Shown: positions 1-64,000 of the stretch, in pieces
Numbering within the stretch: the stretch's first letter is position 1
Layout of the letters: each line of letters starts with the position of its first letter
DNA from: Solirubrobacterales bacterium
GTDB taxonomy: Bacteria; Actinomycetota; Thermoleophilia; Solirubrobacterales; 70-9
Direction: 5' to 3'
NCBI GenBank assembly: GCA_021155855.1
Contig: JAJNAZ010000010.1
Location: 1 to 64,000, forward strand
Length of the DNA: 64,000 nucleotides
Translations under genes and position numbers: made by a program
The notes under the pieces: model-generated
Told to the model about the DNA's origin: nothing
Database searches by the model: none
The model's input: the letters and a program-made list of their open reading frames with translations, nothing else

Positions 1-56
1 GCCAGCTGGCACCGAGCTGCTCGGTGTTGGCGAAACAAGCGGGGGCGATTAGTGGC

Positions 57-608
57 TTACGAAAGCCCTGTCGCTTCGAGCGCTTGGTCCTGGAACAAGT
101 AATAGTCGGCGCGAACGATCCGCCCGGCGCGCCAGATCATTAGAAAAGCTGGGTGTTGCTCGATTTCGGCGTCACGGCCCCGGCCACGTGCGTGGCTGTG
201 GATGAGAACCAGCTGGCGCCGGCCAAAGTCGATTACCTCCTGCGGTTCGAATGATCCGTTCGCCCACGCCTCCTCGATCGTCTCCAGAAGCCGCATCGCG
301 CCCTCACGCCCGTGAAAGCGACCTTCGAGATTCGCGCCGGTTCGACCAACCGCTCTGAAGTCGACATTGGGATCGAACGGAAGAAGCAAGACCTCGTGGT
401 CGCGCCTGTTGCGTGCCTCAGCGTTGTCACGGATGGCACGAGCCAGGAGCTCGCGCCGCAGTCGAGAGCGGAGCGGGAGGCGCAGCAAAGCAGCCCTGTA
501 CAGGGAAGACAAGCGTGGGAGTCTCAAAGCGAGGCGCTCAGTGAACGTGCGGCGGGACCGCTCGCGGATTGCTGGGACTCGATACCTGATGGCGTTCCCA
601 TGTGACAT
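57..608 (-). CDS. NTF2/SnoaL-like domain protein
   Basis: The C-terminal ~120 residues look like the NTF2-like (SnoaL) alpha+beta barrel: FDPNVDF, then a GREG turn, a glutamate-rich helix, and the closing strands FLMIWRAGRIV and ADYYLFQDQALEATGL. The fold often binds small ligands, but no catalytic set is recognisable here, so no reaction is assigned. The first ~60 residues are arginine-rich and helical, as in several actinobacterial members that carry a short basic N-terminus. I chose the ATG at 608; the frame stays open to 722, and the longer start would add low-complexity residues. The gene stands alone, downstream of a 300-base gap. Family is fairly sure; function is unknown. Confidence 0.6.
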   Translation of the reverse strand: MSHGNAIRYRVPAIRERSRRTFTERLALRLPRLSSLYRAALLRLPLRSRLRRELLARAIRDNAEARNRRDHEVLLLPFDPNVDFRAVGRTGANLEGRFHGREGAMRLLETIEEAWANGSFEPQEVIDFGRRQLVLIHSHARGRGRDAEIEQHPAFLMIWRAGRIVRADYYLFQDQALEATGLS

Positions 609-722
609 CGCCCATGCAGTATTGCGTGAGAAAACCTCGCCTAGGTCCGCGGCTAAGTCGAGGCGCAAATTGGGGCTGCCGAACGTGCTGGATCCGACTG
701 CATTCGTGGAACGCGCTCGCAA

Positions 723-1019
723 TCGATATCCCCGCCCGCCGGTCGACGTCGGCTGCTTCGTTTCCTGGACTCCGAAGCCGTCGAGAAAGACGCTATGACG
801 AGGGACTCTTTCGCCGGCTCAGCCTGTCGTCACCTGAGACCGTCTGCATGGTCCCGCGGAAAATGAGGCTTACGGGAGCGAGTCTGGTCTCCGCGCCTGC
901 GGGCGATGGAGACTCGACCTAGCGCGCAGCGCGCAGCGAATCGTTGTCTCCCGTAGGGACAGACTCAGTGGCGCGCGGCTGTCTTCTCGGTGGATGAGAG
1001 ACCGCGTCAACGATGCTGG
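723..1019. other. Intergenic gap with an inverted repeat
   Basis: No convincing gene on either strand. It contains an inverted repeat with 7-base arms, CGAGTCT at 879-885 and AGACTCG at 910-916, and a weaker hairpin (TCCC-GTA-GGGA) near 945-955. Both lie just beyond the end of the leftward coiled-coil gene (stop at 1020), so they could form its transcription terminator or a processing site. There is no following T-run, so a classical intrinsic terminator is not supported. Confidence 0.35.
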
Positions 1020-1634
1020 TCAGTTGGCCTCGCGCTCCCGCTCCACGGCTCGTTCGTCGTGAAATTCGGCAAAGCGGCCTTCCCGGTGCGCGCGCTCCGC
1101 AGCCTCGGTCGCGGCCCGTTCGCGCTCCTCCGCCACCTGCGCGTGCTGCGCGGCGACTTCGCGCGCCTGCCGGGCCTCGTCACGCTTGTCCTCGGCGAGG
1201 CGATACTCACGCCCCGCGCGCTCCTCCGCCTCTGCCCCACGCCGTTCTCTCTCCTCCGCCCGCTGCGCGTATTCCTGAGCTCGTTCGCGGTCACGTTTGG
1301 CGTCGTCGTACCTCTTCTGAGCCATGGCACGTTCGCGCTGCGCGCGCCCCTCCGCGTCCGCCGCGAGCCGTTCGCGCTCCTCCACCGCCAGCCGGTGCTC
1401 TTCTGCAATCGCAGCATGATCTCCCGCGCGTTCGCTCTCATGCTGGGCCTCGGCGTGCTTTTCTGTCGCCTTGACGGCGTGGGCCTCGGCCTCCTGGCGA
1501 TGTCCGGCTGCCTCGCTGCGAAGCCGCTCGCGCTCGCGACGCCGGTTCTCGGCCGCCCGTCGGGTCGCAAGCGCCACGATCGCGACCACGACAAGGACGC
1601 CAATTATGAGGGCGATCACCGCAATCGTCGACAT
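1020..1634 (-). CDS. Membrane-anchored coiled-coil protein
   Basis: 204 residues. Residues ~4-24 are one hydrophobic segment (AVIALIIGVLVVVAIVAL), followed by a basic stretch. The whole rest is a charged helix rich in Ala, Glu and Arg (repeats such as AEERERRGAEAEERAG), predicted to be a long coiled coil. It probably sits in the membrane by its N-terminus with the rod in the cytoplasm, as the positive-inside rule suggests. Similar proteins occur widely in actinobacteria without a known role; low complexity makes any family claim unreliable. No operon partner: the next gene on this strand is far off and the antiporter starts on the other strand 320 bases away. Confidence 0.55.
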   Translation of the reverse strand: MSTIAVIALIIGVLVVVAIVALATRRAAENRRRERERLRSEAAGHRQEAEAHAVKATEKHAEAQHESERAGDHAAIAEEHRLAVEERERLAADAEGRAQRERAMAQKRYDDAKRDRERAQEYAQRAEERERRGAEAEERAGREYRLAEDKRDEARQAREVAAQHAQVAEERERAATEAAERAHREGRFAEFHDERAVEREREAN

Positions 1635-1771
1635 GTCCGGCCTCTACCCGGTCGGACTTCCTTACACACTCGCGGGGGCAAGGAAGGGCGCAAGGCGAAG
1701 GGCAGGCGCGTCAGGCCAAGGGCTCGGGCTCGGAAGAAGCGCGGGCACCTGCGAGACGCAGCCAGAGCGGC

Positions 1772-1900
1772 TGGATCAAGCTCGCACTCCGCGCGCAGGT
1801 CGCCTACCGGCTGAATTTGGTCGCGGGCGTACACGTCGGCATCGACGAGGAGAAGATCGGCCTGGAGGACGCGGATGTCGAGGCCGAGCTCGAGGTAAGG
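1772..1900 (+). pseudogene. Possible gene remnant in the 1635-1953 gap
   Basis: The 319-base gap between the coiled-coil gene and the antiporter has no full gene. On the plus strand one frame reads like real protein (WIKLALRAQVAYRLN, then VGIDEEKIGLEDADVEAELE) and lacks a start codon and a natural end. The 'DADVEAELEVRL' part is reminiscent of the repeated ends of actinobacterial membrane-associated hypotheticals. I read it as a decayed fragment; it could be chance in GC-rich DNA. A TAGGCT hexamer at 1939-1944 may be the -10 box of the antiporter gene. Confidence 0.3.
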
Positions 1901-1953
1901 CTGCAGAACACAGAAGTAATCCGCGCCGGGTCGCGCAATAGGCTCGCGGAGTC

Positions 1954-3120
1954 GTGGAGATCACCCACGCCGACATCCTCGTGGTCGCCACGATCGCGGC
2001 GATGGCGCCGATCCTCGCCGACCTCAGCCGGCGCGTACGGGTGCCGATCGTGGTCGCCGAGATCGCGCTCGGGATCATCGTCGGCCCCGAGTTGCTCGAC
2101 CTCGCGAGCACCGACGACTTCGTCGAGTCCCTGTCCACCTTCGGCCTCGCCTTCCTCTTCTTCCTCGCCGGGATCGAGATCGACTTCGAGCGCATCCGCG
2201 GCGCCCCGACCCGGCTCGGGGTCGGCGGCTGGGTGGTCTCGCTCGCGCTCGGCCTGGGGATCGCGGTGGCGCTGTGGGCGGCGGGAGCGATCGACGCCCC
2301 GATCCTCGTCGGACTGGCGCTGACCACGACCGCGCTCGGCACCCTGATGCCGATCCTGCGCGACTCCGGCGTCCTCGATGAGCGCTTCGGCAAGTACGTG
2401 CTCGGCGCCGGCGCCGCGGGGGAATTCGGGCCGGTGGTGATCGTCTCGATCATCCTCGCGGTCGAGGCCGGCGAGCCGTGGAGAACGACGTTGCTGTTCG
2501 TGTTCGCTGCGCTCGTCGTCGGGGCGACGCTGCTCGCATTGCGCGCCCAGCCGGCCCGGATGGTCCGGCTGATCGAGACGACGATGGGAACCAGCGGCCA
2601 GCTCGCCGTCCGCCTCTCGGTACTGCTCGTCATCGCGATGGTGGCGCTGGCGTCGGAGTTCAGCCTCGACGTCATCCTCGGTGCCTTCGCGGCCGGGATC
2701 ATCGTCGGCTTGGTGATCCGCGATCGCGACGCGCAGGAATTCGAGGCGAAGCTCGACGCGCTCGGCTACGGCTTTTTGATCCCGATCTTCTTCATCGCCA
2801 CCGGGATGGACTACGACGTCGACGCGCTGCTCTCGAGTCCCACGGCGATCGCGCTCGTCCCCGGGTTCGCACTGCTGTTCCTGATCGTGCGTGGGCTGCC
2901 GGTACGGCTGCTGTACCGCGGCGAGCTCGACCGGCCCGAGCGCCTGACGCTGGCGCTGTTCTCGGCGTCGGCACTGCCGTTGGTGGTCGCGATCACCGAG
3001 ATCGGCACCGAGGTCGGGGTGATGCGCGAGGAGGAGGCCTCGGCGCTGGTCGGTGCCGCGATGCTCTCGATCCTGCTCTTTCCGCTGCTGGCGCTGTGGC
3101 TACGCCGGCGCGGCGGGTGA
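1954..3120 (+). CDS. Kef/NhaP-type cation:proton antiporter
   Basis: 388 residues forming about 12 hydrophobic segments, the size of the Na+/H+ exchanger domain of CPA2 proteins. Recognisable landmarks are the first helices (VVAEIALGIIVGPELLDL), the glycine-rich helix with FGLAFLFFLAGIEIDFERI, and the central TTTALGTLMPILRDSG segment typical of KefB/KefC-like exchangers. It lacks the C-terminal RCK/TrkA_N domain of KefC, so it is a bare transport unit. Likely role: exchange of Na+ or K+ for H+ across the membrane, that is pH and ion homeostasis. Start is GTG at 1954, with no strong Shine-Dalgarno and a TAGGCT hexamer 9 bases upstream. Ion specificity cannot be read from sequence. Confidence 0.85.
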   Translation: MEITHADILVVATIAAMAPILADLSRRVRVPIVVAEIALGIIVGPELLDLASTDDFVESLSTFGLAFLFFLAGIEIDFERIRGAPTRLGVGGWVVSLALGLGIAVALWAAGAIDAPILVGLALTTTALGTLMPILRDSGVLDERFGKYVLGAGAAGEFGPVVIVSIILAVEAGEPWRTTLLFVFAALVVGATLLALRAQPARMVRLIETTMGTSGQLAVRLSVLLVIAMVALASEFSLDVILGAFAAGIIVGLVIRDRDAQEFEAKLDALGYGFLIPIFFIATGMDYDVDALLSSPTAIALVPGFALLFLIVRGLPVRLLYRGELDRPERLTLALFSASALPLVVAITEIGTEVGVMREEEASALVGAAMLSILLFPLLALWLRRRGG

Positions 3121-3126
3121 GCTGCG

Positions 3127-3582
3127 CTAGCCGTTTTCGTCCTCGAGCAGCGCCCGCAGGCGCTCGAGCGAGCGGCTCGCCTCGCGCCGGCCGGGGGCGG
3201 CGGCGAGGAGGCCGCCGGCCAACCTGCCGAGTGCCCCGCCCGGGAGCGAAAACCGGTTGCGGTACTCGAACCGGGTGCCGCGATCCTGGCGCTCGAGCAG
3301 ATAGCTGACCTCGGCGCGAGCGCCCCCCGGACCGGCGCCCTCCCAGCGCGCCAGATGCGGCGCATCGGCCACGACCACGGTCCAGGCGACGTCGAACGTC
3401 TTGCCCGCGAGCCGCAGCTTCTGGGTGAACGAGTCGCCCTCGGCGACCGGCCCCGGCTCGGCGCCGGAGAGCGAGTCGTGCGTTGTAACCCAGCGCTCGA
3501 GCAGTGACGGGTCCATCACCGTCTCCCAGACGCGTTCCGGCGACACCGCCAGAAGGACCGTCTCGGTGACGGCCTTGCTCAT
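3127..3582 (-). CDS. SRPBCC (START-like) family protein
   Basis: 151 residues with the SRPBCC/polyketide-cyclase pattern: the opening strand ETVLLAVSPERVWETVMDP, a middle FTQKLRLAGKTFDVAWTV, and a final long helix. The fold encloses a hydrophobic ligand cavity; no catalytic role can be inferred. Its ATG overlaps the stop of the preceding SDR gene in an ATGA junction (3579-3582), so the two are translationally coupled. In many bacteria an SRPBCC or DUF2867 domain is fused to or follows an NAD(P)H-binding epimerase-like protein, which matches this arrangement. Last gene of the leftward three-gene operon. Confidence 0.75.
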   Translation of the reverse strand: MSKAVTETVLLAVSPERVWETVMDPSLLERWVTTHDSLSGAEPGPVAEGDSFTQKLRLAGKTFDVAWTVVVADAPHLARWEGAGPGGARAEVSYLLERQDRGTRFEYRNRFSLPGGALGRLAGGLLAAAPGRREASRSLERLRALLEDENG

Positions 3583-4499
3583 CCGGCCGAGGACTCCGCG
3601 GCCGCCGCGTCGACCGCCGTGGCGAGCACCGCATCGAGCGGCTTCGGCCTGACCGAGAACAGCTCCGCCCCGCTCGGGTCGGTGACCACCGTCGGAGTCG
3701 TCAGCCCAAGGCTTATCTGCGCCGCGATCTCGGGCGTCCCGGGCGTCACCGCCGCCGCCCCGGCGGCGACCGTCGCCGGGCGGGCGATCTCGGTGGGCAT
3801 CGAGACCAGGCGCGGCGGCCTGCGACCCAGTGCGGCGGCCATCTCCTCGATCAGCTCGAGGTGGGTGAGCACGCTCGGGCCGCCGATCTGGATCTCGCGA
3901 CCGGCGGCGCCGGGGACGTCGAGGGCCTCTCGCAGATAGTCGACCACGTCCGCGGCGCCGATCGGCTGGGTCCGGGTCTCGAGCCAATCCGGCGCCGGCA
4001 TCGCCGGCAGCCGCTCGACGATGCCGCGCAGAAGCTCGTAGGACTCGCTGCCCGGCCCGATCACCATCGCCGCACGAAAGTAGGTCAGCGGGGGACCGGA
4101 CTCCCGCAGGGCGAGCGCGGCCTGGTGGCGAGCGGCGAGGTGCCTGGAGGCGTGCTCGTCGCCGAGCCCGCCGAGGTAGACCATCCGCTCGACCCCGGCT
4201 GCGCGCGCGGCACCGCCGAATCGTGCCGCTGCGGAGCGCTCGATCGCCGGATAGTCGTCGCCGTCGTCGATCATGTGGACGAGGAAGTAGGCGGCGCCGA
4301 CCCCGTCGAGCGCCGCGGCGAGGCCGGCCGGCCGGGTCAGGTCGGCGAGCGCGAGCTCGCAGCCGGCCGCCTCGAGGTCCTCGGCCGCGTTCGCGTCGAG
4401 ATCCCGCACCAGGCATCGAACCTCGAACCCGTCTCCGAGCAAGCGGCGGGCGAGCTGTCCGCCGATGAAGCCGGTGGCGCCGGTGATCAGAATTCGCAT
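3579..4499 (-). CDS. NAD(P)H-binding SDR (NmrA/epimerase-like)
   Basis: 306 residues of an atypical short-chain dehydrogenase. The N-terminal dinucleotide-binding motif TGATGFIG lies in the first strand-turn-helix, followed by a strand ending in CLVRDLD, which suggests NADP preference. The usual catalytic YxxxK is not evident; instead there is the region VERMVYLGGLGDE with a later RHQAALALRESG, as in NmrA-like and epimerase-like proteins that bind but may not reduce. The C-terminal third (LVSMPTEIARPATVAAG) is hydrophobic, as in SDR proteins followed by DUF2867/SRPBCC partners. The substrate is unknown. Confidence 0.75.
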   Translation of the reverse strand: MRILITGATGFIGGQLARRLLGDGFEVRCLVRDLDANAAEDLEAAGCELALADLTRPAGLAAALDGVGAAYFLVHMIDDGDDYPAIERSAAARFGGAARAAGVERMVYLGGLGDEHASRHLAARHQAALALRESGPPLTYFRAAMVIGPGSESYELLRGIVERLPAMPAPDWLETRTQPIGAADVVDYLREALDVPGAAGREIQIGGPSVLTHLELIEEMAAALGRRPPRLVSMPTEIARPATVAAGAAAVTPGTPEIAAQISLGLTTPTVVTDPSGAELFSVRPKPLDAVLATAVDAAAAESSAG

Positions 4500-4540
4500 G
4501 CACGTTCGTTGCCCGGGCGGATCGCGGCCAAACAGACGGC

Positions 4541-5302
4541 TCAGCGACGGTCGTCCGCGGCCGCCTCGATCTCGCCCGCGAGCGCGCCCACCCGCGAGGG
4601 CGGCAGGTCGAGCCGCGCCAGCGAGCGCAGGAACCCGTTGCAGATCAGCACATGGATGCGAAGCTGGGTCTGGCCGTAGAGCCAGGCGCCGAAGCGGGCG
4701 AAGCGACCGCCGCCGCGCAGCCACGGGTAGAAGTTGCGGACCTCGAGCCGCACCCGCAGCCGCTCGGCGCCACCCGGCCCGCCCGTGGCCGGTCGGCGCT
4801 CGACGCTGATCCGCAGGAAGCCGTCTTCGCGGCCCTCCGCGGCGACCAGCAGGCCGCGCTCGATCCGCCAGGTGACGGAGCCGCTCTCGGCCGACGTCTC
4901 GTAGTCGGGCACCCGGAAGCGAAGCAGTGGCAGGCGGGGGCTGAGCAGGACGACCGTGCGCGAGTCCTCGGCGTAGACGACCCGGATCAGCCCCACGGTG
5001 GCGCGGGTCAGGTGGCGCCAGTAAGCGCGCCCGAGCCGCTCCAGGTACTCGGGGCTCCAGACTTGCTCGAGCAGCGAGGCCGGCACCGTCACCTCCGCCT
5101 CCTGGACCGAGCCCACGGCGCCCGTCTGGGGTACGCGCTCGGCTTCGCGAGCGCCGATGAGGCGCACTTGGGCGGGGGTCCTGCGGGCGGCGAGCAACGT
5201 CACGGGCTCTACAGGTACCACGCATGGTGGCGCCCGAAAACCACCTTTCGGCCGTAAACCGAAAGCTACGCGGCGATTTAGCTCTCGCCCTCGCACCGCC
5301 AC
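4541..5302 (-). CDS. Conserved hypothetical, first gene of the SDR operon
   Basis: Up to 253 residues; not recognised. The core from ~60 on is a mix of strands and helices (VWSPEYLERLGRAYWRHLTR, VVLLSPRLPLLRFRVPDYE, VTWRIERGLLVAAEG, LRVRLEVRNFYPWL), compatible with a beta-rich barrel or SRPBCC-like fold that I cannot place. There are no membrane segments. The first ~33 residues look like untranslated leader; a GTG at 5203 is an alternative start that keeps the whole core. It precedes the SDR gene by 41 bases on the same strand, so a shared transcript and a joint role with the SDR and SRPBCC proteins are likely. Confidence 0.55.
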   Translation of the reverse strand: MAVRGRELNRRVAFGLRPKGGFRAPPCVVPVEPVTLLAARRTPAQVRLIGAREAERVPQTGAVGSVQEAEVTVPASLLEQVWSPEYLERLGRAYWRHLTRATVGLIRVVYAEDSRTVVLLSPRLPLLRFRVPDYETSAESGSVTWRIERGLLVAAEGREDGFLRISVERRPATGGPGGAERLRVRLEVRNFYPWLRGGGRFARFGAWLYGQTQLRIHVLICNGFLRSLARLDLPPSRVGALAGEIEAAADDRR

Positions 5303-5501
5303 ACGCCCTCGTCGACGGGTGCGCCCGCCTCGCGCAGCGGGCCGGCGCTGGGCCGATACCAGGTGGTGACCGGGATCTCGTCGACGACGCGGACGAGGTC
5401 CGGTCGCTCGGCCACAGGGACGACCGAGAGCGCGGCGGCGATCGTCTCCGCGCCGAGCTCGGCCCTCCTCAGCTTGAGGCGAATGAGCCCAACCGAGGCC
5501 G

Positions 5502-5507
5502 TATGCT
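5502..5507 (+). promoter_or_regulatory. -10 element of the citE-remnant/ppdK transcript
   Basis: TATGCT ends 8 bases before the ATG at 5516, placing the transcription start on or next to that codon. No Shine-Dalgarno precedes it. This is the leaderless arrangement seen repeatedly in this window. Confidence 0.45.
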
Positions 5508-5515
5508 CGCGGCGG

Positions 5516-5712
5516 ATGAGGGCGCGCCGCTCCTGCCTCTTTGTTCCGGCACGGCCATCCCGGAAGCTGGAGAAGGCCTCAGAGATCTCGGCCGACGAGG
5601 TCGTCGTCGACCTCGAGGACTCGGTGCCCGTCGGGCTCAAGGACGAGGCCCGGGCGGCGCGCGCCGAGAGGCTGCTCGCCCGTGCCGGCGCCGCCGAGGG
5701 GGCCACGGCCCG

Positions 5713-5716
<4 letters not shown>
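5516..5716 (+). pseudogene. 5' remnant of a CitE/HpcH-HpaI lyase gene
   Basis: A 66-residue ORF whose sequence is the N-terminus of the citrate-lyase-beta/malyl-CoA-lyase family: MRARRSCLFVPA, then RKLEKA, then the strand VVVDLEDSVP followed by KDEAR. In the full enzyme (about 280-320 residues) this is the first beta-alpha unit of the TIM barrel, so no activity can remain. Its TGA (5714-5716) overlaps the GTG start of ppdK. The fragment has a -10 box directly before its ATG, so it may still be translated and serve as a leader coupling ribosomes onto ppdK. I infer an internal deletion that removed the rest of the lyase and joined its head to ppdK. Confidence 0.7.
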
Positions 5717-8404
<2,688 letters not shown>

Positions 8405-8412
<8 letters not shown>

Positions 8413-10600
8413 TCTCGGCGGTCGTCATCACCAGCATTGCGACGTCGTCGAAGATCGCCTCGGCGTCGAGCTCCCCGGCGAAGCTGTCCAGGCAGCGTTC
8501 GGCCTCTCGCGGCGTTCGAGCGAGATGCGCCTTGAGACGTTCGAGGCCGACCTCGAGGCTCTCGTCCCGGCGCTCGATCAAGCCATCGGTGAACAGCAGC
8601 ACCGTGCTTCCGACCGGGATCTCGATCGCGTGCGTGCGGCAGTCGAGCCCTTCGAAGATGCCGAGCGGCGGCGTTCCCCGCCCGGCGAGCTCCTGCACCC
8701 CCCCGTCCGGCAGGCGAAGCAGCGCCGGCAGGTGTCCCGCCCGAACGTACTCGGCAACCCCGGTGGCCGGATCGAACGAGAGCAAGAAGACCGTCGTCAT
8801 CTCCGGTCGTCGGGACTCCTTGAGCAGGGCGTCGAGGCGCTCGATCGCCTCGCACGGGCTGTGGCCGTCGGCGATGTAGGCACGCAACGCCGGCCGCACC
8901 CGGCCCATCACCGACGCCGCGTGGATCCCGCGCCCCGCGACGTCGCCGATCACCAGCGCGACCTGGCCGTCGTCCCGAGCGACGACCTCGTACCAGTCGC
9001 CCCCGACCTGCAGCCCCGGGCCCGCCGGCCGATAGCGAACAGCGAACTCCAGGCCCTCGAGCTCCGGCAACGATTGCGGCAGCAGCGAGCGTTGCAGCGT
9101 CACCGCCGCCTCGTGCTCGCGCCGGAACAGCATCGCGTTGTCGATCGCCAGCGCCGCCCGGCGGGCGAGATCCTCGGCCAGGGCCACGTCCCCGTCGTCG
9201 AACCGGCGCCCGGACTCCGCGGCGATGAGGGTGAGTGCCCCGACGTTACGCCCGCGCGCCTGGAGCGGGACGATCATCGCCGAGACCATGCCCAGCTCGC
9301 GGATCATCCGCAGGTGCTCGGCATCGCGGGCCGCGTCGACCAGCATCTGATCGTCGATCTCCGCGTAGAGCTCCGGCTCGCCTGTGCGAATCACCCGCGG
9401 GACTCCGGTCTGCGCATCGGGATCAACCGGGTAGCGAGAGCGCAGCTCCTCGGCCAGCCGCATCCGCCGCGGGTCGGCATGCGCGACGGCGACGTTTCGA
9501 AGGCCGCCGTCGTCGTCGACCACCTCGATCCCGCACCAGTCGGCGACGCTGGGTACGGCGAGCTCGGCGAGCCCGCGCAGGCTGGCGTCGGGATCGAGCG
9601 AGCCGGCGAGCAACTCGCTCGCCTCGGCGAGGAAGGAGAGGCGCTCGTTCGCGATCCGCTCGGCCTCGTAGAGGCGCGCCCGCTCGAGCGTGTACGCGGC
9701 CTGCTGGGCCGCCGCCCACAGAAAGCTCTGCTCCTCGGGGTCGAACTCGCGGCTGGTCGCAAAGCTGAGCGCCAGGGCTCCGAACGGCGCCGCCTCCACC
9801 GACAGCGGGATCACCGCCAGCGAAGCGAATCTCACCTCGGCCTCGTGCAGCACCGGGAACCTTGTCCGAAGCTTCTCCGCCGAGGTGGTCCAGACCGGGT
9901 CTCCGGAACGGATCGCGGCCGACATCGGCAGCTCCGCCGACAGCGGGAAGCGCTCCCAGCCCGCCAGCCCGCTCTCGGAGTAGCCGATGCTTCCGGCCAG
10001 CTCGACCTCGGCCCCGGAGCTGCTCACGAGCCCGACCGCGCCAGCGTCGGCGCCGAGGCCGCCGACCGCCTGCTCGAGCAACACGTCGACGGCACGCTGC
10101 GAGCCGAGTTCCTTCGAGAGCGCCTCGGTCAGCACCTGCAACCGAGAGGACAGCTGCAGTGACCGATGGCGCGCGCTGATGTCGCGCGCGATCACCGAGG
10201 CGCTGACCACGGAACCGGTCTCGTCGCGGATCGGCGAGACGCTCAGTGAGACGACGATCATCCGCCCGTCCTTGGTCACGCGCTCGGTCTCGTAGTGGTC
10301 CACCGCTTCGCCGGCGAACACCCGGTCGAGGATCCTGCGTTCCTCTCCCGCTCGGTGCCTCGGGACCAGCATCGAGATCGGCTGACCGATCGCCTCCCGC
10401 TCGCTGTAGCCATAGATACGGGCGGCCGCCGGGTTCCAGCTCGTGATCACGCCCCGGCGGTCCTTGCTCAGGATCGCGTCGTTGGAGAACCGGACGATCG
10501 CCGCGTGCTGATCGAGCGGCGGGGCGGCGACCGTCGCCCGCGAGAGGGGGTCGCCCGCGGCCGGCTCAGTCGGCGTCGGACGCTCGGTCGGCGAGTGCAT
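8405..10600 (-). CDS. PAS-GAF-GAF-PP2C (SpoIIE-type) phosphatase
   Basis: 731 residues. Order: a PAS domain (~30-150, VRFSNDAILSKDRRGVITSW, IYGYSEREAIG), a first GAF-like domain (~165-320), a second GAF (~330-495) and a SpoIIE/PP2C phosphatase domain (~500-730) with the metal-binding VGGDWYEV, GDVAGRG and FTDGLIERR motifs. Such enzymes dephosphorylate STAS-domain anti-sigma-antagonists in partner-switch systems in response to PAS/GAF signals. It lies directly downstream of a STAS gene and an RsbW-like kinase, overlapping the former by 35 bases, so it is very likely the RsbP/RsbU-type phosphatase of this module. The signal is unknown; no transmembrane segment is present. It ends 8 bases into ppdK's 3' end (convergent). 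Confidence 0.85.
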
Positions 10601-10952
10601 CGATCGCCTCGTCCTCGGTCGCGTAGACGGGCAGCCGGTCGGTGACCTCGGCCAGCTCGAACAGTCGGAGCACCGGTGAGCCCGGGCTGAGGACGACGGC
10701 AAGATCGGGTTCGAGGTCTCCGGCCGCGACGAGGACGACCCTGAGCCCGCTCGAGTCCATGAACGGTACCCCGAGCAGATCGATCACGACGCCATCGCTC
10801 TGGACGCAGGTGCTCGACCCGAGCGCCCCGGCGAGCTCGTCCGCGTTGGCGAGGTCGACCTCCCCCTGCGCCCGTACCACGGCGATCTCGCCGTCGGCCG
10901 TGGAGCGCCGCTCCACCGAGAGCTCGAGCCCTCCCGACGACGCGCTCCTCAT
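10566..10952 (-). CDS. STAS-domain anti-sigma factor antagonist
   Basis: 128 residues, the size of RsbV/SpoIIAA. The STAS signature is clear: IAVVRAQGEVDLANADEL, then VVIDLLGVPFMDSSGLRVV with the phosphorylatable Ser in DSSG. Unphosphorylated antagonist binds the RsbW-like kinase and frees the sigma factor. Start is ATG at 10952, preceded by GGAGG at a good spacing; the longer frame to 10997 would overlap the kinase gene. It sits between that kinase (26-base gap) and the PP2C phosphatase (35-base overlap), the standard partner-switch order. Confidence 0.85.
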   Translation of the reverse strand: MRSASSGGLELSVERRSTADGEIAVVRAQGEVDLANADELAGALGSSTCVQSDGVVIDLLGVPFMDSSGLRVVLVAAGDLEPDLAVVLSPGSPVLRLFELAEVTDRLPVYATEDEAIDALADRASDAD

Positions 10953-10977
10953 CTCGCCTCCGGTCGGTCGATCGGGG

Positions 10978-11385
10978 TCATCGCGGCGCCTCCTCATCTA
11001 CCGTGAAGCTCATCGAGACGATCGTGCCTTGCTCGGTCGAGTCGAAGTGAACGTCGGTCGCCAGCTTGGTGATCAGCGAGATCCCGAGGCCGAGGCCGGC
11101 GCTCTCGAGGTTCGGCCTCATCCCGCTTCCATCGTCGCCGACGGCGACGATCAGCAGGCCGCGATCGAGATGCGCGCTGAGCTTGATCGTCCCCGGGTCG
11201 CGGTCGCGGAAGGCGTGCAGGACGGAGTTCGTGACCGCCTCGCTAACGGCGAGCTTGACGTCGCTCTCGGAGGCGCCGACGCTGCGCGCGAGGTCGCCGA
11301 GCGCTCTCCGCGCGGTGCTGACGCTGCCCGCTTCGGAGGGCAACTCGATCTCGAGCTCGGCGGTCCCGGCTGACCTGGCGGGCAC
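10978..11385 (-). CDS. RsbW-like anti-sigma factor/serine kinase
   Basis: 135 residues of the GHKL ATPase fold: N-box SEAVTNSVLHAF, G1 box VGDDGSGM, and G2 GLGLGISLI. This is the RsbW/SpoIIAB type, which binds a sigma factor and phosphorylates the STAS antagonist. First gene of the three-gene operon with STAS and PP2C genes. It starts with GTG at 11385, with CATAAT exactly 6 bases before it and no Shine-Dalgarno, so the message is probably leaderless. No sigma-B-type gene is adjacent; the ECF sigma at 13.3 kb has its own zinc-finger partner, so the target sigma is probably elsewhere. Confidence 0.85.
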   Translation of the reverse strand: MPARSAGTAELEIELPSEAGSVSTARRALGDLARSVGASESDVKLAVSEAVTNSVLHAFRDRDPGTIKLSAHLDRGLLIVAVGDDGSGMRPNLESAGLGLGISLITKLATDVHFDSTEQGTIVSMSFTVDEEAPR

Positions 11386-11391
11386 CGCCGC

Positions 11392-11397
11392 ATTATG
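11392..11397 (-). promoter_or_regulatory. -10 element for the RsbW-STAS-PP2C operon
   Basis: CATAAT read leftward, followed by 6 bases and the GTG start of the RsbW-like gene. Transcription would begin at the start codon (leaderless). Confidence 0.55.
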
Positions 11398-11476
11398 ACC
11401 GGGTGTGCCTGAGGGGTGGTGTAGACGTCACCAGAGCTGAAACTTGGCCCTCGTGCGCGTCCGTGGATGGCGGCTC

Positions 11477-12709
11477 TCACTGCCGCTGCCCGACGAGATT
11501 TTCGAGCGCGGAGTCGGGATTGGCCAGGCGTCTGGCATCGACGGGCTGCCGGGAGCGGATCAGCTCGCGGATCGCCTCGTTGACGTCCCAGACGTTGACG
11601 TTCATCCCGGCGACCACGCGTCCGTGCTCGAGCCAGAAGGCGATGAACTCGCGGCCCGCGACCTCTCCGCGGAAGACCACCTCGTCCCAGCTGGTGGCGA
11701 AGCCGCCGTACTCCATCCCGACCTCGTACTGATCGGAGAAGAAGTAGGGAATCTCCTCGTAGGCGACGGCCTGGCCGAGCATCGCCCGCGCGGCGACCGG
11801 TCCCTGGTTGAGCGCGTTGGCCCAGTGCTCGACCCGAAGGCGGCGGTCGTAGAAGGGGTGCTGCGCGTTGGCGACATCACCCGCGGCGAAGATCCCCGGG
11901 AGGCTGCTCTCGAGGCGCTGGTCGACGAGGATGCCGTCGTCGATTCGCAGGCCGGCGGTCTCGGCCAGGGCGGTGCGCGGCGCGACCCCGATCCCGACCA
12001 CCACGAACTCGGCATCCAGCGACGCCCCGTCCCGGGTGAGGACGCGCTCGACCGAGCCCTCGCCCTCGAAGCGCTCCACCGTCGTCTCCGACAGGAACTC
12101 GACCCCGTGGTCGCGGTGGATGTCGAGGTACACCCGGCCGACCTCGGGGCCCAGTACCCGCTCCAGCGGCAGCGAGGCCATCTCGATCATCGTCACCTCA
12201 CAACCCTTCTGGCGCGCCGAGGCGGCGATCTCGGCGCCGATCCAGCCGGAGCCGACCACCACGAGCCGCTGGCCGCGCTCGATTCGCTCGCCGATCCGCC
12301 CGGAGTCGGCGACGGTTCGCAGGTAATGGATGCCATCGAGCTCCGAACCGGCCACGTCGAGGCGGCGGGGCGCGGCGCCCGTCGTCAGCAGCAGGCGGTC
12401 ATAGCCCAGGCGGCGATCCCCCTCCAGCAGCAGCTTGCGCGGCCCGGGGTCGATGGCGGTCACCCGGGTCGAGAGCAAAAGCTCGATCTCGTGATCGGAG
12501 TAGAAGCTCTCCGCGTGAACGTAGGGCTTGTCGGTGGTCTCGCCCCGCAAGTAGTCCTTCGACAGCGGTGGGCGCTCGTAGGGGCGCTCGGGCTCATCGC
12601 CGATCAGGATCAGCCGACCATCGAAGCCCTCCTCGCGAAGGGTCTCCGCCGCCTTCGCTGCGGCCAATCCGGCGCCGACGATGACGAAGGTCTGGGGTTG
12701 TGCGCTCAT
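11477..12709 (-). CDS. Ferredoxin/rubredoxin reductase-type flavoprotein
   Basis: 410 residues of a two-Rossmann pyridine-nucleotide oxidoreductase with a C-terminal reductase domain, like BphA4, putidaredoxin reductase and rubredoxin reductase. FAD site VIVGAGLAAAKAAETL at ~8-23, NAD(P)H site VVVGSGWIGAEIAASA at ~150, second FAD motif IFAAGDVAN at ~280, and the reductase_C fold ending near LENLVG. It would pass electrons from NAD(P)H to a ferredoxin or rubredoxin. No ferredoxin gene is adjacent; possible partners are the ferredoxin-dependent enzymes at 54-58 kb. It is unrelated in subfamily to the six SQR-fold proteins below, since it keeps a proper NAD(P)H motif. Shine-Dalgarno GAGAGGA precedes the ATG. 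Confidence 0.85.
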   Translation of the reverse strand: MSAQPQTFVIVGAGLAAAKAAETLREEGFDGRLILIGDEPERPYERPPLSKDYLRGETTDKPYVHAESFYSDHEIELLLSTRVTAIDPGPRKLLLEGDRRLGYDRLLLTTGAAPRRLDVAGSELDGIHYLRTVADSGRIGERIERGQRLVVVGSGWIGAEIAASARQKGCEVTMIEMASLPLERVLGPEVGRVYLDIHRDHGVEFLSETTVERFEGEGSVERVLTRDGASLDAEFVVVGIGVAPRTALAETAGLRIDDGILVDQRLESSLPGIFAAGDVANAQHPFYDRRLRVEHWANALNQGPVAARAMLGQAVAYEEIPYFFSDQYEVGMEYGGFATSWDEVVFRGEVAGREFIAFWLEHGRVVAGMNVNVWDVNEAIRELIRSRQPVDARRLANPDSALENLVGQRQ

Positions 12710-12838
12710 CTGGTCCTCTCTGGCTAGGGGTTGATCCGGCGCATTCGTCCGGCATTCTCGTATGCGTCGGCGCGAGCGCGCTTCTTACCCGTGCGGACGG
12801 CCGGTACGACCCGCGGCGCCCGCGATCGCCAAGCGGAC

Positions 12839-12928
12839 ATGGCCGCGAAACGACACCGAACTCGGCCCTTTGTCCTCTCCGGCGGCGCCAGCCTCGGCGC
12901 GGTCCAGTTCGGCATGCTCGCGGCCTGA
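12839..12928 (+). pseudogene. N-terminal remnant of a patatin-like phospholipase
   Basis: A 29-residue ORF reading RPFVLSGGASLGAVQFGML, which matches the oxyanion-hole strand-loop (glycine-rich GG-S/A-LGA) that opens bacterial patatin-like phospholipases. Such enzymes have about 280-330 residues; here the frame stops after AA, and no GXSXG nucleophile motif follows in any frame. I read it as the head of a deleted gene. The ECF-like promoter for the next operon starts within five bases of its stop codon. Confidence 0.55.
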
Positions 12929-12932
12929 GGTA

Positions 12933-12957
12933 AGAACCTTCCGTCCCGGGGCGCTAA
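12933..12957 (+). promoter_or_regulatory. Candidate ECF-sigma promoter A
   Basis: AGAAC at 12933-12937 and GCTAA at 12953-12957, 15 bases apart. GCTAA is followed by 6 bases and then the ATG at 12964, so the message would be leaderless. The same elements with the same spacing lie before the DoxX-like gene and before the secreted-helical-protein gene, suggesting recognition by the sigma factor encoded just downstream and autoregulation. Confidence 0.5.
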
Positions 12958-12963
12958 TCGGGT

Positions 12964-13212
12964 ATGGGGCCGAAAGCAAAGCGTCCATCCGCCGCCTCGG
13001 GCCGGCAACCTCTGGCTCCTCGAGACGACCTCGCCGGCTGGCGACGGCAGCGGCTCGTGGGCGCCGGCTTCGACGCCGAGCTGGCCGCGTCCGCCGCGGC
13101 CGATTGCGAGATCGATCTCCACGCCCTGATCGAGCTCGTGGAACGGGGCTGTCCTCCTCGGCTCGCGACCCGCATCCTGAGGCCGCTCGACCGCGAGAGC
13201 AATCCGTGCTGA
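12964..13212 (+). CDS. Small conserved helical protein
   Basis: 82 residues. The core DDLAGWRRQRLVGAGFDAEL, then LHALIELVERGCPPRLATRI and LRPLD, reads as three or four helices. Short proteins of this pattern (WRRxRL...GF...A...DLHALIELVERGCPP) are, from memory, common near regulatory genes in high-GC actinobacteria, without known function. A single Cys precedes a Pro-Pro turn. It starts a likely operon with the sigma factor 62 bases downstream, and its ATG is positioned as a leaderless start behind promoter A. Function unknown. Confidence 0.6.
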   Translation: MGPKAKRPSAASGRQPLAPRDDLAGWRRQRLVGAGFDAELAASAAADCEIDLHALIELVERGCPPRLATRILRPLDRESNPC

Positions 13213-13274
13213 GGGCGCCGCGAAGTCCCGCTGCTAGGGTCGAGGCCCCGCTCGAGCCCCCGCCGCGGCTTGCG

Positions 13275-13937
13275 ATGAGCCACCCGGATCAAGCCCCGCC
13301 CGTCATCGGCCCCGATGCGGAGTCGCGAGCCTGGATTCGCGGCCTGCGCGCGGAGGGCGTTCGCGGCGAGGATGCCCGCCGTCGCCTGCACGACCTGCTG
13401 CTGAGGGCGGCGCGCTTCGAGATCAACCGGCGGCGTGGGTCGCTCCCCCACCTACGCGGCGGCGACTTCGACGATCTTGCCCACCAGGCGGCCGACGACG
13501 CCCTGCTGGCGATCCTCGGCAAGCTCGACGGCTATCGCGGCGAGAGCCGATTCACCACCTGGGCGTACAAGTTCGCCCTGCTCGAGGCCGCGGTCAGGCT
13601 TCGCCGTCGCGCCTGGCAAAGCCGTGAGGTGCCGCTCGAGCCCGAGCACTGGTCGGTTCTCCCGGGCCCGGACGCTTCGCCTGCGACCAGCGCCGAGGGC
13701 CGCGAGGTGCTCGGCTCGCTCGCCGAGGCGATCGAGACCGAGCTCTCGCGACATCAGCGCGAGGTCCTGGTCGCGATCGCGCTCAACGGGGTGCCGATCG
13801 ATGTCTTGGCCGACCGGCTGAACACGACCCGTGGCGCCCTCTACAAGACGGTCCACGACGCGCGAAGGAAGCTGCGCACCCACCTGGCCGATGCCGGCCT
13901 CAGATTCGCAGCCGAGCCAGAGGAGGCGAGCCGATGA
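13275..13937 (+). CDS. ECF-type sigma-70 family sigma factor
   Basis: 220 residues with sigma regions 2 and 4 only. Region 2 spans ~60-115 (DDLAHQAADDALLAI, YRGESRFTTWAYKFALLEAA); region 4 covers ~160-210 (LSRHQREVLVAIALNGVPID, then LADRLNTTRGALYKTVHDAR) with a helix-turn-helix. It would direct RNA polymerase to a specific promoter set. Its stop overlaps the ATG of a zinc-finger anti-sigma gene (ATGA). Start ATG at 13275 was chosen because the frame upstream is not protein-like. A plausible regulon marker is the shared motif GTARGRRC-N15-GCTAA found in front of three local transcripts. Confidence 0.85.
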   Translation: MSHPDQAPPVIGPDAESRAWIRGLRAEGVRGEDARRRLHDLLLRAARFEINRRRGSLPHLRGGDFDDLAHQAADDALLAILGKLDGYRGESRFTTWAYKFALLEAAVRLRRRAWQSREVPLEPEHWSVLPGPDASPATSAEGREVLGSLAEAIETELSRHQREVLVAIALNGVPIDVLADRLNTTRGALYKTVHDARRKLRTHLADAGLRFAAEPEEASR

Positions 13938-14179
13938 GCGAGCGACGAACGCCAGACGATCTCGAGCTGCTCAGGAACCTGCTCGGTCCCGAGGGGCCGG
14001 AATTGAGCTGCGAGCAATGCTTCGCCGAGCTCGATCGTTACGTCGAGCTGGAGCTGAGCGAGGCCGACCCCGATCTCGCGGTGCCCGGCATGCGGGCGCA
14101 CCTCGAGGGATGCGGGGCCTGCGCCGAGGATCACCGCAGCCTGCGAGCCCTGGTCGAGGCCGAGACGGCCCCCGAGTAG
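13934..14179 (+). CDS. Zinc-finger anti-sigma factor
   Basis: 81 residues. Cysteines occur as SCEQC near residue 26-30 and in HLEGCGACAED at ~56-66, the HxxxCxxC layout of the zf-HC2/ZAS family that holds an ECF sigma inactive. There is no membrane segment, so it is a soluble anti-sigma, often redox- or metal-responsive in this family. It overlaps the sigma gene by four bases, which fixes the partnership. Confidence 0.8.
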   Translation: MSERRTPDDLELLRNLLGPEGPELSCEQCFAELDRYVELELSEADPDLAVPGMRAHLEGCGACAEDHRSLRALVEAETAPE

Positions 14180-14203
14180 GAACGGACTCCGGTTGGTCGC
14201 TAA
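14179..14203 (+). promoter_or_regulatory. Candidate ECF-sigma promoter B
   Basis: GGAAC at 14179-14183, then 15 bases, then GCTAA at 14199-14203. It starts at the last base of the anti-sigma stop codon and sits 31 bases before the DoxX-like gene. The -35 half GGAAC is typical of ECF promoters. Confidence 0.5.
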
Positions 14204-14234
14204 GTAGGTAACGACCTTCCGAAAGGAGCAACCG

Positions 14235-14777
14235 ATGAACACCATCGCCGCCTTCCTGCGGCCGATCCCGTTTCCAGCCCTCTCGCGACTTCGCGAGGAC
14301 CCCGTCAGCCAGGCCTTCACCCTGTTGCGGATCGGGTTCGCGGTGCTGCCGATCCTCATGGGACTCGACAAGTTCGCCGAGGTGCTGAACGACAACTGGA
14401 CCGCGTATCTGGCCAGTGAGTTCAACGACGTCATCCCGGGCAGCGCCCAGGACGCCATGTACGCGGTCGGCGTCGTCGAGATCCTCGCCGGGATCATCGT
14501 CTTGATCGTGCCCCGATTCGGTGGGGTGCTGGTCGCGGGCTGGCTCGGAGGAATCATTCTCAGCCTGCTGCTGGTCGGCGGCTACGGCGACATCGCACTG
14601 CGCGACTTCGGGCTCCTGCTCGGCGCCCTGACGCTGTCTCGCCTCGCCGGCGCCGAGTCCGCCATCGCGGCCGACGATCGAACCGCTCCGAAGGTCCACC
14701 GCCCGGCAGCCCCGTCCGCCGGCCACGGGAGCGCCGAGTCGTCAGCGGCCTCGAGCGCTCGGCAGCCCACGATGTAA
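14235..14777 (+). CDS. DoxX-like membrane protein
   Basis: 180 residues with four hydrophobic segments (around LLRIGFAVLPILMGLDKF, VGVVEILAGIIVLIVP, VLVAGWLGGIILSLLLVGGY and DFGLLLGALTLSRLAG), and the 'GLDKF...W' pattern of the DoxX/DoxD family. Family members are linked to thiol and redox stress in actinobacteria, but the reaction here is unknown. The last 40 residues are polar and low-complexity. Good Shine-Dalgarno (GAAAGGAG) before the ATG. Its expression probably depends on the neighbouring ECF sigma via promoter B. Confidence 0.75.
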   Translation: MNTIAAFLRPIPFPALSRLREDPVSQAFTLLRIGFAVLPILMGLDKFAEVLNDNWTAYLASEFNDVIPGSAQDAMYAVGVVEILAGIIVLIVPRFGGVLVAGWLGGIILSLLLVGGYGDIALRDFGLLLGALTLSRLAGAESAIAADDRTAPKVHRPAAPSAGHGSAESSAASSARQPTM

Positions 14778-15110
14778 GACCTCCGCGAGGACGACGGCAT
14801 TGTTGTGCTCGGTGTCGCGTGCGGCGTAGACGAGGGTCAGCGTTTCCCCGCGAGCTCGGCGCCTGAGGGCGGCGAGCCGCGGGCGCTGGCTGCGAAGCTC
14901 CTCGATGTACCGACGGCGAAACGCTTCGAAGCGCTTCGGCTCGTGCCCGAACCACTGCCTCAACTCGGTGCTCGGTGAGAGCTCCCTCTCCCAGGCGTCG
15001 AGCTTGGCTCGCTCGCGTGAGACCCCTCGCGGCCACAACCGATCGACCAGCACCCGAAAGCCAGCGGCGGGGACGGGGGGCGCGTGCGCCCGCTTCAGGC
15101 GGATGTCGAT
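14742..15110 (-). CDS. DUF488 family protein, apparent ATC start
   Basis: 122 residues if started at the ATC at 15110; 103 residues if started at the first canonical codon (GTG at 15053). The conserved DUF488 block LVDRLWPRGVSRE is intact, followed by WFGHEPKRFEAFRRRY and a final LVYAARDTEHNNA. The family N-terminus (short strand I-R-L-K-R before the VLVDRLWPRG block) is present only upstream of the GTG: translation from ATC gives DIRLKRAHAPPVPAAGFR. GAGAGGAG lies five bases before this ATC, while the GTG has no Shine-Dalgarno. No ATG, GTG or TTG exists in frame in between. The function of DUF488 is not established. The 3' end overlaps the DoxX gene (convergent). Confidence 0.75.
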   Translation of the reverse strand: MDIRLKRAHAPPVPAAGFRVLVDRLWPRGVSRERAKLDAWERELSPSTELRQWFGHEPKRFEAFRRRYIEELRSQRPRLAALRRRARGETLTLVYAARDTEHNNAVVLAEVLHRGLPSARGR

Positions 15111-15140
15111 TGCGACTCCTCTCGGGCTGGGGCCGAGGTA

Positions 15141-15165
15141 AGGGCATCCGCTCGCGCGGCGCTAA
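15141..15165 (+). promoter_or_regulatory. Candidate ECF-sigma promoter C
   Basis: AGGGC at 15141-15145, 15 bases, GCTAA at 15161-15165. The eleven bases ending in this -35 (GAGGTAAGGGC) share nine with promoter A. It drives rightward into the secreted helical protein, whose ATG is 55 bases downstream behind GAGAGGAG. Confidence 0.45.
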
Positions 15166-15219
15166 GGAACCACAACGTCCCCCGCTCGAGAGAGCGATAC
15201 CGATGAGAGGAGTACCAAA

Positions 15220-15942
15220 ATGACCACTCAGACCACGCGCGGCCACCGCCGCTCCAGGTTCACCGTACTGATCGCCACCGTAGGAGCGGCGCTCGCGCTC
15301 GCGCTTTCGACCGGCGGCGGCCAGGACGATGATTCCGTGGCCGTCGCCGACCAGGCGGTTGCCGCGGAGCACGATCACGCGAGCGCGTCCCCCCAGGTTC
15401 ATACGGAGGCCGCTCATGCGTTCCAGGACGAGATGCGAAAGCTCTGGGAGGACCACGTCACCTGGACTCGCCTGGCGATCGTCTCCTTCGTCGATGACCT
15501 GTCCGACCTGGAGCCGACCGTAGCGCGCCTGATGCGCAACCAGAGCGATATCGGCGACGCGATCAAGCCCTATTACGGCGAGCAGGCCGGCGATCGGCTG
15601 ACCGAGCTGCTCGAAGGCCACATCAACGGCGCTGTCGATCTGCTCGGCGCCGCCAAGGCCGGCGACCAAGAGCGGCTGAAGAGGGCAAACGCAGCCTGGT
15701 ATCGGAACGGGAACCAGATCGCGGACTTCCTCAGCGACGCGAACCCGGACAACTGGCCCCGGCGCGAGATGCGCTCGATGATGAAGACGCACCTCGATCA
15801 GACGATCGCTGAGGCGACCCAGCGGCTCGAGGGCGACCACGTCGCCGAGATCCGCACCTACGACGAGATCCATCTCCACATCCTCGAGATGGCAGACGCG
15901 CTGAGCGACGGCATCGTCGCCCAGTTCCCGGAGCGCTTCTAG
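15220..15942 (+). CDS. Exported or membrane-anchored all-helical protein
   Basis: 240 residues. Residues ~14-30 form an N-terminal signal or anchor (FTVLIATVGAALALALST), then a polar linker with a His-rich bit, then ~185 residues of helices: MRKLWEDHVTWTRLAIVSFV, FLSDANPDNWPRREMRSMMK, and a terminal helix ending in PERF. The same helical core (LWEDHVTWTR...FYGE...L...H) occurs in Bacillus and actinobacterial proteins of unknown role. Conserved His and Glu residues along the helices would permit metal binding, but that is inference. Behind promoter C, so probably part of the ECF regulon. Confidence 0.6.
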   Translation: MTTQTTRGHRRSRFTVLIATVGAALALALSTGGGQDDDSVAVADQAVAAEHDHASASPQVHTEAAHAFQDEMRKLWEDHVTWTRLAIVSFVDDLSDLEPTVARLMRNQSDIGDAIKPYYGEQAGDRLTELLEGHINGAVDLLGAAKAGDQERLKRANAAWYRNGNQIADFLSDANPDNWPRREMRSMMKTHLDQTIAEATQRLEGDHVAEIRTYDEIHLHILEMADALSDGIVAQFPERF

Positions 15943-15977
15943 GTCTGCCGGACCACTCGCGCGCCCGCCCGGTCGTC

Positions 15978-16502
15978 ATGATCGGGCGGGTGTGCGCAAT
16001 CGGACCAGCGAAACCAACGGCGAGGCCCGATCCGACCGCGCGGCGGGATCTGACCGCCCTCGCCGCTGCGAGCCTCGTCGCCGCCATCGTCGTGGCAACC
16101 GTCCGGGCCGCGGAACATTTCAATCACGGCACCTGGCTCGTCGCTTACCTGGTCGGCTTCCTGGCCCAGTTCTTGCTCGGCCACGGTCAGGCGGCGCTGC
16201 TGCGTGGCGCGGGCCGACCGCCTCCACCTGCGCGCGCCCGCCGGGCGCAGCTCGTGCTCTGGAACATCGGGGTGATCGCGGTCCCGGCCGGCGTTTTCGC
16301 CGATGCCCGGCTCGCGGTCGTCGTCGGAAGCGTGAGTCTGCTCGCCGCCCTGGCCTCATTTCGGGAGAGCGTCCGAGCCGTGCTCGCCTCGCACGCCTCG
16401 ACCCCCGGCTGGCTGCGCGGCGGCTACGTCGTCCTGCTCTCCTTCATGGCCGCGAGCGTGCTCGTCGGAGCAGCGCTCGCCTGGGACATCCCCTGGCTCT
16501 GA
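15978..16502 (+). CDS. Hypothetical integral membrane protein
   Basis: Up to 174 residues with four or five hydrophobic segments (LTALAAASLVAAIVVATV, WLVAYLVGFLAQFLLGHGQA, LVLWNIGVIAVPAGVFA, LAVVVGSVSLLAALASF, VVLLSFMAASVLVGAALAW). The ~20-residue head is polar; GTG at 15990 is an alternative start. No family is recognised. It follows the secreted helical protein by 35 bases on the same strand and may share its transcript. Confidence 0.5.
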   Translation: MIGRVCAIGPAKPTARPDPTARRDLTALAAASLVAAIVVATVRAAEHFNHGTWLVAYLVGFLAQFLLGHGQAALLRGAGRPPPPARARRAQLVLWNIGVIAVPAGVFADARLAVVVGSVSLLAALASFRESVRAVLASHASTPGWLRGGYVVLLSFMAASVLVGAALAWDIPWL

Positions 16503-16565
16503 GCTCCATCGTCGAGCCCACTCACCTGTCCACCCCGACCCCCGACCGGCGCCGCCGCCCGGCGT

Positions 16566-16952
16566 CTAGCGGCTGATATCGAGGCCGAGCCAGACGATCG
16601 CGAGGGTGGCGATCAGGATCGCGGCCTGCAGGGGGTGCGCACGTGGAAAGCAAAGATGGGCGAGGGTGAGGACCAGCACCAACCCGACTAGCCCGAGCTT
16701 TGCCCGCAGCATGCCCGAGTCCCAGAGCTCGTAGTGCGAGGCCATCGCGATTCCGGTCGCGAGCAGGACGGCGAGCGCGACCAGGGAGCCGTATCCGAAC
16801 CGTCGCGCGATTCCGCGCAGCCGCTCGGGGTCGGGGTTCAGCCGCTCGACCGGGACCACGGCGACGCCGAGCAGGAGCTGACCGCCGACGAAGAACGCCA
16901 TCGCGAGCAGGTGCACGTAGAGCACCCCCTGCCACAGATCGGCGTCGCTCAC
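16566..16952 (-). CDS. CopD-like four-helix membrane protein
   Basis: 128 residues with four membrane segments, beginning LYVHLLAMAFFVGGQLLL and later FGYGSLVALAVLLATGIAMA. The placing of His in the first segment and the 'ATG' turn of the third resemble the CopD/DUF2269 family of possible heme- or copper-associated membrane proteins. Last gene of the nar operon; its ATG overlaps the hemerythrin stop (16949-16952). A role in heme or metal handling for nitrate respiration is a guess from position. Confidence 0.5.
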   Translation of the reverse strand: MSDADLWQGVLYVHLLAMAFFVGGQLLLGVAVVPVERLNPDPERLRGIARRFGYGSLVALAVLLATGIAMASHYELWDSGMLRAKLGLVGLVLVLTLAHLCFPRAHPLQAAILIATLAIVWLGLDISR

Positions 16953-17401
16953 CCGCCCGTGTCCCCGTGGGCTCGCGCCTCCGCATCAGCGATCTCTGCG
17001 CCGAGTTCGGCGATCGCGGCGGGCTCGAGCGCCGTCTCGATGCACGGGAACAACTCGCGCTCCTCGAAGCGCACGTGGTCGGCGAGCAGAACCCCGAGCT
17101 CGCGCAGCTGCTCGCCCGAGAGGCCCTCGCGCTCGGCCCGTCGAACCAGGGCGCGGATCGCGAGGTGCTCCTCGGACACCCGGGCCGCCATCTGGCGCTC
17201 GGCGGTCGGGTCGCCCTCGAGCCAGCCCGGAAGCAGGATCTCCTCCTCGATCCGGAAATGGTCGCGCCCATGGGCGCGCCAGAATGCGAGCAGGGCCTCG
17301 ACCGCCGGCCCCGGTTCGTCGGCGCGCTTCAGCTGCTGGGCCGCGAACAGCGCCTGATGATGGTCGTGGGAGAGCGGGGTGAGCTCCGGGCTGCGCTTCA
17401 T
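16949..17401 (-). CDS. Hemerythrin-like domain protein
   Basis: 150 residues of four helices with the hemerythrin ligand pattern: LSHDHHQALF at ~10-19, HGRDHFRIEEEILLP at ~44-58, SEEHLAIRAL at ~76-85, and LADHVRFEERELFP at ~106-119. These His and Glu/Asp residues would bind a di-iron centre that can take up O2 or NO. It lies between narK and the CopD-like gene with four-base overlaps on both sides, so it is part of the nar operon. Likely roles are sensing or buffering of O2/NO, or repair of NO-damaged iron-sulfur centres (by analogy with YtfE-type proteins); which of these cannot be told. Confidence 0.8.
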   Translation of the reverse strand: MKRSPELTPLSHDHHQALFAAQQLKRADEPGPAVEALLAFWRAHGRDHFRIEEEILLPGWLEGDPTAERQMAARVSEEHLAIRALVRRAEREGLSGEQLRELGVLLADHVRFEERELFPCIETALEPAAIAELGAEIADAEARAHGDTGG

Positions 17402-18591
17402 CGGGCGGCTTCCGGCTCCGACGGAGGGGTGGGGGCGGGCTCAAGCAGCGCCACCGCCATCCCCGCGCACATCCAGGCGAAGGCGACAAGGAGGACGAAG
17501 GCGAGCACGAAGTCGCCGGTCGCGTCCTTGACCACCCCGAGCACCAGAGGGGGGAAGAAGCCACCGAGGCCGCCGGCGGCGCCGACGATCCCGGTCGCCG
17601 CGCCGGTCGACTCCGGAAAGAACGTCGGCACGAGCTTGAACACGGCGCCGTTGCCGAGCCCGAGGAAACCCGCCATGGTGAGGCAGAAAATCGTCACCGG
17701 GACGATCGAGGGCTCCGACGCCTGCCAGGAGAGCCCGATCGCGTCGATCCCGATGCCCATGAAGGCGAAGGTGAGCACCCGGGTCCCGCCCAATCGGTCG
17801 GAGAGCCAGCCACCGACCGGACGTGCCGCGGTGGCGACGATCGTGAACCCGGCGGCCCGCAGCCCGGCGTCGGCGAGCGAGTAGTCGAACCAGTCGGTGA
17901 GCAGCTTCGGCAGGAAGATCGCCATCGCGACGAAGCCGCCGAAGGTGACGAAGTAGAACAGCGAGAGCCGGTACAGGTCCCAGCCCGAGCGCAGCACCTC
18001 GCCGTAGGGCTGACGCACGGGCTTGCGATCCGGGACGTCACGGGCGATCGACCACCAGATCAGCCCGTAGACGGCGATCACTGCCGCGTAGACGAGCCCG
18101 GCGACCTCCTGGCTCGCCCCGTCGCGGATCGCCGGCAACGAGAACGCCGCGACCGCGGTGCCGATGTTGCCCGTTCCGTAGACGCCGAGCGCGAAGCCCT
18201 GGCGCTTGGGCGGAAACCACTCCGCCACGAACGGAACGCCGACCGCGAAGCTGGCGCCGGCGACGCCGAGCAAGAAGCCCGCGCCGAGCACTGCCGCGTA
18301 GCCGGAGGCAAAACCCACCAATGCCGCGGCCCCGGCGGAGTAGAACAGCATGCCCACGAACACGATCCGGCCGCCGAGGCGGTCGGTGACGACCCCGATC
18401 GGGATCCGCAGCAACGAGCCGAGCACGACCGGGATCGAGATCATCACCGAGGTCTCGGTGTCGGAGAGGCCGAGCTCGTCCTGGATGTCGGGGGCGATCG
18501 GCGCGATCATGCCCCATGCCGAGAAGCAGAGGGCGAAGGCGATCGTCGCCAGCGCCAGATTGCGGCCGCCGCCGGCCCCAGTGGCGTTCAT
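17398..18591 (-). CDS. narK: NarK-type nitrate/nitrite transporter (MFS)
   Basis: 397 residues with 12 membrane segments of the NNP (nitrate/nitrite porter) subgroup. The glycine-rich nitrate signatures are seen as LGVAGASFAVGVPFVAEWFP in the first half and LGLGNGAVFKLVPTFFPEST in the second, with the substrate-binding Arg (SLLRIPIGVVTDRLGG) present. It imports nitrate or exchanges it for nitrite. Start ATG 18591 overlaps narI; the stop overlaps the hemerythrin gene. Whether it is a NarK1 (H+ symport) or NarK2 (antiport) type cannot be settled by eye. Confidence 0.9.
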   Translation of the reverse strand: MNATGAGGGRNLALATIAFALCFSAWGMIAPIAPDIQDELGLSDTETSVMISIPVVLGSLLRIPIGVVTDRLGGRIVFVGMLFYSAGAAALVGFASGYAAVLGAGFLLGVAGASFAVGVPFVAEWFPPKRQGFALGVYGTGNIGTAVAAFSLPAIRDGASQEVAGLVYAAVIAVYGLIWWSIARDVPDRKPVRQPYGEVLRSGWDLYRLSLFYFVTFGGFVAMAIFLPKLLTDWFDYSLADAGLRAAGFTIVATAARPVGGWLSDRLGGTRVLTFAFMGIGIDAIGLSWQASEPSIVPVTIFCLTMAGFLGLGNGAVFKLVPTFFPESTGAATGIVGAAGGLGGFFPPLVLGVVKDATGDFVLAFVLLVAFAWMCAGMAVALLEPAPTPPSEPEAAR

Positions 18592-19316
18592 CGGGCCTGG
18601 ATCCGGGTTGCCGGCTCGGGCCGGCGGCGCGGACGCCCGTAGCGCGAGCGATACGGAATCGGGCTGCGGCGCAGATAGTCGACAGGGATGCTCCAGGCGT
18701 GGACGAGGCGGCTGAACGGCCACCAGGCGAACAGCAGCCAGGCGGAAATGACGTGGAGCTGGAAGACGAACGTGACCTCCCCCCCGGTCATCAGCTCGGG
18801 CTGGGGATCGAGCACGAAGAGCTGGCGGAAGTAGGGGGCGACGCTCTCGCGGTAGTGGACGGCGTCGCCGAAATTGGCGATCGTCGCCAGCATCCCGGTG
18901 ACGATCCCGAGCGCGAGCAGGCCCATCGTGATCACGTCGGCGCGCGTCGTCGTTACCCGCACGCGCGGAAAGCGCAGGCGACGGTAGACGAGCAGGACGA
19001 AGCCAACGCAGACAGCGCCGCCGGCCGCCAGCCCCCCGATCACCGCGATCACGTGATAAGCGTCGTCGCTTACCCCGACGGCGGCCGTCCACGAGCGCGG
19101 GATCAAGATGCCGAGCACGTGGCCGCCGATCGCCGCCAGCACCCCGAAGTGAAAGATCGTGCTCGCGTACTTGAGCACCCGGCTCTCCAGCAGCTGGGTC
19201 GAGCGCGCGCCCCAGCCGTACTGGTCGCGCCGATAGCGCCACCAGTGCCCGACGACGAACACCGCCAGCGCCGCGTAGGGCAGCACCGCGTAGAGGAGGA
19301 CGTCGCCCTGGCTCAT
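18588..19316 (-). CDS. narI: Respiratory nitrate reductase gamma subunit (cyt b)
   Basis: 242 residues with five membrane segments. Heme-b ligands are expected in STIFHFGVLAAIGGHVLGIL and in FQLHVISAWLLFAWWPFSRL with a following VHAWSIP, which is the NarI pattern of two His per terminal helix. It takes electrons from the quinol pool and passes them to the NarH iron-sulfur chain. Overlaps narJ and narK by four bases each. The C-terminal ~30 residues are Arg-rich and cytoplasmic. Confidence 0.93.
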   Translation of the reverse strand: MSQGDVLLYAVLPYAALAVFVVGHWWRYRRDQYGWGARSTQLLESRVLKYASTIFHFGVLAAIGGHVLGILIPRSWTAAVGVSDDAYHVIAVIGGLAAGGAVCVGFVLLVYRRLRFPRVRVTTTRADVITMGLLALGIVTGMLATIANFGDAVHYRESVAPYFRQLFVLDPQPELMTGGEVTFVFQLHVISAWLLFAWWPFSRLVHAWSIPVDYLRRSPIPYRSRYGRPRRRPEPATRIQAR

Positions 19317-19975
19317 CGCGCCTCACCGCCGCCGACCAGTGGCTGCCCGGCGGCCGGGTCGTCGACCGGCATCACCTCGGGCGGCGCGAAGGGCTCGAGG
19401 CCGACCTCCTCGTACGGGGGCCCCTCGGCGGCCAGGCGCCTCACCCGGGCGAGCTTGGCCGCGCTCAAGCGCCCGAGCGAGGCGATCACGACGTCGAGCA
19501 GCGGCGCGTAGGGGCTCCCCTCCCGCCCGAGCCCGGCGCGGACGAGCTCGATCGCAACCCGGTGCTCCTCCAGCAGCCCGGTACCGGCGGGGGTGGGCGC
19601 CAGGGCGGCGAACTCGCAGATCAGCGGCAGGAAGTCGGGGAGCTCGGTGCCCGGGGGCTCGAACCCGGCCGCCCGGTAGGCCCCCTTGAGCCGCAGCAAC
19701 GCCATCCCCCGCTGGCGGCGGTCGCCGTGCACGTGGTAGGTGAGATGGAGGCTGCACTGCTTGCTGAAGTCGAACGCATCGACGTAGAGGCGCTGGAGCT
19801 CACCCGCCGGCGTTCGCGCGTACCACTCACAGAAGCGGCGCAGTTCCTCGGCCTGGCGACCGCGCGCCGGACGGAGCTCCAGCCCGGCCACCTCGAGGGC
19901 GGCGGCCCGCAGCTCCTCGGTCGGGTACTGGAGCAGCAGCGAGACGAGCTTCAGCGGGTGAACGGACTCAGCCAC
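19313..19975 (-). CDS. narJ: Nitrate reductase assembly chaperone
   Basis: 220 residues, the usual NarJ/TorD-family length. Visible features: LKLVSLLLQYPTEEL at the start, YVDAFDFSKQCSLHLTYHVH in the middle (the conserved F-D-x-x-x-x-x-S-L-H-L), and LPLICEFAAL later. NarJ binds apo-NarG and admits the molybdenum cofactor; it is not part of the mature enzyme. It starts with GTG at 19975 inside the end of narH (8-base overlap) and overlaps narI. Confidence 0.92.
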   Translation of the reverse strand: MAESVHPLKLVSLLLQYPTEELRAAALEVAGLELRPARGRQAEELRRFCEWYARTPAGELQRLYVDAFDFSKQCSLHLTYHVHGDRRQRGMALLRLKGAYRAAGFEPPGTELPDFLPLICEFAALAPTPAGTGLLEEHRVAIELVRAGLGREGSPYAPLLDVVIASLGRLSAAKLARVRRLAAEGPPYEEVGLEPFAPPEVMPVDDPAAGQPLVGGGEAR

Positions 19976-21548
19976 GCCCGTCTCCGTTCGGGCGATGGCG
20001 GACGAGGTGGTCGCGGAGATCGAAGTCCGGGTCCACCGCGCCCTCTTCGTATCCCGCTTCGCCCGTCGCGTGGGCTGCGAGCGGGACCACGGTCTCGGCC
20101 TTGCCCGAGAAGTCGATCCCGCACGAGCCCTGCTCGGCGAACGCCTCCGGCGAGACCTCGCCGTGGCGCTTCGGGAGCACGTAGCGGTCGTCGTAGTCGC
20201 CGATCGCCACCATCCGGAACATCTTCTCCATCTCCGTCGGCTCCATGCCGACGTCGGTCGCGATCGCGGTGTCGACGCGGCCGTCGACGTCGGCGGCGCG
20301 CATGAAGCGGCGCATCGCCGCCATCCGGGTCAGCGAACGCCGCACGGGCTCGGGGTCGCCCGCCGCCAGGAAGCTGGCCAGGTACTCGATCGGGATCCGC
20401 ATCTCATCGACCGCGGCGAAGAGGTGATCGGGATCGGCGTGCTCCGTGCCCTCCTCGATCATGCTCTCGACCGGCGACAGCGGCGGCACGTACCAGACCA
20501 TCGGCAGGGTCCGGTACTCGGGGTGCAGCGGCAGCGCGATCCGCCAGCGCTTGCACATCGCGTAGATCGGCGAGCGGCGCGCCGCCTCGATCCAGTCGTC
20601 GGCGATCCCGTCGCGGCGGGCGGCCTCGCGGACCTCGGGATCGTCGGGGTCGAGCATCAGGTCGAGCTGGGCGTCGAGCAGATCGTGCTCCTCGGGCACC
20701 GAGGCCGCGGCCTCGACCCGGTCGGTGTCGATAAGGACGATGCCGAGGTGGCGCAGGCGCCCGACGCAGGTCTCCGAGCACACGGTCGGCAGCCCGGCCT
20801 CGACCCGCGGGTAACAGAAGTTGCACTTCTCCGCCTTGCCCGTGTTCCAGTTGAAGTAGACCTTCTTGTAGGGACATCCGGAGACGCAGAAGCGCCACGA
20901 GCGGCACGCCTCCTGGTCGACGAGCACGATCCCGTCCTCCTCGCGCTTGTACATCGCGCCCGAGGGACAGGAGGCGACGCAGGACGGGTTGACGCAGTGC
21001 TCGCAGATCCGCGGCAGGTACATCATGAACGCCTGCTCGAACTCGAGCTTGACCTTGTCCTCGAGCTCGCGGCGGTTCGGGTCGTTGGCGGCGTTGCGCG
21101 GCGAGCCGGCGAGGTCGTCGTCCCAGTTCGGGCCCCATTGGAGGTCGAGGTCGCCGCCGGTGACCAGCGACTTCGGCCGCGCCGCCGGCTGCACGTCGGA
21201 CGCCGGGGCGCTGATCAGGTGGTCGTAGTCGTATGTCCAGGGCTCGTAGTAGTCGTCGATCGTCGGCAGGTCCGGGTTCCAGAAGATGCTCGCCAGCTTG
21301 CGCAGCCGGCCCCCGGCCCGCAGCTGGAGCTTGCCGCGGCGGTTCAGCTTCCATCCGCCCTGCCAGCGCTCCTGGTCCTCGTAGTCGCGGGGATAGCCGC
21401 GGCCGGGCTTCGTCTCGACGTTGTTGAACCAGATGTACTCGGTGCCGCGGCGGTTGGTCCACACGTTCTTGCAGGTGACGGAGCAGGTGTGACAGCCGAT
21501 GCACTTGTCGAGGTTCATCACCATCCCCATCTGCGCCCGGACCCTCAT
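19968..21548 (-). CDS. narH: Respiratory nitrate reductase beta subunit
   Basis: 526 residues, the normal length. Four cysteine clusters are seen: CIGCHTCSVTCKNVW near the N-terminus, CEHCVNPSCVASCPSGAM at ~185, CRSWRFCVSGCPYKK at ~215 where Trp replaces one Cys and gives the [3Fe-4S] centre, and CNFCYPR with a later single Cys at ~240-265. It conducts electrons from the NarI hemes to NarG. ATG at 21548 overlaps narG in an ATGA junction. No sign of damage. Confidence 0.95.
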   Translation of the reverse strand: MRVRAQMGMVMNLDKCIGCHTCSVTCKNVWTNRRGTEYIWFNNVETKPGRGYPRDYEDQERWQGGWKLNRRGKLQLRAGGRLRKLASIFWNPDLPTIDDYYEPWTYDYDHLISAPASDVQPAARPKSLVTGGDLDLQWGPNWDDDLAGSPRNAANDPNRRELEDKVKLEFEQAFMMYLPRICEHCVNPSCVASCPSGAMYKREEDGIVLVDQEACRSWRFCVSGCPYKKVYFNWNTGKAEKCNFCYPRVEAGLPTVCSETCVGRLRHLGIVLIDTDRVEAAASVPEEHDLLDAQLDLMLDPDDPEVREAARRDGIADDWIEAARRSPIYAMCKRWRIALPLHPEYRTLPMVWYVPPLSPVESMIEEGTEHADPDHLFAAVDEMRIPIEYLASFLAAGDPEPVRRSLTRMAAMRRFMRAADVDGRVDTAIATDVGMEPTEMEKMFRMVAIGDYDDRYVLPKRHGEVSPEAFAEQGSCGIDFSGKAETVVPLAAHATGEAGYEEGAVDPDFDLRDHLVRHRPNGDGRG

Positions 21549-24500
21549 CGGTAATCCACCTCGCTGCGGCGCTTGCGAACGATGATCAGCTGATCGCGCT
21601 GCGGGCCGGTGGGCCCGTAGTAGTTGAAGCCCCAGGAGAGCTGCGCGTAGCCGCCGATCAGATGGCTGGGCTTGATCGAGATCCGGGTCAGCGAGTTGTC
21701 GGTGCCCCCGCGAGCGCCCGAGATCTCGGAGACGGGGACGTTCACGTGGCGGTCCTGGGAGTGGTAGTAGAGCGCCACGCCGGGGGGCACGCGATGCGAG
21801 ACCACGGCGCGGCAGGCGACGGTGCCGTGGCGGTTGTAGACCTCGAGCCAGTCGTTGTCGGCGACCCCGATCCGCTCGGCGTCCGCGGTCGCCAACCACA
21901 TCGCCGGCCCGCCGCGAAACAGGGTCAGCATCAGCAGGTTGTCCTGGAACTCGGAGTGGATCGACCACTTCGAGTGCGGGGTCAGATAGCGCACCGTGAC
22001 CTCGAGGCCGTCCTCCGCCGCCGGCTCGCCCGCGAGGCCATGGAGCTGACCGGCGTCGACCGGCGGGCGGTAGGCGGGCAGGCCCTCGCCCAAGTCGAGC
22101 ATCCACGCGTGGTCGATGAACAGCTGCTGGCGGCCGGTCAGCGTCCGCCATGGGATCAGCAGCTCGACGTTGGCGGTGAACGGCGAGTACCGGCGCTCGC
22201 GCGACTCGAGCCCCGACCACTCCGCCGACGCGATCACCTTGCGCGGCTGCACGTTGATCTCGCCGAAGCTGAGCCGCTCGTCGGCGCGCTCCTCCGGCAC
22301 CTGGGCCAGCTCGAGCCCGGTCTGGCCCTCGAGCGCGCGAAAGCCCTCGACCGCGAGCCGCCCGTTGGTGGTCCCCGAGAGCGCCAGGATCGCCTCGCAG
22401 ACGTCGACGTCGCGGCGCAGCGACGGTCGCCCGTTAGCCCTGCCGCCGCCGTTCGCGCGCCCGTTGCGGCGACCGAGCTCGGCGACCTCGATCTCGGGCT
22501 TCCAGGCGACCCCCTTGGCGCCGATCCCGGCGCTTTCGACCAGTGGCCCGAGCGCCGCCATCTGCTCGGCGACCGCCGTGTAGTCACGCTCCACGGTCGC
22601 GAGCTTCGGCATCGTGCGGCCCGGGAGCGGCTCGCACTCCCCAGCCTTCCAGTCGCGCACCCGGCCCAGCGGCTGAGCGAGCTCCTCCGGCGTGTCGTGA
22701 AGCAGCGGCGCCGCGACCAGGTCGGTGCGGGTGCCGAGGTGCTTGGCGGCGAGGCGGCTGAACTCGGCGGCGATCCGGTTGAACGCCTCCCAGTCGGTTT
22801 TCGTCTCCCACGGTGGCGGGATCGCGGCGTTGAACGGGTGCACGAACGGGTGCAGGTCGGTGCTCGAGAGGTCGTGCTTCTCGTACCAAGTCGCCGCCGG
22901 CAGGACGACGTCGGAGTACACGCACGAGCCATTCATGCGGAAGTCGATTGTCGTGAACAGGTCGAGCTTGCCCACCGGCGCCCCGTCGCGCCACTCCACC
23001 TCCCGCGGGCGCTGCTCGGGCGCCGACTCGGCGGCGCGGACCGCCGCGTCGGGCACGCCGAGCAGGTGGCGCAAGAAGTACTCGTGGCCCTTGCTCGAGG
23101 AGCCGAGCAGGTTCGCCCGCCAGAGCGTCAGCACGCGCGGGAAGTTCGCCGGGTCGTCGGGATCCTCGGCCGCGAACCGCAGCCGGTTCTCGCGCAGCTC
23201 GTCGACCACGAGCTCGGCGGGCTCGAGCCCGCGCTCGCGCGCCTCGTCGCAGAGGTCGAGCGGGTTGCGGTCGAAGCTGGGGTAGGAGGGCAGCCAGCCG
23301 AGCCGGGCGGCGAGCGCGTGGCAGTCGGCGAGGTGGCGCTCGCCGAGCGAGCCGTTGCCGGCGGGCGAGGTGAACTCGTCGGCGCCGAAGGTCTCGTAGC
23401 GCCACTGGTCGGTGGCCAGATACCAGAACGGGGTCGCGGGCTGCTGACGCGGCGGGCGCGACCAGTCGAGCGCGAAGGCGACCGTCATCCAGCCGGTGAT
23501 CGGGCGCACCTTCTCCTGGCCGACGTAGTGGGCCCAGCCGCCGCCGTTGATGCCCTGGCAGCCGCAGAACAAGACCAAGGCGAGCATCGCGCGGTAGGTC
23601 TGGTCGGCGTGGAACCAATGGTTGGTGCCGGCGCCCATGACGATCATCGAGCGCCCCTCGGTGCGCTCGGCGTTGGCGGCGAACTCGCGCGCGATCCGGA
23701 CGCAGCGGCCGGCGTCGACGCCGGTGATCGTCTGCTGCCATGCCGGCGTGTAGGGCGCCGAGTCGTCGTCGTAGCCGCTCGGCCACTCCCCGGGCAGGCC
23801 CTCGCGCCCGACCCCGTACTGAGCCAATGCGAGATCGAGGACGGTGGTCACCAGCCGTCCACCGATCCGCTTCGCGGGCACGCCGCGGCTGATCGTCGTG
23901 CCGCCCTCGGTCCTGCCGCCCTCGAACCGCGGCAGCGTCACCTCGACCAGCTCGTCGTGGTCGCCGAGCAGGGTCAGCGCCGGCTCGACCTCGCCCAGGT
24001 CGAGGTTCCAGCGCCCGGCGCCCTGCTCGCCCCAGCGAAAGCCGATCGAGCCGTTCGGCGCCACCGGCTCACCGCGCGAGGCATCCCAGACGACGGTCCT
24101 CCACTCCCCGTTCTCGCCCTGCTCGCCGAGGTCCGACGCGCGCAGGAAGGTGTCGGCGACGCGGCTTCCATCCTCGCGCTCCCGTAGCGTCACCAGCATC
24201 GGCATGTCGGTGTAGCGGCGCGCGTAGTCGCGGAAGTAGGGCGCTTCGCGCTCGACGTACCACTCCCTCAGGATCACGTGGCCCATCGCCATCGCCAGGG
24301 CGCCGTCGGTGCCCGCCTCGGCGGGCAGCCAGTGATCGGCGAACTTGGTGTGGCCGGCGTAGTCCGGGGAGATGACGACCACCTTCTGGCCGCGGTAGCG
24401 CGCCTCGGTCATGAAGTGCGCGTCCGGGGTCCGCGTCTGGGGGATGTTCGAGCCCCAGAGGATCAGGTAGGAGGAATTCCACCAGTCGGCCGACTCGGGG

Positions 24501-25219
24501 ACGTCGGTCTGATCGCCCCAGATCTGCGGCGAGGCGGGCGGCAGATCCGCGTACCAGTCGTAGAAGGAGAGGCAGACACCCCCGATCAGTGAGAGAAAGC
24601 GCGTGCCGGCCGTGTAGGAGACCATCGACATCGCCGGGATCGGGGAGAAGCCGGCGATCCGGTCGGGCCCGTAGCGCCGAATCGTGTGCACGTGGGCGGC
24701 CGCGATCAGCTCCGCCGCGTCGTCCCAGGAAGCACGCACGAAACCGCCCTTGCCGCGCTGGGACTTGTAGGCGCGGGCGCGCTCGGGATCGTCGGCGATC
24801 GACGCCCAGGCCTCGACCGGATCGCCGAGCCGGTCGCGGGCCTCGCGGTACATCTCCAGCAGCACGCCGCGCACGTACGGATACTTCGGCCGCAGCGGTG
24901 AGTAGACGTACCAGGAGAACGAGGCCCCGCGGGGGCAGCCGCGGGGCTCGTAGTCGGGGACGTCGGGGCCGTTGGAGGGATAGTCGGTCTGCTGGGTCTC
25001 CCAGGTGACGAGCCCGTCCTTGACGTGGATCTTCCACGAGCACGAGCCGGTGCAGTTGACGCCGTGGGTGGAGCGGACGACGCGATCGTGCTGCCAGCGC
25101 CGCCGGTAGGAGGCCTCCCAATCGCGGGCGTAGGTCGAGGCCTCGTTCCAGCCGTCGGGGGAGCGCTGGCGTGGCTCGAAGAACTGCCTCGCGCGAAGCA
25201 GGGCGCGTCCGTCAGCCAT
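21545..25219 (-). CDS. narG: Respiratory nitrate reductase alpha subunit (Mo-bis-MGD)
   Basis: 1224 residues. FS0 [4Fe-4S] ligands are His52, Cys56, Cys60 (THGVNCTGSCSW) and Cys95 (CPRGAS), the His-Cys3 set of NarG. The molybdenum-ligand Asp is about residue 225 in FYDWYADLPPASP. It reduces nitrate to nitrite, using the cofactor. There is no twin-arginine signal before the core, so the catalytic side faces the cytoplasm as in the classical membrane-bound enzyme, which agrees with the presence of NarK. First gene of the operon narGHJI-narK-hemerythrin-CopD; all six junctions overlap. The start ATG at 25219 follows CGAGGGAG. Confidence 0.96.
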   Translation of the reverse strand: MADGRALLRARQFFEPRQRSPDGWNEASTYARDWEASYRRRWQHDRVVRSTHGVNCTGSCSWKIHVKDGLVTWETQQTDYPSNGPDVPDYEPRGCPRGASFSWYVYSPLRPKYPYVRGVLLEMYREARDRLGDPVEAWASIADDPERARAYKSQRGKGGFVRASWDDAAELIAAAHVHTIRRYGPDRIAGFSPIPAMSMVSYTAGTRFLSLIGGVCLSFYDWYADLPPASPQIWGDQTDVPESADWWNSSYLILWGSNIPQTRTPDAHFMTEARYRGQKVVVISPDYAGHTKFADHWLPAEAGTDGALAMAMGHVILREWYVEREAPYFRDYARRYTDMPMLVTLREREDGSRVADTFLRASDLGEQGENGEWRTVVWDASRGEPVAPNGSIGFRWGEQGAGRWNLDLGEVEPALTLLGDHDELVEVTLPRFEGGRTEGGTTISRGVPAKRIGGRLVTTVLDLALAQYGVGREGLPGEWPSGYDDDSAPYTPAWQQTITGVDAGRCVRIAREFAANAERTEGRSMIVMGAGTNHWFHADQTYRAMLALVLFCGCQGINGGGWAHYVGQEKVRPITGWMTVAFALDWSRPPRQQPATPFWYLATDQWRYETFGADEFTSPAGNGSLGERHLADCHALAARLGWLPSYPSFDRNPLDLCDEARERGLEPAELVVDELRENRLRFAAEDPDDPANFPRVLTLWRANLLGSSSKGHEYFLRHLLGVPDAAVRAAESAPEQRPREVEWRDGAPVGKLDLFTTIDFRMNGSCVYSDVVLPAATWYEKHDLSSTDLHPFVHPFNAAIPPPWETKTDWEAFNRIAAEFSRLAAKHLGTRTDLVAAPLLHDTPEELAQPLGRVRDWKAGECEPLPGRTMPKLATVERDYTAVAEQMAALGPLVESAGIGAKGVAWKPEIEVAELGRRNGRANGGGRANGRPSLRRDVDVCEAILALSGTTNGRLAVEGFRALEGQTGLELAQVPEERADERLSFGEINVQPRKVIASAEWSGLESRERRYSPFTANVELLIPWRTLTGRQQLFIDHAWMLDLGEGLPAYRPPVDAGQLHGLAGEPAAEDGLEVTVRYLTPHSKWSIHSEFQDNLLMLTLFRGGPAMWLATADAERIGVADNDWLEVYNRHGTVACRAVVSHRVPPGVALYYHSQDRHVNVPVSEISGARGGTDNSLTRISIKPSHLIGGYAQLSWGFNYYGPTGPQRDQLIIVRKRRSEVDYR

Positions 25220-25260
25220 CGCTCCCTCGGACTCGGCGGCGATCTCTCATCCGCGCGGCG

Positions 25261-25287
25261 ATCCTATTGAATCGGTGCATGTGATCA
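25261..25287 (-). promoter_or_regulatory. Candidate nar operon promoter with a CRP/FNR-like half site
   Basis: Read leftward, CAATAGGAT (25269-25261) supplies a TAGGAT -10 box about 40 bases before narG. TGATCACA (25287-25280), a half site of the CRP/FNR type, would overlap the -35 position. The opposite half is poor, so this is suggestive only. The remainder of the 291-base gap to 25511 has no gene. Confidence 0.25.
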
Positions 25288-25457
25288 GCACGCTCGGGTT
25301 CCCTCGGGGCTCAGCGGGCGATCCGCCAGTTGACTGGTGCGTCTTCACCGGGGTCGTTCCGACCGACTCCATGCAGGCTCGTCGAGATCGTCGCTCTTGG
25401 CGGCGGCCCACACATCGGTGTCGATCGCGGATCGGAGCTCAGGGGTCGCTACGCAGT

Positions 25458-25478
25458 CGCGAGCGCATTGCGCTCGCG
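25458..25478. promoter_or_regulatory. 21-bp near-perfect palindrome
   Basis: CGCGAGCGCA (25458-25467), one T, then TGCGCTCGCG (25469-25478): ten perfectly paired bases around a single central base. It lies 33 bases before the start of the kinase-like fusion gene. It could be an operator for a dimeric regulator, or a hairpin in the 5' leader masking the start. Confidence 0.4.
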
Positions 25479-25510
25479 TCCGGCCTCATCGAGGTCGGGC
25501 CGCTGTCAGG

Positions 25511-27103
25511 ATGGTGCGGGCGATGGGGTCCCTCGCTGCACAGCCGCCGCTGGTGCGGGCGATGCTCGAGCCCGGCTTCTACCCCGGGGCGCCGCGGGTC
25601 GAGCTTCGCGAGACGCACACCTCGTGGGTGTTCCTGGCCGGTGATCGTGCCTACAAGGTGAAGAAGCCGGTGGTCTTTCCGTTCCTCGACTACGGCACCC
25701 TCGATCGCCGCCGCGAGATGTGCGAGCGGGAGCTGCGGCTCAATCGGCGTCTCGCCCCCGAGATCTATCTCGCCGTGGTCGGCGTCACCGAGAGCGAGCA
25801 CCGGTACTCGCTCACCGACCCCGATGACCCGGCGGCAGTCGAGTACGCGGTCGAGATGCGGCGCGTCGACGAGAGTCGCAGCCTCGAGGTTCTGGTCACG
25901 AACAGAGAGCTCGAGCCCGCTCACGTGTTGGCCGTCGGCCGTCTGCTGGCGCGATTTCACGCCGAGGCCCCGATCGCCCCACCCGCGCTGCGCGGGATCG
26001 AGATCCTGGTCGCCACACTGAAGGAGAACCTGACCACGCTGCGCGAGGCGGGCGAGACGGTACTCGGTCGCCACCGGCTCGATGCGACGGAACGCTTCAC
26101 CCATGCGTTCTTCTCGGCTCACCGTGGAGAGTTGGTCGAGCGCGGGCGGAGTGGGCTGATCCGCGATGGCCACGGCGACCTGCGCGCCGAGCATGTGATC
26201 GTGCCGGCTGAGGACGCCATCTACATCTACGACTGCATCGAGTTCGACCCGGCGCTGAGGCAGATCGACGTCGCCGCCGACCTCGCGTTCCTGCTCATGG
26301 ATCTAGCGCGGCTCGGCGCCGAGCACCCAGCGTTCGAGCTCGTCGACGCGTACCGGTCCGCCGGGGGCGAGCCCGGGGATGACGCTCTGCTCAGCTTCTT
26401 CGCCGCCTATCGAGCCTGGGTGCGGGCGAAGATCGCCAGCCTGCAGGCCCACGAGCACGCGGTCGGCGATCCCGAGCGCGATGGCCTCGAGGCCCGGGCG
26501 GGCACGCTGATGCGGCTCGGGCACCGCTTCGCCTGGCGCGCCCGCGGTCCCCTGGTCCTGGTGATCTGCGGCGTGGCCGCAACCGGCAAGTCGACCCTCG
26601 CACGGGAGGTCGCCGCCGCCAGCGGCTGGGAGCACGTGTCCTCCGACCTGACGCGCAAGCGTCTCGCCGGCATCGATCCGCGGCAACGAGCGGGCGAGGG
26701 GCACTACTCGCCGGAGTTCACGCTTCGGACCTACGCGGAGCTGGGCAAGGTCGCGCGGGCGGAGCTGGATCGGAACGCAGGGGTGATCGTCGATGCGACC
26801 TTCCACCGCCGTGTCGAGCGCGACGCCTTCCGAGCAGAGCTCGGCGATCGCCGGACGCTGTTCGTCGAGTGCCGCGCGCCTTTCGAGCTGCTCCGGGAGC
26901 GGATCCGCACCCGCGAGCTCGACCCGGACCGCGTTTCCGACGCCGACGCCGAGGTGGTTCGCCGCCAGCTCGCGGAGTTCGAACCGCTCGCCGAGGTGGC
27001 CGCCGGCGAGCGCACCGGCATCGCCACGGAGGCAGCTCCCGCAGAGCTCCTCACCCGCGTCGAGAGCTTCGTCGACGACCGGGTCTGGAATCCGGGCGGG
27101 TGA
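25511..27103 (+). CDS. Aminoglycoside-phosphotransferase-like + P-loop kinase fusion
   Basis: 530 residues in two domains. Residues ~10-340 resemble the APH/choline-kinase fold: TSWVFLAGDRAYKVKKPVVF carries the nucleotide lysines and DGHGDLRAEHVIV the catalytic loop, with IEFDP after it as metal ligand. From ~345 a zeta-toxin-like or gluconate-kinase-like P-loop domain follows, with Walker A CGVAATGKSTLAREV and a later VIVDATFHRRVERDAF. This two-kinase architecture is a known but uncharacterised family; in mycobacteria such genes are found near universal-stress genes. Substrates are unknown. Start ATG 25511 is one option; ATG at 25523 is another. Confidence 0.75.
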   Translation: MVRAMGSLAAQPPLVRAMLEPGFYPGAPRVELRETHTSWVFLAGDRAYKVKKPVVFPFLDYGTLDRRREMCERELRLNRRLAPEIYLAVVGVTESEHRYSLTDPDDPAAVEYAVEMRRVDESRSLEVLVTNRELEPAHVLAVGRLLARFHAEAPIAPPALRGIEILVATLKENLTTLREAGETVLGRHRLDATERFTHAFFSAHRGELVERGRSGLIRDGHGDLRAEHVIVPAEDAIYIYDCIEFDPALRQIDVAADLAFLLMDLARLGAEHPAFELVDAYRSAGGEPGDDALLSFFAAYRAWVRAKIASLQAHEHAVGDPERDGLEARAGTLMRLGHRFAWRARGPLVLVICGVAATGKSTLAREVAAASGWEHVSSDLTRKRLAGIDPRQRAGEGHYSPEFTLRTYAELGKVARAELDRNAGVIVDATFHRRVERDAFRAELGDRRTLFVECRAPFELLRERIRTRELDPDRVSDADAEVVRRQLAEFEPLAEVAAGERTGIATEAAPAELLTRVESFVDDRVWNPGG

Positions 27104-27127
27104 CGGACCGACCTCGACCGCCCGATC

Positions 27128-28510
27128 TCAGCAAGCCGCGTCGCCGAGCGCGCGCCGCCATTGCTCGCGCTTGAGGGAGTACTCGGCGGGGAGCGTGAGC
27201 TCTAGCTGCTCGGCGACCGCGAGCCAGCGGAGGGCGTTGCGGTGGTCACCCGCCGCGGCGTCCGCGTCCGCCCCGGCGAGCGCCATCGCGATCGCCTCGC
27301 GGTGCTCCTCGGCCCCCCGCGGGCCCTCGGGGTCGAGATCGCCAAGCGGCGGGGACGGCTGGTTCGTCTCGCTCGCCCGCGCGGCGATGTAGGGAGCGAG
27401 GTATCTGCCCGCGACCTTGGCGGGCGGCCACCACAAGGGCGCGGCGCTACTCGCGGCATCGTGATCACGGTCGGGGTGGCCGAGCGCGGCGCGCAGGTAG
27501 TGCGGCCCCGAGCCGGTCAGCATCGCCGCGCGCAGCACCGGGCGGAACGGGCGCTCCTCGGCCTCGGGGTCGATCTCGGCCGCGATCGCCGAGGCGGCGG
27601 CATCCGCCTGCTGGGCCGCCAGGCCGCCCTGCTTGATCGGAAACCAGGCGGCATCGCCGGCACAGAAGACGCCCCGAAGCCCGTCGACCCTCATCACCAT
27701 GTCGGTACCGATGAAGCCGTGCGGGCCCTGCGGGACGCCGGGGATCGGCCGCACCTCGAGCTCTGGCAGCGCGATCACGCGCTCACATTCGATTCGCTCG
27801 CCATTCATCAGCGCCAGGCCGCCGAGCTCGACCCTGGCCGGGGCGACCCCGGCGTGCAGCGAGACCCCGGCTTCGTCGAGCAGCGCGCGGACGGTCTGGC
27901 TCGCGCGGGCGCCAAACAGCGCCAGCGGCTGGGGTTCCGCGGTGACCAGGTGAAGTTCCTTTCCGGCGTCGCCGATGTCGGCGAGATGCGCCGCCGCCAG
28001 CAGCGCGAGCTCATACAGCGGCAGCGCCCAGCGGACCGTCGCCGGTACCGCGAAGCCGAGGCTCGAGATCTGCTCCCGGTCGAGCGCCAGGATGGCCTCG
28101 TGGACCTCGGTGTTGCTGGCGAGGCCGCGATAGGTGATCGCCCCGGGCAGGGCCTCGCGCGAGCCGGCGCCCACGGCAAGCAGCAGAGCGTCGTAGGAGA
28201 CCTCGGCTCCCGCCGCCGTGACCGCTACCTGCTCCGCGGCCCGAACCTCGGCCAGGGAATCCAGCCGATGCACGCCACCGGCGCCTTCGATCAGCTCGGT
28301 GAGGTCGAAGCGAGCGATCTCACCGAGACTGAACGGCTCGGCGACCGCGAGCTGGCGGTAGGAGAACTCGGTCTCGGGCGCCAGCACCTCGACGTGCGGC
28401 GGCCCCGCGGCCAGCTCGCGGATCGCAAGCAGGCCCTCGAGCCCGGCCACGCCTCCGCCGGCGATTAGGACCCTGAACGCGTCGATCGGGGTGGGCATCG
28501 GCCTCTGCAT
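27128..28510 (-). CDS. SQR-fold flavoprotein 1 (long form, Cys-poor)
   Basis: 460 residues. FAD site VLIAGGGVAGLEGLLAI at ~14-30; YRQLAVAEPF; second FAD motif FCAGDAAWFPIKQGGLAAQQ at ~310-330; then WWPPAKVAGRYLAPY. The fold is that of sulfide:quinone reductase/NDH-2, but the segment where NDH-2 has its NADH GxGxxG reads VPATVRWALPLYELALL, and there is no cysteine pair as in SQR. The last ~48 residues (ADADAAAGDHRNALRWL, EYSLKREQWRR) are a helical tail shared with flavoproteins 4 and 5. Likely a membrane-bound oxidoreductase feeding the quinone pool; the donor is unknown. Thirteen bases downstream of the VIT1 gene and probably cotranscribed. The second ATG four codons in is an alternative start. 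Confidence 0.75.
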   Translation of the reverse strand: MQRPMPTPIDAFRVLIAGGGVAGLEGLLAIRELAAGPPHVEVLAPETEFSYRQLAVAEPFSLGEIARFDLTELIEGAGGVHRLDSLAEVRAAEQVAVTAAGAEVSYDALLLAVGAGSREALPGAITYRGLASNTEVHEAILALDREQISSLGFAVPATVRWALPLYELALLAAAHLADIGDAGKELHLVTAEPQPLALFGARASQTVRALLDEAGVSLHAGVAPARVELGGLALMNGERIECERVIALPELEVRPIPGVPQGPHGFIGTDMVMRVDGLRGVFCAGDAAWFPIKQGGLAAQQADAAASAIAAEIDPEAEERPFRPVLRAAMLTGSGPHYLRAALGHPDRDHDAASSAAPLWWPPAKVAGRYLAPYIAARASETNQPSPPLGDLDPEGPRGAEEHREAIAMALAGADADAAAGDHRNALRWLAVAEQLELTLPAEYSLKREQWRRALGDAAC

Positions 28511-28522
28511 CGATCGCCTGCC

Positions 28523-29299
28523 CTAGCCGATCCCCTCGAGGGCGACGCCGACGAGGAAGGCGACGGCGGCGGCCGCGCCACCGACGGCCAGGGTCTCGAT
28601 GCCCGACCGCCACCACGGCTGTTCGACCACCCTCGCCTTGAGGCTGCCGACACCGAAGAAGGCGACCGCGGTCAGCCCGGCGCTCCACGCGAACGGATCG
28701 GCCACCGACCCGGGCGTGATCAGGTCGATCAAAAAGACGATCAGCGGCAGGGCGCCGACGACGACGAAGGCGGCGAAGGTGGCGGCCGCAGCGCGCAGGG
28801 GGTTGCCCACCTCGATCCCGTAGCCCAGCTCCTCGGTCATCATCGTGTCCACCCAGCGATCCCGGTCGTCGGTGATCACCTCGACCACCCGGTCGAGGTC
28901 CTCACCCGCGAAGCCCTTGGCGGCGAACAGCTGGCGGACCTCCTCGCGCTCGCCCTCGGGGATAAGCGTTACATGACGCTCCTCCTCGCTCCGCGCGAGC
29001 GCGCGCTGCTGGCTCTCGGCCCTGATTCCGAGGTAATTGCTGACCGCCATGCTGAGCCCGTCGGCGAACAGGTTGGCTAGGCCGAGGATGACGATCACCT
29101 CGTCGCTGAGGTTGGCGCCCGCGGCACCGGCGACGATCGCGAAGGTGGTCACCACGCCGTCGATCGCGCCGTAGACGAAGTCGCGCAGGTAGCTGACCGG
29201 CGGCGGCACGGACAGGCGTCGCCGAATCGCCTCCGTAGTGTGCTGCCCTCCGAGCTCCGGATCCGCTCGCGATGAACGGCCCGTGCGCACCCGATTCAT
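28523..29299 (-). CDS. VIT1/CCC1 family iron/manganese transporter
   Basis: 258 residues with the VIT1 signature: FVYGAIDGVVTTFAIVAGAA in the first membrane helix, GLANLFADGLSMAVSNYLG in the second, a charged cytoplasmic metal-binding helical segment (~95-165), then three more hydrophobic helices. The family moves Fe2+ or Mn2+ out of the cytoplasm. TAGGCT lies exactly 6 bases before the ATG and no Shine-Dalgarno is present, so the message is probably leaderless and continues into flavoprotein 1. Confidence 0.85.
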   Translation of the reverse strand: MNRVRTGRSSRADPELGGQHTTEAIRRRLSVPPPVSYLRDFVYGAIDGVVTTFAIVAGAAGANLSDEVIVILGLANLFADGLSMAVSNYLGIRAESQQRALARSEEERHVTLIPEGEREEVRQLFAAKGFAGEDLDRVVEVITDDRDRWVDTMMTEELGYGIEVGNPLRAAAATFAAFVVVGALPLIVFLIDLITPGSVADPFAWSAGLTAVAFFGVGSLKARVVEQPWWRSGIETLAVGGAAAAVAFLVGVALEGIG

Positions 29300-29305
29300 G
29301 GTCGG

Positions 29306-29311
29306 AGCCTA
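29306..29311 (-). promoter_or_regulatory. -10 element of the VIT1-flavoprotein 1 transcript
   Basis: TAGGCT leftward, then CCGACC and the ATG at 29299. Leaderless geometry. Confidence 0.5.
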
Positions 29312-29373
29312 GCCCTGCCGAGGGCGCTCGGACGGCCGTTCCGGCGCGATCAGCAGCTTCCGTTGCCGATCGC

Positions 29374-30576
29374 TCATCGGGCCTCTCGCGGGGTCCCCCC
29401 CGAGATCTCGACGTCCAGAGCACGTGAAGGCGGCTCGACGTCGGTCAGGGTCGGCTGGCCGAGCCAGGCCGACAGGTAACGCCCGGCCACCTTCTGCGGA
29501 GGCCACCACAAGAAGTCGAGCGAGGCCGTCCCCGCGTCCTCGCCACCGGCGACGCTGTGCCGCATCTGGAGCGGCTCGGTCCCGGTCAGAAGCTGGCCGC
29601 GGAGCACCGGATCGAACGGCTCGGGCTCGACCTCGGCGCCCAGCCGGGCCGCGATGTGCTCGGCGGCGGCATCGGCCTGCTGCGTGGCGAGCCCGCCCTG
29701 CTTGATCGGGAAGCTGGTCCCGTCCCCCGCGGCATACACGTCCTTGAGGCCCTCGACGCGGCCGTGCAGATCGGCCGGGATGAAACCGCGTGGGTCCGCC
29801 GGCAGTCCGGCGATCCGGGGCCCTTCGATCACCGGCAGCGTCAAAGCGAGGTCCGGCGCCAATGGCACACCCATCGGCGGCAGGTGAAGCATCCCGGACG
29901 TGTCCTGGGTAACCAGCCGGTTGGCCTCGACCGAGATCCGGCGCGCCGCCAGCAGCGCGGCAACGGCCTCGCTCGCTCGGGACCCGAAGATGATCAGGGG
30001 AGCGCTTTCGGGGGTGACCAACCGCAGGCGCAGATCGCCGAGCCCGAGCTCGTCGCTGCGACGCCGAATCAAGAGCGCGAGCTCATATAGAGGCAGCGAC
30101 CAGCTGGTCGCCGGCGGGACCAGCAGGGTGAGTCCTCGGTCGAGGGCTGCATGCGCCCGTCGGATCAGCTCGTCGACCCCGAGGTCTCCTCGGTTGCTCC
30201 AGAACGTCTCCACGCCGTCGTAGGCGGCCCGCACGCGGCCCCCGACGCAGACCACCAGCAGGTCGTAGGGGAGCCGCGAGCGTTCCCAGAGCGTCAGCGT
30301 GCGGGTGTCGGGGTCGACGCTGGTGACCGCGCCGCGGACGAGCTGGACCCCGATCCTGGCGAGTGCCGGTTCGAGCTCGCGGCGTTCGGCCGGCCGCTCG
30401 GTGAACGGCTCCTCGACCGTGAGCGGCTTGTAGACGAACTCCGGATCGGGCGCGACCAGCGCGAGCTCGGCCCGGTCGGCGACCAGGTCGGCGAGCGCAA
30501 GCGCCGCCTCGAGCCCCGCTATGCCACCCCCGGCGATCACCACGCGCGGCTTTGCGCGCGCCCAGGGGTCACTCAT
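29374..30576 (-). CDS. SQR-fold flavoprotein 2 (short form)
   Basis: 400 residues. FAD motif VVIAGGGIAGLEAALAL at ~12, YKPLTVEEPF, second FAD motif YAAGDGTSFPIKQGGLATQQ, and LWWPPQKVAGRYLSAWL near the end. There is a single cysteine (VVCVGG), so the SQR disulfide is absent, and the region after it (VPPATSWSLPLYELALL) replaces a nucleotide-binding GxGxxG. It lacks the helical tail of the long forms. Closest in length and motif detail to flavoprotein 6 (VEEPF, WWPPQK). The ATG has no good Shine-Dalgarno; an upstream 24-codon ORF overlaps it by 8 bases. Confidence 0.75.
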   Translation of the reverse strand: MSDPWARAKPRVVIAGGGIAGLEAALALADLVADRAELALVAPDPEFVYKPLTVEEPFTERPAERRELEPALARIGVQLVRGAVTSVDPDTRTLTLWERSRLPYDLLVVCVGGRVRAAYDGVETFWSNRGDLGVDELIRRAHAALDRGLTLLVPPATSWSLPLYELALLIRRRSDELGLGDLRLRLVTPESAPLIIFGSRASEAVAALLAARRISVEANRLVTQDTSGMLHLPPMGVPLAPDLALTLPVIEGPRIAGLPADPRGFIPADLHGRVEGLKDVYAAGDGTSFPIKQGGLATQQADAAAEHIAARLGAEVEPEPFDPVLRGQLLTGTEPLQMRHSVAGGEDAGTASLDFLWWPPQKVAGRYLSAWLGQPTLTDVEPPSRALDVEISGGTPREAR

Positions 30577-30643
30577 CTCTGACTCCAGGGATCACTCGAG
30601 CACTCCGGTCCGATCGAGCGGTCGTCGTATCCGTGATCATCAC
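30569..30643 (-). CDS. Candidate leader ORF of flavoprotein 2
   Basis: A 24-residue frame, GTG at 30643 immediately followed by ATG, ending inside the flavoprotein 2 start (overlap ATGAGTGA). TACCGT lies 7 bases before the GTG, so it would be read as a leaderless message. The peptide is MMITDTTTARSDRSARVIP followed by GVRDE. It may feed ribosomes to the flavoprotein start. Coding status is unproven. Confidence 0.35.
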   Translation of the reverse strand: MMITDTTTARSDRSARVIPGVRDE

Positions 30644-30650
30644 CCTCGCC

Positions 30651-30656
30651 ACGGTA
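30651..30656 (-). promoter_or_regulatory. -10 element of the flavoprotein 2 transcript
   Basis: TACCGT leftward, 7 bases before the GTG of the leader ORF. The 235-base gap up to 30811 also holds the inverted repeat GGGCC-AAGCG-GGCCC (30704-30718), which lies between this promoter and that of the CBS gene and could serve either. Confidence 0.35.
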
Positions 30657-30799
30657 CGCCCAGCGGCCCAAGCCGCCATCCGGATCGGCTACGTAGTCGG
30701 CGCGGGCCAAGCGGGCCCGGCCCGTCGTTTGCCGTACTCCGCGGCCACTACGCACCAGTTTCCGTGCTCGATCCCGATTGCCGGCGGTCCGCCTGAGAC

Positions 30800-30805
30800 T
30801 ACGGT
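30800..30805 (+). promoter_or_regulatory. -10 element of the CBS-protein gene
   Basis: TACGGT followed by 6 bases and the ATG at 30812; TTGCCG at 30778-30783 is a fair -35 with a 16-base spacer. Transcription would start at the ATG. Confidence 0.55.
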
Positions 30806-30811
30806 TCCAAT

Positions 30812-31246
30812 ATGACCGACGACACCCCCTCCCGGCCGGCCGACTCGGCGATCGACCGGCTCGCCCGTCGGCGCGTCGACGAGTTCGCCAGCATCGGCAT
30901 CTTCAGCTGTACCCCCGACGCTCAACTCGACGAGGTCGCCCACGTGATGGCGAGCAATCGCGTGCACGCCGTCGTCGTTGCCGGCGACATCGCTCCGGAG
31001 CCGCCGGTGATCGCCGATGCCGACCTGATCGCGGCCACGAGCAGCGGTCACTTCAACGAGCTCAGCGCGCGCGACATCGCCGGCACCGAGGCGGTCAGCG
31101 TTGGCGGCGAAGAGACCCTGGAGCGCGCCGCGCAATTGCTCGCCGAGCACGGCGTGTCTCACCTTGTGGTTCGCGACGGGCGGGGGATACCGGTCGGGAT
31201 CCTCTCGACGCTCGACGTCGCGCGCGCGATCTCGGGCCGGGGCTGA
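30812..31246 (+). CDS. Two-CBS-domain protein
   Basis: 144 residues. A Bateman pair: first repeat IGIFSCTPDAQLDEVAHVMA with AVVVAGDI, second repeat AGTEAVSVGGEETLERAAQL with HLVVRDGRGIPVGILSTLDV. Such stand-alone CBS pairs bind adenine nucleotides. The mycobacterial hypoxia protein Hrp1 (Rv2626c) has this layout, and this gene likewise lies in a universal-stress/flavoprotein neighbourhood. Leaderless start behind TACGGT; a zinc-ribbon gene follows 21 bases downstream. Confidence 0.8.
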   Translation: MTDDTPSRPADSAIDRLARRRVDEFASIGIFSCTPDAQLDEVAHVMASNRVHAVVVAGDIAPEPPVIADADLIAATSSGHFNELSARDIAGTEAVSVGGEETLERAAQLLAEHGVSHLVVRDGRGIPVGILSTLDVARAISGRG

Positions 31247-31267
31247 GGAGATCGAACGGAGGCGACG

Positions 31268-31516
31268 ATGCCGCTGATCCGCTGCCCGCACTGCGGCGAG
31301 GACACCTTCGCGATCACCGGCTGGGGCGCCCCCGGGCACTGCGCGAGCTGCGGTCGCCCGCTCGGCGGGCGCCGGATCAAGCTCGGCTCCGCGGTGAGGG
31401 CCGGACGACGGCTCGCGGGCGAAAAATCGGCTGCGACGCCAGAGAAGCCCGCCGGCGAGCGCTCGCCGAGCGCAGGCGCGCCTCGGAGCTCACCTTCCGA
31501 CGCTCGCATGCCGTAG
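31268..31516 (+). CDS. Small zinc-ribbon protein
   Basis: 82 residues. CPHCGEDTF at ~6-14 and CASCGRPLGG at ~26-35 form a two-knuckle zinc ribbon; the rest is a basic, then Ser/Pro/Ala-rich tail without structure. Probably a nucleic-acid- or protein-binding accessory. It has a strong Shine-Dalgarno (CGGAGG) and follows the CBS gene by 21 bases. Function unknown. Confidence 0.6.
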   Translation: MPLIRCPHCGEDTFAITGWGAPGHCASCGRPLGGRRIKLGSAVRAGRRLAGEKSAATPEKPAGERSPSAGAPRSSPSDARMP

Positions 31517-31521
31517 GCCCG

Positions 31522-31765
31522 ATGACGGGTCGCGGCCCGATCGTCACCGGCTACGACGGCAGCGACCAGTCGCGCGACGGGTTGGCACTCGCCGGACGAT
31601 TGAGCTCGCCGAGGCACGGGCGGCACTATCAGGAATCGACCGCGCCGCAATATGCAGGACGTGCTCGATCGTGCGCTCGAGGTGATGCCAAACGGCGTCA
31701 GGGCCTCCGGCGAGGTGGTCGTCGACGTCGACCCGAGGCCGGACGAGGCTGCGACCGGATCGTAG
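31522..31765 (+). pseudogene. Decayed universal stress protein gene
   Basis: Two pieces in different frames. The head, from ATG 31522, reads GPIVTGYDGSDQSRDGLALA, which is the first strand and helix of a UspA domain. Then the frame is lost, and from about 31652 another frame gives MQDVLDRALEVMPNGVRASG and VVVDVDPRPDEAA, as in the helix and strand before the Usp ATP loop, ending in TAG at 31763-31765. The G-(2x)-G-(9x)-G ATP motif and about 70 other residues are missing, so an internal deletion and frameshift are inferred. Confidence 0.65.
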
Positions 31766-31775
31766 GCGCGGCGTA

Positions 31776-31910
31776 CTACCGCTCGCGCGCGGCCTCCTCG
31801 TGCTCGAAGTGCTGGACGAAAGCGTCCGAGCTCGGATAAAGCCGGCTCACGTGCCCGTCCTCCCAGCGCACCAGATGCTGCGGTCGACCCTCGCCGAGGT
31901 CACCGCGAGA
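31776..31910 (-). pseudogene. 3' remnant of a DUF1918-like gene
   Basis: A leftward frame without a start reads GEGRPQHLVRWEDGHVSRLY and then PSSDAFVQHFE, very close to the second half of DUF1918 proteins (R-W-x-D-G-H ... P-G/S-S-D-A). It ends in TAG at 31778-31776 and runs back into the end of flavoprotein 3, where the frame loses sense. About 30 N-terminal residues of the family are absent. Confidence 0.5.
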
Positions 31911-33105
31911 CGGAGGTGATCGGCGCCGCGTCGACCTCGATCTCCACCGGGATCGACGCGCGCTCCGCCGGAGCGGCCGGCACGGGCTCGGCGCTTGTCA
32001 GCGTGGCCAGATACGGCGCCAGATGGCGCCCGGCGATCTTGCTCGCCGGCCACCAGAGCGCATGCTCGGCTGCCATCGACTCCTCCGCGGCGCCCGCGCC
32101 AAAGTCGGTGCGCAGGAACCGCGGCCGCTCGCCGGTGAGCAGCATGCCTCGCAACACGGGGCGAAATGGCTCCACCTCCACGGCGGCGCCCGCGTCGCGT
32201 GCGATCTGGCTCGCGACGACGTCCGCCAGCTGGGCGGCGAGCCCGCCCTGCTTGATCGGTACCGTGGTCGCATCCCCGGCCGCATAGACGCCTTCGAGGC
32301 CCGGCACTCGGCCGTACTCGTCCACCGGGATGAATCCGTGCATACCGGTGGGCAGCCCCTTGATTTCCCGACCCTCGATCCGCGGCAGGGTGACAACCCG
32401 CTCGACCCGCAGCCGCCCGGCCGGCGAGAGGCTCAGCTCGCCGCCCCGGTAGGCACTCGGATAGGAGCCTGTGAACAGGCCCAGCCCCCGGTGCGCCAGC
32501 AGCTCGCCGACTGCCTCGCTCGCACGCGAGCCGAACAGCTCGAGCGGAGCCGCCTCCGGAGTGACGAGCATCAACTCGACACCCTCCACGCCCTCACCCT
32601 CGAGATGGGACGAGGTCAGCAGGGCGAGCTCGTAGAGCGGCAGGGGCCACCCGCAGCCGACCGGGATCGCGAACGCGACACTTCGCACCCAGCCGCCCTC
32701 GACGTCTTTGAGGAGGTCCGCCATTCGATCGCGCCAGCCGGGCACCCAGAACGTCAGCGCCTCGGGGAGCGGCGCTCGGTGGCGCGCCCCGAAGGCGATC
32801 ACCAGATCTTCGTAGTCGAGCGACGCACCGGAGGCCATTTGCACCCTCCTGCTCGCCCCGTCCACCGCGGTCACCCCGTCCTCGACCAGCTCGGCCGCCG
32901 CATCCGCGGCGATCTCGGCCAGGTCGAACCGCCGCTCCGCGCCGAGGTCGAACGGCTCGGCGACCGCGAGCGGTCGGTAGGCGAACGACCGCTCGGGTGA
33001 GATCAGCAGAATCTCGACCCGGTCTTCGGCCATGCGCCGAAGCGCAAGCATCGCCTCCAGCGCCGCCACCCCGCCGCCCGCAATCACGACCCGCCTAGCG
33101 CTCAC
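31900..33105 (-). CDS. SQR-fold flavoprotein 3 (short form)
   Basis: 401 residues. FAD motif VVIAGGGVAALEAMLAL at ~6, YRPLAVAEPF, second FAD motif YAAGDATTVPIKQGGLAAQL, and LWWPASKIAGRHLAPYL. Only one cysteine (PVGCGWPLPLYELALL), at the position near the SQR Cys-x-x-P loop but without a partner. GTG start at 33105 sits in a GTGA overlap with a 26-codon ORF and has no Shine-Dalgarno. The gene is divergent from the response regulator at 33329, with a shared 220-base regulatory region, so control by that regulator is a reasonable guess. Confidence 0.75.
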   Translation of the reverse strand: MSARRVVIAGGGVAALEAMLALRRMAEDRVEILLISPERSFAYRPLAVAEPFDLGAERRFDLAEIAADAAAELVEDGVTAVDGASRRVQMASGASLDYEDLVIAFGARHRAPLPEALTFWVPGWRDRMADLLKDVEGGWVRSVAFAIPVGCGWPLPLYELALLTSSHLEGEGVEGVELMLVTPEAAPLELFGSRASEAVGELLAHRGLGLFTGSYPSAYRGGELSLSPAGRLRVERVVTLPRIEGREIKGLPTGMHGFIPVDEYGRVPGLEGVYAAGDATTVPIKQGGLAAQLADVVASQIARDAGAAVEVEPFRPVLRGMLLTGERPRFLRTDFGAGAAEESMAAEHALWWPASKIAGRHLAPYLATLTSAEPVPAAPAERASIPVEIEVDAAPITSVSR

Positions 33106-33182
33106 CTGACTCGATCCTTCGGTCGCTGCCGTGGATCCACGAGGCGTCCGGCGGGGGTCGAGTCTGGCGACGTCGCGCTCAT
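33102..33182 (-). CDS. Candidate leader ORF of flavoprotein 3
   Basis: 26 codons from ATG 33182 to a TGA overlapping the GTG of flavoprotein 3. TAGAGT ends exactly 6 bases before the ATG, the geometry of a leaderless start. The peptide begins MSATSPDSTPAGRLVDP and is polar and basic. Its role would be translational coupling or attenuation; it might also be noise. Confidence 0.4.
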   Translation of the reverse strand: MSATSPDSTPAGRLVDPRQRPKDRVR

Positions 33183-33188
33183 GGGTCG

Positions 33189-33194
33189 ACTCTA
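33189..33194 (-). promoter_or_regulatory. -10 element of the flavoprotein 3 transcript
   Basis: TAGAGT leftward, 6 bases before the leader ATG at 33182. The same hexamer serves the sensor-kinase gene at 35685-35690. Confidence 0.45.
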
Positions 33195-33253
33195 GCCTTC
33201 GAGTATCGCCACGCCTTCGGTGCTCGCCACCTAGATCGAGGGCGGCTCAAGCC

Positions 33254-33295
33254 TCGGTATTGGCTACCGATGCGCTTCCGGCCACGCTACCGATG
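33254..33295. promoter_or_regulatory. Palindrome and direct repeat upstream of the response regulator
   Basis: TCGGTA-TTGGC-TACCGA (33254-33270) is a palindrome with 6-base arms. The 10-mer GCTACCGATG occurs at 33263-33272 and again at 33286-33295, 23 bases apart. Measured from the leaderless start at 33329, the sites centre near -67 and -38, and the second covers the -35 region, which has no -35 hexamer. This is the expected layout for an activator, possibly NarL-type autoregulation. Confidence 0.4.
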
Positions 33296-33316
33296 CCCCG
33301 CCGGCGAGCGCGCGTC

Positions 33317-33322
33317 TACGCT
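33317..33322 (+). promoter_or_regulatory. -10 element of the response regulator gene
   Basis: TACGCT, 6 bases before the ATG at 33329; leaderless geometry, no -35 hexamer. Confidence 0.5.
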
Positions 33323-33328
33323 TGGGCC

Positions 33329-33979
33329 ATGAGCGAAGCCCGCGAGCGGCCGATCACGGCGGTGCTCGCCGACGATCATCAGATCGTCCGCGACGGCATC
33401 CGCATGGTGCTCGAGGCCGAGCCTGACATCGAGGTCGTCGCCGAGGCCGGCGACGTCGATGCCGCGGCCCGCTACGTCCTCGGTCACAAGCCCTCGGTGT
33501 TGGTTCTCGACCTGAGCATGCCCGGCGGTTCGAGCATCGATCTGATTCCGAAGGTGCTCGAGATCTCGCCCGAGACCGCGACGATCGTGCTGACGATGCA
33601 GAGCGAGCCCGCCTTCGCGCGTCAGGCGCTGCGCTCGGGGGCTCGGGGCTACGTGGTGAAGCACGCCGCGGCCAGCGAGCTCGTCGAGGCGATCAGGGTC
33701 GCGCTCGAGGGCGGCACCTACATCAACCCTCAGCTCGGGGCGCGACTTGCCTCCGAGCCGCCGGCGCGCAGCGAGCCGCCCGACGGACTGACCCCGCGCG
33801 AGATCGAAGTGCTCAACCTGATCGCGCTCGGCTACATGAACCCCGAGATCGCCGAGCGACTCGTGCTCAGCGTCCGCACGGTGGAAACCCACCGCGCGAA
33901 CATCCAGCGCAAGACGAACCGCCATACCCGTGCCGAGCTGATCGCCTACGCGCTGGAGCAGGGCTTGGTCGAGCGCTGA
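33329..33979 (+). CDS. NarL/FixJ-family response regulator
   Basis: 216 residues. Receiver domain: acidic pair ADDHQIVRDGI at ~14-24, phospho-acceptor Asp61 in VLVLDLSMPGG, Thr89 and Lys111 (GYVVKHAAA). Output: LuxR-type HTH from ~149 (LTPREIEVLNLIALGYMNPE, then RTVETHRANIQRKT). It lies tail-to-tail, five bases from the GAF sensor kinase, an unusual but clear pairing. By analogy with DosS/DosR it would switch on genes in low oxygen or redox stress. The promoter region holds repeats that suggest autoregulation. Confidence 0.88.
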   Translation: MSEARERPITAVLADDHQIVRDGIRMVLEAEPDIEVVAEAGDVDAAARYVLGHKPSVLVLDLSMPGGSSIDLIPKVLEISPETATIVLTMQSEPAFARQALRSGARGYVVKHAAASELVEAIRVALEGGTYINPQLGARLASEPPARSEPPDGLTPREIEVLNLIALGYMNPEIAERLVLSVRTVETHRANIQRKTNRHTRAELIAYALEQGLVER

Positions 33980-33984
33980 GGAAA

Positions 33985-35676
33985 TCAGTGCCCCGGGGTC
34001 GCCCTGGCGACCGGAAGCTCGGCGCTGATCCGCGAACCGGCGCCGGGCTCGGAGTCGATCTCGAGCGCGCCGTTCGCCAACGAAACGCGCTCGCGCATTC
34101 CCACGAGCCCGAAGCCCCGCTCGACGGCGCCCGGATCAAAGCCCCGGCCGTCGTCGGCGACCGTGACCGCGATCGTCGAGTCGCCTTCGGTCACCCGGAG
34201 CTCGACCCGGCTCGCGCCCGCATGCCGGACCGCGTTGTTGAGCGCCTCCTGGACGATCCGGTAAAGGGTCGCCTCGAGCTCGGGCGCCAGCCTGGTCGCG
34301 CTTCGACCGCCCTCATGTGACAGCTCCAGATGAGCGTCGATCTCGACCTCGAAGGTCGAGGAGAGCCGCTCGACGAGCGCGTCGATCGCCGGACCGATCC
34401 CGAGCGCGTCCAGCGAAGCGGGCCGCAGCTCGGTGATCATGCCTTCGAGGTTGACGATCGCCCGGTCCGCGTGCTCGATTGCGCGGTCGACTGCCGTCGT
34501 CGCCTTGTCGCGGTCGTCGCTTCGCGCCACCGCTCCGAGCATGAACCGCAGGCCGCCGAGCTCCTGAAGCGTCTCGTCGTGAAGCTCGCGAGCCCACCGC
34601 CGTCGCTCCTGCTCGGAGGCTTCGATCGAGAGCTGGAGCCTGTCCGCCTCAACCGTCCGCGCCGTCGCCAACGTGGTCGCCGCGCTGGCCGCGAACGACC
34701 CGAACAAGACCTCGTCCTCGGCCGCGAACTCCGCCCCGTCCATGCGGTCCAGGGCGGCCAACAGCCCGCGGGGTCGATCGCGAAACTCCAGCGGGGCGGC
34801 GAGCAGGCAGCTCGCCGCAAAGCCGAGCCGGCCGACGAAGCCGGCGAGCTCGCGGCGACCGAATCGGTACGGCCCGCGAGATCCAAGCACCCGCGCGATC
34901 AACGGCTCGTCCGCGGGCACCCGGCGGCCCGTCAGCCGCGCCGGATCGCCCCCGCTCGACTTCGAGACCACCAGGTCATCACCGTCACGCAGAAGCAGCA
35001 GAACCACCTTCGCGTCGATCAGGTCACGCCCCCGCTTGACGACCAGTTCCGTCAGCCGCTCGAACGGGATCGAAGCGGGAACCGCGCGCGCCATGTCGGC
35101 GCTTGCCTCGAGCCCGCGCACCGCTCGCTCGAGCTCGCCCTGGCGGCGTTCGAGGCGGTCGTAGAGGCGAGCGTTCTGAATCGCCACCGAAGCCCATTCC
35201 GCCAGCACGATGACGAGCCGCTCGTCCTGTTCGTCGAACTGCGCCCCGCCCTCCTTCTCAGTCAGATACAGGTTGCCCCAGGCCTCCTCCTGAATCATCA
35301 CCGGGGCCCCGAGGAAGGTGCGCATCGGCGGGTGGTGGGGCGGGAAACCGAACGAGCGGGGATGGGTGTTGACGTCGGCCAGCCGCAACGGGTTCGGGTG
35401 GCGGATGAGCTCTCCGAGCACGCCCCGCCCGCGCGGCAGCGGGCCGATCAGGGCCCGGGTCTCCTCGTCTATTCCGACCGTCACGAAACGCCTCAGCGCG
35501 CTCTTCTCGTCGTCGAGAACCCCGAGCGCCGCGTAGCGCGCCCCGGTCAGATCGCGAGCGGCGTCGAGCACCCGGCCGAGCAGGATCTCGAGGTCGAACT
35601 CCGAAACCAGCGCGCGTCCGATTCCCAGCAATCGCTGGAGCTGGTCTTCGGTGAACTCCCCGTTCCTGACAGCCAT
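33985..35676 (-). CDS. DosS/DosT-like GAF-GAF histidine kinase (putative heme sensor)
   Basis: 563 residues, no membrane segment. GAF-A ~20-170, GAF-B ~195-340, HisKA_3 with phospho-acceptor His366 (RELHDETLQELGGL), and HATPase with VQEALNNAVRHAGA and ADDGRGF. GAF-A is strikingly like that of M. tuberculosis DosS: GIDEETRALIG, NPLRLADV, GFPPHHPPMRTFLGAP, and NLYLTEK. The DosS heme ligand His149 falls on His115 and distal Tyr171 on Tyr137. Where DosS has Glu87 this protein has Gly52, as DosT has Gly85. I infer heme-based O2/CO/NO sensing. A TAGAGT box lies 8 bases before the ATG. The partner is the convergent regulator at 33329-33979. Confidence 0.85.
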   Translation of the reverse strand: MAVRNGEFTEDQLQRLLGIGRALVSEFDLEILLGRVLDAARDLTGARYAALGVLDDEKSALRRFVTVGIDEETRALIGPLPRGRGVLGELIRHPNPLRLADVNTHPRSFGFPPHHPPMRTFLGAPVMIQEEAWGNLYLTEKEGGAQFDEQDERLVIVLAEWASVAIQNARLYDRLERRQGELERAVRGLEASADMARAVPASIPFERLTELVVKRGRDLIDAKVVLLLLRDGDDLVVSKSSGGDPARLTGRRVPADEPLIARVLGSRGPYRFGRRELAGFVGRLGFAASCLLAAPLEFRDRPRGLLAALDRMDGAEFAAEDEVLFGSFAASAATTLATARTVEADRLQLSIEASEQERRRWARELHDETLQELGGLRFMLGAVARSDDRDKATTAVDRAIEHADRAIVNLEGMITELRPASLDALGIGPAIDALVERLSSTFEVEIDAHLELSHEGGRSATRLAPELEATLYRIVQEALNNAVRHAGASRVELRVTEGDSTIAVTVADDGRGFDPGAVERGFGLVGMRERVSLANGALEIDSEPGAGSRISAELPVARATPGH

Positions 35677-35684
35677 CGCGCACC

Positions 35685-35705
35685 ACTCTACGACCCACCT
35701 AGGTG
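35685..35705 (-). promoter_or_regulatory. Sensor-kinase promoter and CACCTAGGTG palindrome
   Basis: TAGAGT (35690-35685) is 8 bases before the kinase ATG. The perfect 10-bp palindrome CACCTAGGTG (35696-35705) lies just upstream, between this promoter and that of the divergent universal stress gene. A related half, CCACCTAG, occurs at ~33226 in the regulator/flavoprotein 3 gap. Confidence 0.35.
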
Positions 35706-35777
35706 TCGACTACGGGTGCCGTGCCGTGGCGAGCGCGGATGGCTGTGAGCGGCGACGGGCCTAGGTTGCGAACAAGT

Positions 35778-36701
35778 ATGTCGCGGCGCCTGATCATCGG
35801 CTACAACGGGGGCGGCAACAGCCAGGACGCCCTTGCCCTCGGCGGCGCCCTGGCCACGGCGCTGGCGGGCGAACCGCTGGTGGCCTCGATCGTGCCCTCC
35901 CTCGACCACCTGATCCCGCCGGCGGAGCAGCAGCAGATGAGGCGGACCGAGGCAGAGCGGATCGGCGACGCCGCCCGTGCGGGTCTCGGGGGGCTCGAGG
36001 TCGAGGTCCGGGTGCTGGCCGACGATTCCCCCGCCCGAGCGCTGGATCGATTGATCGAAACCGAGCAACCGCTGGGTCTGGTGGTCGGCTCCGGCCACCG
36101 AGGCGCCATCGGGCGGGTCTTCCTCGGCGATGTCGGGACCTCGCTGCTCTCCGGGGCGGCGTGCGCCGTCGCGGTCGCGCCGGGCGGTTATGCGGAGCGC
36201 GCCCACGGAAGGCTGCTGCGGATCGCGGTGGCAGTCAACGAATCCGAGGAGTCACGGGCGGCGATGCGAACCGCCGTCGCGCTGGCCGAGAGGCTGAACG
36301 CATCGCTGACGGTGCTCACGGTCGCCAGCCCGCTGCGCTACGGGTATGTGGTCCCGTTCTCGGTCGTCGACACCGGCCTGCTCGCCGACGCAACGCGCGA
36401 GAGGTTCGAGCGCATCCTCGACCGGGCACTCGAGCGCGTGCCCGCCCGGATACCCGTGCAGCGCCGGCTGCTCACGGGGGATCCAGCGGCGTCGATCGCG
36501 GCTGCCACCGGTGACCATGACCTGTTGATCGTCGGCGCCCGAGGTTACGGGCCGTTGCGGCGAGCACTGCTGGGCAGTGTGTCGGCGCGGCTGGCGCGCA
36601 CAGCGGGCTGTCCGCTGTTCGTGCTTCCCAGGCAGGGCGCGGACGATCCCCGGCGCCGCGGTGAGCTCCAGGCCGTCGCTCGTTCGACGCCGCTCGTCTG
36701 A
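35778..36701 (+). CDS. Tandem universal stress protein (two Usp domains)
   Basis: 307 residues made of two UspA domains. Domain 1 opens LIIGYNGGGNSQDALALGG and has the ATP loop VVGSGHRGAIGRVFLG; domain 2 opens LRIAVAVNESEESRAAMRTA and closes LLIVGARGYGPLRRALLGSV, followed by CPLFVLPRQ. Both keep the G-2x-G-9x-G(S/T)-like nucleotide loop. Tandem Usp proteins such as mycobacterial Rv2623 are ATP-binding members of the DosR regulon. It is divergent from the DosS-like kinase by about 100 bases and precedes flavoprotein 4 by 35 bases. Start ATG 35778; TAGGTT lies 10 bases before it. Confidence 0.88.
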   Translation: MSRRLIIGYNGGGNSQDALALGGALATALAGEPLVASIVPSLDHLIPPAEQQQMRRTEAERIGDAARAGLGGLEVEVRVLADDSPARALDRLIETEQPLGLVVGSGHRGAIGRVFLGDVGTSLLSGAACAVAVAPGGYAERAHGRLLRIAVAVNESEESRAAMRTAVALAERLNASLTVLTVASPLRYGYVVPFSVVDTGLLADATRERFERILDRALERVPARIPVQRRLLTGDPAASIAAATGDHDLLIVGARGYGPLRRALLGSVSARLARTAGCPLFVLPRQGADDPRRRGELQAVARSTPLV

Positions 36702-36724
36702 TCCGACGCCCCCAGCCCTGGCGC

Positions 36725-36730
36725 TACGGT
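36725..36730 (+). promoter_or_regulatory. -10 element of flavoprotein 4
   Basis: TACGGT, exactly 6 bases before the GTG at 36737; the hexamer and spacing are identical to those of the CBS gene at 30812. Leaderless. Confidence 0.55.
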
Positions 36731-36736
36731 TACCTC

Positions 36737-38299
36737 GTGGCATCCGGACCACCGCTGCGCGTCCTGATCGCCGGAGGCGGCGTCGCCGGGCTCGAGGGCG
36801 CGTTGGCGCTTCGCGCGGTAGGGGGCGATGCGGTCGAGCTCGAGCTGCTCTCGCCGAGCGACCTCTTCACGTACAGGCCGATGCTGGTCGCCGAGCCCTT
36901 CGGTAGCGGCCCCGATACGGGCCTCGACCTCGCCCGGATCCTCGAGGCGGCGAACGCCGGCCACATTTGCGACGCACTGGAAGCGGTCGAGGTCGACGAC
37001 CGGATCGCGGTCACCAGGGGAGGCGAGCGGATCGGCTACGGGGCGCTGCTCGTGGCGCTCGGCGCGCGGGCGGTGGAAGCGGTGCCCGGAGCGCTGAGCT
37101 TCAGCGGGGAAGCGGAGCGAGCGGAGTTCGCGCAGCTGCTGGGCGCCCTGGGGCGCCTCGGGACCAGGCGACTCGCGTTCGTGGTGCCACCCCAGGCGAG
37201 CTGGTCGATCGCCGCCTACGAGCTCGCCCTGCTCACCGCCGCCGAGCGTGATGCGCGCCGGATCAGCGGCGTGGAGATCACCGTGCTCACCCACGAGCCG
37301 TCGGCATTGGATGTCTTCGGGGCCGCGGCGACGCAGCTCGTCGCGGCGAAGCTCGACGAGGCCGGGATCGCGCTTCGGCACTCGAGCGCCGCCGAGCGCT
37401 TCGAGGGTCGCGAGCTACACCTGGCCGATGGCGAGGCGCTCGGCTTCGACCGGGTGATCGCCCTGCCGCGGCTCGAGGTCCCGGCCCTCCCCGGACTGCC
37501 GCAAGACGAACACGGCTTCCTGCCGACCGACGACCGGATGCAGGTCCGGGGCCTGGACGACGTCTGGGCGGCCGGAGATGCGACCGCGTTCCCGATCAAG
37601 CAGGGCGGCCTCGCCGCCCAGCAGGCGGACATCGCCGCCCGTGCGATCGCCGTTCGAGCCGGAAGGGACGTCGAGGTCCAGCCGTTTCAGCCGCTGCTGC
37701 GAGCGGCGCTGATCACGGGAGAAACGCCCGATTTCATGCAGGCCCCGGTGGGCGAGCCGGGCGCCGCAATCGCGAGCGCCGGCCGCGCCCCGTGGTCGCC
37801 TCGAGCGAAGCTCTCCGCCGGTTACCTCGGTCCGTACCTGGCCGGTCTCGGGACGTCGGCGGCCGATGCCGTCTTCGAGCGGCAGCCAGCTCGAGCCCCA
37901 GGTGGCGACGAGGGTGCACACGATCGCGCCGTGCAGACCCTGCTCATCGCCGCGGACGCCGACGCGGCCCTGGGCGACTTCGGGGCCGCTCTCGGCTGGC
38001 TGGCCGTAGTCGAGCAGCTCAACCTCGTGATCCCGACCGAGTACGTCGTCCGCCGAGACGACTGGCGACGCCGAGTCGACCCCGACCGCGACCCCGACGC
38101 AGCGGCGACGCGGCTCGACGCGCGCTTCGCGACCGCGGCGGAGGCGATCAGCGATCTGCAGCGAAGGCTCGGCTGGCTGCGCGAGATCGAGGCCCGCACC
38201 GGGGGCGGAATGCAAAGCCGCCTCGACCGGTTCGAGCAGGGGATCGAGGACCTGGTCGGGCTCTCACGCCGGGCCGGCACTCTCGGGCCGGGGCGCTGA
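36737..38299 (+). CDS. SQR-fold flavoprotein 4 (longest form, coiled-coil end)
   Basis: 520 residues. FAD motif VLIAGGGVAGLEGALAL at ~10, YRPMLVAEPF, WAAGDATAFPIKQGGLAAQQ at ~280-299, then a modified WSPRAKLSAGYLGPYL. Instead of NADH GxGxxG it has VPPQASWSIAAYELALL. One cysteine only. From ~405 comes the tail ADADAALGDFGAALGWL ... EYVVRRDDWRRR shared with flavoproteins 1 and 5. It is then extended by a ~60-residue coiled coil (FATAAEAISDLQRRLGWLRE, LDRFEQGIEDLVGL) that the others lack. The only one of the six on the plus strand. GTG start without Shine-Dalgarno but with an ideal leaderless -10. Confidence 0.75.
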   Translation: MASGPPLRVLIAGGGVAGLEGALALRAVGGDAVELELLSPSDLFTYRPMLVAEPFGSGPDTGLDLARILEAANAGHICDALEAVEVDDRIAVTRGGERIGYGALLVALGARAVEAVPGALSFSGEAERAEFAQLLGALGRLGTRRLAFVVPPQASWSIAAYELALLTAAERDARRISGVEITVLTHEPSALDVFGAAATQLVAAKLDEAGIALRHSSAAERFEGRELHLADGEALGFDRVIALPRLEVPALPGLPQDEHGFLPTDDRMQVRGLDDVWAAGDATAFPIKQGGLAAQQADIAARAIAVRAGRDVEVQPFQPLLRAALITGETPDFMQAPVGEPGAAIASAGRAPWSPRAKLSAGYLGPYLAGLGTSAADAVFERQPARAPGGDEGAHDRAVQTLLIAADADAALGDFGAALGWLAVVEQLNLVIPTEYVVRRDDWRRRVDPDRDPDAAATRLDARFATAAEAISDLQRRLGWLREIEARTGGGMQSRLDRFEQGIEDLVGLSRRAGTLGPGR

Positions 38300-38300
38300 C

Positions 38301-39218
38301 TCAGCCCCTCGCCCGAATATAGATCAGCCAGTAAACGAGGCCGACCATCACCGAACCGCCGATCACGTTGCCGATCGTCACCGGGATCAGGTTGTCGACG
38401 ACGACGTTCGACAGCGTCAGCTCGCCGAAGTCGCCTGCGACGACGCCGCTGTCGGCGTAGAACGAGTCCGAGCCCCACTCCTTGACCGCGAGCCCGATCG
38501 GCAGGAAGTACATGTTGGCGACGCTGTGCTCGAACCCGGCGGCGACGAAGGCGCTGATCGGAAAGATGATCGCGAGGATCTTGTCGGTCACCGAGCGGGC
38601 GCTGTAAGTGAGCCAGATCGCAAGACAGACGAGCGCATTGCACATGATCCCGAGCGCCAGCGCGCGCCCGAAACCGAGCCCGGACTTGGCGTCGGCAATG
38701 GCAAGCGCGCTCGAGCCGATCGCGCCGTCGCCGAACTCGTACTGGCCGCCGAGGAACACCAGCAGCACGGTCCCGAGGGCGCCGACGAGGTTGCCGACGT
38801 AGACGATCGTCCAGTTGCGGATCAGCATCGCGGCGCTGACCTTGCGCTCGGCCCAGGCCATCGCGATCAGGTTGTTGCCGGTGAACAGCTCGGCGCCCGC
38901 GACGACCACCAGGATCAGGCCGAGGCAGAAGACCAGCCCGGCGAGCAGTCGCGTGACCCCGAACGGGACCACGTCGGCTGCGCCCGCGACCACCGTCGTC
39001 GCGAACATCGCCCCGAGCCCGATGAAGGCGCCCGCCAGGACCGCGAGCGCGAAGGTCGGCAGCGTGGACATCCCCGCCTTCGTCGCGCCGATGTCGGTGG
39101 CCTTCTCGGCGATCTGGGGCGGTAGCACCGCGTCGAGGCTCGGCGGGGCGGGCGGCGGGACCACGGGTTCGGCGAACGGCTCGCGCGTGTCGGCGCCGCT
39201 TCGGTCGGCGACGCTCAT
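38301..39218 (-). CDS. focA: Formate/nitrite channel (FNT family)
   Basis: 305 residues with six membrane segments. FNT signatures include FIGLGAMFATTV, the AGAELFTGNNLIAMAWAERK loop, and the late FEHSVANMYFLPIGL helix. Pentameric FNT channels pass formate, nitrite or related monovalent acids. Its ATG overlaps the stop of fdhA (39215-39218), so formate is the likely substrate; nitrite export for the nar system is a second possibility. The N-terminal ~45 residues are a Pro-rich cytoplasmic extension longer than in FocA of enterobacteria. Confidence 0.88.
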   Translation of the reverse strand: MSVADRSGADTREPFAEPVVPPPAPPSLDAVLPPQIAEKATDIGATKAGMSTLPTFALAVLAGAFIGLGAMFATTVVAGAADVVPFGVTRLLAGLVFCLGLILVVVAGAELFTGNNLIAMAWAERKVSAAMLIRNWTIVYVGNLVGALGTVLLVFLGGQYEFGDGAIGSSALAIADAKSGLGFGRALALGIMCNALVCLAIWLTYSARSVTDKILAIIFPISAFVAAGFEHSVANMYFLPIGLAVKEWGSDSFYADSGVVAGDFGELTLSNVVVDNLIPVTIGNVIGGSVMVGLVYWLIYIRARG

Positions 39219-41890
39219 GCAACGCTCCTGACCCGGACCGCCGTCACCTTGTACTCGGGGCAGCTCGTGACCTCGTCCCCGTGCTGCGAGGTGAGCAGGT
39301 TGGCGAGCGCCTCGGGGAAGTGGAAGCCGATGAATGCCTGCCCGGGAGAGACCCGCTCGGTGACATCGGCGGTCACCAGGATCTCGCCGCGCCGGCTCGC
39401 GACCCGGACCGCCTCGCCGTCCCCGATCCCGAGTGCGCCCGCGTCGTCGGGATGCAGCTCGAGCAGCTCCTCCGGGACGAGCCGGAGGTTTCCGGTCCGC
39501 CGGGTCATCGTGCCGGCGTTGTAGTGCTCGAGTCGCCTGCCCGTGACCAGCAGGAGGGGGAAATCGGCGTCCGGCTGCTCGCCCGGCGCCGCGTACGGGA
39601 CCGCTGCGAGCTGCGCCTTGCCGCTCGGCGTCTCGAACCGCTCCCGGTAGAGCGCCCGCTCGCCGGAGTCGTCGGCCGACCGGCAGGGCCAGGCGATCGG
39701 CCCCTCGGCGTCGAGGCGCTCGTGCGAGATGCCGGCGAAGGTCGGGGTCAGCGACGCCATTTCGGCGAACGCCGCGGCGGACGTCGGGCAGCCGAGGTCG
39801 ACGCCCAGCTCAGCGCCGAGCGCGCGGATGATCTCGAAATCCGGGCGCGCCGACCCGGGTGGATCGAGCGCCGGCCGCACCCGCTGCACCCTACGGTCGA
39901 AGTTGGTGAAGGTGCCGTCCTTCTCCAAAAACGAGGCCGCCGGGAGCACGACGTCGGCCAGCGACGCCGTCTCGGAGAGGAAGATCTCCTGCGAGACCAC
40001 CAGCTCACAGGCGGCAAGCGCGGCCCGCACGTGGCCCGAGTCGGGATCGGTCTGGGCGATGTCCTCGCCGAAGACGATCAGCGCCTTCAGCCTGCCGGCG
40101 ACCGCGGCGTCGAACATCTCGGGGATCCGCAGGCCGCGCTCGGGCCGGACCTCGATCCCCCAGGCATCGCCGAAGCGCTGCGCAACGTCGGCGTCGGAGA
40201 CCTTCTGGTAGCCGGGCAGGATGTCGGGCATCGCCCCCATGTCCGAGGCACCCTGGACGTTGTTCTGGCCGCGAAGCGGGTTGGCGCCGCAGCCGTCGGC
40301 GGTGCCGACGCTGCCGGTCAGCGCGGCGAGGTTGCAGAGCGCGCGCACGCCGTCCGTCCCGTGCGCATGCTCGGTGACCCCGAGCCCCCAGACGATCGCG
40401 CGGCGCTCACCGCGTCCGTAGAGCTCCGCGGCCCGGCACAGGTCGTCCGCGGGGACGCCGGAGATCTCCTCGACCCGCGCCGGCGGATAGTCCGAGGCGA
40501 GCTCGCGGAGTGCTTCGAGGCCCTCGGTGCGCTCCGCGATGAACCGATCGTCGATCAACCCCTCGTCGAGCAACACAGCGGCGAGACCGTTGAACACGGC
40601 CACGTTGGTGCCCGGGCGCGGGCGCAGGTGGACGTCGGCGTAGCCGGCGAGCTCGGTGCGCCGCGGGTCGACGACGACCAGGCGAGCGCCGGCGATCACC
40701 CGCTGCTTGATCCGCGCCCCGACCACGGGGTGGGCCTCGGTCGGGTTCGAGCCGCAGAGCAAGAAGACGCCGGCGCGGTCAAAGTCCTCGAACGGGTTGG
40801 TGCCGCCGGCGAGCCCGAACGAGGCCGAGAGCCCGGCAGCGGACGGCGCGTGACAGATGCGGGCGCAGTTGTCGACGTTGTTGGTCCCGATCGCCACCCG
40901 CATCAGCTTCTGCATCAGGTAGTTCTCCTCGTTCGTGGCCCGGGCCGAGGAGATCGCCGCGATCGCGTCCGCCCCATGGGCGTCGCGGATCCGGCGAAGC
41001 TCGGCGGCGACATGACCAAGGGCCCCGTCCCAGCCGGCCTCGACCAGCGCCCCGCCACGCCGGATCAGCGGCGCGGTGAGGCGGTCGGGGGAGCGCACGA
41101 ACCCGTGCGCGAAGCGGCCCTTGACACAGGCGTGGCCGCGGTTTACGGGCGCCTCCCGGTTCGGGCGGATCACGGCGACCTCACCGTCGCGGGTGTGGAC
41201 GTCGAGCGTGCAGCCGACGCCGCAGTAGCCGCACGTGGTGGTCGTCGTGCGCTCGAGCGGCCGCGGGTCGAGCAGGCCCGGCTCCGACAGGGCCCCGGAA
41301 GGACAGCTGTCCACGCAGGCGCCGCACGAGACGCAGTCGGACTCGCTCCAAAGGCCGCCCGAGCCGGGTGCGAGAACGGTATCGGCGCCGCGGCCCACCA
41401 TCGCCAGCGCGAAGGTGCCCTGGACCTCGTCGCACATGCGAACGCAACGCGCACAGGCGATGCAGAGCTTCGGGTCGTACTTGACGTAGGGATGGGAGTC
41501 GTCGCGCTCGCCGTCGCGTTCGCCGCGAAAGCGGCTGCGCTCGACGCCGAGGCGCCGGCAGGCGCGGACGAGCTCGCTGCGCTCCGGCGCCTGGTCGAGG
41601 GCGCTCTCGGGAAGCTGGCCGACGATCAGCTCGAGCGCGAGCCGCGCGGTCTGGAGTGCAACCGGGTCGTCCGTGCACACGCTGGCGCCCTCGGCGACGG
41701 GCGTGGTGCAGGCCGGGACCGGCCCGTCGCCGCCCTCGATCGAGACCATGCACGTCCTGCAGGAGCCGTACGGGGCCAACCGGGGGTCCGCGCAGAGCGC
41801 CGGGACCTCCGCCCCGGCGATGCGCACGGCGTCGAGCGCCCGCGAGCCCGCCGGGACGATCACGCCGGCGCCGTCGACAATGACCCTCAC
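39215..41890 (-). CDS. fdhA: NAD-type formate dehydrogenase alpha subunit
   Basis: 891 residues, cytoplasmic. The NuoG-like head carries a [2Fe-2S] site (ALCADPRLAPYGSCRTC, later CTTP) and two ferredoxin-type clusters (CIACARCVRMCDE and CVSCGACVDSCPSGA). Then the molybdopterin oxidoreductase core: CGYCGVGC and CVKGR for one more [4Fe-4S], and the active-site Cys in CARICHAPSAAGL, where some homologues have selenocysteine. The C-terminal dinucleotide-cofactor domain ends EYKVTAVRVRS. It oxidises formate to CO2 or reduces CO2. GTG start at 41890 lies in a GTGA overlap with the NuoEF-like gene. Confidence 0.92.
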   Translation of the reverse strand: MRVIVDGAGVIVPAGSRALDAVRIAGAEVPALCADPRLAPYGSCRTCMVSIEGGDGPVPACTTPVAEGASVCTDDPVALQTARLALELIVGQLPESALDQAPERSELVRACRRLGVERSRFRGERDGERDDSHPYVKYDPKLCIACARCVRMCDEVQGTFALAMVGRGADTVLAPGSGGLWSESDCVSCGACVDSCPSGALSEPGLLDPRPLERTTTTTCGYCGVGCTLDVHTRDGEVAVIRPNREAPVNRGHACVKGRFAHGFVRSPDRLTAPLIRRGGALVEAGWDGALGHVAAELRRIRDAHGADAIAAISSARATNEENYLMQKLMRVAIGTNNVDNCARICHAPSAAGLSASFGLAGGTNPFEDFDRAGVFLLCGSNPTEAHPVVGARIKQRVIAGARLVVVDPRRTELAGYADVHLRPRPGTNVAVFNGLAAVLLDEGLIDDRFIAERTEGLEALRELASDYPPARVEEISGVPADDLCRAAELYGRGERRAIVWGLGVTEHAHGTDGVRALCNLAALTGSVGTADGCGANPLRGQNNVQGASDMGAMPDILPGYQKVSDADVAQRFGDAWGIEVRPERGLRIPEMFDAAVAGRLKALIVFGEDIAQTDPDSGHVRAALAACELVVSQEIFLSETASLADVVLPAASFLEKDGTFTNFDRRVQRVRPALDPPGSARPDFEIIRALGAELGVDLGCPTSAAAFAEMASLTPTFAGISHERLDAEGPIAWPCRSADDSGERALYRERFETPSGKAQLAAVPYAAPGEQPDADFPLLLVTGRRLEHYNAGTMTRRTGNLRLVPEELLELHPDDAGALGIGDGEAVRVASRRGEILVTADVTERVSPGQAFIGFHFPEALANLLTSQHGDEVTSCPEYKVTAVRVRSVA

Positions 41891-43557
41891 GGCGCCGCCC
41901 CGTAGACCCGCTCGATGCTGCGCACCACCGGGGGGACCGCGCGGCCGAAGGCGCACAGACTGCCGTGCTCCATCGCCGCCAGCATCTCGCCGTGGCCCGC
42001 CTCGACGTCGGGATCGCGACGACCCTCGACCCGCTCGAGCCCGCGCCGGGTTCCCAGCCGGCAAGGCGAGCAGGTGCCGCAGCTCTCGCTCGCGGCGAAT
42101 GTCCAGAAGTGGCGCTCGAGCGCCTCGCGCCCGACCCGTTCGTCGAGCGCGATCAGGCTGCCGTGGCCGAGATCCACGCCGAGCTCGCGGAGCGCCTCGA
42201 AGGTGAGCGGCGCGTCGAGGTCGCCGGGGCCGATGAATCCCCCGAGCGGCCCGCCGATCTGGATCGAGCGCAGCGCATGCTCGTCGCGCAGCCCGCCGCC
42301 GAGCGCATCGAAGATCCGTCGCAACGGGATTCCGAGCTCGACCTCATAGGCGCCCGGGTTGCGAAAGCGCTCGCTCAGGCAGACGACCTTGGTCCCCCGG
42401 CTGTCGCCGGCGCCGAGCCGGGCGTAGGCGGCGCCGCCGTGGGCGACGATCCAGGGGACCGCGCACAGCGTCTCGACATTGTTGACCACGGTCGGCCGGT
42501 GCAGGTAGCCGCGCTCGGTCGGATACGGCGGGCGCGCCGCGACCTCGCCGCGCAGCCCCTCGATCGAGTGGATCAGCGAGGTCTCCTCGCCGGCGACGTA
42601 TGAGCCGGCGCCCTCGAAGACCTCGACGTCGAAGTCGATTCCGGAGCCGTGGACGCCGGTGCCGAGGTGGCCGGCCGCGCGCGCGTCGGCGATCGCCGCC
42701 CGGACCGCATCGCGGGCCCGCGGGTACTCACTGCGCACGTAGACGATCCCGTGGGTCGCACCCGAGGCGAGCGCCGCAAGCGCCATGCCCTCGAGCACGC
42801 GATGCGGGTCTCGCTCCATCAGCAGGCGATCGACGAACGACCCGGGATCCCCCTCGTCGCCGTTGCAGATCAGGTAGCGAGGCCCGTCGCTCGGCGACTC
42901 GGACGCACTGCCCCACTTGACCGCGGCCGGAAAGCCGGCACCGCCGCGGCCCCGCAGGCCCGATTCCTTGACCTCGCGGGCGACCCGGTCGCCGCCGGTA
43001 TCTCTCGTCGACCGCTCCCACACTTCCCACGCATCCGGCCCCGCCCCGAGGATGCCGGCAAGGACGACGGGCTCGGAGACGTCGACCCCCACCGGGATCT
43101 CCGGATCACGCCGCGGCGCGTCGCCTGTGAGCTGGTCGACGAGGTCGAAGCCCGCGCATGGCCGCTCGCCGTCGAGCGCCGCCGGGCCCCCGTAGCAGTA
43201 GCCGAGGCAATAGACGGGCTGGAGCGAGACCTCGCCGTCACCGGACATCCCCCCGCCGGGTGCTCCCAGCGCCTCGGAGACGTCGCGAAGATGCGCCCCG
43301 GCGCTGGCCGCGAAGCAGGCGGTGCCGGCGCAGACCTGCACGTGCCGGCGTCCGCGCTCCGTCCCCGCGAGGTCTGCGTAGAAGGATGCGGCGCCGTTGA
43401 CGTGGGCGCGCGGCAGGCCAAGCTCCGCGGCCACCCGATCGATGTCGGCCGGCTCGATCCGCCCGCCGGCGTCCTTGGCCTCGCGAAGCCGGCCGAGGAC
43501 CTCGGCGCCGCGGCGCCCGTAACGGCGCTCGATCTCGGTGACGATCCTGCCCGGTAT
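41887..43557 (-). CDS. fdhB: NuoE-NuoF fusion, NADH/FMN subunit of formate dehydrogenase, apparent ATA start
   Basis: 556 residues from ATA 43557. Residues ~1-150 are NuoE-like with a [2Fe-2S] (CAGTACF, YCLGYCY); ~170-556 are NuoF-like with GRGGAGFPAAVKWG (FMN/NADH), GDEGDPGSF, and the N3 cluster SCGTCSPCRLG plus a later Cys. It would pass electrons between FdhA and NAD. The first canonical start (GTG 43434) would delete the first ~41 residues, including IVTEIERRYGRRGAEVLGRL, a normal part of the NuoE fold. Upstream, an in-frame TAG is followed by no ATG, GTG or TTG; AGGAAGGAG sits six bases before ATA. I therefore place the start at ATA. Forty bases follow the DUF47 gene. Confidence 0.85.
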   Translation of the reverse strand: MPGRIVTEIERRYGRRGAEVLGRLREAKDAGGRIEPADIDRVAAELGLPRAHVNGAASFYADLAGTERGRRHVQVCAGTACFAASAGAHLRDVSEALGAPGGGMSGDGEVSLQPVYCLGYCYGGPAALDGERPCAGFDLVDQLTGDAPRRDPEIPVGVDVSEPVVLAGILGAGPDAWEVWERSTRDTGGDRVAREVKESGLRGRGGAGFPAAVKWGSASESPSDGPRYLICNGDEGDPGSFVDRLLMERDPHRVLEGMALAALASGATHGIVYVRSEYPRARDAVRAAIADARAAGHLGTGVHGSGIDFDVEVFEGAGSYVAGEETSLIHSIEGLRGEVAARPPYPTERGYLHRPTVVNNVETLCAVPWIVAHGGAAYARLGAGDSRGTKVVCLSERFRNPGAYEVELGIPLRRIFDALGGGLRDEHALRSIQIGGPLGGFIGPGDLDAPLTFEALRELGVDLGHGSLIALDERVGREALERHFWTFAASESCGTCSPCRLGTRRGLERVEGRRDPDVEAGHGEMLAAMEHGSLCAFGRAVPPVVRSIERVYGAAP

Positions 43558-43597
43558 CCGGCTCTCCTTCCTCGGGACACCGCCAACCTATCGGTAT

Positions 43598-44209
43598 TCA
43601 GCTCTGCTTCACGACCGCGTAGACGACGCGTTCGGCGACGTCGACCACCACCTGGCCGATGCGCGAGCAGCGGCGATACAGCTCGCGGCGCGAGATTCGC
43701 TCGCGCATGTCCTCGACATCGAGCAGAGCGGCCATGCCCCGGTAGTACGCCTGCTCCAGCCGCCGCTCCGCCTCGATCGCGGCGTCGGCGGACTCGGTGG
43801 CATGGTCGCCGCCGGCGTCGAGGTCGGCGATTGCGTCGTCGATGTGGCGAACCGCCTCCCCCAGCAGCCCTGCGATCTCCGCGATCCCCGCGTCGGGCTC
43901 GCACGCCATCACCTCCGCCTCGTCGACCAGATCGACCACGTAGTTGAGGATCCAGTCGATACCGCGAGAGAGCGCGAACGCGTCCTCGGGCTCCAGCCGC
44001 GTGACGAAGGCCGCGCGAAGCGCGTTCAACAGCTCTCGCTTCGCCGCGTCACCGCGGGGCTCAGCCTCGCGCGCCAGCCGCGCTGCGCCGGGATCACCGG
44101 CGGCCCAGGAGGTGAAAGCGTCGACGCCCTCGGTCGTCACCTCGACCTGGCGGCGCAGCAGGCCGACGATGTCGGGCTCCTCGGGCAAGAACCAGCGCCG
44201 GTACCTCAT
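43598..44209 (-). CDS. DUF47/PhoU-like accessory protein
   Basis: 203 residues, all helical, of the DUF47 type: FLPEEPDIVGLLRRQVEVTT, a central AFALSRGIDWILNYVVDLVD, and the final RISRRELYRRCSRIGQVVVD. DUF47 proteins accompany Pit phosphate transporters and are thought to regulate them. The ATG overlaps the Pit stop (44206-44209). The distance of 40 bases to fdhB means the phosphate and formate genes could share a transcript. Confidence 0.85.
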   Translation of the reverse strand: MRYRRWFLPEEPDIVGLLRRQVEVTTEGVDAFTSWAAGDPGAARLAREAEPRGDAAKRELLNALRAAFVTRLEPEDAFALSRGIDWILNYVVDLVDEAEVMACEPDAGIAEIAGLLGEAVRHIDDAIADLDAGGDHATESADAAIEAERRLEQAYYRGMAALLDVEDMRERISRRELYRRCSRIGQVVVDVAERVVYAVVKQS

Positions 44210-45216
44210 CCCAACCCCCGCCAGAGCATGAGGATCGCGATCGCGAGGGCACCGGTGGCGGGAATCGTGATCAGCCAGGCGAGGCCCATGCGACGGACGA
44301 TCAACCAATGCACGTGATGCAGGCGCCTGCGGCCGACCCCGATGCCGACGACGGAGGACGCGACGACCTGGGTCGTGGACGTCGGCGCCCCGAGGAGCGA
44401 GGCCCCGAGAATGACCGACGCAGACGAGGTCTGGCTCGCCAGGCCCTCGGCCGGCTGGATGCGGTAGATGCGTCGGCCCACGGTGCGTATGATCCGCCAC
44501 CCGCCAAGTGCGGTGCCCACGGTCAGAGCCGCCGCGCAGGCGACCGTCGCCCACTCGGGGGCCGCGAGCGTGTCGATCCGTCCCTCGGCGAGCAGCAGGG
44601 CCGCGACGACCCCGACCGACTTCTGGGCGTCGTTCGCGCCATGGCCGAAGGCAAGCGCAGCCGACATCACCCACTCTCCACCACGAACCGGCCCACGCCA
44701 GCGCCGCGTGGCACGCCGCGCGAGCCGGCGGATGGCTCGGATCACCACCAGCGCGCCGAGCGCGCCGAGCGGCGGGGAGATCGCCAGGGCGATCAGCGTG
44801 CCCAGTACCCCCACCGGATGCCAGCCGTCGAGGCCACCCCATTCAACGGCGCCGAGGCCACCCTCGACCAGGGCTGCGCCGACGAGGCCGCCGACCAGGG
44901 CGTGACCGGAGCTCGAGGGAAGGCCGAAGCGCCAGGTGATCAGGTTCCACGCCACGGCGCCCGCCAGCCCGGAGCCGATCACTTCGACCGCCGCCGAGGG
45001 CGCCACGGTCACGATGCCCCCAATGGTGTCGGCAACCGCGGCACCGACGAGCAGCGGACCCAAGAGGTTGAAGATCGCGGCCAGGATGATCGCCTGCAGC
45101 GGCCGCGCGGCGCGGGTGGCGACCAGGGTCGCGATCGCGTTCGACGCGTCGTGCAGGCCATTTGTGGCCGCGAACGCGAGCGCGAGCAGCACCGCGAATG
45201 TGAGCCCCGGGTCCAT
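44206..45216 (-). CDS. pit: PiT-family inorganic phosphate transporter
   Basis: 336 residues with about ten membrane segments. The paired PiT signatures are GLHDASNAIATLVATRAARP near the N-terminus and FGHGANDAQKSVGVVAALLL in the second half, followed by TSSASVILGASLLGAPTSTT. It takes up phosphate with H+ (or cation) symport. It is divergent from the CBS gene at 45259 by 42 bases, so their promoters interlock. Confidence 0.92.
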   Translation of the reverse strand: MDPGLTFAVLLALAFAATNGLHDASNAIATLVATRAARPLQAIILAAIFNLLGPLLVGAAVADTIGGIVTVAPSAAVEVIGSGLAGAVAWNLITWRFGLPSSSGHALVGGLVGAALVEGGLGAVEWGGLDGWHPVGVLGTLIALAISPPLGALGALVVIRAIRRLARRATRRWRGPVRGGEWVMSAALAFGHGANDAQKSVGVVAALLLAEGRIDTLAAPEWATVACAAALTVGTALGGWRIIRTVGRRIYRIQPAEGLASQTSSASVILGASLLGAPTSTTQVVASSVVGIGVGRRRLHHVHWLIVRRMGLAWLITIPATGALAIAILMLWRGLG

Positions 45217-45245
45217 CGGTCAAGAGTCCCCGCAGCGAAAGCGGA

Positions 45246-45251
45246 TACGGT
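45246..45251 (+). promoter_or_regulatory. -10 element of the second CBS gene
   Basis: TACGGT, 7 bases before the ATG at 45259. It lies within the 42-base gap to the divergent pit gene. Confidence 0.5.
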
Positions 45252-45258
45252 TCGCCGA

Positions 45259-45672
45259 ATGGAGCGCAGCTACGTCGGCCCCGCCTTCGCGGACGCCAAG
45301 GTCCGCGACGCGATGCGCGTCGGGGTGGTGACGTGCCGCCCCGAGACCGCGCTCGCAGACGTCGCCCGGATGATGGTCGGCTACGACATCCACTCCGTCG
45401 TCGTCTCGGACGTGCAGGGCGAAGCCGGCATGTGGGGAATCGTGACCAGCCTCGATCTGGCCCGCAGACCGGACGAGCTCGGTTCACTGACGGCCGGGGA
45501 GGTGGCGAGCACGGATCTGGTCACGGTCGACTCGAGCGAGTCGCTCGCGCGGGCGGCGGAGCTGATGGCCGAGCATCGCGTGACGCACCTGATCGCAGTC
45601 CAGCCGGGAAGCGGGCGGCCCGCCGGGATGATCTCGGCGCGCGGGCTGGCAGCCGCACTCGCTTACGGGTAG
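45259..45672 (+). CDS. Two-CBS-domain protein
   Basis: 137 residues. VRDAMRVGVVTCRPETALAD and HSVVVSDVQGEAGMWGIVTS form the first CBS repeat; ASTDLVTVDSSESLARAAEL and HLIAVQPGSGRPAGMISARG the second. A stand-alone adenylate-binding module like the Hrp1 type. It resembles the CBS protein at 30812 in size and probably has a related role. Near-leaderless start. Confidence 0.82.
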   Translation: MERSYVGPAFADAKVRDAMRVGVVTCRPETALADVARMMVGYDIHSVVVSDVQGEAGMWGIVTSLDLARRPDELGSLTAGEVASTDLVTVDSSESLARAAELMAEHRVTHLIAVQPGSGRPAGMISARGLAAALAYG

Positions 45673-45693
45673 GCGAGATTCCCCGCGCGGCCG

Positions 45694-46587
45694 TCAGTGC
45701 GCAGCCCAGAGGTGGTCGCGGCGGTAGTGGGCGAGCGCGTCGTGTGCGCCATGGACGGTAGGCCCGAGGAACCGCTCGGCGATCGTCGCCAGTAGGTCCT
45801 CGATCGCCAGGCCCAGCATCGCCGCCCCAAACCGCAGCGCGGGCGCCCGCTCCGGCGCCGAACAGCTCTCGACGACCTCGAGCAGACGGGGCAGCAAGAC
45901 CGGAAGCGCATGGCGCGAATCGCGCGGGTGAAAGTAGTAGGAAATCGGGGAGTAGGCGATGTCGTCCCGCATCGTGACCACTCGCGAGGTCAGGTCGGCG
46001 AGCACCCTCGCCGAGACCGAGGGGTCGATCCCGATGAGACCGGCAGGGCTCGTGCGCTCTGCTTCGATCAGCAGGGCGATCTCGTGCGAGAGGGAGCGGT
46101 AGTCCGAGAGCACCCTGTAGAGGCTCAGGATCCAGGAGATGCTCGCCGTCAGCAACCCGAGCCCAATCAGGGTCTCGAGGGGACCGAGCAGCCGCAGGAT
46201 GTCGCTCGTCGGCACGATGTCCCCGTAGCCGAGGCTGGTTAGGTCAACCAGCGAGAGATAGAGGGCATCGACATAGCCGTCCTGCGCGGTGGCATCGAGG
46301 CCGGCGCCGATTGCGAAGCCCTCAGGAAGCTGCGGCCAGATGATCAGCGCGAAGCCCACCGCCACCATCGTGCCCCAGGCCGCGATCACGGTGATGAACG
46401 CGACCGGCCCCGCCAGCGAGAGCATGGTGTGGTTGCCGCGTGCGGTCAGGCGCGTGAGCCGCCAGATCGCGCCCATCAGCGCCTCGCTGATGACCCCGCG
46501 GCCATGCGGATGAAAGAGCGTGTCGAAGACGTCGCGCACGGCCGCCGCGACCAGGACGATCCCCAGCGCGGTGATGATCGCGGTCAC
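45694..46587 (-). CDS. Two-helix potassium channel family protein
   Basis: 297 residues. Hydrophobic helices at ~1-20, ~55-85 and ~125-160; the pore loop ALYLSLVDLTSLGYGDIVPT contains TSLGYGD, a K+ selectivity filter of the Ion_trans_2 type. The cytoplasmic ~130-residue tail is helical and lacks a TrkA/RCK domain. It would let K+ pass; gating is unknown. The ATG overlaps the PEP synthase stop (46584-46587), tying the two in one operon although no functional link is known. Confidence 0.82.
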   Translation of the reverse strand: MTAIITALGIVLVAAAVRDVFDTLFHPHGRGVISEALMGAIWRLTRLTARGNHTMLSLAGPVAFITVIAAWGTMVAVGFALIIWPQLPEGFAIGAGLDATAQDGYVDALYLSLVDLTSLGYGDIVPTSDILRLLGPLETLIGLGLLTASISWILSLYRVLSDYRSLSHEIALLIEAERTSPAGLIGIDPSVSARVLADLTSRVVTMRDDIAYSPISYYFHPRDSRHALPVLLPRLLEVVESCSAPERAPALRFGAAMLGLAIEDLLATIAERFLGPTVHGAHDALAHYRRDHLWAAH

Positions 46588-48929
46588 GCGACCGGCGTGC
46601 GCGGCCCCCTTCTCGCCGCCTCGAGCAGCAACCGCCGCTCCGCCGCGCCGATCAGGCGCCGAGCGCGATCGACCGCGTCGATGTTGACCGAGATCGCGTC
46701 GATCCCGGCGCCGACGAGCAGGTCCGCGTACTCGGGATGCACCGACGGCGCCTGCCCGCAGATCGAGGTCTGGAGGCCGAGCTCGCGGGCGCGGGCGATC
46801 AACCGCCGCAGGTACTCGGCGACCGCGGCGTCGCGCTCGTCGAAGATCTCGGCGACGACCTCCGAGTCGCGATCGGCGCCCAGCATCAGCTGAGTGAGGT
46901 CATTGGAGCCGATCGAGATCCCGGCCGCCCCGAGCTCGGCGTAGCGCTCGAGGTGAAAGAGGACCGAGGGCACCTCGGCCATCACCCAGAGCTCGAACCC
47001 CGGCTTCGCCAACAGGCCGGCCTCCTCGGCCGCCCGGCACGCGGCGGCGAGCTCGCGTGGCGTGCGAACGAAGGGGATCATCACGTGGAAGTTGGTGTGG
47101 CCCGCGTCCCAGACGCGGCGGATCGCGTCGAGCTCGAGCCGGATCAGGTCGGGCTCGCGCATGTACCTGAGCGCCCCGCGATAGCCGATCATCGGGTTCG
47201 CCTCCTCAGGCTCGAAGCGCTCCCCGCCCTCGAGGCCGCGGAACTCGTTGGTGCGGAAATCGATCGTCCGGTAGGTGATCGGCCGCGGCGCGAAGCCGGC
47301 GGCGAAGATGCTCAGCGCTTCGCTCATCCGCTCCACGAACTCGGCGCCGCGTCCCTGCTCTAGCAGCAGCCTTGGGTGGCGTCCCTCGAGCGCCTCGATC
47401 ACCATCAGCTCGGCTCGCAACAGACCGACCCCCTCGACCTCGAGCGCGGCCGCGCGCTCGACCTGCGACGGCTCGGAGAGGTTGACCAGCAGCTTCGTCG
47501 CCGTCGCCGCGGCCGCCGCGGCAACCGGCCTGGCGGGAGCTCCCGCCGGCTCGCGCGCGACCGCCAGCGCGCCCTCGCGAACGACGCCCTGGGCGGCGTC
47601 GACGGTGACCAGCTCGCCGTCGCGGAGCTTGGTCGTCGCCTCCGCGGTCCCGACCACGCACGGGATGCCCAGCTCGCGCGAAACGATCGCCGCGTGGCAG
47701 GTCATCCCACCGGAGTCGGTGACGATCGCCGAGGAGCGCCGCATCAGCGGCACCCAGTCGGGGGCGGTCATGTGGGTAACCAGGATGTCGCCCTCCCCGA
47801 GCCCGTCCGCGGCGGCGAGCTCGCTCACGATCCGCGCACGGCCGGAGCCCGCGCCGGGGGCCGCGCCGAGACCCCTGAGCAGGATCTCGCCCTGCGGCGC
47901 TTCGGCTGCCGCGGCCGCCTCACCTCCCGCCGAGGTGACCGGCCGCGATTGCAGCATCCAGGCGCGACCGTCGGCGTCGAAGCACCACTCGGTGTCCTGG
48001 GGGGCGCCGTAGTGGTCCTCGATCCGCCGGCCGAGCTCGGCGACCTCTCTCACCTCGTCGTCGGAGAGCACCGGGCGCTTCGCCTCGGCGCCGCTCAGCT
48101 CACGGGTCACGGTGCCGCCTTCGGGCCGCGACTCGATCACCAGCTCCTTGCTGCGTACCTCACGGGCCAGGATCGAGAGGTGCTCCTTTTCGACCAGGTA
48201 ACGATCCGGCGAGACGCTTCCCGAGACGACGGCCTCCCCGAGCCCGAACGAGCCCTCGATCACGAGCCGATCGGTGTCGCCGGAGGAGGGATCGATCGTG
48301 AACATGACCCCGGCCCTTGTCGCCTGCACCTGCGTTTGGACGACGACCGCGATGTCCATGTCGGCCTGCCCGAAGCCGCGCTTGGCCCGGTAGTAGACCG
48401 TGCGCGCGCCGAACAGCGACGACCAACAACGGCGCACGGCGTCGACGACCGCGTCGGCGCCGCGGACGTTGAGGAAGGTCTCGTTCATGCCGGCGAACGA
48501 CGCCGCCTCGGTGTCCTCGGCGGTAGCAGACGACCGCACCGCGACGGGCAGCTCGCCGTCGTCGCCCGCGAGCTCGGCATAGGCGGCGCGGAGCGCCGCC
48601 TCGAGTCGAGCGGGAATCGGCTCGGCCTCGACCATCCGGCGGACGTCGGAGGTCGCGCCGGCCAGCGCCTCGGTGTCCTCGACGTCGACATCGGCCAGCC
48701 GGCTTTGGATCCGCCCGCGCAGCCCACCCTCGTCGCAGAACGCGGCATAGGCGGGGGCGCCGACGACGAAGCCGCCCGGTACCGGGAGGCCGACGGCGGT
48801 GAGCTCGCCGAGGTTCGCGCCCTTGCCGCCGGCGTATGGCACGTCAGCGCGACTGAGGCTCGCGAACGACCTCACCGGGTCGATCGCGGGTGCGGCGTCC
48901 ACGGATTCGGTTTTGGTCGAAGGTTCCAT
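46584..48929 (-). CDS. ppsA: Phosphoenolpyruvate synthase
   Basis: 781 residues. ATP-grasp domain opening VPYAGGKGANLGELTAVGLP; phosphohistidine domain with SGGMTCHAAIVSRELGIPCV (catalytic His at ~417); C-terminal PEP/pyruvate barrel with GSNDLTQLMLGADRDSE and a terminal cysteine ICGQAPSVHPEY. It makes PEP + AMP + Pi from pyruvate + ATP. The second PEP-forming enzyme in the window beside PPDK. It starts at ATG 48929 after GTGGGAG, with TAGGTT 7 bases before the start codon, so leaderless initiation is possible. It is divergent from the WS/DGAT gene by 125 bases. Confidence 0.93.
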   Translation of the reverse strand: MEPSTKTESVDAAPAIDPVRSFASLSRADVPYAGGKGANLGELTAVGLPVPGGFVVGAPAYAAFCDEGGLRGRIQSRLADVDVEDTEALAGATSDVRRMVEAEPIPARLEAALRAAYAELAGDDGELPVAVRSSATAEDTEAASFAGMNETFLNVRGADAVVDAVRRCWSSLFGARTVYYRAKRGFGQADMDIAVVVQTQVQATRAGVMFTIDPSSGDTDRLVIEGSFGLGEAVVSGSVSPDRYLVEKEHLSILAREVRSKELVIESRPEGGTVTRELSGAEAKRPVLSDDEVREVAELGRRIEDHYGAPQDTEWCFDADGRAWMLQSRPVTSAGGEAAAAAEAPQGEILLRGLGAAPGAGSGRARIVSELAAADGLGEGDILVTHMTAPDWVPLMRRSSAIVTDSGGMTCHAAIVSRELGIPCVVGTAEATTKLRDGELVTVDAAQGVVREGALAVAREPAGAPARPVAAAAAATATKLLVNLSEPSQVERAAALEVEGVGLLRAELMVIEALEGRHPRLLLEQGRGAEFVERMSEALSIFAAGFAPRPITYRTIDFRTNEFRGLEGGERFEPEEANPMIGYRGALRYMREPDLIRLELDAIRRVWDAGHTNFHVMIPFVRTPRELAAACRAAEEAGLLAKPGFELWVMAEVPSVLFHLERYAELGAAGISIGSNDLTQLMLGADRDSEVVAEIFDERDAAVAEYLRRLIARARELGLQTSICGQAPSVHPEYADLLVGAGIDAISVNIDAVDRARRLIGAAERRLLLEAARRGPRTPVA

Positions 48930-48936
48930 CTCCCAC

Positions 48937-48942
48937 AACCTA
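48937..48942 (-). promoter_or_regulatory. -10 element of ppsA-channel operon
   Basis: TAGGTT leftward, 7 bases before the ATG of ppsA. Confidence 0.4.
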
Positions 48943-49053
48943 AGCCCCGTAGATGCCGCTCGCCATCCGTAGTCAGCACCGAAGCCGAGTGTGGCTCGCC
49001 CACGATGCAGGCGCGCCGTCGACCCGCGAGGATGGCGGCGGGAGTCGACACGG

Positions 49054-50562
49054 GTGCAAGCCGAAGGCCTCAATGCATTGGACGCGACCTTCCTCGAGCT
49101 CGAGGAGGCCGATCAGAGCGCGCACATGCACATCGGTGCGGTGATGCTGTTCGAGCCGCCGCCCGGGAAGCGGGCGCCGACGGTAGAGCGCGTGCGGGCC
49201 GACCTGGACGCGCGCCTCGACAGTCTCCCGCGGTTCCGCCAGCGACTCTCCGAGCCCCGCACCGGCGGGCTCCGCTGGCCGCGCTGGGTCGGTGACGAGG
49301 CCTTTGACATCAAGCGTCACGTCCACGCGGCCGCCCTCCCTGCCCCCGCCGGAGAGACGGAGCTTCGCGAGTGGGCGGGCGAGTACTTCTCCCAACGCCT
49401 CGACCGGGCGCGCCCGCTGTGGGAGATCGTGGTCCTCGAGCTCGCCGACGGGCGCTGGGCAATGGTCAGCAAGACGCACCACTGCATGGTCGACGGTGTC
49501 GGCTCGGTTGACATCGGCCACATCCTCCTCGACCCCGAGCCGCAGCCGCGGGGCCGAGGCCGCCCGGAGGTCGCGGACGCCCCGTCGCTGCGCGGCGAGG
49601 CGGTCGCCGCGCAAGCGGCTCCGTCGACAGCGCGACGGCTGGGGGACCTGGCGCTCGGCGCCGGCTGGCGCGCCGTCGGGGTCGCGGGCGTCGGCATCCG
49701 GGCGCTCCGCGGCGCGGCCGGCTTCGCCCTCGACACGGTCGGCGTGGCGACTCATCCGCGGCGCGGGCGCGAGGCGCTTCGACGCTCCCGTGCGATGGCC
49801 GAGGTGCTGATCCGCGACGAGCTGATCGCAGCCCCGCCGACGAGCCTCAACGAGCGGATCGGCGCGGCGCGGGCACTCGCCGTGATCGAGGTGCCGCTGG
49901 ACCAGCTCAAGGTCATCAAGCGCGTGCTGGGCGGGACCGTCAACGATGTCGTGCTCGCCGTCACCGCCGGCGGCCTCCGACGCTTGTTCGAGCATCGAGG
50001 CGAGCAGCCCCCGCGCGTGGGGGTGCGGGCGATGGTGCCGGTCAACATCCGCTCAGCCGCCGAGCGGCTCGCCCTCGGCAACAGGATCGCCTCGCTGTTC
50101 GTCCACCTGCCGGTGGCCGAGCCCGACCCGCTGCGGCGCTTCGAGCTCCAGCTCGACGAGGCCGAGCGCCTGAAGGCGGGAACGCAGGCGATGGGCTCGC
50201 GCGAGATCATCGACCTCGCCGCCCACGCGCCGCCAGTCCTCCACACCTTTCTCGCCCGCTCGCTCTTCGCGACCCGGCTCTTCAACATCACGGTCACCAA
50301 CGTCCCCGGACCGCAGCTGCCGCTTTACGCGTTCGGGTCCCGGATGCGCGCCGTCTGGCCCCTGGTCCCGCTCGCTGCCGAGCACGCCCTCGGCGTCGCG
50401 GTGTTCAGCTACGACGGGCACATCTTCTTCTGCCTCAACGCGGCGCGCGACTCGGTTCCCGACCTCGACGTGGTCGCCGAAGGGATCGCCGACTCGATCG
50501 CAGAGCTCGCGGAGCTCGCGAAAGGCCCGAACCACGCGGTGGACCGTGCGGCGACCGGCTAG
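49054..50562 (+). CDS. WS/DGAT family acyltransferase (Tgs1-like)
   Basis: 502 residues. N-terminal half has the condensing-type active site THHCMVDGVGSVD (HHxxxDG); the C-terminal half has GGTVNDVVLAVTAGGLRRL and FNITVTNVPGPQLPLYAFG, the ND and NVPG motifs of wax-ester synthase/diacylglycerol acyltransferases. It would make triacylglycerol or wax esters from acyl-CoA at the membrane. Actinobacteria store such lipids when growth stops; in mycobacteria tgs1 belongs to the DosR regulon. GTG start at 49054 behind GGCGGGAG. Chain-length and acceptor preference cannot be read. Confidence 0.88.
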   Translation: MQAEGLNALDATFLELEEADQSAHMHIGAVMLFEPPPGKRAPTVERVRADLDARLDSLPRFRQRLSEPRTGGLRWPRWVGDEAFDIKRHVHAAALPAPAGETELREWAGEYFSQRLDRARPLWEIVVLELADGRWAMVSKTHHCMVDGVGSVDIGHILLDPEPQPRGRGRPEVADAPSLRGEAVAAQAAPSTARRLGDLALGAGWRAVGVAGVGIRALRGAAGFALDTVGVATHPRRGREALRRSRAMAEVLIRDELIAAPPTSLNERIGAARALAVIEVPLDQLKVIKRVLGGTVNDVVLAVTAGGLRRLFEHRGEQPPRVGVRAMVPVNIRSAAERLALGNRIASLFVHLPVAEPDPLRRFELQLDEAERLKAGTQAMGSREIIDLAAHAPPVLHTFLARSLFATRLFNITVTNVPGPQLPLYAFGSRMRAVWPLVPLAAEHALGVAVFSYDGHIFFCLNAARDSVPDLDVVAEGIADSIAELAELAKGPNHAVDRAATG

Positions 50563-50670
50563 CGCTCCGGGGCGGGCGCACCGACCTCGTCCGGGCGCTC
50601 GGCCCGCTTTGGCACGACGATCACCGGACACGGTGCCGTAGATCGACTCGAAGACGACGAAGGCACGCAT
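50559..50670 (-). pseudogene. Joined remnants: flavodoxin-like head and Usp tail
   Basis: Read leftward from ATG 50670: MRAFVVFESIYGT, the first strand and phosphate loop of flavodoxin-like proteins. Directly after, in another frame, TAPCPVIVVPKRAERPDE runs to a stop at 50559, which is the last strand of a Usp domain. The two pieces share the ACGGCACCG bases. I infer one deletion that fused the start of a flavodoxin-like gene to the end of a Usp gene. The 106 bases upstream to 50776 hold nothing recognisable. Confidence 0.45.
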
Positions 50671-50776
50671 CGGCGTTGGAGTGTGCCCGAATCACGATGC
50701 GACCGTTCCCGCGCAGGTCCGAGCCTGCCGGCGCAGCCTTCCGCTATCTCACGCGGCCGCCGTCGGCAGGAGCGCC

Positions 50777-52153
50777 TCACTGGGCAGGATCGCGGCCTGC
50801 CTGCCGGTGCTGCCGTCGACGTTGCCAGGCTTCGCGCCGCTCTCGGTAGGCCGGCGGGAGGACCAGGGCGAGCTCCTCGACCAGACGCAGCCATGCCAGC
50901 GCCCCGGCGTAGTTCCCGACGCGAGCATCGGCGTCCGCGGCCGCGAGCGCGAACTCGAGCTCCAGGTGTTGATGCTGATCCTCGGCCGCAAGATCGTCGC
51001 TCGTAGGCGCCTCCAGCGCCACGAAGGCCCCCTCATCCCCCAGACCCGCATGGGTCATTGTGCTGAGGTAGGGGCCCAGGTAGCGACCGGCGAGCTTGGT
51101 CGGCGGCGACCACAACGCGCTGACGCTCGCGGCCTCCTCGTAGCCGGCGAACAGCGCCGAGCGAAAGTAGCGCGGCAGGGCGCCGGTGAGCAGCGCCGCG
51201 CGCAGCACCGGCCGGAAGGTGGAGATCGGCGTCTTAGCACCGGCCCGCACCGCGATCGCCTGCGCAGCGATATCGGCCTGCTGGGCCGCGAGGCCCCCCT
51301 GCTTGATCGGGAACCGAGTCGCATCGCCGGCCGCCCATACGTCGGTCAGCCCCTCGACGTTGAGCCTGCCGTCGGTCGGGATGAAGCCGCCGGCCCGCTG
51401 CGGGATCCCGTCGATCCCGGGCACCTCGAGCGCAGGCAGGGAGATGACGTGGTCGGCGGGCATCTCCCCGTCCTGCAACTCGAGCCGTCCAGCTTCGAAG
51501 CGGCGCGGCGCGGACCCGAGCCGCAGATCGATCCCGGCCTCCGCCAGCAGCTCGCCGACGACCTCCGGCGCGCTCTCGCCGAGGAGCTCGAGGGGTCGCG
51601 GCTCGTGCGTCGCCAGTGAGATCTCTATCCCTGCGACGCCCCGGGCACGCAGGTGGGCGGCGCTCAGCAGCGCCAGCTCGTAAGCGGGCAGCGACCACCG
51701 CGCCTGCGCCGGCACCGCGAACACGACCCGCGCGCGCTCGGCGCCCTCGAGCTCGCCGAGCAGCACCCGGAACGCCTCGCGGCCGGGGCGGTCGCCAAAG
51801 GTGAGCGCGCCATCGACGGCGGTCACCGGTCGGGCGCCGATCGCGATCAAGAGGGCGTCGTATTCGAGCCTGGCGCCGCCGCGGGTTCGGATCGCGTGCG
51901 CACTCGGGTCCACGGTGGCCAGCGCGTCGCGCCTGCTGTGCGCATGGTGCTGACCGGCGAGGCGGCTGAGCTCGATCCGCACGGCGGACCCGAGGGAGAA
52001 CGGCTCGGCGACGAGGTGGGGGCGGCACACGAACCGCTGCTCGGGCGCGACCAACTCGACCCGAGCTCGGTCCCCGGCGAGATCGTCGAGCGCGAGCACG
52101 GCCTCGACTGCGGCGATGCCTCCCCCCGCAATCACGACTCGCAGCGGAGCCAT
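50777..52153 (-). CDS. SQR-fold flavoprotein 5 (long form)
   Basis: 458 residues. FAD motif VVIAGGGIAAVEAVLAL at ~6, CRPHLVAEPF, WAAGDATRFPIKQGGLAAQQ at ~275-294, and LWSPPTKLAGRYLGPYL. The stretch VPAQARWSLPAYELALL stands where an NADH motif would be. One cysteine, not in the SQR positions. The tail ADADARVGNYAGALAWL, then AYRERREAWQRR, is the shared C-terminal module. It begins 10 bases after the trehalose-synthase-type gene on the same strand, so it should be cotranscribed with it; no Shine-Dalgarno is evident. Confidence 0.75.
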   Translation of the reverse strand: MAPLRVVIAGGGIAAVEAVLALDDLAGDRARVELVAPEQRFVCRPHLVAEPFSLGSAVRIELSRLAGQHHAHSRRDALATVDPSAHAIRTRGGARLEYDALLIAIGARPVTAVDGALTFGDRPGREAFRVLLGELEGAERARVVFAVPAQARWSLPAYELALLSAAHLRARGVAGIEISLATHEPRPLELLGESAPEVVGELLAEAGIDLRLGSAPRRFEAGRLELQDGEMPADHVISLPALEVPGIDGIPQRAGGFIPTDGRLNVEGLTDVWAAGDATRFPIKQGGLAAQQADIAAQAIAVRAGAKTPISTFRPVLRAALLTGALPRYFRSALFAGYEEAASVSALWSPPTKLAGRYLGPYLSTMTHAGLGDEGAFVALEAPTSDDLAAEDQHQHLELEFALAAADADARVGNYAGALAWLRLVEELALVLPPAYRERREAWQRRRQHRQAGRDPAQ

Positions 52154-52163
52154 CGTCAGGGGG

Positions 52164-53612
52164 TCAGGGGCCTGCTCTCGACGATGCTCGCCCGCTGAGC
52201 AGCTCGTCGAGCAAGCGCAGGTACTGGATCAGGTGACGCGAGCCGAGAAATCTCTCGATCACCCAGGCGCGAGCCGCGGCACCGATCTCGTCGGCCCGCT
52301 CGCGATCACCGAGCAGCTCCTCGCAGGCGCGTCCGAACCCCTCGAGGTCGAGGGGATCCTCGAGCATCACCCCGGTGACCCCGTCGACGATCTGGTCCTG
52401 GATTCCCCCCGCCCTGCTGGCGATCACCGGCCGCGCCTTCCACATCGCCTCGGCCACGGTCAGCCCGAAGCCCTCGGCGATGCTCTTCTGGACCACCACC
52501 TGCGCGCGCCGCTGGATCGCGTTGACGATCGCCGCATTCTCCTGGATGTCGTCCATCGGCAAGCAGGCGAGATGAACTCGCGCCCGCACGTCCGGCTCCA
52601 GGCCACGGCGAAGCTCGCGCACCCGCTCGAGAACCTCGGCTCCCTCGGGGTCGTCGGAGACCGCGGCGACGCTCGGCCCGGCGAGCAACAGATGAGCATC
52701 CGGGCTCTCGCAGTGCTCCGCAAAGCCGCGCAGGACACCGCACGGATCCTTGAGGCGGTCCCAGCGCGAGACCTGGGCGAGAAGCGGCGCCTGGGCCGGT
52801 ATCGGCGCCTCCTGATCGACCTCCGCCGCCCGATCGACCCGGCCCGGCGAGCCGTCGGCGCGCTCGAACGTCGCGGCCGCGCCATCCCGACTCGGCCCGA
52901 GGCCCGCGCGCGCGATGATCGCCTCGATCACCTTCGGCGCCAGTTCTTGGTTCTTCGGCGAGAACGCGTCGATCGAGGGCGGGACGATCCAGGTCTTGTT
53001 CTCGGGGAGACCCTCCCAGCCATACTCGCGCCGCGAGAACACGTATGCATGCGCCGGCTTCACGTACTCGCGCAGAAACGCCCAGGTGTCGCGAGCGATC
53101 TCGTTCGGCAGGTCGATGCCGACGTGGCAGCGCCAGACCACCGTCGCGCCGGTCTCGAGCACGGGGGGGACCAACCCCGCCGTCTGCGGGTCGTGGCAGA
53201 AGACGACATCACGCGGGCGCACGGTGCGCGCCAGCTCTCGCGCGCTCTCGCGCAGGGTTTCTTCGTAGATCTCGCGCTCCGGCGCGCCGAGCTCACCACC
53301 ATCGCCCGGAGATCCATGAAGGCGGTTGTGGATCCGCTTCGTCACCTCAAAGAACGGCGACGCCGCTTCGACCGCCGCCCAGCGCGCGTCGACGCCGGCG
53401 CCGCGGGAATATCCGAGCAGCGACTGCAGCAGCTCCGCCACTCCGCCGCCCCTTGCGGTCGAGTTGACGTGCCAGACGACCCGGCCGGCGAACAGCTCAG
53501 TCGCTCGCGCGCTCGCCGCCTCGACCTCGGCGTACGCTTCTCCCATCAACGGCCGAAAGCGCTGATAGCTCAGGGTGGTGACCGGCAGGTGAATGAGGCC
53601 GCCGACGCTCAC
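52164..53612 (-). CDS. GT4 glycosyltransferase, TreT-type trehalose synthase
   Basis: 482 residues. Head VVWHVNSTARGGGVAELLQS (acceptor domain glycine loop), WRCHVGIDLPN, PPSIDAFSPKN, the donor-domain start QVSRWDRLKDP, and the E-x7-E element QKSIAEGFGLTVAEAMWKAR. This combination is typical of TreT (ADP/UDP-glucose + glucose giving trehalose) and its trehalose-phosphorylase-like relatives. Trehalose would serve as stress protectant. It is divergent from the POR operon by about 180 bases and is followed by flavoprotein 5. TreT versus a related GT4 activity is not certain. Confidence 0.72.
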   Translation of the reverse strand: MSVGGLIHLPVTTLSYQRFRPLMGEAYAEVEAASARATELFAGRVVWHVNSTARGGGVAELLQSLLGYSRGAGVDARWAAVEAASPFFEVTKRIHNRLHGSPGDGGELGAPEREIYEETLRESARELARTVRPRDVVFCHDPQTAGLVPPVLETGATVVWRCHVGIDLPNEIARDTWAFLREYVKPAHAYVFSRREYGWEGLPENKTWIVPPSIDAFSPKNQELAPKVIEAIIARAGLGPSRDGAAATFERADGSPGRVDRAAEVDQEAPIPAQAPLLAQVSRWDRLKDPCGVLRGFAEHCESPDAHLLLAGPSVAAVSDDPEGAEVLERVRELRRGLEPDVRARVHLACLPMDDIQENAAIVNAIQRRAQVVVQKSIAEGFGLTVAEAMWKARPVIASRAGGIQDQIVDGVTGVMLEDPLDLEGFGRACEELLGDRERADEIGAAARAWVIERFLGSRHLIQYLRLLDELLSGRASSRAGP

Positions 53613-53721
53613 GTCACGGCTGACGACGAGATCACCGAGTCAGCGGCGATCGAGGACATAGCCAACCCTAACCCGGGGCGCGGTCGCATCCACGGCGGCG
53701 ATTGTTTTTCGGTAGTCGGCA

Positions 53722-53740
53722 CGGACCTCGGTGGGGTCCG
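53722..53740. promoter_or_regulatory. Inverted repeat upstream of the POR operon
   Basis: CGGACC (53722-53727), 7 bases, GGTCCG (53735-53740). TACGGT at 53772-53777 is a plausible -10, which places the repeat roughly -44 to -62 from the start of transcription, a usual activator position. Confidence 0.35.
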
Positions 53741-53795
53741 AGCGCGGATGCACAGCCATTCGCCGACGGGGTACGGTGTCGGGGAGGAGGCGAAC

Positions 53796-54377
53796 GTGTT
53801 TCAGGTGCGAATTCACGGCAGGGGCGGTCAGGGCGTCGTCACCGCGGCCGAACTGCTCTCGGTGGCTGCGTTCGTCGAAGGCAGCCACGCCCAGGCGTTT
53901 CCGACCTTCGGCTCCGAGCGCACCGGCGCGCCGGTCGTGTCGTTCTGTCGCATCGACGATCGCCCGATCCGGAATCGCGAGCCGATCGCCGAGCCCGACG
54001 CCCTGATCATCCAGGACCCGACCCTACTCCACCAGGTCGACGTCTTCGCCGGCCTCGATCAGGACGGATACATCCTGATCAACAGCGCCCGCGGGTTCGA
54101 CCAGCTCGGCCTGGGCGAGTTCGCGACCGGCTTTCGCGAGCAGCGCCTGCTCACGGTGCCGGCCACCGAGATCGCCCGCGAGCACCTCGGGCGCCCGCTG
54201 CCGAACGCGGTCCTGCTCGGGGGTTTCGCCGGGCTCAGCGGGCTGGTGACGATCGAGTCGGTGGCCCGAGCGATTCGCGAGCGTTTCCCCGGCAAGCTCG
54301 GTGACGGCAACGTCGCCGCGGCCGAGGCTGCGTTCGAATACGTGCGTCGCGAGACCGGAAGCGTCGCTCATGCTTGA
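53796..54377 (+). CDS. porG: 2-oxoacid:ferredoxin oxidoreductase gamma subunit
   Basis: 193 residues. The gamma-domain signature HGRGGQGVVTAAELL at ~5-19, then AQAFPTFGSERTGAPVVSFC, and later NAVLLGGFAGLSG. It completes the CoA-binding active site of POR-type enzymes. GTG start at 53796 was chosen because GGGGAGGAGG lies five bases upstream. It overlaps the alpha gene by eight bases. Confidence 0.9.
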   Translation: MFQVRIHGRGGQGVVTAAELLSVAAFVEGSHAQAFPTFGSERTGAPVVSFCRIDDRPIRNREPIAEPDALIIQDPTLLHQVDVFAGLDQDGYILINSARGFDQLGLGEFATGFREQRLLTVPATEIAREHLGRPLPNAVLLGGFAGLSGLVTIESVARAIRERFPGKLGDGNVAAAEAAFEYVRRETGSVAHA

Positions 54378-55629
54378 GCAGCTCGAGGGCTCCCAGGCGG
54401 TCGCCAAAGCGGTGGCGCTCTGCCGGCCCGAGGTGATCTCGGCCTACCCGATCTCGCCTCAGACCCACATCGTCGAGGGCCTCTCCGACCTCGTCCGCAC
54501 CGGTGAGCTCGAGCCCTGCGAGTATCTGATGGTGGAGTCGGAGTTCGCGGCGATGTCCGCCTGCATCGGCGCCTCCGCCGCGGGCGCGCGCACCTACACC
54601 GCGACCGCGAGCCAGGGGCTCCTCTACATGGCCGAGGCGCTCTTCAACGCCTCCGGGCTCGGTCTGCCGATCGTGATGACGCTCGCCAACCGCGCGATCG
54701 GGGCGCCGATCAACATCTGGAACGACCACTCCGACTCGATGTCGCAGCGCGACTCGGGCTGGATCCAGCTCTACGCGGAATCCAACCAGGAGGCCGTCGA
54801 CCTCCATGTGCAAGCGTTTCGGCTCGCCGAGGAGCTCTCGCTGCCCGTGATGGTGTGCATGGACGGCTTCATCCTCACCCACGCACACGAGGAGGTGGAC
54901 CTGCCCACCCAGGAGCAGGTCGACGCCTTCCTGCCGGCGTTCGTGCCGCGCCAGGTACTTGACCCCGCCGAGCCGGTGACGATCGGGGCAATGGTCGGGC
55001 CTGAGGCGTTCACGGAGGTCAAGTACCTGATGCACGCCAAGCAGGTGCTGGCCCTGGACTCGATCCCCGAGATCGGGGCCGACTTCTCGCGCGCCTTCGG
55101 CCGCGACTCGGGCGGCCTCGTCCGCACCTACCGAGCCGAGGACGCCGAGACGATCGTGGTCGCGCTCGGCTCGGTCCTGGGCACGATCGAGGACGTTGTC
55201 GATGAGCTGCGCGAGCAGGGAGTGAAGATCGGGGTCGTCGCTATCAAATGCTTTCGCCCGTACCCGCTCGACGATGTGCGCGAGGCGCTTCGCGACGCGC
55301 AGCGGATCGTCGTGATCGAGAAGGCGTTCGCGGTCGGCGCCGGAGGGATCGTCGGCCAAAACATCCGTCTGGCCCTATCGGGACTCGAGTCCCGCGTGCA
55401 CGATGTCGTCGCCGGGCTCGGCGGACGGCCGATCACGAAACGCTCGCTGCACGCGCTCCTCGCCGATGCGCTCGCCGACCGACTCGAGCCCGGCCGCCTG
55501 CACTTCCTCGACCTGAAGCGAGACGTCGTCGAACGCGAGCTCGAGCGCCTCCGGGATGGCCGGCGGCCGGGCCCGCATGCCGAGAGCATCCTCCGCGACC
55601 AGGGCATCGTCGCCGCGCGCTCACACTGA
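54370..55629 (+). CDS. porA: 2-oxoacid:ferredoxin oxidoreductase alpha subunit
   Basis: 419 residues. Pyrimidine-binding domain features: EVISAYPISPQTHIVEGLSD near ~22-40, VESEFAAMSACIGASAAGAR, and TATASQGLLYMAEALFNASG; domain II begins near TIVVALGSVLGTIEDVVDEL. With PorB it binds thiamine diphosphate and, with CoA, interconverts a 2-oxoacid and acyl-CoA + CO2 + reduced ferredoxin. Pyruvate is the probable substrate (PorA-like pattern), but 2-ketoisovalerate (Vor) is possible. Confidence 0.92.
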   Translation: MLEQLEGSQAVAKAVALCRPEVISAYPISPQTHIVEGLSDLVRTGELEPCEYLMVESEFAAMSACIGASAAGARTYTATASQGLLYMAEALFNASGLGLPIVMTLANRAIGAPINIWNDHSDSMSQRDSGWIQLYAESNQEAVDLHVQAFRLAEELSLPVMVCMDGFILTHAHEEVDLPTQEQVDAFLPAFVPRQVLDPAEPVTIGAMVGPEAFTEVKYLMHAKQVLALDSIPEIGADFSRAFGRDSGGLVRTYRAEDAETIVVALGSVLGTIEDVVDELREQGVKIGVVAIKCFRPYPLDDVREALRDAQRIVVIEKAFAVGAGGIVGQNIRLALSGLESRVHDVVAGLGGRPITKRSLHALLADALADRLEPGRLHFLDLKRDVVERELERLRDGRRPGPHAESILRDQGIVAARSH

Positions 55630-55642
55630 GGGAGGGTCGGGC

Positions 55643-56773
55643 ATGGTCGAGCAGCGAATCAAGCACTATCAAACGGGCACCTTCGTCGTGGGCAACCGCC
55701 TGCTCGACCCCGAGCAGCGTTCGATACAGGCGCGGATGGAGCGTTCGAACACGCTCACCTCCGGGCACCGAGCGTGTCAGGGTTGCGGCGAGGCGCTCGG
55801 AGCGCGCTACACGCTCGACGCGGCGATGCGGGCCACCGGAGGCAAGCTGATCGCCGCCAACGCCACCGGCTGCCTCGAGGTCTTCTCGACCCCGTTTCCC
55901 GAGTCCTCGTGGCAGCTGCCTTGGATCCACTCGCTGTTCGGTAACGCCCCCGCGGTCGCGACCGGGGTAGCCGCGGCCCTGAAGGTGAAGGGCCGCGACG
56001 ACATCCGGGTGGTGGGACAGGCCGGCGACGGCGGCACCGTCGACATCGGCTTTGCCTGTCTCTCGGGGATGTTCGAGCGCGGTGACGACGTGCTCTTCGT
56101 CTGCTACGACAACGAGGCCTACATGAACACGGGCGTGCAGCGCTCGGGCGCCACCCCGCCCGCGGCCCGCACCGCGAACACGAAGCCGGTCGGCGACGAG
56201 CCCGGCAACGTCTTCGGACAGGGAAAGAACGTGCCCCTGATCGCGATGGCGCACGAGATCCCCTACGTCGCCACCGCGACCGTGGCCGAGCCGCGCGACC
56301 TCGAGGCGAAGGTCGAGCGGGCGATGGAGTTTCGCGGCCCGCGCTACATCCACGTCTTCGTCCCCTGCCCGCTCGGGTGGGGCTCGGCCTCGCGCGACAC
56401 GATCCGGCTCGCGCGCCTGGTTAAGGAGACCGGCCTGTTCCCCGTGTTCGAGGCCGAGCACGGGGGGGTCGTCGCCGTCTCCAAGATCCGCCGCCGGGTG
56501 CCGGTCACCGATTATCTGAAGCTCCAGCGTCGCTACGCGCATCTGTTCGGCGAGAGCCCGCGCACCGACGTGATCGAGCGCCTCCAAGCGGGCGCCGATC
56601 GGAACATCGAGCGCTTCGGCCTGCTCGCGACCGAGGACGAGGGCGCGACCTTGCCGGGCGTCGCCACCGACCTCGCCGGCGAGTCCGTCGACGAGCCGCT
56701 ACGCCCCGTAGACACTGAGGCGGAGAGCAATCTGATGCGCCTGCTCTCCGAGACCCACGGGAGCCCGCGCTGA
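55643..56773 (+). CDS. porB: 2-oxoacid:ferredoxin oxidoreductase beta subunit
   Basis: 376 residues. HRACQGCGEALGAR holds two [4Fe-4S] cysteines, with further Cys in NATGCLEVFSTPFP; the thiamine-diphosphate motif is AGDGGTVDIGFACLSG, and YDNEAYMNTGVQRSGATP is the family's conserved loop. The extended C-terminus after ~310 is longer than in many PorB proteins. GGAGGG precedes ATG 55643. It is followed without gap by the flavoprotein-ferredoxin gene. Confidence 0.93.
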   Translation: MVEQRIKHYQTGTFVVGNRLLDPEQRSIQARMERSNTLTSGHRACQGCGEALGARYTLDAAMRATGGKLIAANATGCLEVFSTPFPESSWQLPWIHSLFGNAPAVATGVAAALKVKGRDDIRVVGQAGDGGTVDIGFACLSGMFERGDDVLFVCYDNEAYMNTGVQRSGATPPAARTANTKPVGDEPGNVFGQGKNVPLIAMAHEIPYVATATVAEPRDLEAKVERAMEFRGPRYIHVFVPCPLGWGSASRDTIRLARLVKETGLFPVFEAEHGGVVAVSKIRRRVPVTDYLKLQRRYAHLFGESPRTDVIERLQAGADRNIERFGLLATEDEGATLPGVATDLAGESVDEPLRPVDTEAESNLMRLLSETHGSPR

Positions 56774-58407
56774 TGGAGAAGCCGTTCGCGATCACACTCG
56801 ACGTCGGCTCCAGCCGCGCCAACAAGACCGGCAGCTGGCGCACCGAGCGGGCGGTCTACGTCGATCGCCTCCCGCCCTGCAACCACGCCTGCCCCGCGGG
56901 CGAGAACATCCAGCGGTGGCTCTATGAAGCCGAGGAGGGCGGCGAGGGCTACGAGCGCGCCTGGCGGCAGATCATGGAGGACAACCCGTTCCCGGCGATC
57001 ATGGGTCGGGTCTGTTACCACCCTTGCGAGACCGCCTGCAATCGCGCCCAGCTCGACGAAGCGGTCGGGATCAACTCGGTCGAGCGCTTCCTCGGCGACG
57101 CCGGGATCGAGCGCGCCTGGAGGGCCGAGCGGGACGCCGCGCCCTCGGGCAAGCGGGTGCTCGTCGTCGGGGCCGGGCCCTCGGGGTTGTCGGCCGCCTA
57201 CTTCCTCGCCAGGCTCGGGCACACGGTGACGATCCGTGAGGCCGGCCCGATGACCGGCGGGATGATGCGCTTCGGGATCCCGAAGTACCGGCTGCCGCGC
57301 GAGGTCCTCGACGCCGAGGTCCAGCGAATCCTCGACCTCGGGGTCGAGCTGGAGCTGAACAGCAAGGTCACGAACGCCGTCGACGCGTTGGAGGAAGGCG
57401 GTTTCGACGCCGCCTTCCTCGCCGTGGGCGCCCACATCGGCAAGCGCGCCTACCTCCCGGCGGGCAGCGCCGCACACGTGCTCGATGCCGTCTCGATGCT
57501 GCACGATATGGAGGAGGGCGAGAAGCCGTTGCTCGGCCGCCGCGTCGCGATCTACGGCGGCGGCGATACGGCGATGGACGCGGCCCGCACGGCAAAGCGT
57601 CTCGGCGCCGACGAGGCGGTGGTCGTCTATCGACGCACGCGGGACCGGATGCCGGCCCACGACGTCGAGGTCACCGAGGCCGAGGAGGAGGGCGTGCTGC
57701 TGCGCTGGCTCTCGACGATCAAGCGCGCCGATGAGGACAAGCTCGTGTTGGAGCGCATGGAGCTAGACGAGACCGGCTTCCCGCAGCCGACCGGCGAGCT
57801 CGAGGAGCTCGAGGCCGACGCGCTGGTGCTGGCGCTCGGACAGGAGTGCGACCTGTCCCTGGTCGAGGACGTGGCCGACATCGAGGTCGACGACGGCGTC
57901 GTCAGTGTGGGCGCGAACCTGATGACTGGCCATCCGGGGGTGTTCGCCGGCGGCGACATGGTGCCCGCGGAGCGCTCGGTGACGGTCGCCATCGGCCACG
58001 GCAAGAAGGCCGCCCGCCACATCGACGCGTGGCTGCGCGAGGCCACCTACGAGCCACCGCCCAAGCACGAGCTCGCCGACTTCGAGACGCTCAACACCTG
58101 GTACTACTCCGACGCACCGCGGACCCATCGCCCGCGCCTGGACGTGGTTCGCCGCCAGAGCACGTTCGAGGAGGTCGTCCAGGGCCTGGACGTGTCCAAT
58201 GCCCTGTTCGAGGCGAGACGGTGCATGTCGTGCGGCAGCTGCTTCTCCTGCGACAACTGCTACGGCGTCTGTCCCGACAACGCGGTACTCAAGCTCGGCG
58301 AGCCGGGCGAGCGCTACGCGATCGACTACGACTTCTGCAAGGGCTGCGGGCTGTGTGTGGCCGAGTGCCCGTCCGGGGCGATCGAGATGGTGCCCGAGCG
58401 GATCTGA
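56773..58407 (+). CDS. GltD/NfnB-like flavoprotein fused to 2[4Fe-4S] ferredoxin (PorD)
   Basis: 544 residues. Head: iron-sulfur domain of the glutamate-synthase-small-subunit type with CNHACPAGENIQRWL and CYHPCETACNR. Middle (~115-445): FAD motif VVGAGPSGLSAAYFLARLG and NAD(P)H motif YGGGDTAMDAARTAKRLG, with FAGGDMVPAERSV closing. End (~480-544): ferredoxin-like CMSCGSCFSCDNCYGVCP and CKGCGLCVAECPSGA, as in PorD. It starts at the A of the porB stop (TGATG). It would link the POR [4Fe-4S] chain with NAD(P)H, so the complex may be NAD(P)-coupled rather than ferredoxin-only, or bifurcating as in Nfn. This last point is inference. Confidence 0.88.
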   Translation: MEKPFAITLDVGSSRANKTGSWRTERAVYVDRLPPCNHACPAGENIQRWLYEAEEGGEGYERAWRQIMEDNPFPAIMGRVCYHPCETACNRAQLDEAVGINSVERFLGDAGIERAWRAERDAAPSGKRVLVVGAGPSGLSAAYFLARLGHTVTIREAGPMTGGMMRFGIPKYRLPREVLDAEVQRILDLGVELELNSKVTNAVDALEEGGFDAAFLAVGAHIGKRAYLPAGSAAHVLDAVSMLHDMEEGEKPLLGRRVAIYGGGDTAMDAARTAKRLGADEAVVVYRRTRDRMPAHDVEVTEAEEEGVLLRWLSTIKRADEDKLVLERMELDETGFPQPTGELEELEADALVLALGQECDLSLVEDVADIEVDDGVVSVGANLMTGHPGVFAGGDMVPAERSVTVAIGHGKKAARHIDAWLREATYEPPPKHELADFETLNTWYYSDAPRTHRPRLDVVRRQSTFEEVVQGLDVSNALFEARRCMSCGSCFSCDNCYGVCPDNAVLKLGEPGERYAIDYDFCKGCGLCVAECPSGAIEMVPERI

Positions 58408-58492
58408 GGCCGCCGCCGGCAAGGGCCATCGCCGGGAACACCGTCGGTGTCTCCCAAGCAAAAAGGCCAAGGAGCCGGTCAGGATCAGGCCC

Positions 58493-59731
58493 TTAGCCGT
58501 CTCCAGCGCTGTCGCTTGGCGCCAGCGGGTCGAGCGCCATCGGCTCGCGGTGCCACTCGCGATCCAGCGACACCTCGACCTCGATCCCGTGCTCGGGCGG
58601 AGGGCCCACCGGGCGGGGCGTGGCGCCGCCCAGCTGGGCCGACAGGTACTTGCCGGCGATCTTCTGCGGCGGCCACCACAGGTAGTCGAGGCTCGACACC
58701 CCCTCGCCCCCGCCGCCCGCGATGTCGGCCTGCAGGTTGAGCGACTCGGCGCCGGTGATCAGCTTGCCCCGAATCACCGGGTGAAACGGCGCCGGCTTGA
58801 GCTCGACCCCGGCGTCGGCGGCGATCTGCTCGGCCGCCGCGTCTGCCTGCTGGGTTCCCAGCCCGCCGTGCTTGATCGGGAAGTTGGCCCCGTCGCCGGC
58901 CGCGTAGACGCCGCTCACGCCCAGCACCCGGGCGTGCTCGTCGATCGGGATGAAGCCGTGCTCGTCGGCCGGCAGGCCTTCGACCGCCCGGCCGCGCAGC
59001 TCCGGCAGGGCGACGACCGCACCCGCGTCGAGGCGCTCCTCCCATGGGCCGAGAACGATCGAGCCGTCGGCCTCCTCGCGCGCGCGTGCGCTGGTGCGGA
59101 CCTCGATCCCACGCACGGCCAGAAGCGAGGCGACCGCGTCGCTGGCGAGCCGCCCGAACACGATCAGGGGCTCGGGCTCGGGCGTGATGATCGAGATCCG
59201 TACTTCCAGCGACAGCTCGCGAGCGCGCCGCTCGGCAAGCAGCGCGAGCTCATAGACCGGCAGCGGCCAGCTCCCGGTCGCCGGGACGACGAACGCCAGG
59301 CGCCCGAACTCGTGCTCGGAGGCTCGGCGCAGCAGGGCATCGATCTCGATCGGCTGGCCGGACGGATGCAGAGTCTCGGCCTTGGTGAAGGCGCTCCGAG
59401 CCTCCGCCCCGACGCAGACGATCGCGGCGTCGAACTCGATCCGGCTGCCGTCGTCGAGCTCGGCGACGTGCTCGTCGGGGTCGATCCGCCGCAGGCCCCG
59501 CTGCACGAAGCTGCCGCCCGCCTCCGCAACCAAGGGCGCGAGCTCGAGGCGGGTGGCGGGCTCGGGGCCGAACGGCTCCTCCACCGCCAGCGGCTTGTAG
59601 ACGAACTCGGGGGTCGGGGCGAGCAGCGTCGCCTCAACGCGGTCCGGGGCAAGCTCGCGCAGCGCCAGCAGCGCCTCGATCCCGGTCACTCCGCCTCCGG
59701 CGATCAGGACCTTCATTCGTTCGTCGGACAC
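58493..59731 (-). CDS. SQR-fold flavoprotein 6 (short form)
   Basis: 412 residues. FAD motif VLIAGGGVTGIEALLAL at ~8, YKPLAVEEPF, YAAGDGANFPIKHGGLGTQQ at ~295-315, and LWWPPQKIAGKYLSAQL. VPATGSWPLPVYELALL stands in place of the NADH motif; the only cysteine is in VCVGAE. Closest to flavoprotein 2. It is convergent with the POR operon (85 bases apart) and divergent from the universal stress gene at 59794. Unlike its paralogues 2-4 it has a normal Shine-Dalgarno (AAGGAG, then GTG). Confidence 0.75.
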   Translation of the reverse strand: MSDERMKVLIAGGGVTGIEALLALRELAPDRVEATLLAPTPEFVYKPLAVEEPFGPEPATRLELAPLVAEAGGSFVQRGLRRIDPDEHVAELDDGSRIEFDAAIVCVGAEARSAFTKAETLHPSGQPIEIDALLRRASEHEFGRLAFVVPATGSWPLPVYELALLAERRARELSLEVRISIITPEPEPLIVFGRLASDAVASLLAVRGIEVRTSARAREEADGSIVLGPWEERLDAGAVVALPELRGRAVEGLPADEHGFIPIDEHARVLGVSGVYAAGDGANFPIKHGGLGTQQADAAAEQIAADAGVELKPAPFHPVIRGKLITGAESLNLQADIAGGGGEGVSSLDYLWWPPQKIAGKYLSAQLGGATPRPVGPPPEHGIEVEVSLDREWHREPMALDPLAPSDSAGDG

Positions 59732-59793
59732 GCTCGCTCCTTGTCTGGTCGAAGCAGGACGATCTGAGACGAAACTACGCTACGAGGAACGTG

Positions 59794-60762
59794 ATGGCAA
59801 TCAAGCGCAGGATCATCATCGGCTATCAGGACACGCCGCAGGGCCGCGACGCGCTCGCATTGGGCGAGATCTTCGCCGAGGTCCTCGACGCCCACCGGGT
59901 TGCCGCGACGGTGCCGCTGATCGCCACCGTCCTGCCCTGGTCGAAGCAGCTGATGGGCTCCTCCGACCTCGAGGCCGCGCTCCGTGTCGAGACCGCCGAG
60001 CCATTCGCCGCGGTGCGCGACCAGCTGCGCGAGCTCGATCCCGAGACGCGTGCGATCGCCGATCGCTCGCCCGCCGCGGCGCTCTACGAGCTCGCCGCCG
60101 AGGAGCAGGCGATCCTGATCGTGGTCGGCTCGACACATCGCGGGGCGATCGGCCGGGTGCTCGTCGGGGGCGTCGGCCAGGCCTTGCTTCACGGGGCGCC
60201 CTGCGCGGTCGCGGTCGCCCCGCGCGGCTATGCCGGCCAAAACGAGCGACACCTGACGCGAATCGGGATCGCCTTCGACGGCTCGGCCGAGGCGTCGGCG
60301 GCGCTCGAGACGGCGATCCAGCTGGCCGAGCGCGTCCATGCGCGGCTCCTCGTCCTCACCGTGGCCGAACCGGGGCAGTACGGATTCGCGGCCGCCACAT
60401 CGGTCCTCACCGCCGCCGAGTTGCACGACTTCGAGCGCGAGGAGAAGCAGCGGGCGCTCGACCTGGCGCTGGACCGCGTCCCGGAAAGCGTGCCGGTCGA
60501 GGGCCGGCTGCTGACCGGCTCGCCGGGACCTCTGCTCGCCGAGGTCAGCGAGGAGCTCGACCTGATCGTCACCGGATCGCGCGGCTACGGCACGCTCGGA
60601 CGCACCGCCCTCGGCAGTGTCGCCGGGCATCTCGTCAACTCGGCCGCTTGCCCGGTCATGGTCCTTCCCCGGGCGGCCGGCACCGACCCGCTCGGCATGG
60701 CGCCGGCCACCCTCGAGGGCCGGCCGGCCTCGAGCCCGCGACCGGATGAGCGGGCCACCTGA
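59794..60762 (+). CDS. Tandem universal stress protein
   Basis: 322 residues, two Usp domains: domain 1 opens IIIGYQDTPQGRDALALGEI and holds VVGSTHRGAIGRVLVGGVGQ; domain 2 opens IGIAFDGSAEASAALETAIQ and closes VTGSRGYGTLGRTALGSVAG, then CPVMVLPR. The ATP loops are intact. Paralogue of the tandem Usp at 35778; both stand beside an SQR-fold flavoprotein. ATG 59794 follows GAGG at six bases; TACGCT at 59776-59781 is a likely -10 box. Confidence 0.88.
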   Translation: MAIKRRIIIGYQDTPQGRDALALGEIFAEVLDAHRVAATVPLIATVLPWSKQLMGSSDLEAALRVETAEPFAAVRDQLRELDPETRAIADRSPAAALYELAAEEQAILIVVGSTHRGAIGRVLVGGVGQALLHGAPCAVAVAPRGYAGQNERHLTRIGIAFDGSAEASAALETAIQLAERVHARLLVLTVAEPGQYGFAAATSVLTAAELHDFEREEKQRALDLALDRVPESVPVEGRLLTGSPGPLLAEVSEELDLIVTGSRGYGTLGRTALGSVAGHLVNSAACPVMVLPRAAGTDPLGMAPATLEGRPASSPRPDERAT

Positions 60763-60849
60763 CCGCCCGCATACCCCGAGCCTCGTCACCCGCAAGTGCT
60801 TAGACGGGCGATTCGCAGGTCTTCGTCTCGGAGCTAAGGCACCGCACTC

Positions 60850-61254
60850 TCAGAACGCCGGCTCGGCAGCCCGCCAGGCACCGGCGGCGCGCTCCAGCAG
60901 CCACTCGTAAGAGCCGGGCTGATCGCTGTCGCAGATCCGGTGCCAGCCGGCGAGCGCGCGATCGACCGCTTCACCGCCGAGCCGCGCCAACACCGTGACC
61001 TCGGCGTGCTCGGTATCGCCGCCGTGGCGAACCGAGTAGAGCTCCTGCGTGTCGGCGATCCAGGCGGCGCGATAGGTGGTTCCCTGGGCGCTGCGCCAGC
61101 GGAGGCCGAAATCGCGCTCGGATGACGGGCCCCGGCGCGGGTCCGCGGCATAGAAGGCGCGCAGTCCCGCGCCCATCGCCCGACTGGCCCGCCTGCGGGT
61201 CCAGCGGCGGGCCCTCGCTCGGGGCGGGCGCCTCGTCGGTCGCGATTCGCTCAT
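60850..61254 (-). CDS. Hypothetical protein
   Basis: 134 residues. The first ~30 are Arg-rich; the rest is an alpha/beta mix: FGLRWRSAQGTTYRAAWIAD, TQELYSVRHGGDTEHAEVTV, and a final helical WHRICDSDQPGSYEWLLERA. Not recognised as a family. ATG 61254 follows AAGGGGG. It is alone between two genes with which it shows no link. Confidence 0.5.
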   Translation of the reverse strand: MSESRPTRRPPRARARRWTRRRASRAMGAGLRAFYAADPRRGPSSERDFGLRWRSAQGTTYRAAWIADTQELYSVRHGGDTEHAEVTVLARLGGEAVDRALAGWHRICDSDQPGSYEWLLERAAGAWRAAEPAF

Positions 61255-61415
61255 CAGCGGATTCCCCCTTGTGGATGGGTCCGGATCAGCGCCAAGAATG
61301 CTGGCCGCACGCGCGCCCGCCAAGGGTGCCCGCCCCCGAATGCGGGTTCGGCTACCCGTAGGTCGAGCCCGGATCGCCCGCGAGCGCGCCGTAGTCCGGG
61401 CGCCTACCCCGGCCG

Positions 61416-61850
61416 TCAGGCCAGGGTCGGATCGCGCGAGAGCTCGACCACTCGCCGCGCCAGCGCCCGCAGGACCTTGCGCTCGACGCTCGGGTTGGCG
61501 TCGATCATCTCGGCGAACGCCTGGCGGGTGAGCACGAAGAAGCGCAGCGGCGTTTTCGCCGTCACCGTGGCCGTGCGCGGGATCTCCTCGATCAGCGCGA
61601 TCTCGCCGAAGAAGTCGCCGCTAGAGCGCGTCGCCACCCGGCGGCCGTTCCTCGTCACCTCGATCTCGCCGTCGACGATGACGAAGAACTCGTGCCCGAT
61701 CTCCCCCTCCTCGCAGAGCACCCTGCCGGCCGGGACCTCGAGATCCTCGCTCACCCGCGCGAGCTGGACGAGCTCCTTGCGCGCCAGGTCCTCGAACAGG
61801 GGAGCGCGCTTGAGCGCCTCCATCTTCCTGTCCTGGCTGAACAGCCGCAT
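61416..61850 (-). CDS. Cyclic-nucleotide-binding domain protein without HTH
   Basis: 144 residues: only the cNMP-binding beta-roll of the CRP family. The phosphate-binding cassette reads GDFFGEIALIEEIPRTATVT, keeping the Gly-Glu and Arg residues that contact the ribose-phosphate. There is no DNA-binding helix-turn-helix, so it should act by protein contact. It follows TAGGGT by exactly six bases with no Shine-Dalgarno (leaderless). Upstream of the MFS gene on the same strand but transcribed away from it. Confidence 0.8.
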   Translation of the reverse strand: MRLFSQDRKMEALKRAPLFEDLARKELVQLARVSEDLEVPAGRVLCEEGEIGHEFFVIVDGEIEVTRNGRRVATRSSGDFFGEIALIEEIPRTATVTAKTPLRFFVLTRQAFAEMIDANPSVERKVLRALARRVVELSRDPTLA

Positions 61851-61856
61851 GCACTC

Positions 61857-61862
61857 ACCCTA
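61857..61862 (-). promoter_or_regulatory. -10 element of the cNMP-binding gene
   Basis: TAGGGT leftward, then GAGTGC and the ATG at 61850. Confidence 0.5.
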
Positions 61863-61911
61863 CTGGCAGGCGCAAGAGCCCAGCGCTTCGGCGGCCGGTC
61901 GCCGGCGGGTC

Positions 61912-63423
61912 TCAGCCGGCCTCGGAGTAGGCCGGCTTGGGCCGCACCAGCTCGACCTCGGCCGCCTCGACCTCGTCCGGGGCCGGAGGCTCTGAGCGCA
62001 GCACCGTGGCCGCGACGGCGATCGCGGCGAGCACCAGCCCCGCACCGATCGCGAAGGCGAGCTGGTAGCCGTCGGTGAGCGCGGAGGCCGTCGACTCGCC
62101 GCGGGCGAGCAGGGTGTCGGAGCGCGTGGTCGAGAGGGTGGCGAGGACGGCCAGCCCGAGGGCGCCGCCCACCTGGAGGCTCGTGTTGACGAGGCCGGAG
62201 GCGAGGCCGGAGTCGTTTGCGGTCGCCGCCGACATCGCCAGGGTCGCGAGCGACGGGAAGGCGAGCCCGGCGCCGAGGCCGAAGAGGACCATCGTGGGGA
62301 GGATGTCCGGCACGTACTCGGCATCAACCGGAACCCTGGTGAAGAGCAGCAGACCGATCGCCACGAGGACGAGACCGGGGAGCAGCGTCGCCCGGGCCCC
62401 GTAACGCATGTTCAGCCGGGCGGAGAACCCGAGCGAGAGGATCCCGATCAACAGCGCGACGGGCAAGAAAGCGAGGCCGATCTCGAGCGCGTCGTAGCCG
62501 AGCACCCGCTCCAGATAGAGGCTGCCCAAAAAGAACATCCCGAACAGTCCGGCGACCATCAGCATCTGGATCAGGTTCGCGCCGGAGACGTTGCGCGAGC
62601 GGAAGATGCGCAGCGGGATCAGCGGGTTGGCCGTGCGGCTCTCGCGGACCACGAAGGCGATCCCGAGGGCGACGGCACCGGCGCCGAAGCCGAGCGTGTG
62701 CGCCGATCCCCAGCCGTAGTCGACCGTTTCGACAATCGTGTAGACGAGCAGCATCAGCGAGCCGGTGACGAGCAGCGCGCCGAGGATGTCGGCGCCGTGC
62801 CCGAAGCCGGCGCCGCGGTCGCGGTCGATCAGCCGCAGGGCCAGCAGGGCCGTGGCGACACCGATCGGCAGGTTGACGAAGAAGATCCAGTGCCAGTTGA
62901 TCGCCTCGGTGAGCACACCGCCGGCGAGCAGCCCGATCGAAGCCCCCGCCGAGGCGACGAAGCTGTAGAGCCCGATCGCCTTCGCCTGCTCACGGGGCTC
63001 GGGGAACATGGTCACGATCATCCCCAGGATCACGGCCGAGGTGAGCGCGCCGCCGGCGCCCTGAACGAAGCGGGCGCCGATCAGCATGCCCTGGCTTTGG
63101 GCGATGGCGCAGACCAGCGAGGCCGCGGTGAAGACGCCGAGACCGACCAAGAAGACGCCGCGACGGCTGATCAAGTCGCCGAGCCTCCCGGCGAGCAGCA
63201 GCAGGCCGCCGAACGGGATCAGGTAGGCGTTCACGACCCAGGCGAGGCTCGACTGCGAGAAGCCCAGGTCCTCTTGGATCGACGGCAGGGCGACGTTGAC
63301 GATCGTCGCGTCGAGGACGATCATCAGCATCCCGACGCAGAGCACGTAGAGCGCGATCCAGCGGCTGCGGTCGCCGCCAGCCGAAGTCGTCTGCGGACTG
63401 GTCGCTGCAACGGTGTCGGTCAT
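61912..63423 (-). CDS. EmrB/QacA-type MFS efflux transporter (DHA2)
   Basis: 503 residues with 14 membrane segments, as in the DHA2 drug:H+ antiporters. Motif C lies in the fifth helix region (SIGLLAGGVLTEAINWHWIF), motif D1 in MLMIVLDATIVNVALPSIQE, and motif A after helix 2 in AGRLGDLISRRGVFLVGLGV. It probably exports hydrophobic or cationic compounds; the substrate cannot be read. Normal Shine-Dalgarno (TTTGGAG) before the ATG. No regulator is adjacent. Confidence 0.88.
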   Translation of the reverse strand: MTDTVAATSPQTTSAGGDRSRWIALYVLCVGMLMIVLDATIVNVALPSIQEDLGFSQSSLAWVVNAYLIPFGGLLLLAGRLGDLISRRGVFLVGLGVFTAASLVCAIAQSQGMLIGARFVQGAGGALTSAVILGMIVTMFPEPREQAKAIGLYSFVASAGASIGLLAGGVLTEAINWHWIFFVNLPIGVATALLALRLIDRDRGAGFGHGADILGALLVTGSLMLLVYTIVETVDYGWGSAHTLGFGAGAVALGIAFVVRESRTANPLIPLRIFRSRNVSGANLIQMLMVAGLFGMFFLGSLYLERVLGYDALEIGLAFLPVALLIGILSLGFSARLNMRYGARATLLPGLVLVAIGLLLFTRVPVDAEYVPDILPTMVLFGLGAGLAFPSLATLAMSAATANDSGLASGLVNTSLQVGGALGLAVLATLSTTRSDTLLARGESTASALTDGYQLAFAIGAGLVLAAIAVAATVLRSEPPAPDEVEAAEVELVRPKPAYSEAG

Positions 63424-63523
63424 CTGCGCTCCAAACGGGTCGCCTGCCGGATGAATCGAGGATGCCCCACCGCGAGCGCGTTCGACAATGTGGCCGGCAC
63501 CCGTGTCGGCGTGCGGTTATCCG

Positions 63524-63529
63524 TACGCT
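63524..63529 (+). promoter_or_regulatory. -10 element of the PhzF-like gene
   Basis: TACGCT followed by six bases and the TTG at 63536; same hexamer and spacing as the response regulator gene. Confidence 0.5.
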
Positions 63530-63535
63530 CGAGGC

Positions 63536-64000
63536 TTGGACTTCCGCCACGTCGACGTGTTCACCGACCGGCCCTATGCCGGCAACGGCCTGATCGTCGT
63601 CTTCGGCGGAACCGACCTTCGCGCCGAGGAGCTGCTGGCCATCACCCGGGAGATGCGGCAGTTCGAATCGATCTTCGTCGACCTCGATGCTGGTCGCAAC
63701 ATGGTCACGGCTCGCGTCTTCACGGTAGAGGAGGAACTGCCGTTCGCAGGGCATCCGCTGATCGGCGCCGCGGCCGCGCTCCACGAGCGCGTCGCCCCCG
63801 CGGACGCCGAGCGGTCGTGGGTCTTCGCGGTCGCGGGACGCACGCTCGAGGTCGCAAGTCATCACCACGGCGACTACTACGCCGCCGCGATGAACCAGGG
63901 CCGGCCGACGATCTCCGCCCCGCTGCCGGCCTCGACCGCCGCCGAGTTCGCCCGGGTGCTGAACCTTAAACCGGGCGGCGCGCGCGGGCTTCCGACGCAG
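63536..64000 (+). CDS. PhzF-family epimerase/isomerase-like protein (partial)
   Basis: The first 155 residues; the gene runs off the window. The PhzF start is plain: DFRHVDVFTDRPYAGNGLIV, then REMRQFESIFVD and the conserved ARVFTVEEELPFAGHPLIGA with the catalytic Glu (EE) and the GHP loop. PhzF-like proteins are isomerases of the diaminopimelate-epimerase fold, mostly with unknown substrates. It uses TTG as start (63536), supported by the ideal leaderless -10; no ATG or GTG lies close by. One oddity is GNGLIVVFG where most members have GNPxAVV. Confidence 0.82.
   Translation, partial: MDFRHVDVFTDRPYAGNGLIVVFGGTDLRAEELLAITREMRQFESIFVDLDAGRNMVTARVFTVEEELPFAGHPLIGAAAALHERVAPADAERSWVFAVAGRTLEVASHHHGDYYAAAMNQGRPTISAPLPASTAAEFARVLNLKPGGARGLPTQ

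Follow-up and report, generated by a model that had tools for sequence, protein, structure and literature searches.

A conserved two-box sequence in the genome of a Solirubrobacterales bacterium appears to be the promoter of an autoregulated ECF sigma factor, which would be held by a small soluble zinc anti-sigma factor and would control a redox-stress regulon. We put the probability of this reading, which is drawn from sequence comparison, at close to 90%. The window, i.e. the whole stretch of DNA that was analysed, comprises 64,000 nt (GCA_021155855.1, contig JAJNAZ010000010.1, positions 1-64,000, forward strand). The locus contains the following features.

11477-12709 (-): FAD/NAD(P) reductase with Pyr_redox_2 and Reductase_C domains (PF07992, 1.3e-67; PF14759, 1.1e-16), divergent, downstream of promoter D
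12761-12788 (-): predicted promoter D, GTAAGAAGCGCGCTCGCGCCGACGCATA, 51 nt ahead of the ATG of the divergent FAD reductase
12930-12957 (+): predicted promoter A, GTAAGAAC-N15-GCTAA, upstream of the small-protein/sigma/anti-sigma operon, with an ATG 6 nt downstream
12964-13212 (+): helical small protein of 82 aa, first in the operon and predicted to be leaderless, with a near-invariant Cys (RGCPP)
13275-13937 (+): ECF-type sigma-70 factor of 220 aa (TIGR02937, 1.4e-13; Sigma70_r4_2, 8.6e-06)
13934-14179 (+): soluble zinc-type anti-sigma factor of 81 aa (C...Hx3Cx2C), its start overlapping the sigma stop
14176-14203 (+): predicted promoter B, GTAGGAAC-N15-GCTAA, upstream of the DoxX gene, leader of 31 nt
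14235-14777 (+): DoxX-family membrane protein (PF07681, 4.9e-05)
15138-15165 (+): predicted promoter C, GTAAGGGC-N15-GCTAA, upstream of the gene for the exported helical protein, leader of 54 nt
15220-15942 (+): exported all-helical protein, modelled as an N-terminal helix followed by a domain of six helices, the latter with high confidence

The preliminary description had reported three GTARGRRC-N15-GCTAA sites of identical spacing before the operon, the DoxX gene and the exported-protein gene. A pattern scan of the window recovered all three on the plus strand and at these places, with the correction that site A starts at 12930, so that the start given earlier (12933) was 3 nt late. The view that the sites are unlikely to have arisen by chance was borne out, as 100 dinucleotide shuffles of the window gave 0 matches. 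Many random matches inside genes, which had been named as counting against the motif, were not encountered: in the genome of 2,828,895 bases (75 contigs) the exact consensus occurs only at the three sites, all beside the sigma gene, and the reversed consensus does not match anywhere. Allowing up to two mismatches gave 76 places in the genome, i.e. the three exact copies and 73 with exactly two mismatches; copies with one mismatch do not occur. With up to three mismatches the window contains 20 matches against 32 expected, and the consensus is therefore useful only in near-exact form.

Comparison of 85 distinct loci encoding relatives of the sigma factor (747,262 bases) refined the core to GTAAG[A/G]-N17(18)-[A/G]CNAA. 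There are 110 matches at a gap of 17 and 21 at a gap of 18 (131 sites), each of the eight wrong gaps (13-16 and 19-22) yields 0-5 matches, and the reversed pattern at gaps 17 and 18 yields none. Since the pattern was picked after viewing the same 85 loci these counts are in-sample, and the far-site test described below is cleaner. The position following GTAAG is A in 77% and G in 23% of the 131 sites, the next two positions are variable, and the -10 side reads C-G-A-C-[G/A]-C-N-A-A, in which the letters fixed by the pattern are at 100% by construction. Sites of other genomes share GTAAG and CNAA and vary in the GRRC tail of the original consensus, and the -35 box that had been assigned to the GGAAC type is of the GTAAGA type in these genomes. 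Promoter B, with GTAGG, is the off-consensus copy among A, B and C. De novo dyad counting upstream of sigma genes placed GTAAGA dyads near the top; the antisense control of this count was spoilt by divergent DoxX promoters. We consider the refined motif to be a conserved promoter, predicted to be of the ECF type.

A matrix (PWM) trained on 103 sites, with the window and the same-genus relative L034 left out, gave the highest scores in the window to A (25.8), D (22.9), C (20.4) and B (13.8), followed by a place at 10.2. Promoter A is conserved in L034 and L035, and homologues of the exported protein in L072, L093 and L103 are also preceded by sites. Promoter D had been missed because its -10 side ends in CATA instead of CNAA; it is kept in L034 at 50 nt with a score of 20.2. 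Of the 20 examinable FAD reductase homologues, seven have scores over 19, a further two carry an N18 site, and 11 are without a good site. Maximum scores in 30 simulated windows ranged from 5.8 to 16.6, and three of them reached or exceeded that of promoter B, whose matrix score by itself does not reach significance in 64 kb. Promoter B, which overlaps the 3' end of the anti-sigma gene, therefore rests on its position and on its positional counterpart in L034, which is canonical (GTAAGACC...GTCGCCAA, at 33 nt).

Elsewhere in this genome four places matching the refined pattern and three with one mismatch were read as candidates for further regulon members, none of which was convincing. The places in L113, L150 and L151 lie inside long ORFs, and the one in L149 lies between an enolase gene and the next gene, pointing into the 3' end of the former. 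The L148 place has an ORF start 23 nt downstream but a score of only 10.2; the L147 and L115 places (12.0 and 1.7) have no near start. Between promoters D and A the window carries a remnant of the start of a patatin-like phospholipase gene (12838-12928, +), of which 19 aa at 12869-12925 are 89% identical to the L061 protein. The remnant is absent from L034, where the counterparts of D and A stand back to back; the patatin genes in L061 and L164 carry the motif.

The 220-aa protein has the sigma-2/sigma-4 composition of ECF (group 4) factors. TIGR02937 covers residues 35-204 with 50.8 bits (cut-off 42.9) and Sigma70_r4_2 lies at its cut-off of 25.7; region 2 alone is weak (15.1 against 24). Other ECF characters are the adjacent anti-sigma gene, which immediately follows the sigma gene here and in the majority of relatives, and the apparently autoregulated two-box promoter, site A and its counterparts. 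Actinobacterial relatives of the sigma factor share about 45-53% identity, and its only matches among solved structures are SigH of M. tuberculosis and a SigH/SigE chimera. Presumably it belongs to a numbered group of the ECF classification.

The anti-sigma factor matches zf-HC2 (0.029) and the RsrA model (0.0039) below their cut-offs, and at 17.2 bits against the NCBIfam equivalog cut-off of 62.5 it falls outside the RsrA family. Residues C26, H56, C60 and C63 are invariant in 31 of 31 aligned sequences and C29 is present in most; H56, C60 and C63 form the Hx3Cx2C motif of class I zinc anti-sigma factors (ASDI). According to passages of PMC7406223, the zinc motif is enriched in soluble class I anti-sigma factors, which are often linked to intracellular redox sensing, and the motif can also be purely structural. 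By analogy with soluble zinc anti-sigma factors in general, the protein encoded here may sense the redox state.

Neither the 82-aa small protein nor the exported helical protein has a Pfam or NCBIfam match, and in fold searches neither had a match at E <= 0.001. When solved structures were searched by sequence, the exported protein and the anti-sigma factor returned chance-level matches only. The small protein is modelled as four helices (pLDDT 76.5), its Cys is kept in at least 90% of 27 aligned sequences, and a search for plasmid relatives found none. The order small protein, sigma, anti-sigma recurs in relatives, and DoxX or the exported protein is often encoded close by. A DUF488 gene (inactive N3 subclade; 14742-15053, -) lies between the DoxX and exported-protein genes, overlapping the last part of the former on the opposite strand; in L152 the motif stands before a DUF488 homologue that is remote from any sigma gene.

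To describe the targets in relatives, 70 motif-preceded proteins were scanned, from which sigma, small-protein and DoxX targets, unnamed loci and cut ORFs had been dropped beforehand. They include seven FAD reductases, seven GTP cyclohydrolase I, four AhpC/TSA and two SelR proteins, one superoxide dismutase, one transaldolase and one pterin-binding enzyme, as well as short-chain dehydrogenases, hydrolases, lactonases and glycosyl hydrolases. The presence of FAD reductase, GTP cyclohydrolase I, AhpC/TSA, SelR and superoxide dismutase among the targets indicates redox stress. The wider regulon would thus be mainly one of redox and oxidative stress, in which DoxX and the exported protein recur, and the inclusion of GTP cyclohydrolase I and the pterin enzyme suggests that folate synthesis is supported as well. 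The proposal that the regulon includes envelope proteins is retained for DoxX and the exported protein, but a purely envelope regulon is not what the relatives display. As the preliminary description implied, the motif could be the promoter of this sigma factor and the regulon nevertheless answer envelope stress instead of cytoplasmic redox stress. The two recurrent local targets would agree with this, but the anti-sigma factor, at 81 aa, has no evident membrane segment in its sequence or alignment and the other targets are cytoplasmic redox or folate enzymes, and we consider an envelope-stress response unlikely, if still a serious alternative.

The distribution of the motif relative to the sigma gene was examined in genomes of the same order, 55 of 232 of which encode the sigma factor, the genome of the window included. 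From the 177 genomes without a sigma match 55 controls were hand-picked at steps, and the pattern used for scanning was GTAAGR-N16-CRCNAA. Of 54 genomes with the sigma gene 49 have the motif, against 15 of the 55 controls (Fisher 5e-12), and the number of places is 137 (0.685 per Mb) versus 22 (0.135 per Mb). Since the motif was learned near the sigma gene, distant sites give a fair test. Far sites, defined by a distance of over 10.5 kb to the sigma gene or by location on a different contig, make up 53 of the 137 places (0.265 per Mb). All 53 and all 22 control sites were checked for a homologue of a near-locus target starting within 200 nt downstream. Such a homologue follows 21 of the 53 far sites and 0 of the 22 sites in sigma-negative genomes (Fisher 1.8e-4); the other 32 far sites have no recognised target. 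Sigma-negative genomes may also lack some target genes. The far-site targets include DoxX, FAD reductase, GTP cyclohydrolase I, DUF488, patatin, the exported protein and the small protein. Among the far sites that lack a recognised target, one before a pyridoxamine-oxidase-like gene is shared by three members of a single genus (L159, L160 and L161).

The motif might instead serve a different sigma factor as promoter, or it might be bound by a classical regulator that has the sigma gene among its targets. The link between sigma factor and motif is comparative, and the matches in 15 sigma-negative genomes would be compatible with such a regulator. However, two boxes with a fixed spacing of 17-18 at a set distance from starts have the geometry of a promoter, and the motif tracks the sigma gene, with none of the matches in sigma-negative genomes preceding a recognised target, which makes this explanation very improbable. 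That the sites resemble each other through local duplication or coding constraint instead of promoter selection is largely refuted, for although conserved sigma coding sequence holds three of the 131 matches in other genomes, A, B, C and D have different spacers, 82 of 85 loci (including all 26 with the most distant sigma factors) have a site amid unrelated spacers outside that sequence, and wrong gaps yield almost no matches. The three coding matches (L097:5554, L101:5641 and L109:5554) show that the C-terminal coding sequence of the sigma gene can mimic the motif, which calls for caution in scans.

The motif, its conservation and its links to the sigma gene and to certain gene families are apparent in the genomes compared; that this sigma factor reads the motif is what we infer from them. 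Gap counts, co-occurrence and far-site targets all support the earlier proposal that the motif is the target of the sigma factor and that its gene is autoregulated. For an autoregulated sigma factor controlling a redox-stress regulon, the following mechanism is proposed. The cytoplasmic zinc anti-sigma factor would keep the sigma factor encoded next to it inactive and would release it upon redox stress, after which the freed sigma factor would guide RNA polymerase to GTAAG[A/G]-N17-[A/G]CNAA promoters. In this genome these would be four, all local: A for its own operon, B for DoxX, C for the exported helical protein and D for the FAD reductase. Further genes that follow this motif in relatives encode GTP cyclohydrolase I, peroxiredoxin-type proteins, SelR, superoxide dismutase and other redox proteins.

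The distances between motif and start codon suggest two kinds of transcript. Among the 131 sites an ATG follows at 6 nt in 37 cases and at 7 nt in 14 cases (51 together), with no more than nine at each of the remaining distances up to 39, which would fit a position of about -7 for the last A of the motif; the operon mRNA would then start at the ATG. An in-frame start 5-8 nt past the motif was found for 18 of 20 small-protein genes and 15 of 19 sigma genes, but for only one of 17 DoxX genes; in the window the distances are 6 nt for A, 31 for B, 54 for C and 51 for D. The sigma-operon sites are thus predicted to give leaderless mRNA and the DoxX sites mRNA with ordinary leaders. Leaderless transcripts are common in actinobacteria, and it is therefore the difference between regulator and DoxX leaders that is of interest. 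More speculatively, and in our view rather doubtful, the locus could represent an undescribed ECF group with a three-part switch, in which the small Cys protein serves as a sigma-binding adaptor or a redox co-sensor and the absence of a leader lets the regulator mRNA still be translated under stress, the DoxX mRNA being leadered.

The kind of system, an ECF sigma factor with a zinc anti-sigma factor, is known. SigR-RsrA of Streptomyces and systems of the SigH-RshA type are redox ECF systems whose promoter core is GGAAT/GGAAC...GTT. The present locus resembles them in the sigma gene adjoining that of a small soluble zinc anti-sigma factor, in the predicted autoregulation and in the redox targets, but differs in its promoter core (GTAAGA...CNAA), in an anti-sigma factor that scores far under the RsrA cut-off and in an operon led by an extra 82-aa protein. 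DoxX is mentioned in papers on ECF stress regulons of Gram-negative bacteria of another phylum (RpoE2 of Haemophilus, SigF of Caulobacter). The literature searched, including portions of PMC3817407, PMC8103513 and PMC7406223, contained no paper tied to the motif, and an earlier publication is still possible; the same literature gave no description of the motif specificity, the regulon or the small protein.

A species-wide scan (one genome per species, 84,980 species) provided 79 loci, the best 79 of 195 confirmed stretches. These loci belong to Thermoleophilia and other actinobacteria, together with a few records that carry the labels of other phyla. Many of these organisms are known only from metagenome-assembled genomes. 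With the results, promoter and regulon would be defined for an ECF sigma factor found in Thermoleophilia and in further actinobacteria. The specificity of the motif suffices for genome scans and for an orthogonal promoter-sigma pair, and the uncharacterised small protein and the exported helical protein emerge as candidate parts of a redox-stress response. In the same-genus genome a second, paralogous sigma gene (L034:7260-7718, 54% identical) lies downstream and is cut by the contig end.
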